DNA of 64,000 bases, from NCBI GenBank assembly GCA_033439295.1, contig JAVTLE010000007.1, forward strand, positions 806,001-870,000. The letters run 5' to 3'. The notes beneath the pieces were generated by a model. That model was not told the origin of the DNA. It saw only the letters and a list, made by a program, of their open reading frames with translations, and did no database searches. The number at the start of each line of letters is the position of its first letter. Position 1 is the first letter of the stretch. This document shows positions 1 through 64,000 of this stretch, one piece after another. Source of the DNA: Deuterostichococcus epilithicus. Lineage: Eukaryota > Chlorophyta > Trebouxiophyceae > Prasiolales > Stichococcaceae. The translations under genes and the position numbers were made by a program.

Positions 1-157
1 CGCTTGTGGAGTTGCTGCCTTGTCCATGGCAGCACCCCTGATCAGTTGCTGTTGCATCGCTCCATAGCCGCCTCGTGCTTCCGGGTTCGACACTCAAACA
101 GAGTGCACGAGCTCAATTCGACCCTCTTGAGCAACAGCGTTCGTTCAGGCAGCCAAC

Positions 158-3100
158 ATGTCGCTGGGGTTCGGAGGCAAGTCGTCCGAATTGGCCACCT
201 ACTTCACGGAGGTGGCTGAACACTTTGCGACGCTGAAGGATCCGGAGGAGAAGGCCCTGCTTGCAGCCAACGCCGTGGAAGAGGTGCACAACCGGAGGTC
301 CATCGCTGCTTCCGCGTCGATCATGCGCCAGATTTCATGCCGCCTCAGAGGCAGACGCGGTTTGCCGCAGCCGCGAACACGGTGAAGACTACGCTTTCTT
401 GCTCCGCCTTGACTTCAATATGATCAGCCACAATATGACACCTGCACTGAACAGGCAGCAGGGCAGGAGCTGGAGGCGGCCACCAGCCCCGCGACGGCGT
501 TCACACTGGAGAAGCTGCTGGCAGCGGCCGACCTGCCAACGGTGCTGTCCTTCCTGCGCGCCGTGCTGGAGACGCAGGACGCCTTCGGCTCCCTCGCCAC
601 CAAGTGAGAAGCATTGCATGTGAACCGGCTTGTTCTTGGGGCAGCAACCGCGTGGCTGGTGAGCATCAGATGACCCGCTGCACAGCGACAATGTGCACAG
701 CCATCCCTTCGGTTTCGACTGCCATGGGGGTGCACTCAGGGAGGGGACAGTGCTCTACAACCGCGACTGAACCGCAGCTCACACTGCTGTGTGCAGCAAG
801 ACGGGGTCACACATCCTGGAGAAGGTGCTGCAGAAGCTGGGCGATGAGGCGCCGGGCGCTGACGCCGCAACACAGACGGCCGTCGAGCAGGTGCGCCTGG
901 GGAGCGAGCATCCTGCCGCCTGTCACACAGCGCCCGGCGACCGCCCTGCTTTTGCCTGCAACTTTTGCTCGGCATCCTCCTGCAGCCATCCGCCATGCTT
1001 CCAGTCCCCGGCCAGGGTGTTGAGCGCAACTGCACCTGATATCGGGTGCACGAGCTCGGCGCTCTTTCGCGTGTCCCATGCCATGCCATGACGCATGTGC
1101 AGATGCTGGGCCGGGTGTGCGCTGCGGTGGTGGACAACCTGGGGGACTGCATCACCAACCGCTGCGGCTCGCACGTGGCGCGGCGGCTGCTCAGCGTCGC
1201 CGCGGGCCGCCCCGTCGGTCCCGCCGCCGCCCGCAAGCAAAAGTCCGAGCTGTTCGACGACGAGGACGCCGACGCACCCGCGCAGCAGCCGCAGGTGTGG
1301 CGTCGGCAGCGGCTGGAGTCTTTCTGCGGCATTACTGCCTGTCAAATGGGCCTTGCGACACATTGCATGGCTGCGCATGCCTGCGAGCACTCCTGCGAGC
1401 CTCGCCATCAAGCGAGGCTGCTCAGTTTTCAGGTTCGTTTTCTTGCCGAGGGCTGCGCGGAGGTTGTGACATTGCCACGATGCTGCCGTAGGCTGCCGGC
1501 GGCAACGGGCAGAAGGCGGGACTGGCGGCACGGCTGGCGGCGCGGCCGGGCGTGGCCGAGGTGGCGCCGTTCCCCGGCGTCACCGCCACGCTGACGGCAG
1601 CGGTGTTGCACCCCGACAACGCGGCGCACATGGCGGACATGGCCTACCACACGCACGCGAGCCCCTGGCTGCAGGCGCTGGTGAAGGCCAACGCCGATGA
1701 CGGGTGCAAATCTTGGGCTCACGTCCAAACATTGTCTTGTCCAAAACGTTGACAAGTTGAATCCGAAACCACGGATCCTGGCGGCAGACGCTGGTCAAGG
1801 CGAGCGCTGACGATCTGCGTGCTCAGTTGAGGTTCAGGGGTGTCAAGATGTCGCTGAGAAGGACGGGACGCATATGTTGCACCCGCCGGCAAGTGCTGAA
1901 ATGGGTGAACGGGTCACCCAGCGTCCAAGAGGAGGAGGGTCACCTAGCATCCGAGTTGCACCCGGAGGGGGTCGTGCCTGCTCGGCACTGCTCCTGGCAA
2001 CACATGTACGATGGGCTTCATCACTTGTGGGCAGGGCCGCCCTGGAGCTGCTGGTGGCGTGCCTGCTGGGCGGGGCGGAGGCGGAGTCGCTGGCCGCCCT
2101 GCGGCCGCAGGCGGTGTACGACATGATGGAAGACCGCACCGGCAGCCATGTGCTGGAGGTGCGGAGCTGCACCCTTAGCCCGCACAGGAGTGATCAGTGG
2201 TCATTGCTCGCCAGAGGCCCCCCACACGACCCCTCGCAAGCCCCGCTCAAAATGTTCCACAGCAACCAGCATTAAAGCAGACCGTCGGTGCCTCCTCAAC
2301 TTTCTGTCAGGGCAGGTTGTTAAGGACAGGAGCTCCAGTCTCTTCAAGCACGAAGATGACTGTCATGCTTGGATCAGGGTTGGCAGTCATGTCGTCTGGG
2401 TTTTTGGCTGTCCGCGTAGCTTGCGGATATTTGCGCAGGCGGTGCTCGCTCGCCGGCGCCCATCATCCCCAAAACCTGTTGAAACCGCTTGCATGCAGGC
2501 GGTGCTGGCAGCGGCGCCGGACGAGCTGTACGGCCGCTTGTGGGGCTTCTTCGCCGGCAACCTGCTGACGCTGGCGATGCAGCCCATCGCCAACTTCGTG
2601 GTGCAGGCCGCGCTGTCGGCCGCCCGCACCGGCGACCAGGTGCGTCCTGTGGCGTATAGGAGCGCGGGTCACAGCACTGCATGAAATTCTCCGACTCTTC
2701 CTCTCGGCCTGCTACCACCTCTTGATGCAGCTGTTGAAACAGCTTTGATGCAGCTGTTGAAACAGCTTCTAGCACAATCTTGCGCAGGTATTGTTGGGTA
2801 TTTTGTCCAAATGCTGTGCCAGACCAGGCTTGCGCATGAGCCTCAATTTTTAGCAGGACAGTGCCAAGGGCCAGGGGTATGTCCCTGGAAGCCGTGTCAT
2901 GACAGATCTGCCAACGGCTGCAGATTAAGGCGGCGCTGGCGGAGCTGGGCGACAGCTTCGATCAGCTGCTGTCGCGGCGGCGGGCCGGCGTCGTGGCGGC
3001 GCTGCTAGCGGCGGCCGGGCGGCTTGGCGCCGGGCAGTCGGAGGCGTGCCGCGCGCTGTCGCGCGGGCTGACCGCCCTGCCCGCCGCCGGCGTCGAGCGC

Positions 3101-5738
3101 CGCGGCCTAGCGGTGCGTGCGCTCGATCCTAAGCACACACAGCACGGCACGGCAGCTGCTGGCCGTCCTGTTTACGGTGGCGCGCGGTGCTGCATCCAGG
3201 GCGCTGGGCATGCACGTGCGGCCTGCGCGTGAGGCTCCTGGAGACTCACGCTCAGGTGCTTTTCGTGCTGCCCGCCGTCCTGGATGGTCGGGTGCCGACG
3301 ATGCGCATGGAGGCGTGCAGTGCCAGGGAACCCACTGTCAGCTGTTGACGCGTCGCTTGGCAGGAACCACTCACCACACAGCGCCCGAAGTCCGTGCTTG
3401 CGCACTCACAACAGGCGGCAAAGCCTGTGCCTGCGCGCGTTCACATGTGCCTGCGCGCGTTCCCAGGTGGCGCTGATGACGCTGGACGGCGCCGGGCAGC
3501 TGGGTGGCGACGCGCCGGGCGAGGTGGTCCCCGCAAAGCACAGGGCGCGGCTGTCGGCGCCCGGCTGCGCGATGCTCGCCCTGCTGCTGCGCTTCCCCCT
3601 GGTGCGTGCACAGCGTCGATCATTTCCCATGTGTCGCCTGTCTGTGAGGCCATTCTCATCGCACTGCAACGCACAAGCCTCTGGTTGCGAGGCTGATTGT
3701 TTTGGGACCGGAAATGTCACAATGCTTTGTGTTGGACCAGGTATTGGCGAGTCCTGACTGAAAGGGTGCCCCCGAAACTCCAGATCGCACTGAACGTGGT
3801 ACGGTCCTGAACATGATGCTGGACGTGATGCAGGACGCGAGCCAGAAGTTCACGAAAGCGGTTGCGCTGCTGACGCCCGCCGACGCCGCGGCTGTGGGCA
3901 TCGACCCCGGAGGCACCCGCGTCCTGGAGGTGCGGCGTGTATCACGAACTGCAGTGTGCCTGCAGGCTCACCTAGCGAACTCGGTCACATTGCTACGACC
4001 CCGCCTCCAGATGCCTACAACAAGCGTACATTGTAGAGCAGTGCCGGGAGGCAGAGACGGAACAATAGGCTCAGCACTGGCACTGGCGGCCAGACAGCCA
4101 TGCGTCCGCCTGTGTCACCGCGCGGTTGTCCGATCAGGAGGGTTCCTCTGTGCGCAGGCGTTCATACAGGGGCACGCCTCCAGCAAGCAGAAAAAGGCGC
4201 TGGTGCGCGCGCTGGCCGGCAGCTGGGCGGCAGTCGCGGGCGAGTTTGGCGGCAGCCACCTGGTCGAGAAGTGCTTCGACTTTGCGGTGCGTCTTTCGGC
4301 ACATTGCACGTGCAGGCTTCCTTTGAAGGTTTACTCTTCGTAGAGAGCTGTCAGAGCTGGTGCTCTGCAGAGGGAGCAGCCTGCACCACTTGCTGCCTGG
4401 CCTTCTGCCTGAACACGTCCAAGGCCGGCCAGCTCACCATCCTGCTTCGGCCTTGACGGTGAGGCATGCTGTGTGGGTGACGCCTCCAGGCAGGGCTGCC
4501 GGGCAGGCCGCACCCGGGCATGCCACACCTCCCGTCCCGGGCATGCCACATCTCGCCAGCACGCCTCATCAGCTGTCTGCCCCGTGTCACAGCCGCCTCT
4601 CTGTACAATGAATCTGCATGGTCAAGCAGCAGCACCCGACCCTGTGGTGCCACAATCCCAAATCTCCAATTCGCTGCAGGGTGTGGCGGACAGGGAGGCC
4701 ATCGTACAGGAGTTGGTGATCGCGCGCCGCGCCCTGTACGCCTCGCCCCGCGGCACCGCAGTGCGCCGCTCGCACACTACATCTCTCCTGTCACGTCTCT
4801 CCTGCTGCTCGGCGCCGGAACCGGGTCTCAAGGCGATGCTCCGCCACGGCGCCGCCTCTGCTGGAGGCAGGCTGTGGCGCGGGTTTTTCGCAAATTGCGG
4901 TTGCTCGCGTCAATTGGCGCCGCTCGGCCTGGGCTACCTGCTCCTGCTATGACAGCATCATGCTCCACATGTAGCAAAGTCACTCTCTCCCACGCTGCAT
5001 TGCGAACATATCGCAGGTGCTGCGACACACCGGCGCGGATGTCTATGCGCGCTCGCCGGCGGAGTGGCGGCAGCGCTCCGCCACGGCGGCCGCTGTGCGC
5101 AGCGACTTTGCAGCGATGCTGGGCGACGCGCCGGCGCAGCCGCGTGGTGGCGGCGGCGGCGGCGCCGGTGCTGCTGCTCCCGAGGGTGCAGAGGACGGAG
5201 CAGCTGGCGGCGCTGCAGGCGCGGAGCAGGAAGACAGCAGACACGGGAAGAAGGCGAAGAAGCGGGCGGCAGCGGCCGAGGAGGCTGCCGCAGCGGAGCA
5301 GGAGGCCGCAGGCCCGTCTGCAGGAGAGAAACCGAAGAAGGCGAGGGTCCCTTCCTCTGTTGTCTCGCCAGTGACTGGTCCTGCAGCTCACGCTCCTGAG
5401 CCCCACCTGGAGGACGTCGCACTGCGGCAACGTCAATAAGATCGTCCCTGGTCGTCAACGAGTAGCTGTTTGCTGGAACACTGAACCGCGATGCTCGATG
5501 GGCACAGAAGAAAAAACGCCGAGAAGCAGAGGAGGAAGGGGAGGAGGCGGGCAATCTGCCAGTCAAGGCAACAGGCGGAGAAGAAAAAATCAAGCGGAAA
5601 AAGCAGAAGCCTGTCGACAGCGGCACAGGGGTGCAGAAGCTTACAAAGAAGAAGGGCAAGTCTGGGCATGCTGCAGAGCCAGGCAGGACGCTGGGCGGCC
5701 AGCGGACGAGCGACATGATGCAGCTGCTTGTTGGATGA
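158..5738 (+). CDS. NOP9: NOP9/APUM23-type pumilio-repeat nucleolar protein
   Basis: Nop9 family proteins (APUM23 in plants) bind pre-rRNA in the nucleolus and help mature the small ribosomal subunit. Fourteen exons can be joined: 158-283, 455-603, 797-890, 1103-1294, 1492-1703, 2035-2158, 2499-2639, 2924-3112, 3467-about 3605, 3784-3929, 4158-4286, 4680-4760, 5017-5346, 5508-5738. Phases agree throughout, giving about 760 aa, close to the plant protein. The N-terminus (SSELATYFTEVAEHF) matches the family start. PUF repeat signatures include NKTGSHILEKVL (about residue 92), NRCGSHVARRLL, DRTGSHVLE, GGSHLVEKCFDFA. The last two exons form an Ala/Gly linker and a Lys/Glu-rich tail (KPKKAR joined to KKKRREAEEE), typical of nucleolar targeting. 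The donor of exon 9 is the least certain. Family seen from sequence; function from known homologues. Confidence 0.88.
1664..1815 (+). repeat. Degenerate duplication of an exon 3' edge into its intron (NOP9)
   Basis: The last 39 bases of NOP9 exon 5 (1664-1702, encoding WLQALVKANADD) recur in the following intron at 1777-1815 with roughly three quarters identity. The intronic copy reads as a related but altered peptide and is not needed for the gene model. Confidence 0.55.
2722..2767. repeat. Perfect 23-bp tandem repeat, two copies
   Basis: The 23-bp unit TTGATGCAGCTGTTGAAACAGCT occurs at 2722-2744 and again at 2745-2767 with no mismatch. It lies in the intron between the seventh and eighth exons of the NOP9 gene. 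No function is evident. Confidence 0.85.
3426..3462. repeat. 17-bp direct repeat beside a splice acceptor
   Basis: TGTGCCTGCGCGCGTTC occurs at 3426-3442 and 3446-3462. The second copy runs into the acceptor CCCAG used by NOP9 exon 9 at 3467, so the polypyrimidine side of the acceptor appears duplicated. Confidence 0.6.
4513..4550. repeat. Short direct repeat in NOP9 intron
   Basis: CCCGGGCATGCCACA is present at 4513-4527 and 4536-4550, a 23-bp period. It is a simple intronic tandem duplication with no visible coding or regulatory role. Confidence 0.6.
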
Positions 5739-7238
5739 GGCCGAACAGTCAAAGAACACCTTCCGGTTATAATACGGCTATGGATGCAAACGAAAACGCA
5801 GCAAGCCATCACTTGTCGATTGCTTTATGTTCACGCCCCACCCTCTGACTTCACATTCGCATCCTCCTCCGCACAACGCCTGCACTACCCTGTTATAACT
5901 CCCTCTCCTAGGCAGTGCTCCTGAACGAATGAAATCAGCAGCAAGAAACCACAACAAAAGCTATTCTGCAGAGGGGTTCGCCGAGCAGTTCCAGCACTAC
6001 ATAACGGATTCAGTTTTGTTCAAACACCGAAGCCAAATACGGAGGGGGCAGCGCCCTAGCTGCAAGCGACCGACTATCGCCTGTTGTTTACCCGGCTGTC
6101 CTCCGCTGGTGAGCGCGCACTACAGGAAGGCGTCGTCCAGCACCAGGAAGCTCTCGAAATGCGAGATGTGTCTGTAAATTATGCAATGAGGGTGGGCTCA
6201 GCAGGCGGCGATGCCATAAACGGTCCAAGTGCATTAGTGGCAATCACAAACCACCCCACGGTGTACCGTCATCTCCAAAGATGCAAGAATGCAGCACTCA
6301 CTCCTTGGGGAGCCAAGACGATTGCTTCAGCCATGCTGATATGCCGTGCGCAGCACTGCTAGTTGACTCCTTCGGCAGCACAGCTGGGCCAGTCTGCTTG
6401 GGGCTGGCCGGCTTTGCGACGCCGGCCTTGGTCGCCTGTGCGAGCCATGAAAAGTTCAGCCAGCATTGTGGAGCTTGCGAGACAGTAGTTGACAGTTTGA
6501 ACCTTCTATAGGTTCCACGGGTGTGAGACGCAACAAAGAGACGTAAGATTCATAGCCTATGTGGTTGCGATGTGCACGCAACGATGCAGCAGGCGACAGG
6601 GACAAACAGGAGTCAAAAAGAGTCAAAACCTGCACCTTACTCTCAACGGGCAGACCCATCGTCGTTCCTCAGGGAGTGGGCCCAATCACCGCGCTGCCTG
6701 GTCTAGATGTGCTGACGCCGCTGGTCTAAGCAAACTCCAATGCTCCCATCCCACAACGCGCTTGTCATTGCCCAATACGCGCTTGTCAGCGTCGTCAAGG
6801 ACCTGCTGCCTCGTGGCAGCTACTAGCAGCTAATCTCATGTTACGCGCAAACGCGGGAGCTAGCAAAGGCGCGGGAAGGAAGAACCCCCGCTCTCGTCAT
6901 GAATAACACAGCTGATTGCCAGATGCCATCTGAGCTGATCGACTGGGCCACTCGGCGCTCAGCATTGGTCCGAGTGGCTGATGAAGCTCGGCTGACCTCT
7001 GCGATTGGAGTCCCCCATGACTGCGTCATGGGCGCGCCCGACGGCTCGGACTCCCGCAGATAGACGCGGTTGCACCGTTTGAAATGATCTTTCCCTCTGC
7101 GTTCTCAGCAGTGCGGCATATCACCAGAGCCGATCTTCTTACCAGCATGCTTCAGGAAGCTGTGCATGCAGCATCCAGCCCGCACGCCACTATGTATGCC
7201 AATGCTGTACCCGTCATGTGAGGCCGGCCTACAGCCCC
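5739..7238. other. Intergenic: NOP9 3' UTR and kinase 5' region
   Basis: About 1.5 kb without a convincing gene. Base composition is clearly less GC-rich than the flanking exons, and open frames lack the strong third-position GC bias seen in real exons here. The first ~440 bases probably hold the NOP9 3' UTR. A short direct repeat (ACGCGCTTGTCA, about 6757 and 6777) is present. The rest should contain the promoter and 5' UTR of the kinase gene; no TATA box can be named with confidence. Confidence 0.5.
6173..6177 (+). promoter_or_regulatory. TGTAA poly(A) signal candidate for NOP9
   Basis: TGTAA, the common green-algal polyadenylation signal, lies 435 bases after the NOP9 stop. It is the first good match on this strand within a plausible 3' UTR distance. 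A five-base match can occur by chance. Confidence 0.35.
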
Positions 7239-15801
<8,563 letters not shown>

Positions 15802-16236
15802 CAGTGGTTGGACGAGGTCGCACTGCGTCGTGGCTGCATGGTCATTGCTCATTGCAAGGGGTTACTCTGCCGCGTCGTGGCTGCGAGGGTATCACAGCGG
15901 CGGATGGATGTGATCAGGCATAGCATATGTTGCACATTTTTTACACGGATATCCGGTTCCACGTACCTGCTAGAGCTTGGTCTGCTGTTCTGATCAAACG
16001 TGTTGAGCTTACCTGCAGAACATCCTGTCTAAGCACTTTCGTTGCTGTCAGGCGCTTGCAGCACTCTTGCCTCTCCACACAGATCTCTCGTTCAGCAGTG
16101 TCATCAGGAGGGAACAACGCAACCTCTTCTGTAAGAAGCAGTATAGGATTGATAACACCGCTCCGCCCGCTAGGTATTCACTCTCATCAGCGGCTTGGCA
16201 GAGTTGTCTATCCGACCAGCCTCAGGTGCTGCTGCA
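15802..16236. other. Convergent intergenic region
   Basis: This stretch separates the 3' ends of the plus-strand kinase gene and the minus-strand uncharacterised gene. No exon-like reading frame is seen. It should contain both 3' UTRs; a TGTAA at 16130-16134 serves the plus strand. Confidence 0.5.
16130..16134 (+). promoter_or_regulatory. TGTAA poly(A) signal candidate for the kinase gene
   Basis: TGTAA occurs about 330 bases after the kinase stop codon and upstream of the converging gene. Support is position and motif only. Confidence 0.35.
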
Positions 16237-18007
16237 TCACCGACTCAACAGCCAGTTCCCCAGTGCTGCAGCGGCGAGCAGCTGCCGCACGGCAAGCACC
16301 TCCTTGCGGCAGCTGCTCAGCGCCGGGTGTGTCAGCACGAGTGCCTGCCAGCCAGCTAGCAGGGCCACGCCGCCCGGCTTTGACCTCCCTGCCGCCACGG
16401 CCTGCTCCTCATGCCGCTGCTTCAGGCGCAGCGCAGATTCCCCAGCTGAAGCCAGTGCCGCTTGCAGATTTGCCAGCCCGCCGGCCAGGGTTGCACCGCA
16501 CGGCGCACGCGTGCGCACGCGCACGCGTTCCGCACGCGTGCGCACGGCCGCACGGCTGTGAGCACTGCCGTGCGCACGTTGTCAGACGCTGTCAGACAGT
16601 GATGTAATCCAGCTAGACAACAGTTGCCGGCATGCTACTGCAGCTGCAAATGAGACGCAACCGCACATCACCGCCGTGTAACATGTTGCATACATCATCT
16701 CAGCGCATAAGATATATGTGCAGTGAGGTTGTATGCATTGTTCAGCCTGTTATGGCCCAGCGCAGCCTGTTTCTTCATTCCCCTGGGGGATTAACACAAG
16801 CAGCCGTGCGAAAGTGCCGTTCCCTGCCGTGCGACGTGCGCACGCGGTGCGCACGCGTGCGCACGGCCGCACGTCAGTGTAAAGTGACGTGCGGTGCAAC
16901 CCTGCCGCCGGCCCTGAAGCCGGCCGCGGCCACAAATGCTGACGCCGTCGCGTCCCTCTCCGCGCCGCATCTAGCGCGGAAGCCGCCCCACAGCCGCGTC
17001 TGCAGCCAGTGCGTCACCGCGGCTGCCGCGACAACGGCGGCGCAGTCCTCCGCGGGCCGCATGTCGTCGTTGCCAGAGGCGTCGGCCGCCACGCAGCCGG
17101 GCTCGTGCAGGCCGCCGGCGGCCAGCAGGCTGTCTGCTGCGGGACAGACGACCGCCCGCAGCAGCAGCTCCTCGGCCTCATGCTGCCCCAGAATGCCGGC
17201 GGCCTCTCTTGCGAACGCGCTGGCCAGCATTTTGCCGCTGTCGTGCAGCATGCAGAAACGCACGAATCGGGACGACACCGCCATGTCACCGGCGGAAAGG
17301 CGGCCAAGCCACCGCTGGAAATGCCGTCGCTGGGCCTGCCGCCGTCGGCATACGTCAGCAACTCCCGGTCTTGTCTCGGCGCGGCGGCCGGGGACTTTGC
17401 GGAGGGGCCAGCGGCGGTTGCACTGGACTGCAGGTGCCTTGTGGCCGTGGCAATCCTGGCGTGCATGCCCGCGGCCAGCCGGGCCGTCTCCAGGTCCTGG
17501 CCGTTCTGATGCCGCCGCGTCACCCTTACGCTTCCTGCACAATTCGACTCTACTAGACCGGAGCGACAATTGTTGCCAACCTTGCAGTCATGCGGCCACA
17601 CGTTTGCATTTGCCAACAGCACCTGAGCGATCTCTCTGCATGATGCAGTGCATCAGCTTGCGCGGTGCCAAAGCGTAACAAGCAGAACAGTACCCACGCA
17701 AATGCATGGACGCTCACATTTGCACGAAGCTCAGGCGGCCCAGCATGTAAATGAGGCGCGCCGTCAGCGGCGGCATGTTGACGATGCGCCGCCCACCCAG
17801 CGCCGCCATATGGGCCGGCGCCAGCGGCTTGATCACTAGCGATGCGATGCAGATGATGTCGTGCCAGCGCGACAGCAGCATCGCCAGGCGGATGGGCCCC
17901 GTCAGCTGCGCTTGCAGCCAAGCCGCACCGTCCAGCACCAACAGCAGCTGCCACCGCAGGTTGCCCGACGCCCGGTGGGATGCAGCCAGCGATGCTGGAA
18001 AGCTCAT
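16237..18007 (-). CDS. Uncharacterised protein, coding region interrupted by a MITE and an apparent frameshift
   Basis: Family not recognised. The first exon (18007-17726) encodes MSFPASLAASHRAS followed by hydrophobic stretches (LRWQLLLVLDGAAWL, WHDIICIASLVI), suggesting membrane association. It joins in phase to an exon beginning about 17508 (NGQDLETARLAAG). Strong coding bias then continues in a different frame from about 17330 (RWLGRLSAGDMAVSSRF) to 16905, with no usable intron between, so a 1-base shift or sequence error is inferred. The frame ends GFRAGG at the border of a 419-bp element and resumes after it as GLANLQAALASAGESALRLK, ending at the stop at 16237. Reading straight into the element gives an early stop at 16874. 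Either this is a disrupted allele or pseudogene, or the element is removed at RNA level by a route I cannot see. Confidence 0.5.
16478..16485. repeat. Left target-site duplication, CCGCCGGC
   Basis: The eight bases CCGCCGGC directly precede the left inverted repeat and are identical to the eight bases that follow the right inverted repeat. Eight-bp duplications are characteristic of hAT-superfamily insertions. Confidence 0.85.
16486..16904. mobile_element. Non-autonomous hAT-like element (MITE), 419 bp
   Basis: The element begins with CAGGGTTGCACCGCACG (16486-16502) and ends with its exact reverse complement (16888-16904): 17-bp perfect terminal inverted repeats. It is flanked by a perfect 8-bp direct duplication, CCGCCGGC. 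The CAGGG terminus plus 8-bp duplication are hallmarks of hAT transposons. There is no transposase frame, so it is non-autonomous. Inside each end lie GC-alternating blocks (repeats of ACGCGTGCGCAC), including a 24-bp sequence shared by both sides near 16531-16554 and 16850-16873, possibly subterminal transposase-binding repeats and potentially Z-DNA-forming. Removing the element and one duplication restores an open minus-strand frame, so insertion was into coding sequence. Superfamily assignment is inferred from termini only. Confidence 0.85.
16905..16912. repeat. Right target-site duplication, CCGCCGGC
   Basis: This is the second copy of the 8-bp duplication, immediately after the right inverted repeat. 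Its perfect identity to the left copy points to a fairly recent insertion, though eight bases give little power to date it. Confidence 0.85.
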
Positions 18008-18990
18008 GTGGTCCGGAACTCGAATGCTGTTGCTGCGATACTGTGGAAGAACTGGGCGCGAAGTTATCAGAGAACGCGATCACGGCATGTCTGGAGCGAG
18101 TTGAATGAATAAGAGGAGTGAAATTTTCTAGGCCGGCACCGCAACATGCAAGACCGTCACGGAGCATGCATTCAGCTCAGTCCAGCTCAGTCCAGAAAGG
18201 AACTTGCAGAGAACATATCAATGTGTGAACGTTGTAGAGTCGCACCGGTGGTGCACTCGGTCGCACGTCGCTATGTTGGCGACGTCGTCGTTGTTCCTCC
18301 CTCTACTTGAAAGATCTGCTCAACATCACGCGTCGGACGATGGTGATGGCCACTGATCCGACGATATAAAATAAAGGCCTTGACTTCATTGAGCTGATAC
18401 CCCCGTGCAGCAGTGCCGCGGCCGGCGCTGCGGACCGGCCGAGCCGACAGATGCGCTGGTGAGAGCCGACGGATCAGTCTGCGGGATTCACATTGCGTTT
18501 CAGTGCTGATTTGATGCTTGTTAATCAAAGGCTGAAACAATCTGAAACAACCTATGTGCGGCGGGCTTGTATGATACGACGCTGAGCACTGCGCAAGCTG
18601 AAGCGCGGTCCTGCTGAGAATCCCAATTCGGATGTTGAACCCCCTCGCACGCAGCCCAGGGGGTAGGCATGGAGACTGAGTCATGTCGCTTGTTGCACCT
18701 TGCAGTCCGGTCAGGTGAAAAATCAAGCACCTCAAATCAAGCACCCTAAAGAACAAGAGATCTGTCAGCTGAACCAGCATGAGCCATTGGCGCCTGGTTA
18801 ACCATTCACTGCGCAACCGGCGGCATGCTCGAGCCTGATGCAGCGCCGGCGCCCTGGCATGCTCACTCTGCGTGCAGCCTTGATTAAGGGCCGTCTCATT
18901 CGTGTATTTGGGAGCAAAATACCCCCAGCCTTACGCTTCCCCAGTCTCGTCAAGTTTACGGCCTGCCGCCCGTGGTCCCGATGCCGAGCA
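18008..18990. other. Intergenic region on the minus-strand gene side
   Basis: Nearly 1 kb between the 3' end of the NDUFA5 gene and the presumed start of the uncharacterised gene. Open frames here lack exon-like codon bias. An AT-rich GATATAAAATAAAGG at about 18360 is the only TATA-like stretch, but it is more than 350 bases from the presumed start, so additional 5' exons of the uncharacterised gene cannot be excluded. Confidence 0.4.
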
Positions 18991-20457
18991 TCATTTGGCG
19001 GCCTCCAGCCGCTCTGCGACCTCCTGCTCCGAGATGAATTCTGGCTTGTGGCCCTGTGCAGAAGACCACGAGGTTGGTGGAGGCACAGCGCCCTCTGAGG
19101 AGGACGTTCTTTTCACGGCGTTCCGCCTGAGAGGATCGTTGCAACACTCCAGGGACCCTGCCCAGCCGTGCAGCCCCAGCCCCAGCCCCCGCCCTGCTCC
19201 AGACATCCAAGTTCCTGCACCATGCTGCTCCCAGAAGCCGGCCAAAAGCGCCTCTTTCGTCGCTGCAGCGACGTCCCCAAAGCTGCAAGCGCATCAAGTG
19301 CCTTCACCGCCTTTCTCGGCACCATTACCCACCTCCAGTGCTCCTCGGTCTCCAGAGCCTCTGCCCGACTTTCTCGTGGCACAAGCGCAGCAGTCCTAGC
19401 AACACGGCAATGCGGGACATTTTCAAACGCAGTTTCCTAGATAAACGGGCGCACCGCGGGCGCCTCCCAGGGCCGCCACTCGGCCATGCGGTCGATGAGC
19501 TCCAGCTCCTTCTTGGCCATCAGCGTCAGCTCCTCAAGCTGAAAAGACAGCGCCTCCTCCACCGCCTCATCGTCGGCACTGCCATTTAGCTGCGGCAGTG
19601 GCGAGGATCTTACGTTAATCACCATGTACTGTGCACGATGGTGTCTCAGAGTGGCGGCAGGCCCCTCCCCTCGTCTTCGGCGCCGCCGTCAGGTGTGGCG
19701 GCATGAACCCATACGAGAGCTTCATCACCAGCCGCATGCAGGATCGCGGCGGAGCCCATGAACTGCGTCGGGTGCTGGCAGGCTCACATGAAAGACTCCT
19801 GCCGGGTAGCCATGGCTGCTGAACGTTTAAAATCCCCCCGTGGTTCGAGCCTTTCCTGAGACTGACCTGCAGGTTTTATATGCGACAGCGTGGCAACCGC
19901 TTGCCAAAAGCCACTCCGAGTAATGACCTGCCGGTCGCAGCGAAGGCGCTGCTGCTCCAAGCCTCGACACAGCTGCGCCTCATATGTCTCACCTGCTCGA
20001 TCCAGTGCTCGAACGTCGACTCCACATTCAGCCTGTACTGCGCCTCAGCGGGGATTTTTTCCGTGACCGCTGCCAGCACCTGCTGCGAGGCCGCCAGCAG
20101 GTTCGCCCTCGCCTCCGGGTCCACCTCCACACCCACGATGCCAGTCGTCTCCTTCAGGCCTCTGTGAACAACCGCCGCTCGAACGTTTGAATCCACAATG
20201 TATCCACTGCCGCATCCGAGGCACCAACTGCCAGCGATTCAGGCTGGAGACAACGTCAGGCGGATCATCGATCAGATATCGAGAAGATCAGACTCTTCTT
20301 TCGACCAATGAGGCTCTTCGTTGCAGCAGCAGCAGCAACAGCAGCAGCAGCACCTGGTGTTGGTCTGGCCGAACAGCGCTGAGCATGCCCCAAGTTGTTG
20401 GGTTGCCTGCACGCGGAGGCCCCTCGCCGCGAATGATTTACTGAGCGCCTTCAGCAT
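18991..20457 (-). CDS. NDUFA5: NADH:ubiquinone oxidoreductase subunit NDUFA5 (B13)
   Basis: NDUFA5 is an accessory subunit of mitochondrial complex I. Exons on the minus strand: 20457-20354, 20161-19993, 19589-19455, 19053-18991, all in phase, giving about 156 aa. Exon 1 (MLKALSKSFAARGLRVQATQ) is basic and Ser/Ala-rich, a plausible mitochondrial presequence. Exon 2 begins GLKETTGIVGVEVDPEAR, the hallmark KETTGIVG segment, and includes YRLNVESTFEHW. Exon 3 contains LEELTLMAKKELELIDRM and EWRPWEAP, matching the family's ELxLI-KM-EWxPWGVP block. If the third intron is retained, the protein ends RPFI with a stop at 19437. The spliced end (GHKPEFISEQEVAERLEAAK) looks coding and is preferred. Longer than the animal protein, similar to plant versions. 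Confidence 0.85.
20322..20353. repeat. CAG/CTG repeat at an intron start (NDUFA5)
   Basis: A (CAG)n-like tract on the plus strand (CTG on the coding strand) starts right at the donor of NDUFA5 intron 1. The tract is intronic and does not add residues when spliced. Confidence 0.8.
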
Positions 20458-21030
20458 GCTGCCCTTGCGGCTATCCGATCGACTGTCGATGTATTGTACG
20501 CCCGACGAACAGGGTGTTCACGAGGATTTGTAGCCAAAAGTTGATGAGAGTGATGCGGCGTCGCGCGCCTCTCAGATCGAAGAATGAGATACTCGTAATG
20601 CTTCAAAACCGGTGAAGAAATGTGGATGCCGTTTGCTGCCGGACGGTTGGGTGCGCTCCTTCGTACAAAACCCTACTCGTGGCCAAATCCCGCCGTTGCC
20701 GCCGAGTTGCTTTGCAAATTAAGTTCAAACGACGGCTTGGCTTTCCCGACGGCCTGCCTCTTTAATGCCGTTAGGTCAGACCCATGAAATTCTTCGCAAA
20801 CTGGGCGTCCCAAGCAACCGCATGGCACAGCATTGTGCTCGCTGCCAGGCGCTGCTTGAGCTGCGCAGTGCGCAGCAACAATGTTGCAGCATGGTCTGTC
20901 ACCTGCACCAGCACAGGTCATTGACGACTCAACAAAGTGTCCTGGTGCACAAGACTGGTGAGTTGTGCTATGACACATAAGGTTTCTGATAGAACTCACT
21001 TCCATCGAGTTGCCGTAGAGCAGCACAGTC
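20458..21030. other. Intergenic region between two minus-strand genes
   Basis: About 570 bases between the SETD9-like 3' end and the NDUFA5 start. No exon-like frame is seen. It should hold the SETD9-like 3' UTR and the NDUFA5 promoter. No specific element was recognised. Confidence 0.45.
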
Positions 21031-23539
21031 TCACCGCTGCGTCGTGAAGCATGGCACAGCATGAAAGTCGCTGCAGACGTGCAAAGCTTCCGGGTCAGGC
21101 CCAGCGCCGCTGGTCCTCTGCATCATCGACGGGCGTGTACCAGTCCGGCCGTGCCATGCCGGGGCTAAGCCTGCAGCGCCAATGATGCTGTTGGGCTCAG
21201 GAGTTTGTACACCAAGCGATGTGTCGGAGACCAAGTGCTCAATGGTCACCTGCAGAGCATCCAGCATAGCCGCAAGAGGTGAGGCAGGCAGCACATCGAC
21301 GAGCAGACCGCGGCACCACGGGCAGCATCGAATAGCGAAACTTGCCTGTAGTTGAGCAGGATCTCCTCATTGCGCACATCCCGCAATGCCACCAGTGCCA
21401 GGCCCCTGCCCGGGCTGCTGGCGACGGCGCTGGGGCTTGGGCCTTCTTTGTCGGCGCTGGCGCCGCCGCAAGCGCCAAAATTGATATTCGGGAGGTACGC
21501 CCGCAGCTGCTCACCCACACCTGGAGGTCATCACAGCTCTGGTGCTCAGCCAGGTTCTCCCTGTTACCTCGGTGCAAGGACAGGAGCAAGTTTGAGAGAC
21601 TGTTTGCAGACCCTCGATCACTTGGCCTCACCTGAAGCGTCGAGGTCGAGGGGCGCGAGCATGACGTTCGGCTGCTCCTCAGCCGCCGGGTGGTTTGCGT
21701 AATGCGCCAGCGCATATGGGTTGCGCCCCTGTCCAAGGCAGCACCGCACGGTCTTTCACGGATAAAAGGTAGCTGGCAGGCGTTTGGAACCCCCTACAAT
21801 GTGCTCGAGATGCAGTGGTGCAGTACCAGCAAATATCGAGGGGGGGTCAGCACAGCTTCACGGGCTACTCTCTTTTGGCATGCCTCAGCACCAGGGTGGA
21901 GTTCAGGCGAGAGCGGCCTCCGCAAAGGAAGAAACGAAGCATTTCCGTCATATCCCACCTCCAAGTGCTGCAGGGCATGCTCAGCCGCGTTTCGGGTCAG
22001 CGCCGGCCACACGGAGCGCGGATCCTCCAGCCCGGGGCCCCACGCCTTGGCATCCAGAATGGCGCCGTCAAAGCGGGACACCAGGAACGAGTTGTCCCGG
22101 TCCACCCGCGGGTACCCTGGTATGTCCCTGCGCGTGCGCAACCATGATGGTCTCGGCCGCGGCCGCACGGCGCAGTCCAGAAGCTGGGTGCGAGCTGACA
22201 ACAGCTCGTCTCAGACCGCACAGCTGCAAAGGTCTGGGTCACTGCAGCCGTTCTGTGCGCATGCTCAATGTGCGGAAGTCCGCCTGCCTGTGGTGCCGGA
22301 TGTCGTACAGGACGCCAGGGTACAGCGCCAGCAGCGACCCCGCGGGTGCAGCGCCCTGCAGCCACAGCCCGCGGCCCGCCTGCCACACCAGCGACGTGGC
22401 CAGCCCGACGCTGTAGCCAGTCGCCTCCTACATGCAGCGGCCCTCCCACGAGTGGCCTTCCTCAGCGGGCCAACAGGCGTTGGGTGGCTGTTCACTCCAG
22501 CCACCGTGCAGGTTCGGATGTCCTGCAGCTAGCCACTCCTGCTGAGGTACATGTCAAACCCTGCAGACACGGAGTCAATGAATGGGAGCATTCAGATGTC
22601 AAGCTCGCCTGGACTGCTGCTGCTATCTGGTCCATGGTGACAGACCGCTGCTGGCTGGCCGCTCCCGCCTGCTGTGGGCTCGGGGCTGCCGCAGACTCGG
22701 CGCCAGTCGCCATCGCCAGGCCGCCAACGCGCCTATGCGGCGCTGCTGCCGGCTGCGCCTTTTCGCCCTGCCACAATGGAGACACGACAATTAGGGANGG
22801 GGGTGGGGGGTGTCCCACAGCAGATCGTGTGAGTTCTGAGGTGCTCACTTGAAACCATTCTTCTAGTTCCTGCTGGACGGCCAGCCGCACCTGTAGGGGC
22901 CGTGCCGCGGCGGGGCACAGGCTGTCCTGCTGGTGCAGGAACCTGTGCATGGCGCCGGCCAGCGCGGCAAACTGGCTGTTCAGGTGTGCGGCCACCTCCT
23001 TGCTCGTGCCCTGCACACATCCTGGGACGCGGTGACAGTCTGAGGAAGGAATTCGCTGGGTGAACCCAGCCATGATGCGGGCACGCCACTGCGCTCTCTG
23101 GTATAATAACGGGGTCGTGGTGGCAGCATCTGACTCTTTGTATCAGCAGAGTGAGACATGTATAATCTTCTGAGACCTCACCTCATAGCCCATCCGCTGT
23201 GCTGCAGCATCCAGATCGTCCGCAAGGGCATTGGTCACCGTCTCGCCTGCGGTCAGGGCGTCTGCCACAATGAGATCACTGCCTTCCTAAGCATTCTGCC
23301 TGCCTGTAGAAACCTCGCTTCTTATGGCAAGGCTGCTGCACGACAGCATTGCTATTGATTTTGCAACTCTTTGCGCAAAGCATGACGCCAGCACCTGAGG
23401 CCCGCCGGGCATGCAGGCTGGTGAGCAGGTACAGGCGGTGCGAGTCAATCTCCGCCTGCAGGCGCCGCTTGTCAAGTCGCTCCCGTATGGCACGCGCCGT
23501 GAGCTTGTCGATGATGTTGCGCAGAAATGCCTGCGCCAT
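21031..23539 (-). CDS. SETD9: SETD9-like SET-domain protein
   Basis: SETD9 proteins carry a SET fold; a lysine methyltransferase activity is presumed but not well established. Recognised minus-strand exons: 23539-23395 (MAQAFLRNIIDKLTARAIRE), 23246-23182, 23010-22849, one from 22767, one from 22429 (TGYSVGLATSLVWQAGRGLW then LLALYPGVLYDI), one near 22160-21990 (FLVSRFDGAILDAKAWG), one from 21728 (NPYALAHYANHPAAEEQPNV), then GEQLRAYLPNINFGACGG with LALVALRDVRNEEILLNYR. These match the SETD9 order: YPG-Y motif, FRCLDG-ID, NPLA-YVNN-ANV, LKQYLPNI, VALRDI-GEELF-NY. The ANHP segment and the NEEILLNY segment are the SET cofactor and catalytic motifs. The last exon (about 21242-21031) is weak. One N run lies at about 22797. 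It is divergent from the RAMA gene, with starts about 385 bases apart. Confidence 0.8.
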
Positions 23540-23922
23540 AGCTGCTGCCGCAGCTGTGCCGCTGAGCACAAGGATCCAGCAGTGGAAGGCTTTGCAGTGG
23601 CGCTGCACCGGATCATCCACTCAGCCAGCAATCGAGATGATTCAGACGCTTCAATAGATGGCGGCTTGTTCAGAAGTTGAGGAAATCAATCCAGCCCCGA
23701 ATGCGATCGCTCTTGACCAACGAGAAGTGGACCGGCTTGCCCTGGATCGAGGTTTGCCAGACTGATGCAGAAAGCTGATCGTCTGAGGCCGTGGAAGCGC
23801 TTCTGTTTGTGAGTGCTGTCGTTATGCCGTCTGTGCAACATGCATGTCCTTATTGTTCACACGGTTCCATAAAGCATGCATGCCTGTGCGCATTCGACCT
23901 CATGTCAAAATGCTTTTGCGCC
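23540..23922. promoter_or_regulatory. Likely bidirectional promoter (SETD9-like / RAMA gene)
   Basis: About 380 bases separate two divergently oriented first coding exons, so both promoters must lie here or overlap the 5' exons. No individual element is identified. An in-frame upstream ATG for the SETD9-like gene (23620) could shift this boundary. Confidence 0.4.
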
Positions 23923-26900
23923 ATGAAATCAGGCGTGGTCACGCTGGCCTCGCTGGTCGAAGCCGGCACGATAAAGCCAGGGGCTGGCGTCCTATCAGTG
24001 TCCGTGGGCAGTGCAGCTGACGCCAGGACATTTACAGCAGGCATTGCCCCTACCTCATGCTGCGTCATCCTCTGCAATCGACGGTCCTGCATGCCACAAC
24101 TGCTGGATTGATGCACCTCAGCTGTCCAAGTGATCAAGCGCAATCTCGCGCTAACCGCTCGCAAGCTATCGGCACAGATCAGGATTGCACACATGATGCC
24201 TTACTGCCGATGCAACCCGTGGCAAAAAGTTATCTTTCCTATTTGATGCCGGTCGAGCAAGGTCTACGAACGCACTCCCCGGGCCAGATGATCTGACCTG
24301 ATTCATTTCGGCCTGCAGATCTGCTGGACAATGGGGACATCATCTACGACAACAAGCTGTACAAAAGCCCCTCATCCTGGAGCCTCTACGTGAAGCGGCT
24401 CGTCAACCCACAGAGGCTGGTGAGCTGCGGGCGCACTCGGAACCGCAAGCGCGCATTTGCACCTGTTTCATATTGAGTCTGCTCTCCAGGACCACACACC
24501 CTCACACATGACAGGAAGGCGCAAGACGAATATCGCCTTGAACATATTCTGCGCGTGCCTCTCAGTGCTCCGCCTGCATCAGGTCATCCTCGGCCTGCCA
24601 TGCAGCGTCCTCTGGCCGCATGCGCATCCGCAGACACAGCCCTAGCTGCATGCATGCAGGCCGACGACGGGTGGACCAGCGTCAAGTACTGCGGCGAGCT
24701 GCTGAAAACCTACCGCCCCAAGAAGCAGCCCGCAAGCGACCAGCCAGAGGCGGACGCTGCCGCTCCGGCGCCGCGCCGCAAGAAGGCGCGCCGTGCGCCG
24801 GTGCGGTACACCGAGTCAGACGAGGACGAGGCCCCCATTCCCGACGAGGTGAGTCCGCAATTCTGTTTCAACTGCAAGGGCCGACATTCAGCAGAGTGCC
24901 ACGCCAATGCTGCATGGGGACAGGCAACTAGTTCAGCTTCCGCATCTGTGCATTGCGAGTGAATCAATGCTCATGGCCATATTCATGGGCTTTTTGCTGT
25001 GGGCAGTGGGTGATTTGCATTGCTATGGGCAGTGGATGATTTGCACCAGCACTCGTTCAAGACTGGAAGAGTGCATCGAATGTGGACTGCACCTTCAAGA
25101 CAATGCATGCGTGGCAGATGATCGCCCACTCAGAGGCAGCCGAAAGGCGGCAACACCTATCCTGGCCGGCAGCTGTAGACATGCTGCGTGTCTGAAACAA
25201 CGCACAGGACGAGCCGGAGCAGTTCGACGGCTTCGAGGAAGACTCGCTGCCGGAGGAGGAGGCGGCAGGGGCCGAAGACGACGATCCAGAGCCGCAGGAG
25301 TTTGGCGACGACGACGAGCCAGACGAGGCCGGTGCCACGGACGAGCCCACGGACAATGCCGCAGACGACGAGGCGGACGGTCAATTTGGCGATGGCGAGC
25401 CAGCAGACGATGAGCCAGCAGACGATGGGCCAGCAGAGGACGATGAGCCGGCGGAGCATGAGCCGGCGGACGATGAGCCGGCAGGCGTCGACCGGGATGT
25501 TCCCAGCTGGCCTGCCCACCAGGTGGGCACATTCGCTTCTCATGAGGGATAGATGCTTGTGACAGACCAAAAGGACGAGTCTCGAGTTGTGTGGTTGAAG
25601 TCTGTTCAACACTCGCGGATTGGCGAATGTAAGCTCGGCCTGGAGCTTGAGCAGATGGGCTGCTTGGAGTATGCCCTGCACACCATTGAGGCAATGCTGC
25701 CTCGACACCAGTGAAGCGCACTCACACGTTATGCGCATGTCGGACCTTCACGCAATTGTGCAGTCTGCAGGCGGGGCGGGCACGGCTGAGCGGCCGGGCC
25801 GCGCATTCGCCCAGCAGCAAGCCGGCGTCGCGAAACGCCTCCCCCGCGGCCGCAAAAGCTCCTGACCCACTGCCGGCGCCGCCGCCGGTAGAAGCGGCAG
25901 CCGCCTCGCCGGCGCCGCAGCATCCGCCTCATGCAGCGGAGGAGGACGAGGCAGCGAACGAGGCAATGGCGTCGCCCGGCGGCAGCCAGTTCTGGGGGCC
26001 GCCGGCGCTGCACAAGGGCAGCCTGGGCGGCGGCAGCATGGAGTGGATCATGTGCGACACGTGCAACAAGTGGCGGCAGGCGGCGACAGGCACCGTCGCA
26101 CGCGGGCCCTGGGACTGTACCATGAACAAGGACACCCGGTGCGCCCGGCTGCGGTGGGACAGGATGCCGGACTCACCTGTCTCCCCAGGGGTGGCAGTGT
26201 CTCGCATCCGTGCTTGCAGCTGGAGGTCAGAGGAATGCTTCGAGGCTCGACTTCGAGGCTAGGCAACAGGTCATGCAGCACAGGTCTGCCAAAGCCCTTA
26301 TGCTTCCATTCCGCACAGGTACAACACGTGCGGCACGCCGCAGGAGATGACGGACGAGGAGATAGATGCACGGCTGGAGGCAGACAGCATTGCCGTGCAG
26401 GCGTCCGGGTACGCTGCGCACAGCGTCCGCCGCCCGCTGTCCGAGGTGCGGCGCCGCCCGGCCGCGGCCGCCGCGTGAGGCCCGCTGCTCCGCGAGGTTG
26501 TAGGGGTTTCTAGGGCTGTGACTTCGGGGCGCATACACGCCGCACTCGCGTTGGTCTCGGGCTCGCTGCAACCGCACCCCGCCGCATGCGCTGCCAGCAT
26601 CTGCCAGTTGAACTGGGCCGATGCGCCTGGGCTGGCCCGCATGCCTGTTTCGCTTGTCCATCCCTATGCAATGCTCCCGTCATCAAATCCGGAGATTGTG
26701 CGCAGGTGACGGACAAGGAGTTTGAGACCGACCTGGTGCAGTTCCTGGAAGGCACTGGCGAGGAGCGCCTCGCCAAGAATGTGCGCGGCAAGCACGTCGG
26801 CTGGTGAGCCCTTGCTTCCTATGGTTTAACCCGACCAGTGAAGACCTAGCGTGGATCCACTGGCCAACGAAGCACGACTTGATCACAAAGCATCACTTGG

Positions 26901-29900
26901 GCACAGACAAGCATGCCTGGGTAGTCCATGCCAACTTGCTCCGAGCCTGCACATAGATACTCCTGATGGACATGCACGCTTGGACTGGTGCCCCTGGCCA
27001 CGCCTGCGGCACTGCCGTGCAGCAACAACACGCCGATCGACATGCTGGGGCTGTACCGATCGGTGGTGGCGCACGGCGGCCTGGGCGCCAACGAGGCCTA
27101 CGACGGCGCAGGCCGCTACGCCGGCAGCATCAACTGGGTGCCGCCCCTCGTTCAAGCTCACCCCAGACCACCAAACACGCAATGTGTCTCAGCTTGGGCA
27201 TTGGCTGAGGTCGTGAAGTGCAGCGCTGCTGCCTGAACAAGCATTTCCTTCAGCTTGAGCCGTCAGGTTTTTCAAGGAATGCAAACTCCTCACATGTCCC
27301 CCGAAACAGCCGCATGCATCGCCGACCGCCGCTTGCACATGCGCAGGCGGGCGACATCTTCCCGGCGATGCACAACTACAAGCGCGGGCACCGCGCGACA
27401 TCCATAGGCACGCAGCTCCTCAGCAATTATCGCAAGTACCTGGCAGGGTACGAGCGCGCCTGGGCAGCCGTTGACCTGCCTGCCAACCCGCTGCCGCCGG
27501 TGCGTTGCCATTGGGGAGTCCATGTTATCCAGCTCTGAAATTGACGCTGCGTCCGCAATGGCCCTCTAGTCACAGCTGGGGTCCGCCTAGAGCGCGTGAG
27601 GGCGTGCATGATGCCAGTGCCATCCAGAGTGTGCGCACCACCACATTGGGGAGCCCTGACCCTGCAGCGCAAAGCTCCGCCTTTCTCCAGCCCCTGCAAT
27701 CTGTCTCATACCTCGCTGACTGCACCTTCTCAGCGCAAGTGGCGGACAAGCAGACTCACGCAATTCTGCATGATGGCCAAGTGCGTGAGCAACGACACGC
27801 ACAGGGTAGCGGGCCGCCGCCGCGCGGCGGCCGNNCNNNNNACGGCGGCGGGGCCGAGGGCTCGGCCGAGCCGGAGGGCGAGGCAGCAGCTGCGCTGCGG
27901 GCCGGCAGCCGGCAGGCGCGCAAGGCGCGGGCGCGTTTTCAGGAGACGGGCACCATCGGCAGCGACGAGGTGCGCGAAGTGCATTTGAAAGGGAGAACTC
28001 ACCCTGGCGCTGCAAGCCCGGATTTATTTGTCGTTCGATACAGGTGTCAGGAACAGCAGTGGGAGCGACGGAGCAGCGCAGCAGCTTGGTACGACGACTA
28101 CCTGACAGGCGCTGCCAAGGACAGACTTGAAAAGTGATGGTCGCAACTGCTGGTCTTGTCACGACAGGACTGGGTGCCGGCGGCGGCGCCGAGGGCGAAG
28201 CGACAGCGGCGCCGGCGCGGCAGCCCCAAGGCGGACGCCGATGAGGCCGGCGGCGGCAGCGCGGCAGCCAGTGACGCAGACATGCCGACGCCTGCGGCGC
28301 CAAAGGCGGCGGCAGCAGCTCAGGCGGCGCCGTCGGCGGCAGTGGCGGCGGGTGCCCCGGCGCCGGCGCCGGCGGTGCCAGGGGCAGTGCCGGCAGAAGC
28401 CCAGCCAGCCATCAGCGAGGCACAGATGGCGATGACGGCCGCGCAGCTGGCCGCGATCGAGTCTGCGGAGGACCGACCGGCGCCAGGCTCGATGCTGCTG
28501 ACGCGCGACCCGGCAGATCCTGCCAAGTGCGCCTTGCAGCGTACATGCGCAGTGCAACTGAGGTCTGCTGCCTCGGTTCGTACACGGCAGCAAGGCACAG
28601 TCTTGGGTTGCACATCAGGACTGCACAGTGCCGGGTCAGCGAAGCGTGATTGGCACCGAGCCAGGCGGCAGCCAGGGCTTATGGCCAATCACGTTCTGCT
28701 TCGTGGGCAAACTCATAGATCCGGATGACATGCGCGCCTCTGCAGGTTGTGGCCGGTGGTGGTGGCGGCTGCGGCGTCGCTGCCTGTTCGTGTGGTGGGC
28801 GGCGGCGCGCAGAGCCACGCCTGCCCGCCGGTGCTGCGGCCGCTGGCTCAGGCGGCGGCGAGCGGCGCCGTGGCGGACGCGCTGCCCGTGGCGCTGCTCG
28901 GCAGCTGTGCCATGGGGTGCGCAATTTTTGCAAGTTGAAAACATGCCATTGCAGGTTCTGAGATGCTGGACTGGGTACCATGGCAACACCTGCTCGTGTA
29001 TCGACGACCATACGCATGCGCAACAGGAAGCCAGGCAGCTGTCGCCGGGATGCGTCTGCACGGGCGGCTGCAGCAACCGACGAGCGCTTGCGGCATTGAT
29101 CTCACCGTCTTGAACCTTGCAGGTGGGTGGCGCGGGAGTCGTGCCTGCAGTTTTCGGAGGCGGACGCAAAGCCGGCTCCGGGGGAGGTGCCCAGCGCCGA
29201 CGGCGTGCCGCCGCCCGACGGCGGACTGCACGCGCGCGCGCTCAAGCTGGCCGTGCAGCTGCGGCGCAGCGGCCCCGGCTGGCAGGTAAGCATTACCCTG
29301 TTCGATGCGGGCATGTGAGCAATCGAAGGTCGACGCGAATCATGACTCAGCAGCCGCATCGTGCGTGTGCGCCGTCAGGTCGCCTGTGCAGCTGCATTCA
29401 ACACGCACGCTTCGGCCTGGGGCCACAGTCCGGCACCCGCCACGACAACTGTTGTGCTTCGCCCTTTTTATATCTCTTCAGGATGCGTCAGCGATGCTGA
29501 CGTCCTCATCGCTGATGCCCTTCCCTCGTGATGTGGTACTGCAGGCGGCGGCGCAGCAGGCGGTGCACGCAGCGGGCACGCGGCAGGTGGCGGCGCGGCT
29601 GGCGGCGCTGGAGGGCGCGCTGCCGCTGGGCGCACAGCGCGACGCCTCCTGGGCGCCNTGGGCCGCCTGGCGCTCCGCCCTGGCCGCCGCCGAGTCGCCG
29701 TCGCAGCTGGCGCCGCTGGTGCGCGCCCTTCCTCTGCGAACCCAGCATCACGACAGGCGAAGCGCTGCTGGCTTTGCCTCGGAGCGCACGCCGCCCACAT
29801 GGCTTCTGCTCCTTACTCCTGGCCACCCTTGCCGCGCACTGTGCGGTGCAGTCCCAGCATCGGCGCTCGTTCGTTAACCATCGCCCAGACCCCACGCACC

Positions 29901-30783
29901 ATGTTGCTCATGCTGTGATTGCCGACTTAGAAAGCCAAAAAGCCTAGCGCTCGGTGTGTGTCCTGTCGTCGGCGCAGGTGCTGGCGATGGCGGAGGGCGT
30001 ACATCCAGGCGCCCTGGTGCCAGGCGCCGGCGGCCTGGCGCAGCAGCTGCGGCAGCACATACAGCCGGAGCCTGGCAGGTGCGCCGCAGCGCTGCCGCAA
30101 AGCAGGGCACCGATGCCATCAGAACCTGCTGTGGTTGTGCTGCCGTGAAGCTGGGCATCGGTGCCGTCAGGACCCGCTGTGTGTCCTTCCAGTGGATGCG
30201 ATGGCTGCCTGAAACTGGTCCACAAAGACAAACGGCATGCAGCAAGTCGTTTTGCCATGACCGCTCCATCCGCAGGTTCAACCTGTCTGATATACTTGGA
30301 CTCTTTCGCACCATCTGACATACCACCTGAGCGATGCCTGGTCCTGGCCCCCTTTGCAGGGAGCCGCCGGTTTTCCGGCTCGACCAGGCGGCCCGCGCCA
30401 TCTGGGAGGCCGTCAGCTGGCGCGCATTTCATGCGGCGGCCGCCGGCTCCCCCACGGCAGCGGCTGCGGCGGCGGCAGCAGCGGCTTCAGCGGCAGTTCC
30501 AGTGGCAGGTCCGTCACTGGTCGCACAGGCCCAGTCGCCGGACGCTTGGCCTGCGCCCATGGACGCAGACCAGCGGCAGCAGGACGCGGCAGCGGCGGCC
30601 GCGCCTCCGAGACGCCAGCGGCGCTCGCCGCCACGGCACCAGTCGCCACTGCCGCACGAGGCGGCGGAGTTTGGCCGCGGTCGGCGGCACAAAAGCGACG
30701 TGGCACACGTCAATCTGGCGGTGCAGGGTGACAAGGTGCTCATCGAGCTGAGAGAACGGCCGGCGCAGATAGAGGTCGGGTAG
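23923..30783 (+). CDS. Chromatin protein with RAMA, CW zinc-finger and ARID domains
   Basis: First nine exons, in phase: 23923-24010, 24319-24419, 24660-24848, 25208-25522, 25771-26138, 26319-26445, 26706-26803, 27023-27137, 27347-27499; further exons continue to the stop at 30783. Residues 3-85 are RAMA-like (VTLASLVEAGTIKPG, LLDNGDIIYDNKLYKSPSSW, ADDGWTSVKYCGE). Residues ~127-225 are strongly acidic, with Glu/Pro/Ala/Asp-rich repeats. A CW zinc finger follows (W323-IMC-DTC-NKWRQ, DC347-TMN, YNTC358; Cys 326/329/347/358), a fold that in other proteins reads methylated histone H3K4. ARID (from ~397) shows FETDLVQFLEG, NNTPIDMLGLYRSVVAHGGL, GTQLLSNYRKYLAGYE, a DNA-binding helix bundle. Later exons are Ala-rich with RES-like basic blocks and the segment REPPVFRLDQAARAIWEAVSW. 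Nuclear role inferred. The start Met is the likeliest but unproven. Confidence 0.75.
25395..25490 (+). repeat. Acidic coding tandem repeat
   Basis: Repeats related to GATGAGCCAGCAGAC encode a run of Pro-Ala-(Asp/Glu)-Asp-Glu units in the acidic linker between the RAMA and CW domains. Copies differ by several substitutions. Confidence 0.75.
30107..30190. repeat. Degenerate ~48-bp tandem duplication
   Basis: Bases 30107-30143 and 30155-30190 are related (GATGCCATCAGAACCTGCTGTG versus GGTGCCGTCAGGACCCGCTGTG, shown in part). They lie in the intron after the exon that ends near 30088 of the RAMA-CW-ARID gene. Confidence 0.5.
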
Positions 30784-31840
30784 CGTGCGCCCGCGCCGCC
30801 GATGGCACATGCGGCACCAAGCAAGATTCTGTGGAACATGCAAAGGGCGAGGCTCAGCTGCAAAGGCCCACACGCAGGGGTCTCTCGGCTGCTTGGAGCA
30901 GCAATGATGCCAGCATCAGTGGCAACATGGCACCCCCAGGATGGTACCAATGATTGGTGGCAGGTGCTGATGCCTCCCAAGCTTCACTTCTCGGATTTGA
31001 AGGTGCTGTACATGTTCTACTTTGCTGCCGACCCAACAAAGCTGCGCCGCTGGGTGATGAATAGCGAGTGTCGACGAGTTTTCGCTAGTCTAAAGTCGAT
31101 TCTGCGTGACAAAGCGTGTTTTGAGACTCTGTGCCGGTTCCGCATGTAATGCTCTGTGTGTGCAGCGGGGACCGCTGCAGGGCTTTCGGGGCACCGGTCA
31201 GGCTGGTGTTTCAAGCACGAGCTTCAAGCACAAATGCTTGGCCATGCACCAGATTCTGACAACTCCAAGCACATGGCTTGTTGCACTCGGCTAAACGGCA
31301 GGGGAGATCTCAGCCCATCAAACAAGATGGCGCCTTCCAAAAGTATCCAATCAATTCCCCGATTGGCAAATGCAGCATGCGCACATTTCATGAATGCAGC
31401 TCAGCCGAGGTTCGCATGAATGAGTATTCTTGACACATCGGCAACAGCACAACTCGTCAAGCCGTCGTCGCGGAGCAGTTGAAGGCTTATATCACTGCAG
31501 ATCTCAGTTACTTCTGTGCTTCGTCTGGACCTGCAAATTCTGTGAGAGGTGCATGCAGGTGCTTGCAGAGTACATTCATTAACGTCTCAAAGCATCAGGA
31601 CCTGGGTTTCGGCTCCATCCTGGCAGGGCCAGAGAGCCGCAATCGCAGATCGATGCCCACCGGGCCAAGGTGTACTTCTTGTGCAAGTCGCTCGCCTTCA
31701 GCACCCAGACATGCCTTCTACAGAGAACGTGATCTTTCGCACCGGTATGAGCCTGTCATCCTGGACAATGCAGGGGCAGGGTCGGGTATGGGGCGCCAGG
31801 CGCTGCGGTGAGCGCTACGAGCCCATTCAATCATGTTTTC
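30784..31840. other. Intergenic between two plus-strand genes
   Basis: About 1.06 kb without exon-like frames. It should hold the 3' UTR of the RAMA-CW-ARID gene and the promoter and 5' UTR of the SNARE gene. A TGTAA is at 31145-31149. GC content is lower than in exons. Confidence 0.45.
31145..31149 (+). promoter_or_regulatory. TGTAA poly(A) signal candidate for the RAMA-CW-ARID gene
   Basis: TGTAA lies 362 bases after the stop at 30783, within the usual range for long green-algal 3' UTRs. It is a motif match only. Confidence 0.35.
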
Positions 31841-32727
31841 ATGATCTCAGCTATTCTGAACCATCCACACACGCGGAACTTGCTGGTTAATATCCTGGCC
31901 TCGGCCAGCAGCATCACCGCCAGCTCGCGCGCGCCTTCGGATGCTGCTTCTGATGTAAGAAGACCAACATGATGCGCGGCGTGGCGGGTACAGGGGGCGC
32001 GCATTGATCCAGAGTCCCTGGAGCAGGAGAACGACCAGGGCATCGACGCGCTGGGCGAGCGAACAAAGCTGCTGCGCCAGGTAGTTTGGGTGGTTTTGGC
32101 GTCCATGCTTGGGCCACGGTTGAGGGCTCGCTGCAGGCCTGCTTGGCCTGTACATGCGCTTTGGGCGATGTGTTGCAGGATTCTGATAGGTTGAGCGAGA
32201 GCGGTGTCTGGTGCAGATCACGCATGGCATCAAGTCGGAGGTCGACAGCCAGCACAACATGCTTGATGGCATGGTGCGCGACAGGAACTGGACCAATGAC
32301 ATGCAAGGATGCCAGCCACTGCCGCTGCTGTCGTAGTCTGTTGTGCCACTCCTGCATCAGAAATCCAGCATGGAGCGCAAAGGGTTTCGTCTGCGTCCTT
32401 TCTGCAGGCGACAGACATGGGCAGCACCCGGCTAGGCCTAGGCAGTGCGGTCGACCGCTTCAAGAAGGTGGGCGGCTGCTGTGGTCGCAAGCTACATCTG
32501 ATCACCTGCTGCTAAATTGTTGGGCCCTACAATCAGCGGTGGCACACTCTGCTGCTCACAGCGCCACACTGGGTGGCGGATACCTGTCACTGATGCTGAG
32601 GATGCTCACACTCAGTTTTTTTCTGCCGCAGGTCATGGAGGAGCCGCAGCAGCGCAAGACATTCTATATGGTCATGGGCACCGTGTTTGTGCTGTTCGTG
32701 CTGTACCTGGTGCTGAAGCGGAGGTGA
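31841..32727 (+). CDS. BET1: BET1-type Qc-SNARE
   Basis: BET1/SFT1 SNAREs drive fusion of ER-to-Golgi and intra-Golgi vesicles. Five phase-consistent exons: 31841-31954, 31994-32080, 32217-32273, 32408-32467, 32632-32727; 137 aa. The SNARE helix spans about residues 43-106: SLEQENDQGIDALGERTKLL, then GIKSEVDSQHNMLDGM, then STRLGLGSAVDRFKK. Q79 is the expected zero-layer glutamine, flanked by I72, V76, L83 and M86 in heptad register. After PQQRK comes a single C-terminal membrane anchor (about 117-134) ending VLKRR, a tail-anchored topology with cytosolic N-terminus. Length and layout match the family. The 38-residue N-terminal exon (MISAILNHPHTRNLLV) is less certain than the rest. Confidence 0.88.
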
Positions 32728-32920
32728 CATGCCGCCAGGGAAGCGGCTGCGATCTGCCAAGTGTAGTGCAAATAAGACCGAGAACAGGGCTTGAGGACAA
32801 AGAGAGCCATTGGAACATGAAAACCATCAAACATATGAGGTATGCAGTTGGCAACGCCAGCAGCCAAGCGAAGTCCGCAACACTACCAATGAGGCTTCAT
32901 TCGTCCATCTACCTAAGCTA

Positions 32921-33283
32921 TCAGTGCTGCAGCACCACCCTCTTTGCAATAGCAAATTCCAGTGCGTCATGTGAATGAGCCGTCCTCCTCAAATTCAAAG
33001 CCTGTGTTGCGGCCCCTGATGTGCGCTCGCATGCGAAGATCTCCGCAAAGTTCTCCGTTGGGCGCAGGGAGCTCTTCAGGTCGCCACCGGCGCGCAGGAA
33101 CGCGAACGGGTCGCTTCCCATAGCTCCTTGTACTCGCTGCCTTGACAACCCAGAATCCTGCCGTTGACATGAACCACATCATCGCCAGGAACTTGCTACC
33201 CATTTCATTCGGTCGTTCACTTTGGAAAGCCGCATGGCGTGCGCGGCGGCGCCTGAGGGACGTAATCTGTCTGGGAGAGGCAT
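32921..33283 (-). CDS. Small uncharacterised protein (two exons proposed)
   Basis: No family recognised. A minus-strand model joins 33283-33200 (MPLPDRLRPSGAAAHAMRLS... ending NDRMKW, donor GGTAGC) to 33136-32921 (containing GSDPFAFLRAGGDLKSSLRP and NFAEIFACERTSG), phase 0 at the join, about 99 aa. Both pieces show the GC-rich third-position bias of real exons in this window. A competing frame through the first piece reads MGSKFLAMMWFMSTAGFW, a possible membrane segment, so the exon choice is not settled. More exons may lie upstream, toward 33480. Confidence 0.3.
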
Positions 33284-34082
33284 GGTGCAACAAGCTTTCG
33301 TGCTGGAGCTGAACCTCCACTTTTGATGCAGCGATCTGCTGACGCACCTCCATATCGCCAACCGGTCTGTTTGCGGCATCTGGGGCACGGCCTGGTACAG
33401 GAATGCCGAGTACGCCGGCGCAGCCCTGATGCTGCAGGCTGAGGCCGAGCTGCGGCTGCTACCGGCGTCTGAGGCGCCATCTGCGCATACAGCCAGACAC
33501 CGAAGCACTCCCATCGGCTTGTGTGCTGCAGTTCAGAGCCACTTGACCGTGCTTCAGGGGCCGCCAGGGTGAACGTACATCACGACTCTTTACCTGTTCG
33601 ATCGCTGCGGGAGGACACCGCTCTGCTGAGCCGCCGCACATGCCTGCCGGCCAGGGTGCTGCTGTACGTCGAGTCACAGTACCAAGACTCGGCGTCATCC
33701 TCGCGCACGCACTGCAGTGAGCTGGCTTTCGACGCTGTCGACCGCCTGATGCACACACGGTGACATACTGGTATGAGAAAAGCGGAATGGAGGTGCGAGA
33801 AACCATAAATTATGCGTCTGCTGCGGTTCAACCCTGGGATTCAACGTGGTTGGTTCAACACGTGATGAATTCGTTGATGAGAAATCTGCCTGCTGGTCGA
33901 GGGATGCGAGGAGTGTTTCCGCTGCTCTCCATCATATGCCGAACCCTGCACACGCCATATACACAGCATCAGCTGATCCCCGGGGATATACGAATGGCCT
34001 GCATTTAGTTCATCTGTGTTCTTGTAGGCCGTATGGAATTCAGACATCGCATGCCTGATCAGTGTCACTGCTGCTGGACGCA
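33284..34082. other. Unresolved region with weak coding signal
   Basis: Moderate coding-like bias appears on both strands between 33310 and 33560: on the plus strand DLLTHLHIANRSVCGIWGTA; on the minus strand SAFLYQAVPQMPQTDRLAIW. I could not choose between them or link them to a family. The minus reading could be an upstream exon of the small gene ending at 32921. The rest (33770-34082) is AT-richer and looks non-coding. Confidence 0.3.
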
Positions 34083-34475
34083 TCACTGCGCTCGCCGCCG
34101 CTGCGCCGCAATGATGCTGATGCTGCGCTGGCAGACGTTTGGTTGTCGTACGAATATTCTTTGCCGGACGATCCGTTTTAAGCTTTGCACATTTATATCT
34201 GGGCCATAGACAAGGTTCCGATGTGAGGGAATGCCGCGCAAGGCAAGGCTCGACAAGGACCGCCGTAGGGTAAAGGCCTCCGGCCGCTGCCTGACCGGCG
34301 GGGCTGCCGTGCCAGGCCGTGATGCCCTGGTGATCAGCTGGCCGGTATCCTTACCCTGCAGCATCCCCACCAGCTGCACTTCATCGACATCGTGCCCAAG
34401 AGCACGAAGGATGGCCTGCACTGCTGACAGATCAGCCCCATCCAAGGATGCGCTGCGAGACGCTCGGTGTAACAT
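34083..34475 (-). CDS. Uncharacterised small protein or exon
   Basis: A minus-strand frame starts MLHRASRSASLDGADLSAVQ and continues AILRALGHDVDEVQLVGMLQ, with exon-like codon bias over about 300 bases, then a Ser/Arg-rich part that fades toward the stop at 34083. A strong donor (CAG/GTAAGG) follows GMLQ, so the true exon may end there, and an acceptor-like TAG precedes the ATG, so it may be an internal exon. No family was recognised; the helix-loop character vaguely resembles EF-hand-type modules, but no calcium loop is present. Confidence 0.3.
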   Translation of the reverse strand: MLHRASRSASLDGADLSAVQAILRALGHDVDEVQLVGMLQGKDTGQLITRASRPGTAAPPVRQRPEAFTLRRSLSSLALRGIPSHRNLVYGPDINVQSLKRIVRQRIFVRQPNVCQRSISIIAAQRRRAQ

Positions 34476-35032
34476 GGCGCTATGAAGCTCAGTGTTGCCC
34501 TACAGCTGCGAGTGGCCAATTTCACCTGGTCTGTGCTGCCGTTTGCCGGCAGCTTGCGGCGCGCGTCATGTCGGCACTTGCCCGCGCGCTTTTGCATCCA
34601 CCTGGACGCTGGAAGGAGCACATGAAAGAGGTGCGGGGAACTGAGTCTTCGTGTTATCATGCGGAGGAATTGCAAGTGGGTGGGAGAGCAGGATCGATGC
34701 TCATCGAGGGCTGTATAGAGTCGTATGAATACACGCCATGCCACTGCTGCTGCTTCAAACCGACGGCGGCTTGAGCAGCGGGCAAGAACAACGTAGCTCG
34801 ACTGGCGAGTTCGAGTTCTCATCACCTGTCATGAGCTTCATATGAAAGGCTGATCGCTCGCTCCATCACTGAGTGCTCTTGCCCATTATATCGCAAGTGT
34901 CGTTCGAACTGTCTCGGCCATGATGCTTGCATGGGCCAGCGCTCTGCTGTCGAAATGCACGACACTACAGCTGCTGAACACCTGCAAGCCTGCGTGTGTA
35001 CCGATTACTGCAGGTCAGCAAGATTCAGTATA
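34476..35032. other. Intergenic region upstream of the SMC gene
   Basis: About 560 bases with no convincing exon. It is divergent between the weak minus-strand gene and the SMC gene, so it should contain the SMC promoter and 5' UTR. No named element was recognised. Confidence 0.4.
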
Positions 35033-38000
35033 ATGCCGTCGTGCATATCGTCCATCAGAGTGCGGGGTTTCAAATCTGTGGGCGACCGCGAGCTGCATGT
35101 TGACGTGCCGCGCGGACTGCTTGCCGTGATTGGCAGGTGTGCCGCAACAATGTCAAACCCAGCCATCTGCCTGCGTGCCGCACTCACTGCACGAGTGTGC
35201 AGAGCATCGCTAGCTTGCAGGTGCACGTGATGATGGGAAGCGCCCCCAACCGTCACATCTTCTGAGAGTCTCCATGACTGATGTGCCGCGGCATTGCCAC
35301 CGTCTGATGCTGAGATGCTATCAGAGGCCGCTCACCCCAGTCCTTTGGTGCGTGCGCGCTCAGCAATGGCGCAGGCAAGTCCAATGTAATGGTGGACGCC
35401 GTGGCGTTCGCCTGCGGCTGCCCGCCGGCGGCGCTGCGGGTGTCACGCCTGGGGGATGTGCAGTCCAGTGAGACACGCCACCTGGCAGAGGTGAGCTCGT
35501 CTGCAGGACTGCCTGTGTTCGCTTGTGTCCAGGTTGTCCGCTCGATGTGAGCCCGATCAACAAACATGACCATGTTATATGTACCTCTCGTGCTCGCAGG
35601 TGCACTTGTCGCTGTCGTGCCTGCGCCGCCGCCGCCCGGACTCCGTGGTCAGTTGCAGTCTGACGGGCGACGGCGCACGGGCATACAAGCTCGACGGCAG
35701 AAACCGTACCGCTCGCGATGTCAAGGTGGCGATCATGACGCTATGCTGTGATATGACACGCTGCAGTAGTCGCAAACGGCGGGGAACCCATCACCGTCCA
35801 AATTGATGCCTTTACAGTGGCTCTCAAACTGTAAAACTGTAATGCTGAACTTCTCCGCAGGAGTTCCTGCGCAGCGAGGGTGTCAGCCTGGACCGCGCCG
35901 GCTGCCTCATCAAGCAGGCCGACGTGACCAAGCTGGCAGACACCCAAGGCGCGCCTGAAACTCCTCGTTCAATGACAGTCACGTGAGAATCACCGTGGCT
36001 CGCGGCGAGCTGCTCGCCCACTTGTTGACAGGACGCTCCTCACAACCGCTCACCGCTATCCATTCCCTATTTCAGTGCTTGTTGCCGCCCGACATGGACA
36101 GTAGAGCTGGATGTTCATAGCTAGCATGCAGACGCGGCGCCATTGGTGTTACTGCTTCTCCGCATCTTCATCTGATCGTTAATCTGACCGTCAGATGCGC
36201 GGCTGCTGGCGTCGGTGGTGGCAGCGGCCAGCGGCCTGGGCTACTTTGAGGAGGAGGCGGCGGCCGCTGACGCCGAGCTGCGCAAGATGCGGGAAGCCCG
36301 CGCATCCATCCTGTCCAACATGCGCCAGCTGGTGCGCAGCTGCATCAGTGCTTGGGGGAGCAGCGGTTGCAAAAACATCTGGCCGTCGCAGAAATGCAGA
36401 CGGGTGCCCGAACACTGCCGCAACATGGGCGCAGGATGCGATGCTGCAGAACGAGCGGGCGGCGTGCGAGGCTCGGGCTCGCGCCCGAGCCATAAACAGG
36501 GAGCTGCTGCAGGTGTGTCTCATCTGCTACTCTACTTTTGCAGCATCAAGGCTGCTGCTTTCGCTGGACTATTTAAGGTGCCGCTGTGGCGAGTGCTGCA
36601 GAGTGAGCGCTGCTGGTCTTTGGGTGTGCGTCCTCACTTGGAAGGTGCACACAAGGCTCCAGATGGCGGCCTCCTATCTCTTCTCCAACAAAAAGCAACA
36701 CACAACAAGCTCCGTGTCAGGGTCCTTCTGCCGAAGTCTTGGGCGTTGTCTGAGGAAGCAAGCTCCTGTAGGTGGCGCGGCGCACGGCAGTGAGGCTGCG
36801 GTGGGACATCGGCTGCCTGGACGCTGAACTCAAGTCGTCCGATGCCCAGGCCGCGCAGCACGCGGTGCGGCAGTTCAGCAGAGCCAGGCTCTTTCTTCCT
36901 CTTGGCTCGTTTGGGCCTCTTGGGTTTTTTGTCATCCTTGCAACTCGTGAACTGCAGGTCACGGACGCTGGAGCAGTCAGAGCAGTACCAGGACAGTGAA
37001 GGTCCACCACGTGACTGTTCCAGCGTGGGTGTTGGCGACCAATGATAATAGGTGTGCGTCGACCTGCAGCGGGACGTCCAGCTCTATGACCAGGCGCTGG
37101 CGGCCGCGCGCGCCGATGCGGCAGAAGCGGCGGCAGGGCTGGAGGCGGACCGGGAGGGTGCAGAGGCAGACGCCCGGAACTGGGTGCTGCGCCTGCAGGC
37201 CGCCCGCATCGACGAGCAGGCGCGACAGCGGGCCGACCCCGCCCAGTTAGGCGCATCTGGGCCAGTAGGGCATGAGGCAGTGCGCCGCTGTTTTGCACTC
37301 GGCGTCAACCAGTGCGTGCAGACACACACTGTCTGCATGATGCTCGGCTGCGTTCCAGCCCTGTTACATACTTCAAGACTCGATCAGCACAATTCACAAA
37401 CTCTGCTCTCTGCTGCAGGTGAAAGTGCTGGAGGGGCGGCTGGCGGCTGCCAAAACCCTGGACGCTGGTGCAGTCGCAGCGCAGGAGGAGGCGGCCGCCC
37501 TGACGGCCCGCCTGGCGGCGCAGCGGTCGCGCCTGGCGGCCGTCCAGCAGCAGCGCGCCTTCCTGCAGTCCATCGGCGATGCATCCGGTGACCGCAGCCG
37601 GTGGTGTAGGGGTTTGCCTCGAAGACTGTGCCGCTACCTCGTGGGCGTAGCCTGGCAGCATGGCAACCACGGCCTACAACACGGCCATTCCTCGTGGTGC
37701 GCCAATGCACATCTGACGCGCACATCAGTCACTCTCGCCCACCGAGTCGCGCTCGTGTACTGCTGCTGCCAGGGCCATCGAGCGTGGGTCTGGTGGCGGA
37801 GGCGGCAGAGTCGATACTGCAGCTGCAGGCGGCGGAGGCGGCACAGGCCTCCGCACTCGAGGCGCAGCAGCGGCTGCAGAGCCGGCTGGAGGCCGTGAAA
37901 GACGCTGCAGACCGGTGCCGCCCCGTGATCAATGGGTCTGCTGACAGCCAACAGAACACGCTGGTTTCGACAGTATTTTCCTCGCCAGTTGTGGTCAATG

Positions 38001-41000
38001 GCTCATGTGAGCACAGCAGGCAGCGAGATTAATTTCGCATCCTCTCCATGCCATGACAATGAAAAGCCACGCTGAAATGCTATCTACGCAGGGCAGCGCC
38101 CGAGCATGCTCGGAAGCAGCAGGAAGCGCAGGAAGCAAGTGAGGCGGTCCCGGCAGCTCGAGCCCAGGTGCCTTCACTGTTGCCTTGCACAGACCCTGTC
38201 GATGTTATGTGGCAACTGCAGGATACGTTTGGCTAAGTGGCCTGTCATTCTTTCTGTCCTGCATGTCAGCTGCACTTGCAGCATCGGCGTTGCAAGGCGC
38301 AAACGACTGGTTCTGCAGCGGTCGTAAGTATCTGCTGCACCAGCTCGTCCTTCGGACCCATTCGGCCGCCGCCAGTTTTGCCAATGTGTGCAAGCGGCAC
38401 AATCGAGGTGGTTGGTGCCGCAGGTGCGCAAGGCGTTGTGTGACCAGGAGGCTGCTGCCGCCGTGGCCAGTTGCTCATCGGACAAGCTGGCCGCCCTGGA
38501 CGCTGCTCTGAATGTGCACCGACCGCTGCCGGCTGCCGCTGGGAGCGGCAGTGGCGCCCAGCCTGCCGTTACCATGCTGCACCAAGCCTTCAACTTCAGG
38601 CTGCCGGCCGCCAGCGGTGTGGCATGACTGACTTGCCCTGTTATTTAATCCCCACTGGCGGCATGCCGCGCATGAAAGGTGGGATTGATTATTGCTGTCA
38701 TAGGGACCTTCGCATTAGTGTTGTGTTACACTGATTCGGGCTGCTATGGCCCGCCCCGCTGGCTGAAATTGAACTGCATGGGACGACTTTGGACACAACG
38801 TCATGCAGTGCAAGACGACTGCGCAGGCGCTTCCTCAGCAGGCACTGGCGCAGCTGCTCTGGAGCTACAGAGGCTGCTGCCCGCTTTGGATGCCATCCTT
38901 GGTGCGCCGCGTATTAGGACATGTGTGAGTCATTTGCGACCCGGCAGCATATGCAGTGAGCTTTGACTGCGGCCAGCACCCTGCTAGCTGCTGCCTTGGC
39001 ACGATGCCTCGGGACTCCAGTTGTATTGCTGCGATGCGATGTGCTGTGCTGTGCTTTGTCTGTGCTTTTCCGATTGTTGGCACTCCCATACAGGCGCCCG
39101 TCTCACCACGGTGGCCATCGTGGGCGATGTTACAGAAACGGAGCCGATACTGGCAGCGGCGGCGGCAAGCGGTAGGCAGCAGCGCGGCTCCTCGCCCTTG
39201 CGCCTGTGGCCGCTGGCGCAGCTGCGGCCGGCCGCTGCGCCCCCAACGCAGCAGCAGCTGCAGGAGGCGGGCTGCCAGGACGGTTTGTATAGCGTCGCTG
39301 CCGACTTCAACTGTCCTCAAGGGCATTTCGCCGTGCTTGCAGTCACTTTGGCGCTGTCCCCTCCTCCCACTTCCTAGGGGGCGCATGGAGAAGTGGAAGC
39401 TGTTGCACGAGCCGGATAGCCAGGGCAGCCAGGGGAACACCACTGCTGCCTGCTTCAACAGCTGCTGTGCCACGCAAAATCGGGTGTGTCAATCATGACA
39501 AGGGGAACTGTTGGCCTATCCCGATCGACCTGGCTTTTGATCTTCACCAGCCAGTGATGACTTGAAGATAGCAATACTTGCGTAACCTCTGCAGGGGAGG
39601 CGCTGCTGCCGCTGGAGCTGCTGCAATACCCACCGGAGCTTGAGAAAGCGGTGCAGCGTGCCTTTGGGGCGACGGTCATCGCGCTGTCGGATGCTGCGGC
39701 ACGTTCTCCACTTTCAGGCCTTCAGATCTATACGGTTGACCAGTAGCAGACCTTGAGGGCTCAGACGGCCCTTGACAAGGAGTCAGGATGTCTGAGCTGC
39801 CTCACTTGCTGCATCGTCGCTTACTGCACCCGTAGCTGGAAATTTGAACACTCCGATTGTCGACATGCTGCAGGTGTCAAAGCTGGTGGCGGCAGGCATA
39901 TCCTGCGCCACACTCGAGGGCAGCATGGCACATCCCGGCAGCCTCGAGGTGGTGCACCTGTCCTGGCACTCAGGAGCAATTGGAACAGTGATCATCAGCG
40001 TGACCTCTGGTTCTGTCTACTTTCTGAGTGCCAACCCGCAGCTCCACTTACTGGACTTCTCTCAACATCAAACTATAAACTTCTGGCGTCGAGCAGGGCG
40101 GCTGGCGGAGCGACCAGGCAGCGCGTAGCAGCCTCACGGGCAAGCTGTTCGCTCCCACGTGCCACTACCTGGGATGCACCAGTGTGTGTCGCGGCCAGAA
40201 CGAGCGCATGAGCAACATGAGTGCATGCATGGCACCCTGCAGCTCACAATGAGTACTCATGAGCAGTTGTCATGAAAAGCTCACAACGACTGCATGCATA
40301 TGCATGATACCCTGCAGTGCAGCAGCGAGAGTGCCTCGTCTGCAAGGCTGCATGCATTTTTACACATCTACTATTGGGAAACAGCACTGCTGCTGCGCAT
40401 CTGGTCTCATCAGTTGCCGGGAGCTCGGCCTGGTCTGGCGCAGGCAAGAAGCTGCAGCGGGATCAGGCGGCGGCGGAGCTGGACGCGGCACACACCAGAC
40501 AGCAGGAAGTGGCGACGCGTCTGGACGCGGCGCAGCAGGCCTTCGCCGCGCTGCAGGCGCGGATCAATGCCGGCTCGGCGGCAGCAGAGGCCGTACAGCA
40601 GATGCAAGAGGTGCGAGTCTCGTTGGGCAGAGCGCTTGCGGAGAAACTCTTCTGCAGCACGCTTCAGTGGAGGCTGCACCGCTGTATGCCTCCATGTGCC
40701 AGGGCGGCGCTCCGCACGGCATGGCGCTGTGGCGGTGGGTGGCTGCAAAGCGATCTCGGGCAAGCTCGCACCAGCGTTCGTGGCTGACCCACCCTTCCGG
40801 TGCACGCAGGAGTACAGAGGACTGGACGCGCAGGCTGCGTGTGCGTCAGAGGAGGCGCTGCTGCGGCAGCAGGCTGTCGACAGTGCGCAGGCGCAGACGG
40901 CGTTTCTGCATGGGCTAGCCACCGGCAGCGGCGGCGGCACCGCCTCCGTCGAGGACGGCCTCGAGCGCTGCAGGTGCAGGTTTTCGGCGTCTAGTCGTGC

Positions 41001-44000
41001 ACAGCACCGCGGCTGGCTGCGAAGCACCTGGGATGTGGGACAGATCAGGTCTTCATCATGAACATCGTTGGACGACAGCAGGTATGCACATAGATGAGAT
41101 GCCGGCTCTATTTTTATTTTTTTGTTACATACCAGTCGGCCTGCCACCAGAGTGCGGCTTGCTGCTCCCGACGCCACCGCTGACGACTCCTGCTGCATGC
41201 TTGAAGGGTCTGCACTGTGCAGCAGTCTTCCAACCGATGTCCTGCGCATCAGGGGCGAGGAGGCGGCCCTGCAGCAGGCGGTGAGCGACCTGACGAACCA
41301 GCTGGGGCGGTCTGCGCAGCTGGCTCAGGACCTGCAGGTGCACACCTTTTACTGTCATGCGACGCAAGCGAGCGCACTATGACTTCAGCTTCCCACCGCC
41401 TGCAGCAGTAGAGCATCATTGCTCTGAGCCTCCGCGGCAGACGCCATCATTTTGGCGGTGCTCACGAATATCTATGCGTTGGCGCCGCGGCAGGAGTTGG
41501 CGCTTATCAAGGTAATGCGCCTGCTGGGCGGCAGGAAGCAGATGTTCACGTGTGGGTCCGCAGGCAGAGTCGGAGGCTGCTGCAGAGTTGGAAGACCTTG
41601 CCGCATCCCTCCAGAAGCTCAAGGCACAGCAGGTACGAAATTCGCCAGGAGCCTTCCTGGCTTGCAAAGCATGCACGCTTCTTGCGGCTGATTTCGCCTT
41701 GAGTCATCATTTGTAAACATGCAGCAGGCTGAACACTCCCTGGCGGCTGGGCCTTAACCTTGAAATTCCAGCATGGGCGGACTTGCTGCTGCAGCGCTTT
41801 GGGGGCAGGAATCAGGCTGCTGCATTGCAGTTCCAGAGATTGACACGAGGACGATGCAAACCAGATGTACCAACAGTAGTTGACATGCAGGGAATGCTGC
41901 AGCAGACGCCGGCAGAGGCGGTGGCCACGCCCTGCTGCACCATTGCACACATCACAGCCGAAACCTCATACGAACAGAGTTCGTGTTGTGTTTTGTTGTC
42001 AAGTATCATGAGGGGGGGATGGCAGCAAGCGCTGGCGGTGACGGCGGCCGCGGCGCTGACGTGTTGAAGGCTTCAGGCCTGTTGTAAACACTGTCAGACG
42101 ACACAAAGTCAACAGCCTCTGGGCTGTTGCTGCCAAGCAGGAGGAAAGGCAGCAGGGGCTGGCGGAGGCGGCCGCCGCGGCGCTGGCGGGGGAGGAACAA
42201 CGCCGTGCCTTGGCCGCCCGACTGCGCGCCTCCGAGCGACGTGCATCCGAGCTCGAGGCGATGTCTAACCCTGCGACACAAGCCTCCCTCAACAACAATT
42301 TCCTGCTGCGAGTCGCCACCAGCGCCTGCACCATTATTCTGCGTGCCACAGTCCTCTTCTGACTCACGCACCACTGGCTGTGCAGTCACAGTTCAGACAT
42401 CTGTGAGGTGATGCCGCCGTCATGTCTGACTGACTGTTGGTATGTGTTGCAGGCGCTCAAGCGTGACGTCGCACAGGCGTCGGCACGGCTGCAGGCCGGT
42501 GCTGCTGACGCCAAGGACCGACAGGAATCCCTGCAGTGGCAGCTGGTCGAGGTGACGCGGCGGCTGCCACGGCCAGGCGCCGGTGACGGCTCGGGTGACA
42601 GTGAAGGTGGCAGTGGCGAGGACGGGCCGGCAGTGGATGCTGCCGACGAGGCCGGCAGTGGGACAGATTACGAGACCAGCAGCCTGCAGGAGCTGGCTGC
42701 ATCGCGTGAGGCGCTGCTGGTGCGAGTTTGCGGGGAGTGTCTGCCACATCTGGCATGTTGCACAGCCCGACACGACAAGGTGTGACGTCCGCGGCGAGCC
42801 ATCAATTCCGCTCAAGGTGTTGGCTTCCAGATAGTGAGTGGAAAACCCTCCCATCTGCATCTGCATGTGATGCAGAAGGAGCTCAAGCAGCTGGAGCGGC
42901 GCTTTGGCGTGAGCGATCGCCCAGATGCCGATGAGGCGAGATGCACTCTGATATCTCTTCAACAGGGCGACAGCGTGCATTTGCGGAAGCCAAAGAGCTG
43001 AAAGCGCTATGTCTCCGGTGGGAAAGTTGCAGATGATCCAGAGTGCTGTGCTGGTCCAGCCGAAGGAAGTGGCTGAAGGAACTGAGGCACGAAGGCTCCT
43101 GCCGCAGGACGAGGTCGAACAGCGCCTGCAGACCCTGCAGCTGTGCCAGGTGTGCCACGGCGATGCAATGCGAAGATGCGGCCGCCTGCCGCCGCTCCCT
43201 GAGCCTCACGCTCTCTACAGATCCCACGTCTGCAGCTGCAGCTGCAGCCGAATGTTCTGCTCGGTGATGTGTCTCTCCTGACCCTAAAACCTAAACCCCT
43301 GCAGGACAAAGCCGGGGCGCTAGAGGGCGCGGCCCAAATGCTGGAGCAGGGCCTGCAGCAGTCCCGGCGCCAGGTGGGAGCAAACATTGCGAATCATTCG
43401 AAGTACGATAGTGTTCGCACATTTAGCATTTGTGAGTGCTGTTGTTCCTCGACATGTTCCCCGGCATGAAGCAGGGCCTGCAACAGTCGCAGCGGCGGCG
43501 CCGGACGTGAGCTCCGCAAACTGTCTCTCAGCCTCCAGCAGTCCCGCACGCTGCGACATCTTGACCACTAGGCTGCTGCGCACCTAGATGCTCGCTCTTC
43601 GATAACCTCAGGCACGGGACTTGCTGCAAGAGCTTCAGTGCAGGCTCCACAGGTTTTCTCTCAGCAGCCAGTGGTACTTACGGATGCGGCCGCAGGTGAT
43701 CGCCAGCAACGACAGGGTGTTCGAGCGGGTGCGGGAGGTGTTTCGGGACCTGACGGCCTCGCTGCTGCCCGGGCATGAGTGCACGCTGCGCGCCGCCTCC
43801 GCTGGGGCCCACGCCGTGCGCCTCTTCTTTCCACAGTGACGCTGCTTCGCCCAGTATGCGACCATCTGATGCATGCTTGTATGGCCAGCGACCGACGACA
43901 CCTGCCACCTCAAACGAAGGTTCTTTCCTCGGATCCAGCCGAACCGTGCGCGTGGCCAGGCGCTTCCTGGTGCAAGGCTGCAGACCGTCGCACCGGCAGA

Positions 44001-45394
44001 TCTCTGCGCACCCTTTGTAGGCCCCGCCAAGCCACAGCTGCCCGGCTTCACAGACGCCCGGCTTCAGACTACGGCGCCTCCAGGTGTGCTGCACACTCCA
44101 ACGTCGCACAATCACGCAGGGCATCACGATGGAGCACCGCCGAGGGTCCGCCGGCGCGGAGGCCGCGGTTGCCGCGGGCGGCATGGCGCAGTTGTCGGGC
44201 GGGCAGCGCACGCTGCTGTCCCTGGCCCTCATCCTTGCGGTGAGGACACACAAGCAGACTGCACCGCTGCACCGCTCGAGGGCCCCGCTGGCTCAGTAAT
44301 CGTTCGTGCAGCTCTCGCATCGGTGCGGCTGCAGATAGGGTGTACGATTTTCCAGGGTTCAGTCTCTCGCAGAAGGAGTCACAAATAAGCAGCCGGGGTT
44401 CATGCCGCCAAAGTGAGCACTGCTGATCCTGGACAGACAAGACGTGTGGCCCCACCCCTCACGTCGCAATTGCTCGTGATCGAGTCCATGCTGTGCTTCA
44501 GGCGGGCCAGGCGGTGGCCCCGCCAGCGCTGCTGATACTGGACGAAGTGGACGCCGCTCTGGACGAGACCAACCAGCGCCTTGTCGCGTGCCTGCTGAAG
44601 GTGGGCCTGTGCTGCAGGGAATGATTGCCGTCACACTGCCGCGCTGCCGCGACACCACGCCATGGCACACGGGAAGCGCCAGAGGGCCGGAGGCGGCAGC
44701 GGCGGCTTGGCATCATGGGTTGCCAGTAATGCTTCGCTTGTGTCACGGACCCAGCGGCAGCGCGGTTGAAATAGAGACGGAGGCCGATAGAAAGGGACTC
44801 TTGCGCAAAGTGCCAGCAGGTGTAGGGTTTAGGGCGTGACATCTGCATCTTGGAGTGACGCGTGCTGTAAGAGGTCTGCATGGGTTGTTTCTCTCGGGTT
44901 GTTTTCCGAAATATCTCAACTCCCCTACTGTTGCCACAGGTGCTGACGGGGCCACCGCGATTGGACAAGTGCCAGGTCATCTGCATCACGCACCACGCTG
45001 AGTTCGAGGGCATGTGCGGTGACACCGTCGAGGTATGTATCTGCAGGCAGCCAGAGAGGGGCCTTCCCTGTCATACTAGCCGTGATATTGTTGTCGCTAT
45101 TGCGCGACAAGTCATTCTCCTGGCAGCATCATTCCGAGGCGGGGCAAGCGCTGCTGAGTGCTGGTGCTCGCCTGCCACGCCTGCCCACGCGATGCTTCTG
45201 CTCGCAGCTAGTGTTGAAATGATGCACTGTCGCGGGTGAGCCTTTGCTATAAAGTCGACGATTCGGTTTACATGCCGTAGATTGGGAAGGATGAAGGAGG
45301 CACGTTTTGTGCGAGCAATCGACGACGCGCCCATCACAAAGCAGATGAGCAGCCGGCATCCAAGATCTGTGTGCAGCGGAGTGGAAGAGTGTGA
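35033..45394 (+). CDS. Divergent SMC-family ATPase
   Basis: SMC proteins are long coiled-coil ATPases that organise chromosomes. Starts MPSCISSIRVRGFKSVGDRE (35033-35136); exon 2 (35364-35490) completes Walker A as GSNGAGKSNV; exon 3 is 35600-35725 (YKLDGRNRTARDVK, the usual SMC 'LNGR' segment); exon 4 starts 35861 (EFLRSEGVSLDRAGCLIKQA). Coiled-coil exons with Ala/Gln/Glu/Arg heptads fill 36.2-38.5 and 40.4-43.5 kb. A hinge lies between (LQYPPELEKAVQRAFGATVI about 39.6 kb; ISCATLEGSMAHPGSL about 39.9 kb). The C-terminal head has the signature LSGGQRTLLSLALILA (from 44192), Walker B ALLILDEVDAALDE (about 44528), the H-loop CITHH (about 44985) and a last exon 45281-45394. Not readily matched to SMC1-6. 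Middle exons are approximate. Confidence 0.8.
43346..43502 (+). repeat. Duplicated exon 3' edge in an SMC intron
   Basis: GCAGGGCCTGCAGCAGTC at 43346-43363, the end of a coiled-coil exon (EQGLQQSRRQ), recurs at 43471-43488 with one mismatch, followed by a similar CGGCGCC block and its own donor-like GTGAGC at 43506. The copy sits 125 bases downstream, in the intron. Confidence 0.55.
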
Positions 45395-45802
45395 GTCGTG
45401 ATGCCAGCCGCGCTGCGCGTAGCTACAGTCAGAGTTTGACTGTTTAAATCCTTCACAATATTGTGAAGCTGTGTTTTATGCTCTGTACGTGGCAGGCATG
45501 CATGGTGCAAGTACGGCGGCGCGTGGCTGAGATGTAGAGCTGTACATGCCCATCCGATACCAATTGAAGGTCGTCCTCTGCAAAAATACACAGAAATAGA
45601 ATGGACAGTATGACCCTCCTGCTGCTGGCATTGACGTTGCACGAGCTCCTTGCCGTTTTTTATGTGCCGCTGCGACGGCAGTGCAGCGCTTGAACTGCGC
45701 AACAAGGAGCGGGAATTTGTCACCATGGCCCGGTGCCGGCAGTTGGGCTTGTGGCTCACGACCAGCAGGTGCAGCTCACCTGATGCGGCAAAGTCGACCT
45801 GA
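45395..45802. other. Convergent intergenic region
   Basis: About 400 bases between the SMC stop and the 3' end of the small minus-strand membrane protein gene. No coding signal is seen; it should hold both 3' UTRs. No clear TGTAA was found on the plus strand here. Confidence 0.4.
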
Positions 45803-46009
45803 CTACTTCTGCTTGGTGTCCCCACCGAACCGAAAGATATTGCGCCTCCAGCGGCTCATCACCAAATCGGCCGCCATGGCTCCGCTTCTGGACTCCCCAG
45901 CCAGCTCGTCGCAAGCCTGCTGAAAGGATGCCACTGCCAGCACGCCTCCCAGCATCATGCCGAGCACGAAACCCGAGCTCAACAGCAAGGCGCCCTCGAT
46001 TGCACCCAT
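45803..46009 (-). CDS. Small single-pass membrane protein, uncharacterised
   Basis: A 68-aa frame with exon-like codon bias: MGAIEGALLLSSGFVLGMML leads directly into GGVLAVASF, forming one hydrophobic, Gly-rich transmembrane helix near the N-terminus. A short hydrophilic part follows (QACDELAGESRSGAMAADL) and a basic/aromatic end (RWRRNIFRFGGDTKQK). No family is recognised. Small Gly-rich single-span proteins are common among organelle inner-membrane subunits, but that is only a suggestion. It could also be the last exon of a longer gene. Confidence 0.45.
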   Translation of the reverse strand: MGAIEGALLLSSGFVLGMMLGGVLAVASFQQACDELAGESRSGAMAADLVMSRWRRNIFRFGGDTKQK

Positions 46010-46304
46010 TGCAGGGTGGTGCGGCGCGGGCGGCGCCTGTCAAGAGGTCAAACGTTTCGATATCCCCTGTTACAGCTGATGATGTGGCTTGCTGGTTTGT
46101 GAGCCAGCATGAAGAAGGGCGGCACCCGAGGCAAATCATCCTTGGAAACATCGAGCACGTGACCTCGGGCACGTGAACCGTCAGCAGCATGCGGCCAGTG
46201 CGCTGTGCCGCTGCTGCTAGTGTCTGCAACATACATTTTTGAATAGAAACCTTATTTAACCGCAACTGGAAACGCTGCTGGCGTGCAGCTGGTGTGCCAG
46301 GATA

Positions 46305-47773
46305 TTGACCTGCTTGAAACGCTCGAAATCGAGTGCAGGAACATCTGCTGGAGAGGCGAGAGTGCCAGACTTGCTCTACTGGGTCATTGAATCGATCATT
46401 GACGTGTTTAACCGTCATGGCCAAGCTCTGGTGGACCGTGCAACCCTAAGGCTGACATCCAAGCAGGCGTGCGCCATCATGGACCGCAACCGAGCGTTTG
46501 CGGGATTGCGCGATGCAATGTGCGACCACCAGGAGCTCATCACCTATCGTGGAAAGTGCACAGGTAGGCAGGAGCTCTGACTCGCCTGCGTGGCCACTCT
46601 GAGCAAAGCACCCACCGCATCACGACCTGCTGGCCGCATCACTCACCATGCGGGCTTTGCCAGTGCACCACGACCGTATGAGGATCTGTGCGTGCCGGCT
46701 ACAATTGTCAAGGTTGCGGTGCCTGGACCTTGGCACAGACTGTTCGAGGAGCCGACATGTGTTGGGCACACTGGCTGCTGGTGTCCTACCCAATCTTCGA
46801 GAGCGTGACCTTCAGGTGGATGCCCTCGCTACAGCCGCGTGTAACCTTGAACGGAACGTGGGACAGGTCTGCATGGTTGGCGAGTTTCCGGCAAATTCGA
46901 CTTGGCCTGCTCTAAACGGCTAACTTGTGCAGGCTGCAGCCCCAAGAGTGGCATGGATGCCGCCGACCTGCGCTCACTAAAGACGCTCACAAGCCTGGTG
47001 GTTGTTAGAAGCTCTCGGATCAAGACTGCTCAAGGCACCATGTTCTGGACTGCGGTCGCATCTATGTTAGGCCTCCGCACGCCCGACATCGGCAGCGTTA
47101 CAGGTGACAAGGGTGCCGCATTGCGACTCCAGCTCCACCTCTGGACAGTGACAGTTGGGCATTATGTCATCTCATCACAAAGAGCATACGCAGTGATGTG
47201 CTGACACATGCAGCGCCAATGGGGTGATATCCGCCGTCTGCAGTGGCGCGGCCGGAAGGAGGTGCCGGACTGATCCGTCCAGAGACGCTGGCGAGCCTAG
47301 AGCAACTGCTGGCCCGCTTGCGTCAGTTGGACCTGTGCCACCAGTGTCGCGGACAACAGGATCCAGCAGCTTGCCGGCACCCTAATGCTGCCATTCATCG
47401 AGGTGCATCTTCGCTTTTGATTGCTGTCTAGGGCCATGTTTTTGTGGATGTGCTCAGGCAGGCATGCATGGCGGTACTTGAAGGCGCAGGGGTGTTGTGT
47501 GTGGCAAGCCATGTCAGCAGGCTTGCAGTCTGGCCGAATTCGATCGACATATTTAGAGATGTTGCCAAAGAGCATGGGGTTCATAAGGTTATTGGAAACT
47601 GCTTACAATTGCTCACACGGTCACTCCCTCACATCAACACATGCACTCACACGTCTGCAGAATTTCTTGGTTGCAACTGTACATACAGCAGCGTCTCAGT
47701 GATGTACATTTACTCGACCCTCATACCAAGAAGCAAGTTCGCCACCCCATTAAGCTCCCTCCTGACAGCTTGA
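46305..47773 (+). CDS. F-box/LRR-like protein, uncharacterised
   Basis: Several exon-like segments on one strand share a leucine-rich character: 46330-46563 (DLLYWVIESIIDVFNRHG, then LRLTSKQACAIMDRN, reminiscent of an F-box start), about 46690-46866 (LQLSRLRCLDLGTD, VLGTLAAGVLPNLRERDLQV), about 46932-47104 (AADLRSLKTLTSLVVVRSSR), about 47270-47390 (TLASLEQLLARLRQLDLCHQ) and 47430-47600 (FVDVLRQACMAVLEGAGVL, VSRLAVWPNSIDIF). LxxLxxLxL spacing fits leucine-rich repeats. Many green algae carry families of such proteins; F-box members recruit targets to SCF ubiquitin ligases. The start codon was not found: the first exon has no early ATG, so a 5' exon is missing from this model. Exon borders are approximate. 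Confidence 0.45.
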
Positions 47774-48203
47774 TCAACTCCTCACATTCACCACCAGAGC
47801 CTCTCGTATGCCAACGATATACACACACCATCTCGTACCCAGGCCCCTTGCTAAACTGCAGTGCTCTCCGTGTTCCTTACTATGCCTGCCCTCGTTTGTG
47901 CCACACACGCTCCAGGAGCCACGGCGGCAGCCAGTGCCGCCAGCAGCGGGCTGTAATTGCTGCTGTCGCCCACTAGCAGGATCCGCGCAGCTGCTCTCTG
48001 TCGTCACCCCGCAAATCTGATGCCCTCATTCGCTGCGGCCGACACGGTCTTGTTTGCCTCTGCTCACCTGCCACAGCTGCGTTGCCTTGGTACTACAGCA
48101 ACAACTCCATTTCTCCGCCCCCCAGCCGCGCCACTCGCATCCATCCTCAGTTTCCAATTTGTCCGAACACAACACCCTCCAGAAAGTGACACACACGCTT
48201 CCC
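47774..48203. other. Convergent intergenic region
   Basis: About 430 bases of C-rich, non-coding-looking sequence between the LRR-like gene and the 3' end of the hydrolase gene. It holds a TGTAA for the plus strand. No minus-strand TTACA close to the hydrolase stop was seen. Confidence 0.4.
47952..47956 (+). promoter_or_regulatory. TGTAA poly(A) signal candidate for the LRR-like gene
   Basis: TGTAA is about 180 bases after the last in-frame stop (47773) of the LRR-like gene and before the converging hydrolase gene. It is a motif match only. Confidence 0.3.
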
Positions 48204-51200
48204 TCACCGCGGCACGCCGGCGCCGAAGGAGCTGCTAATGATGCTCAGCAGGCCGGCTGGGTTGTCGGAGTGCACCCAGTGCCCGGCGTCGGGTAGGTGC
48301 GCCACGGTGTGGCCCAGCCGCAGGATCTCCGCCTCGTCACCGCCGCCCCTGTGCGTTCAGACACGTGCGAAAGTCGTATCAGGCGGTCACTGCTCGGCAA
48401 GGACACAACATCCGCAGCAGGATCATTTGACTGCGCAACCTCCCAAACAGGTTTGGTTGAGAGTGATCCAATCCAGCTTGTGGCGTTTCCGCCTGCGGCA
48501 GCCGCGCGAGGGGCGGCAGCTGGCCGCCTGGAGCAGTTCGTGAGCCTTTGTGCATACGAGGGCAGGCAGTCGCACAGCGGTGCTCCACTTTTGCTGACAA
48601 GCGCTCACTCGCAAAACACGGAGCGCTCAGGGCGGACGACGGACACAGTTGTGCCGTCTTGCGGCTGGCGCGCTTCCTCACACCCAACTGGACGGTTCAA
48701 CACTATCATCCGTCTGTTCCTGGAGCAATATGAGGGACTTCATTCCTGAGAGTATTGCCCACCAGCGGAAGGCGGAGCGCTCGGCTCGGACAAAGGACAC
48801 GGAGATGCCGTCCTGCGGCTGCTGCAGGAAGGGCCACAGGCTGCTGGCCTCGTAGGAGTCGTACAGCGCCGCGATGCCGTCCAGGTCGAAGGACCACACC
48901 AGGCTGCCCTGTGGGGGATGATCGAAACGCCAGGAGCGTCAGGCGCGGCGGCGCGGGAACGAGCGCCGGAAGGCTCTCGAGCGGGGCGATGCCACACAAA
49001 CACGCGACGAAGCACCTTTGCGGAACCGAGGCATGGCACTTCGTGCCAGACCGCTCCCGTCTTCACGCCTGTGGACGCGGTCACAGCCGCAGGCAGCTGT
49101 GGCATGCTGCCTTCCAGTCCCATCTCATTACAACATGATGAAACTGTGCTGCTGCGAAGGCGAGCACAGGACGCAAGCACACGAGCAGCAGGGAATGCGG
49201 CAGCAGAAAGCCGGCGTTTGTGGCGTGCCTGCTGGTCGCTCAGCGGTCGCAGGTTTGTGGAGACCCAGCTGGCGATGTGGCGGGAGAAGCCCTCCTGCTG
49301 CAGGGTGTCCAGCAGCGCGCCGCGGCCCGCAATTGGCAGCGCCAGCTGCCGCAGCGTGGCGATCAGGTCCGCCGGGTGGTCCTTGCGGCCGGCCTCCCCC
49401 GCGCGCACCTGCCCTGGCAGCGTGTCCAGCACCCACACCTGCAAAGGCGGGGTGATCATATCGTCTGAGACAGTCCAGGATGGTTTCGGCTGCAGCAGGG
49501 AGGAGCCTGCAGCATCACTGCACCCGGACGCCCCGGCAGCGTGTCCAGCACCCACGCCGCGAAGATGGTGGCTCACGTCTTGAAGGATCCAAGGGGAAAG
49601 GCTGTGATCCTTGCCTCAGATGCTCTGGCCCTGTGGCGATGTCATTTAGCGAGCCAATGGGGCAGAAGCCCACTGCAATCGATCCACTCGGAATGCATCC
49701 TGTATTGACGAAGATAGGAGGCAAGGCAAGTCGGTGAGCCTTGGGAGTGTCAAGTGGAGGGGTGGCAGCGAGGCACCTTGACGGGCCGCGGCAGCCGGCT
49801 GCCAAGGCGCTTGCCGAACTGCTCCGCCATGCTCATCACGACCTGCGGCATGGTGAGGACGGCTTTGAGGCCGCACAAGGTTGCACAACATCACGCTCTT
49901 AGCTGTGCGCCAGCTTCTGCCCGCTGGAACACCCTGCGGCGCATGTTGTCCATAGCTGCAGGGGAAGCCACATACCGGAGCTCGGCATCAGATCAGACCA
50001 AGGCTCGCCAGCATCACAGACCGGCAAGCGCATGTTCCCTCTCACCTTGCCGCCAAAGGAGTGCCCGATGAGGACTTCGGGGAACAGCTTCAGGCGGCCC
50101 AGGAGGCGCAGGATGTCGCCGGCGGAAGTCTCCAGCGTGTGGGGACCGTCCGGCCGCGCCGGCAGCCGCGCCGAGTCACCGTGGCAGCGCAGGTCCACCA
50201 GCAGCAGCTGCCAGGAGGGGAACGCCTGCGGGCAGGTGCGGCTTCCTTGATGCCAGCGCCCAGAGGCGCGAGCGACCCAGCACAGGTGTGAAATCGGCAC
50301 ACAATACGAGATGCCAGCACTGACAGCTCTGACAAAGACATGAAATGTGTATGCGTGCAATGCACTGCTTGCTGCTGACTAGCTGCGGAAGTCCACCCTC
50401 TGAACCATTTGGACAGAAGGCGAGACGACCGGCGCAGGCACGTATGAGCCCGTCTTGGCAAACGATGCCATAACAAACGCACCTCGACGATGCGGTGTGC
50501 GAAGGACACCATATTGCGGCGGCTGCCTAGGATGCCATGCACCAGCACTGCCGTCGGCGGTGGCCGGCTGTCGGGGCTGTGCCGCGTCCACCGCACAAGC
50601 GCGCCCTGCACCAGCTCATACCCCTGCAGGGGGAGCATTGGCTGCATTGGCTGTGGTAGCGACAAACAGCAGGCAGGCGGGGTTCTAATAAACCTTCAAA
50701 AGCTGGTAAGGCAAGCATCATTACGGCGTTTGTATGGTGCCCTGCCCTTGAACCGCAGTGCACGGCTGAGGCTGGTGATGACCTTCGCAACGGTCTTCGC
50801 TAAAAGACTCAGGGCAACTACACGCTCACAATCTCCGAGTCCCGGATCTCAGCAGCGAGCGTTCGGATGCCGGAAGGCCGCTGCTGCACCGCAGGCCGCT
50901 CCAAGCTGGCCACTCGCGCCGACACATCCCGTGCCTGCATTGCGTTTCGAGACGTTGATACGAACGGAAGTGTAGACGGACGGCGTTCGAACATCTTTCT
51001 AGCTATGGGTCCTGCCATGCATGCTGAGGCATGGTGGACGCATGCGCGGTTGCGGCGCTATAAACTTTGTTGACAGATGTCTCCACACACCTGCTTGGTA
51101 GGTGCGCGGTGCGGCCACGACGGGGATGTAGGGTGGCTGTGGCACTGCACGGCCGGCGGTTGCCGGCGCGGCGTGGCGTGCAGGCGGGTCGCTGTCAGCA

Positions 51201-51258
51201 ATCGCTGCTGCGACAGGCCCTGCTGCAGTCGTCGCCCCTGCAGCATGCCTGCCCGCAT
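48204..51258 (-). CDS. ABHD11-like alpha/beta hydrolase with organelle presequence
   Basis: Eight phase-consistent minus-strand exons: 51258-51091, 50934-50830, 50623-50483, 50225-50046, 49842-49777, 49438-49181, 48908-48763, 48348-48204; 402 aa. The first exon (MRAGMLQGRRLQQGLSQQRL) is basic and acid-free, a likely mitochondrial or plastid transit peptide. The hydrolase fold shows the oxyanion motif VLVHGILGSRRN (His-Gly 120-121), strand LLLVDLRCHGDS, the nucleophile elbow GHSFGGK with Ser194, a lid region with VWVLDTLPG and LDGIAALYDSYEASSLWPFL, strand VSFVRAERS, and the catalytic His378 in DAGHWVHSDNP. This order matches ABHD11-type ester hydrolases. The catalytic acid is not assigned with certainty. 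Substrate unknown. Divergent from the ZFC3H1-like gene. Confidence 0.83.
49416..49555 (-). repeat. Duplicated exon 5' edge in a hydrolase intron
   Basis: The 21 bases encoding WVLDTLP at the start of hydrolase exon 6 (49416-49436) recur without mismatch at 49535-49555, inside the preceding intron, 119 bases away. The copy keeps an open frame (AWVLDTLPGRPG) but lacks an adjacent AG acceptor. Confidence 0.7.
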
Positions 51259-52052
51259 GCTGGCTGGCTTGTGGTAGCACTTGAAGGTTGGTGAAGCCGT
51301 ACAGAAGTGACTCGGCCCGCGACGGCCTCAAAGCTGGACAGAGATCGTACTCAAGAAGTTGCCGAGATACAGCTCGACCGCCCGTCAAGGTACAGCCGTT
51401 ATCGGGGAGCTGCGCTGATGCAGGCTGTCCAGCCAAACTCTTCTAACTAACACGCACACTCGTAGCTTGTCGGGTCGCTCACCGCGCATAAATCTTCTCC
51501 CGAGCGAGTCGATGGTTGAGAGCTCGTCGTGCAGGGACTGGAGCTCGTGTCGAGTCCCAAGCGCACCTAATCGCACCGAATCTCACAGTGAATGTGAGGC
51601 AAGGTGCCGGGCTGGGCCACTGCTAGCGTCAGCCCCAGCTTGCAGTTCTTGCATACTTATAGGAATGTCTCGAAGCTTGGGCGCATGTGCAGCCAGCATC
51701 GTCCTCTTACATTCCGCAAGTCTATAACATCGCTTCTTAGCCGGCACCTCAACTGCTTCCAGCAAAAAGGCCTGTTGGCATGTGCTTGCAGGCATAGTTT
51801 CCAAGAAAAGGATCCAAAGCGGAGCCGCTGAAACCCATGCCGGATTCCTCGTAAGGCTGCGGTCTGCAGGGCTGCGCCTTCACTGTCCTCCGCGCGGCAA
51901 TGCCGAAGGCTGGATGGCGTGTCCGGAAGCTTTTGCGTACAAAGCAATAGCGGGCACACGCGCGGTCGCACCTGCAGCAGCAGCAGGCGGCCCCCTCGCC
52001 GCTGCAGTATACGTCAGTCGTACTGCTGCAGCTGACAGCAGCATTGCCGCGG
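51259..52052. promoter_or_regulatory. Likely bidirectional promoter (hydrolase / ZFC3H1-like)
   Basis: About 790 bases between two divergent first coding exons. No exon-like frame with the local codon bias is seen, except the shadow frame of the 52053 exon. The region should hold both promoters and 5' UTRs. No individual element is identified. Confidence 0.4.
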
Positions 52053-55000
52053 ATGGACTGGCAGCGCAGCGAGGTCCGCGACCCGCCATCGCACCTGCCG
52101 CAGTACCTGCTGGAATCCGACCTGCCACTGCCCTTCTATCCAGCAGGTGTCCCTTGTTTGCATGCAGTGCTGCACCGATGCCCTCATTATAAGCTGTCGT
52201 CTGCGGACAAGTGCCCTGAAAAGCAATCATGCACTCACGCCAGCACATCGTGAACCGTACTGCAGTCTGGCAGCAGTGCGCAAAGCAAATTGCGAGCAAC
52301 ACTAACTGCTGGAGCCCGTGCGCTGGCCTGCAGTGCCGCTGTTTGACGGCCAGCCGGCATCCGAGGCCTTCATTCAGGACGCGCCGCGCAGCGCACCGGC
52401 CGCGGTGCAGCCGCTGCGGTGGCCCGTGGCAAGGTCTGGGCCCGCGGCAGCCGCGGCGTTGCCACCGCGCCACGCGCCAGACCCAGACCTCATCATCACC
52501 TTTGATGACGACGACGACATCTTTGACGACAGCCCGCAAGACGTGCCCGCATCGGCACCTATGGCGGCTGCGCCTGCTGCCGCTGAGGCCGCCGTGCACG
52601 CAGCCGCCTTGCCGGCCAGGGCGGCGGCGGGGCGACCCAGGAGCAAACGGTCAGCCGCTGGCAGCCGCGGCGGCAGGGAGCCAGCGTCAGAAGCGCCAGA
52701 GAAGAAGGCCAGCACGCCATCTCGCAGGCCGAGCGCGCACCGCGCCGGCAAGCCCCTGACGCCGACGGACGCCGAGACGCTGCGGCGTCACATTCAGGCG
52801 CTGGAGGCCAAGATACAGGCGGCCAAGCGACAACAGGCCACGGGTAGCGGCTCCGCCATTGGCCAAGCGGCGGCGGCGGCACCGGCGGCGGCGGGCAGCG
52901 ATGCCTCAGAGCCAGCGGCGGATGTGTCGGCGCTTGTGGACCAGTTCCTGTCCTCGTTTCACGACGAGATGATGGCTGCCGGGGCGGACACCGCTGCCCG
53001 CAACTCCGACAGCGGCGGCGGCAGCCGAGGCGGCGGCGCAGCCAGCCCTGCTGCGGTGCCTGGCCGTGACAGCAGCAGCAGCAGCGGCGGCGGCGGCAGT
53101 GGCAGCAGCAGCAGCAGCAGGGGCTCTGGCGCCAGCGGTAGCAGCTACAGTACTGGCAGCTCCTCATCGGACAGCAGGTCGGATGATGGGTCGGGCTTAA
53201 AGCCTGTGGTCCCCGGCGGCGGCTTGGCAGCGGGAGGCCGGCCCGCACATGCCCACGAGCACGCCTCATCTGCACAGTCAGGTCCGACCTGTCCCTTGCA
53301 CATTCAGGGCTTGCTTGATGCTTGCTTGCCTGATGTAGCACTTGGCCATACAAGGCCGCATCCTGCAGCTGGCCAGTGGTGTAAGTCACACGTGCGGCAT
53401 GTGCCTACTGAAGAAGAATCTCGCCAGCCACAGGCCTTGCTCCTGTCGAGAATCACATTGTCGTGCCACATTTTATCTGTGTCATGTATTTGTGTCGAAC
53501 TGTCATTGACACATGCAATGCCATCTTACTGCAGGCGATGCAGCGGCGCAGCCAGGTGGCAGCGCATCGCCCGCAGACCCGGCAGGCCACACCGTTAGTG
53601 ACGCCGAGGACGCTGCCGCGGAAGAAGCGCTATACGAGCAGCAGGTGGCCGAAGAAGCGCGCCTGCGGCGGCAGCTGCTGCTGCGGGCGCGCATCGATGC
53701 GGCGGAGCGAGATGTGGCAGCCACCCTGCAGCGGCGCGGCCTGCCGCTGCCGCCCCTGCCGCGGACGATGCGGCCGCCCGCATCGCTACCGCCGCCTGCA
53801 TCGCTGCCGTCGCCTCTGGTGCTGCAGGATGGTGGCGACGAAGGCGCAGGCTCTGTGCCGGATGTCGCCGCGCATGCTACGGCAAGATCTAGGCCGCAGC
53901 AGCCTGCGAAGCCTGGGCCAGCGGCTGCGGCCGCCATCCCTGCAGCCTCTGGCGTACTGGCGACTGCTGGCATCGACGGTCAGCCTCGCGACCCAGAGGC
54001 TGAGGGTCAGCCGGCGGGAGGCAAAGTCCTGACAGCAGACGCCGCGTCGCCTGTGGCAACCGCCCAGCCTCAATCGAAGCAGCCGCTAGCGGCGCCACGG
54101 GCTCCGGTCGCGCCAAGCGTTTGGCAGAATCTCCCAGCTGACGCCAGCAGCATGCAGCAGCCGCAGCTTCGGCAGCTGGCGGACCAGCAGAGTAGCCTGC
54201 AGGTGCCAAGAGACGGCGGCGCGGCTGCAACAGCCCGATCAGCCAGACCAGGCGACGCGGTGGACAACCCGGCAGCTCGTGCCGCTGTTGCTGCACAGCC
54301 AGGCAAGGTCACGCAGCCCGGCAGGTTGGGGGCCTCGCCGCGGGCTCGCAGCCGGCGGGCGACGCCGCAGCCGAGCAGTCGGCCGGGGACCCCCAAGCCC
54401 CGCAGCCGCCGAGCCTCACCGCAGCCGCAGACTCGCAAACCCTCGCCCGCCAGCGAGCTGCCCGCGCGCGGAAAGCCACCTGCGCCTGCCAAGAGGCGGT
54501 CTGCAACGCCGCCCATGCGCCGCCGCCAGCGGTCGCAGAGCCCTCAGCAGCAGTCGCCACCCTCCCCATCGGCGCGCCGGCGGCAGCAGTCACCGTTGCG
54601 CAAGCGCCGGCAGGAGCGCAGCCGCAGCCGCAGCTTGGCGCGCAACCGCAGCCGCAGCCGGCAGCGGGAGCGTGGCGACGGGCGGCGCGGCGGCACAGCT
54701 ATGCGCAGCGGGAGCCGTGGCCGGGACCGCCGCAGCCGCAGCCGCAGTCCTGGCAGGCAGCGGCGCAGCAGCCCTGTCCGGCGCAGCAGGGGGCGAAGCG
54801 CCAGCAGGGAGCACGGCGACAGACGGCAGCCTGGCGGGATGAAACGGTCTCCCCAGTCGCAGCAGGTCGCAACCTCGGCCACGACAGAGCGGCGGCGCAC
54901 TGATGGCCGGCGCGCCAAGGATGCCAGCCAAGTGCCAGCGCCGGCTGCTGCAAGGGGGCAGCAACAGCACGAAGACACAAAGCAGGCCGCGCCCTTGGCA

Positions 55001-58000
55001 GCAGCCGAGCCAGCAGCCCAAAGCGGCGTCGGCACGAACAGTGCCACAGCCGCTGTGGCCTCGGTCGTGGCAGCCGGGTCGTCGNCAGCAGCCGGCCGNT
55101 CCGCCGACTGCGTCCCAGCCGCGAGGGCCCAGCCGGCAGCGGCGCCGTCGTCCGGCGCTCTGCCCGCAGCTGCGCGGCCGGTGACCCCCGCGGACGCGGG
55201 CTCCGGCGCGAGCGAAGCGTTCCCCGACATGAGGCCGCTGCGGCGGGCGCCTGCAAAGGCGGCGCCGCAGCCGCGGAAACATCTGGGCGGCCCACTCGTG
55301 CAGCAGCTGAGCCTCTCTGTGCCGCTCAGCCTGGTCGCCGCCTCGCAGGTGTGTTCAACAAGTCGTGCCTGGATTAGGGTTTAGGGTTTCAGTGAGAGCT
55401 GTAGCAAGACAGGGTGAATGCAGTGACGAGTTGCAGACGCTGCGGCACCTCGTGGCTGTGTGACGGTCTGTGTGCGTGGCCGTGTGAACTACCTGCAACG
55501 CAGTCGACATGCATCCTGCGCTGCTCTGCTCTACAAAGGGAATGGTTAGTGGCATGTCGAGCAGCCCCTGCTTCTCACATTTGGCTGCGGGGTTCTCACA
55601 GGAGCATTCATGCGTTCATGTTTGAAGGTCATGTGTGTGCAGGCGGCAGTCAGCCCGGCGACGGCGCCCAGCCTCTTCGGCGAACTGCTGCGGCGGCCGC
55701 CGGGGGAGCGCGCCCACCTGCAGGAGGCGCTGCTGGCTCGGGCGCCGCCACCTCTCCCAGCTGCGGCGGCAGCCGGCAGGAACGGCACCTATGCCAGCCC
55801 ACTGCTCAGCTTCAGGTCCTACAGGTGCCAGCCATCTGCCAATGTGTACCGCATCGGCATGGGCTCGCGTCCATGCTGACACCTGCACTTGAATGCGATT
55901 ACAATTGCGGCGTCATCCTGGAGGCACCTGGTGCGTCCAGCTGCGGCCTGCCTCCAGGGCGTGCATGCTGCCTTGCAACTGTCCGGTTCACACTCGAGAA
56001 TGGTGTTTTGCACGGAGCCTCCCGAGGAGATGCCAGCACGATCCATCCACACCCGCGCAGGCTGTGCCCGTCGTACAAGACAGTCGCGCGGCTGCCGCTG
56101 CTGTCGCCCGCCTTTGCGCACGCGCTTGACCCGCTGTGGCCGCTGTGCCCCTTCGAGACGGCGGTGCGAGGCGCCTGTCGCGCTGCCGCATGCGCATACC
56201 AGATGCGGGCGGACTACGCGCTGCCGCCCGCCGCCGTGCTGCAGGACGTCTACAACCTCGTGGACAGGTGAGCCGGGTCTGGGCCTGAGGTGATCACCCT
56301 GCCTACCGGCGCGCACGCGGACCATGCGCCGCCGCCGGCAGCCGTGCTGCAGGGCGCCTTCAACGTTGTCGACAGATGGCAGCGGCATCCAAACCTTGAT
56401 AGCACCTGTTCCTGTCGATGGGCCACATCACGCGCTGCCGCCCGCCGTGCTGCAGGAGATCTGTCAACTCGTCAGCAAGAATCAAAGCAACAAGCCTCCT
56501 GTTACTGAGCGCCCGTCAATCTTGCGCTGACGCCATTCATGCGGCAGGACGTCTGCAACTGTGTAGGGAGGTGCCTGGATTTGAGGCTGTCCAACCACAG
56601 AATGATCTTTGACGCCTGACGCATTCTCGACAAGTGCTGCAGCCTGCAGTGCTGCAGCGGCAGACACCTGGAGTTCCACAGAAGGTGCAGGGTGACTGTG
56701 TTGTGGGATATGAGACCCTCGCAACAGAGGGTCACCAGGAGCGCCTTCGTATTCCACGTGAACAGGGCGGGCGGCAAGCCGGGCAAGTCCGCGCTGGCGG
56801 CCAAGGCGGCAGAGATGGACGCCCTGGCTCGCCGCGCGGTGCGCACGGTTCCCTCGCGGCGGCCGCTGCCGGGCGGCGGTGCCGGTGATGGCGCGCCGCC
56901 CGCCAAGTGGCGCCGCCTCGTGCAGCCGGAGCATCGGGAGCTGGTGCGTGCCTGCTGGTCGCTTTGACGTGCCATGAAGTGTGTTCTGAAGCGTTCCACT
57001 GTCAGCTCGCTTCTGCTTCGGTATGGGCATAGCAACAGCTCGTGCTGCAGCTCGATCTGCGCACAAGAGGCTGCGATCACAGCGTGTGCTGTTGGTGCCT
57101 GTGCTACTGTTACAGGGATGCATGCATTGCATTGGCGAAACGGCCGACGTCAGCACTGCGCCTCGGCACTCGGTCCACTCTCTCGTGGCCTGTGCGTTCA
57201 CAGGTGATTGATGCGCCTGTGCCGCTGTACAACCCTCTTCCGGGCGCTTCCCTGGGGCAGGCCGCGCTTCATCGCGCCGCTCCCACGTTCGATGCAGCCG
57301 CCCTGACGGCTGCCGGGCCTGTGCCGCCCTCGCCGCTCGAGCAGCTGATGCCAGACCCGGGCCGACAAGGTGATGCCTGTTTTCGTGCTTTTTGCATATA
57401 ATTTGCATGTCTGTGCTCAGCAAATGCATGTTCAGAGCCTGATCTCCGCATGTCATTACACAGCAGGCGGTGACGGCAGGGACCGGGGGCACAGGGTCGA
57501 CAGCGCCCGCACCGGGCGCTACTTCTCGGAAGCGCCTGCAGCGCACCCCCGTGGCCAGGCGGGCCTGCCGGCGGGCCCCGCAGCNGCGCAGCCGGCCGGG
57601 GACGCCGCCGGCACGGTCGAAACNGGCCCCGNCCCAGCGTCCAGCCCGGCAGAGCTGGCCTGCCTTGCCGCCATCGCGCACCTGCGGCCGCTCAACAGCG
57701 GCGGCGACGCCGGCGGCGGCCTGACCGCGGCCGTGGCTCATGTGCAGCAGGCGCTCGCGGCGATGCCGGGAGTATCCTCTGGCGCACCCGGCGCAGCCGA
57801 AGCGTCTGCTGCTGAGCCGCTGCACTTGCTGCACCTGCGGCTGCTGCAGGCGGCGGTGGCAGCACCGCAGCCTGCTGACCCTGCCGGCCAGCGGGCCACC
57901 CCGCAGCAAGGGCGGCAGGGCAGCGGCGCAGGCGCTGATGGGGCTGCCGTCGCCGCCGCAACAGCGGTGGCGCCGGCGGAGCNGCTGCGGCGGGCGACTG

Positions 58001-61000
58001 CAGCCGCAGTCGCGGCGGCGCCTGGCAGCTACGCGGTGTGCTGTGCCGCGGCGGACGCGGTGGCGCGGCCACAGGATGCTGTGGCCACCCTGCAGCGCGG
58101 CATCACGGCTATCAGCAGCAGCACCAGCTTCCCAGGTACGCCTCCTCCTGTGCAACCGTCCGACAGAACGCGTGTTGCCAGTGGCTGCACCTCGTCACAT
58201 CATGGATGGACACATCGGACGAAGTGCACCTACAGGGATGAGTATTGTTCGACCACAGTTGCTCAAACCCTTCAGGCCCAGCCCCCCCGCTTTGCGCAAC
58301 ACGCACTGCAGGCGAGCGTGCGGGCTGCCTGCTGGACCTGGCGCTCCGGCTGCTGGCCACCTGGTCGGCCGCGGGGCAGGCGGGCGCGGCCGGCGCCTGG
58401 CTCGCCGGTCTGCTGCATGACGCGGCGTCTCTGCCGCCCGGCGCTGCCGACGCCCGGCCGGCAGGTGACTCAAACTGCGGGCTCCCAGTCCTCCGTATGT
58501 TTTCTTTGACAGATGCTTCACAGCATGTGTTTCTGTGTGCCTCTTGATGGAGTCACGGGCAGGACGGCGGCACAAGCCGCCTACACACGGAACTCAGCCA
58601 CTTGTGCCATGGCGCCTGTCCGTCAGCTGATGCCGCAGCAGGCTGCCAGCTGCACCCGCGCTTGCTCTTGCTCAGTTGTTCCACCATCAACGAGGCCAGA
58701 ATATTTTCCAACACTGCAAGTTTTGAACCAGTCTGAACCACCCTCATGTTTCCCGCTGCGCAGCGGCGGTGCCGGATGCACAGCCGGGCGAAAGCTCCCG
58801 CCGCGCGCTGCTGCTGGGACTGCGCGGGCAACGGGAGTCGCTGGCGGTGCTGTGGCTTGCCTCTGCGCACCTCACAGCCACTGGCGAGCTGCCGGCGACA
58901 GTGCTGCGAAGGTGAATGCTGACTGGCTCCTGCTCTTCTGGGCTCTCAGCTCGGCATGTGCGAGGGCTGCTGAGCACCTGCAAGGCACGCTGCACGCAGT
59001 GCACTGACTCACTGCATCTATGGCAAGGCCCTGTGAGACCACCCCTGATCCTGGCAGACGTCGCCATGTGATGCCGGCTCCTTGCCGAGGAGTTGACACA
59101 GCCGCTACATCAGCACTTTCCTCACCCGACTTCCTGCCATAATGGGCAGCCGCCTCAGGATCTTGTTGATGCAGGCCGAAAGCCAGGCTCTGATGAGCAT
59201 GCCTGACGGAGATGGCACCGTTGCACGCAGGCTGGGGCTGCCGCAGCGGGCGGAGGCGGTGGCATGGACGGCCCCACCGCCCGCTAGCTGCCAGTCGCGT
59301 GTGAATCAGATCCTGCGGCTGGCCGTCGGCGGTGGCATTGCCGGCCTGGATCTGCTGTCTCCGCTGGAGGTGTCCTTTTTCCTGAGACAACGCTGATCAA
59401 TCCGCACTTCGAACCTGGTTGCTGCGGTGCTTTGGCACACAGGTGGCGGCATCCTGTGATGGTCTTGTTCAAGGTCTGGGGTACGGACACATACGCTCGA
59501 TGTGCACCCGCATCTTATCATGTCGCATCGTCATCCTACCCTGATGATGTTTGCTTGCACCTGCGACCAGTGTGTTTCACACATCCAGTCGTATTGACCT
59601 GTCCCCCCTTCCCTTCACATGGCGCAGGTCTGCAGTGCCGCGGACGCAGCTGCGGCGCCGGGTGCAGCCCGCGCGGCGCANGCCCTGNCGCTGACGCTGC
59701 TGAGCTGGGCGGCCGCCACGGGGCAGTCGCCGCTGTTGTCGGCGCACCAGCTGCTGCCGCTGGCGCCCGCGGCCGCCGGCGGGGATGGCGCCGCTGCCCG
59801 GCCACGCCGCCAGACATCAGCAGCGGGGCTGGCGTCTCAGTATGCAGACGGGCTGCAGCCCGCGACGCCGCTGTCGCCAGCGGCGGCATGCGCATACGCC
59901 GCCAGCCTGGCTACCTCCNAAGCGGCTGTGCGGCTGCTGGGTGTCGTCNCGAGCCACGGTCCCGCCCCGCGACCCGCGCCGCAGCTCGATCGCGGCGGCG
60001 CAGCCGGCAGCGCCGGTGGCGGCGGCGGCCTGTCGGCAGCGGACCTGCGAGCCTGGGCGGCGCTGCCGTGGCCGCAGGGCTGCACAGAGCTGGGGCTCGT
60101 TGCGGTGCGCGAGGCGGTGACGATGGCGCTGCCGCAGTGCATCGCCGAGGCCGCCACCGCCGCCGAGGGCGGCGCTGGCGACAGCGGGGGCACAGCGTTC
60201 AGTCCCGAGCAGGCATGGCGCGCCGCATGGCAGGCTGCAAAGCGCCTGGTGGGCTCTGTCGAGGCGGCACTGGACGCCACCACGGGCATCACGGCGGCGG
60301 CTGCGACGGCCGCCTCCTGCCAGCTGTCGCAGGCGGCGTACTGCGTGCTGGCGGCGGAGGCACTGTGGGCCGAGGGCGGCGGTCCGGCGCTGGCGGCGGC
60401 GGTACTGGCGGCCGCCGCCTGCGACAACGGCCTGCCGCACGGGCGCGAGCGGTGGCGCTGGCGCTGGCGGCCGGCGCGGCGCTGGCCAGAGCGGTCGTAC
60501 CGCGGCCGTCGCCGAGCCGCAGCAGCCGCGGCAGCAGCAGCAGCAGCGGCAGCCGCGGTGGCGACCGGCGCAGCAGGAGCTTCAGCAGCCGCTGCAGCCG
60601 CAGCAGCCGCAGCGATGGCGACAGCTCCCGCAGCCGCAGCCGCAGCCAAAGCCACAGCCGCACGCCTGCCGGCCGCGGCGGCTCGCCCGGCGGCCGCGGC
60701 GGCTCGCCACCCAGCAGCATCCGCATCCGCATCCGGCTTCACAGCAGATCGCCGGCCCGGTCCTCCTCGTGGACATCGCGCTCCTCGTCTCGAAGCGCCA
60801 CTTCTCGCAGCCAGAGCCGGAGCCTCAGCCTCAGCCTCAGCCACAGCCGCACACCGGGCCTGCCGGGTGTCAGCGCCGCGCACGCAGCAGCAGCGGATGA
60901 GGAGCCTGAGGCCGGCGAAATTGCGGGCGAGACGCTGCCCGTCACCAGCCCGGGCGCCGCATCAGCCCGCAACCGGGCAGCCCAGCGGCCGCGCTCGCCA

Positions 61001-64000
61001 GGAAGATCGCTCTCCCGGCGCCGGCGTCGCTCGGCGTCGTCTGACGGCGGCGACCGCAGCAGCGGCAGCTCCAGCGGCTCCGCGGAGGCCTCTTTCGAGT
61101 CAGCTGACGGCGGCGAGTCATCCTTTGACGGCGGCGAGGCGCCCGACGCCGCAACGGTTGCGAGCCTGCTGTGGCGCCTGGCACAGCCGCCAGCAGAGGA
61201 CACTGGGTGAGCCGCTGACAGTGCCCCACCAGGCATGCAATGTCTTGAACCTACGCCTGCCGAGGGTGTGCGAGGTTGTTACCATGCGCGGCTTCCTCCG
61301 CGTGCTCATGATCAGGTGTGGCGGCGGCGTGCCACCGCCAGAAGGCACTGCTCTGCCCCTCCTTTGAGTGCTCCCCATCTGGGGTCTCAAACGTCGTCCG
61401 TCACCAGCTGCGCTTCTTGAGTCGCCAGACGCGCTGGCCGACAGCACCCACCGAGGCATGACGCTGACGCGTGGCAGCGGACCCTAAACCATAAACCCTG
61501 TGCAGGCCCGTCGATAGCTTGCCGGCGGCGTCTCTGGACGAGGGCGAGGTGCGCCACGGCGCTGGCTGGGACTTCGGCGGCGCTGGCCCGGAGGCTTCGG
61601 AGCGCGTGCATGCGGCGCTCAACCTGGCGGCGTACCAGGCGCTGGCCGGCGACGGCGCGGCAGCGTTTGCCGNCGCCGAGCACGCCGTCGTCGCGGCCGA
61701 GGGTGAGGCGCAGCTGCTGGGCTTTGGGATCGGACTTGGAGTGCACGCATCTCCTGGGCGCGCTGTCATGCTGCAAGCGGGCTGGCACAATGGCTGGTGG
61801 CAGTGCCGGACTTTTCAATGTCGGCTGTGCAGTCGACAGAGTTTGCTCCAGAACCTCAAGTTTGCAGAAGTTCGAGACTGATTCCGGGTTGCGTGTGCAG
61901 GCTGTGACGCGGACCTGCAGCGGCACGTGTGGCAGGAGGCCCTCGCTCTGGCCGCAGCGGCGCTGACGTCAGAGGCGCCGATCGTTGACTGTCAGCAGCC
62001 TGCGCCAGCCGCAGTCCAGGTGCGCTGCTCGAGGCCACATCTGCGACCCCTGTCCTTCCATCTTGAGCATCGCAATGGCATTCATCAATCTGACTGTTGC
62101 CTCACAGCCTCTGTGTCTGGGTCTAGCAGCAGTCTGCGGCTGTTCGTACGAGTTGACAGGTATTGCTTTTGGGAAAGCGCCCAGAACCACGGCGTCACGG
62201 TTGCCACCCTTGCAGGCCGAGGCGAAGGCGGGCAGCAGGGCCGGCTGGGGCGGCTGGGACATCGCCAGCAGCTTCGCCGCCACCGCCGCCGCCGCACCCT
62301 CNCATGGCAACACCGCANCCGCCGGCGCGCCCCCGCAGGGCGCGGCTCCCAGCCCGCCGCAGGGCGCTGCTCCTGCCGGTGACGGCGGCACGGCCGTGTC
62401 CGCGNAGGCCGCCGCCGCAGCGCGAGAGGCGCGGCGGCAGCGCTTTGGCGGCTTCATGGCGATCGTGCGCCGGCTGCTTGTGGCCTGCCGCGCGCGCCGT
62501 GTGCCAACGCTGGCCGCGGCCCTGCTGCCCGTGGAGGTGTGCTTCCTACCTCTAGAAACAGAGGCAGCCAGCGAACACACCCGAACACATTTCACATTTC
62601 GCAGAACCGGGCACAGCAGGAACCTGCTGTGATGCGGCCAGTGCCAGTCATCAGTACCGCAACTGCAGGTCTTGCCCGACTGTCGTCGTCATTGCACAGG
62701 ACATGCGGCTGAGAGAGACGCTGGCAGGGGCGCCGGTGCGTGACGACGATGCCGCCGCGGCCGCGCTGGCGCCGCTGCTGCCGGCGCTGCTGCCGGAGGA
62801 GGCAGCGGAAGTCGCAGAAGCGGTCGGGGCCGCGCAGCCGCCATCGCCCGAAGTCGTCGACTTCCTGCTGTCTGTGGCCCCAAGGTGCTCGGCATGTTCC
62901 AGACAGCATGGTTCAAAGCGATTACGCGATTAACCGCCACGTGCTGTGCTGTGCTAAGCTGGGCTTCTGTCTTGCACCTGCTAAAGCTGGACTGCCCAGA
63001 AGGAACAGCGTGTGGGCTGGGCTGACCATGCGCAGGCGGCCGCGGGACGCGCAGTGGGCGGCGTGGGCGCTGCCGCTCGCGGCGGGCGCGCTGGCGCGGA
63101 GCCGCCCCGCCGCGCCGCCCGCCGCCTGGCAGCAGACCCTGCTGCTGGCGGCGCAGGTTTGCGTCTCTGCAACAGTGCCTCCATCATATGTGTCCTGTCT
63201 GAGCGTGCTGCTGGTGCGCCATATCCCCTCCTGCTCTGCGTTAAATTGCCTACTTTGATCTGGGACTGTCGCATGTTGCACGGGGCACAGCGTGGCAAGA
63301 GCATCATGTCTGGAGGTCTTGTCCCGGAGGGAAGCGACTGGAGTCACAGCCAGTCCAGCCTTGAGTTGAGTACCGGCAAGTCTCAGCCTCAATCATGACT
63401 GGAAGTACGCGCCCTAGTCGAGGGTAGTAGACGTTGCTCACAGGGCCTGCAACGGCGCAGCGACCTTCGTGCATACATGTAGCACAGGGGGTCTAGCAGC
63501 AAAAGCGACTCAACGCTCCCCCACCCGCCGACCCTCTCGGGCCCCTCAGCGGGCACACTGCACCACAGGCGGGCCTGTTGGCGCCGCGGCGACCGCCGCG
63601 CACACTGCCCGCACAGGTGTCGAAGGCGGCTGAGCGGGAGCTGGCGGCTGCGGCGGTGGCGGCGCATCCGCGCAGCCTGGCGCTGTGGCGCAAGCACGCC
63701 GCGCTGCAGGCGGCCCTGGGTCCGGCCTGTCGACAATCATGCACCTCCGCACATCCCTGCACTCTAGGCCCCACACATCACCATGAAACCCTCTGCCCTG
63801 GCCTGCTGCAGCCTTCTACGTCCTGGAATCGCTGCACATGAGCAGGCCTCTTGCGTGTGTTCATCGTTGATCCGACGACGAAGCGCTTTGCAGGGCCTAG
63901 CAACTCTTTGAACATGTGTAGAACTAGCCTGTTTTGGCTGGCGACGCAGCGCCCTGCTGCTGCTGATTGCTGTCCCGCGCTGTGCTGTGCTGCCACAGGC
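52053..64000 (+). CDS. ZFC3H1: ZFC3H1-like RNA-exosome adaptor with RS-rich segments, 3' end outside window
   Basis: ZFC3H1 proteins link nuclear polyadenylated RNA to the MTR4/exosome (PAXT). The first exon 52053-52146 (MDWQRSEVRDPPSHLPQYLL) joins in phase to 52334 (VPLFDGQPASEAF). Then come an acidic patch (DPDLIITFDDDDDIFDD), Ser/Gly runs, a coiled coil (EEALYEQQVAEEARLRRQLL, from 53534) and an Arg-Ser domain (about 54300-54850). YASPLLSFRSYR (about 55790) and LCPFETAVRGACRAAACAYQ (about 56147) match the family's core and zf-C3H1 motif. HAT-like helical repeats follow from 57.4 kb to the window end (for example LAAAAVAAHPRSLALWRKHA). A second RS segment lies at 60.5-61.2 kb. The stop at 61208 is avoided by splicing GG/GTGAGC at about 61206-61207 to an exon after TGCAG at 61505, in phase. 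A frame change near 60450 has no intron. Several Ns. Middle exons approximate. Confidence 0.72.
56205..56570 (+). repeat. Four degenerate ~105-bp tandem copies of an exon end
   Basis: The zinc-finger exon of the ZFC3H1-like gene ends ADYALPPAAVLQDVYNLVDR (56207-56271). The intron that follows holds related copies: ADHAPPPAAVLQGAFNVVDR (about 56317-56377), HALPPAVLQEICQLVSK (about 56429-56479), and a short RQDVCNCVGR (about 56539-56571). The shared GTGCTGCAG block is at 56236, 56344 and 56447; the fourth copy is shorter. The last copy has its own AG acceptor and GTGCCT donor. Confidence 0.7.

Follow-up and report, generated by a model that had tools for sequence, protein, structure and literature searches.

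In maize, the element Ds2 has been described as the ends of an autonomous element placed around unrelated filler DNA (PMC3260210), while Hermes inserts at 8-bp targets that follow nTnnnnAn and uses its BED domain to bind subterminal repeats (PMC10368747). The locus compared here with these systems lies in the green alga Deuterostichococcus epilithicus, within a window (the whole stretch of 64,000 nucleotides that was analysed) that corresponds to C6:806001-870000 of a host genome searched as 46.8 Mb in 21 contigs. An original prediction, made from the letters of the window, described a 419-bp segment with perfect inverted ends of 17 bp that is flanked twice by CCGCCGGC, and this description has turned out to be exact to the base. 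From the ends, the duplications, the genomic family, the ends held in common with elements that bear a transposase and the near-identity among the youngest copies, all of which are direct observations, the segment is interpreted as a non-autonomous DNA transposon of the hAT superfamily (a MITE), in which hAT ends surround unrelated filler and which was spread by transposase supplied in trans, an interpretation to which a probability of about 0.96 is assigned.

The host genome and the element in the window

Among ten contig ends inspected over 90 bases each, three carry repeats, namely AAACCCT at the starts of C1 and C19 and a degenerate TTTAGGG at the end of C19, TTTAGGG being the telomere type of plants and green algae. 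A search for the chlorophyll a/b-binding family yielded 39 matches in the genome, with one of the 14 control genomes (a cyanobacterium) also positive. The window itself contains 36 scattered N bases (for example at 8635-8641, 15079-15634, 27834-27841 and 55085-62405), several of which fall at 15.1-15.6 kb and at 55-62 kb.

The coordinates of the element, of its insertion site (C6:822478-822912 in the host genome) and of related elements are given in Table 1. The two 17-nt arms are 100% complementary and form a short terminal inverted repeat (TIR) beginning with CAG (CAGGGTTGCACCGCACG), a start that is common to many hAT ends, and inward of both ends lie blocks of alternating GC palindromes (GTGCGCAC, CGCACG and ACGCGT). 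Single-strand folding of the 419-bp element gives z = -9.1 relative to 100 shuffles, a strong fold that is expected because of the long inverted ends. At 419 bp there is no room in the element for a transposase of its own.

Table 1. Positions of the MITE, its insertion site and related elements (positions without a contig prefix are those of the window; TSD, target site duplication)
Feature	Position	Strand	Remark
TSD, left copy, CCGCCGGC	16478..16485	.	same 8 bases as 16905-16912
Non-autonomous hAT element (MITE), 419 bp	16486..16904	+	one of 25 trimmed genome copies
Left TIR, CAGGGTTGCACCGCACG	16486..16502	+	perfect 17-nt arm
Left subterminal block	16503..16576	.	GTGCGCAC / CGCACG / ACGCGT palindromic repeats
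Interior filler	16578..16786	.	element positions 93-301, from alignment to long copies
Right subterminal block	16787..16887	.	three GTGCGCAC; with TIR, element positions 302-419
Right TIR	16888..16904	-	17-nt arm
TSD, right copy	16905..16912	.	identical to left copy
Open frame, 5' side of probable interrupted exon	16913..17587	-	open frame and codon composition; exon start putative
Open frame, 3' side of probable interrupted exon	16237..16477	-	stop at 16237-16239; same frame after removal
Long hAT element, C13	C13:2163567-2167164		3598 bp; same ends as MITE
Long hAT element, C6	C6:70433-74247		3815 bp, or 3635 bp counted from the inner repeated end; same ends
Transposase-element fragment	C1:2369277-2370421
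Transposase-element fragment	near C4:177435-178026
Second-family MITE copies	C16:271271-271750; C14:285770-286250; C14:359823-360312; C14:509096-509575; C16:607613-608100; C19:3664619-3665062; C12:2856938-2857417; C4:717454-717882

A genome-wide family with young copies

A DNA search with the element hit 76 places; many of these hits are secondary ones arising between ends, and about two dozen of the places cover most of its length. The 17-mer end occurs 45 times in exact form and 89 times when up to two mismatches are allowed, as compared with 8 occurrences of a reversed-pattern control, and the ends of the element are thus not a product of chance. Trimming provided 25 copies, the window copy counted among them, of which 20 measure 413-426 bp and the other five 384-403 bp. 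Perfect 8-bp TSDs flank 19 of these 25 copies and represent 19 distinct sequences, so that the anticipated copies with the same ends and different 8-bp flanks are indeed present; the remaining six have no perfect duplication, with agreement at 7/8 bases for C16:641332 and at 7/8 or fewer for the rest. Short and uniform length, multiple copies, TIRs and TSDs, by which a MITE is recognised, are all found in this family, and its varied 8-bp flanks, together with the full-length elements that have the same ends and hold hAT dimerisation domains (see below), bear out the description of the segment as a hAT-like MITE.

The nearest sister of the window copy, C11:728857, differs from it at 1 base in 419, in agreement with the recent movement that had been proposed, while the second-nearest (C1:1997390) differs by 2 substitutions and the next two by 6. 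The ten nearest copies diverge from the window copy by 3.2% or less, the median divergence over all pairs of copies is 5.3%, and the copy most distant from that in the window (C19:4271569) has reached 28%.

Two copies have peculiar surroundings. The copy at C15:1298709 is situated close to the middle of a near-perfect palindrome of 93 bases, with 46-nt arms around one base, which seems to be older than the insertion. At C18:792280 the flanks are inverted repeats, GTTGAAAC and, at a distance of two further bases, GTTTCAAC, in contrast to the direct duplications of the 19 copies described above.

Transposase-bearing elements and the origin of the MITE

Matches to the C-terminal hAT dimerisation domain (PF05699) above the Pfam cut-off lie in at least two places, C13:2166660 and C6:73713, this count being, like the other genome search counts, a lower bound. 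Both candidates were scored, and both (2/2) lie within elements bounded by the ends of the MITE. The occurrence of a hAT transposase between the same ends, as envisaged in the original prediction, is therefore realised in two elements of about 3.6 kb, on C13 and C6, which also share the subterminal repeats. Over 3.6 kb these long copies share 88% identity; the C6 element is flanked by a perfect TSD (TTTCCAGC), and the flanks of the C13 element agree at 3/8 bases and form no matching duplication. At C6:70433-70712, one end of the long element, the target duplication and the flank are tandemly repeated 180 bp apart.

Upstream of PF05699, in the same orientation and in order, pieces of DUF659 (PF04937) occur in separate frames; singly they fall below the Pfam cut-off, which the C13 copy exceeds only when its in-frame neighbours are included. 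A search for PF14372 gave no match, though its control was equally silent. By eye, the N-terminal region of the transposase shows a C..C..H..C pattern; no Pfam match to the BED finger was obtained in this region. A search of IMG/VR for relatives of a 272-aa N-terminal transposase piece gave eight stretches that fit a pattern, none of which was confirmed.

The N-terminal part of the C13 copy is split over two frames and the C6 copy has a TGA inside the dimerisation domain, and neither copy is plainly intact, so that both look damaged when their frames are read without intron models. The proposal that an active autonomous partner may exist thus holds for the existence of a partner family and stays conjectural as to present activity, given the apparent damage of both full-length copies. 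Whether this genome has lost its partner transposase, the youngest copies having been spread by a lost or unassembled source, is an evenly balanced question: this visible damage in two copies that are 88% identical, and the reduction of the further copies on C1 and C4 to fragments, speak for extinction, whereas an intact gene is possible because the damage was judged without intron models, and the assembly in which only a minimum of copies was counted has undetermined bases.

As to how the MITE arose, its left end (element positions 1-76, 16486-16561) shows 93% identity to the long copy on C6, and its right end 93% to the C13 copy and 87% to C6 (positions 295-419), the end blocks common to the MITE and the long copies measuring about 76 and 118 bp. 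The filler between them has no match in the C13 long copy and merely 12-nt chance matches (E 4.9) in the C6 long copy, and decayed MITE pieces at three further places in the genome (L033, L034 and L036) contain portions of it. Shared ends and an unshared interior indicate that the MITE is composed of ends plus filler, on the plan of maize Ds2, and simple deletion within one of the two long copies was rejected as its origin, the filler being absent from both. The ends of the long copies differ by 7 to 13% from the window copy, and young MITE copies resemble one another more than they resemble these ends, so that neither of the long copies appears to be the immediate source.

It may be envisaged that two hAT ends, each with its TIR and its palindromic subterminal repeats, came to lie around unrelated filler, and that a hAT transposase acting in trans spread the resulting element to about two dozen places. 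Such a transposase would excise the element and reinsert it at a staggered 8-bp target, presumably by cut-and-paste chemistry, and by analogy with Hermes its N-terminal zinc finger may recognise repeats of the GTGCGCAC type.

The insertion site

Removal of the element and one TSD rejoins a minus-strand frame of 307 aa (...GFRAGG-LANLQAALAS...). The restored frame had been taken as direct proof of transposition into coding sequence, and the restoration stands but carries little weight by itself, as the joined site is also open on the plus strand, in a 414-aa frame, and in GC-rich DNA openness alone is weak evidence. Codon composition was evaluated by means of a model built from 1080 codons in 20 light-harvesting stretches, which were hand-picked from the 39 chlorophyll a/b-binding matches, among those without stops, the last stretch and others further down the list having replaced some higher-ranked matches. 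According to this model the minus frame outscores the other five frames on each flank. On the left flank it scores +0.039, at the 75th-90th percentile of the best-of-six scores of 250-base window segments (median -0.242), and over the whole right flank -0.125, which corresponds to the 90th percentile for window segments of 675 bases (median -0.352). With +0.299, the stretch 16913-17300 lies beyond the 97th percentile of the two nulls, one made of 250-base and the other of 675-base segments, neither of them of that stretch's length.

The opposite view, that the element sits in non-coding DNA (an intron or intergenic sequence) and that the frame rejoins by chance in GC-rich sequence, is consistent with the 414-aa plus frame spanning the joined site, with a left-flank score that is within, not beyond, the upper quarter of window segments, and with the outcome of similarity searches: the joined frame had a single Pfam match, at E 0.4 and below its cut-off, seven neighbouring frames gave nothing up to E 1, and the right flank (16905-18000, and likewise its frame) occurs once in the genome and is without a paralogue, hence no empty site by paralogy. 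This view is nevertheless improbable, as the minus frame ranks first among the six on either side of the element and is in register after removal, whereas the 414-aa plus frame scores low (-0.285 for 16913-17300, -0.534 for the left flank). Insertion in coding sequence, as originally claimed, is thus supported by codon composition that favours one frame on both flanks, and the MITE has quite probably interrupted a 3' exon, an event that would remove about 80 residues from the C terminus of the host protein.

Subterminal repeats, target sites and superfamily

The placement of GTGCGCAC was examined in three elements, and in each of them the motif is confined to the outer 120 bp at the ends (6/6 sites in the MITE, 5/5 in the C13 long copy and 3/3 in the C6 long copy), which corroborates, as anatomy, the subterminal repeats that had been pointed out. 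In the target sites, T at position 2 or A at position 7 is found in 17 of 38 half-sites as compared with 22% in the flanks (p = 0.0016). A pyrimidine at position 2 or a purine at position 7 is found in 34/38, for which 50% was taken as the expectation in a test chosen after the counts had been seen. The target in the window, CCGCCGGC, has neither T2 nor A7 and is therefore off nTnnnnAn. A preference for hairpin targets was also considered and rejected despite one striking palindrome site, since the 19 sites together show no bias, the folding energy of the 19 joined perfect-TSD sites being no different from that of 296 flank segments (Mann-Whitney p = 0.58).

Elements of the P, Merlin and KDZ groups likewise produce 8-bp duplications. 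That the MITE belongs to one of these or another such superfamily and is merely hAT-like, a reading favoured by the deviating target in the window and by a T/A bias that is modest across the family, is very improbable and largely contradicted by the end blocks of about 76 and 118 bp held in common, since the elements having these ends carry a hAT dimerisation domain above cut-off as well as DUF659 pieces. Against the preferred hAT reading weigh the six copies and the C13 long element that have no perfect TSD, the 7 to 13% divergence of the long copies' ends, the DUF659 pieces that singly stay under the cut-off and the missing Pfam match to a BED finger.

A second hAT-like MITE family, with ends CAGGGTTCGGCCAAACG, was encountered at 27 places at up to one mismatch (control 0). 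Its MITEs measure 369-430 bp, and perfect 8-bp duplications were found in seven of the eight copies read. Three elements of 853 bp also have these ends (on C16, C7 and C18; L055:2003-2855, L056 and L057), and their flanks match at 8, 7 and 7 of 8 bases. They contain an ORF that shares 37-38% identity with the finger-like N-terminal region in the transposase of the first family, and this ORF is perhaps a captured or left-over hAT finger.

Concluding comparison with known systems

The MITE described here belongs to a small algal hAT family of a well known and well documented, ordinary kind, and the finding alters no concept. What it offers is a checkable hAT/MITE system in a small GC-rich algal genome, comprising non-autonomous copies, full-length partners, target sites and subterminal repeats, which may be of use for annotation, as strain markers and perhaps as a start for an insertional tool. 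A more far-reaching and rather doubtful possibility is that this low-copy family has been jumping very recently even though all transposase copies found look broken, driven by an unassembled source or by a transposase of the second, CAGGGTT-ended family, in which case the exon insertion would be a young and possibly strain-specific gene truncation. Among the papers listed in literature searches, none on the present family was recognised as judged by titles and abstract openings, which does not show that the family is undescribed.

Among described systems, the BniHAT-1 and BniHAT-2 families of Brassica nigra are likewise hAT MITEs; they are high-copy families of a plant genome, and the likeness lies in their description as hAT MITE families (PMC7385995). 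Hermes is similar in its 17-bp TIRs, 8-bp TSDs and subterminal repeats concentrated at the tips, one pair of which is a quasi-palindrome, and differs in the sequences of its ends and repeats, in its imperfect TIRs as opposed to the perfect ones found here, and in its BED domain, to which the algal transposase gave no match by profile search (PMC10368747). In comparison with Ac/Ds, the algal family has GC-rich palindromic GTGCGCAC repeats in place of AAACGG, is known from sequence alone and is small, with 25 trimmed copies as against 331 for Ds1, while both systems have an 8-bp TSD, TIRs shared between their members, non-autonomous elements that keep subterminal sequence around unrelated filler, as in Ds2, and a length of about 400 bp, as in Ds1 (PMC3260210).
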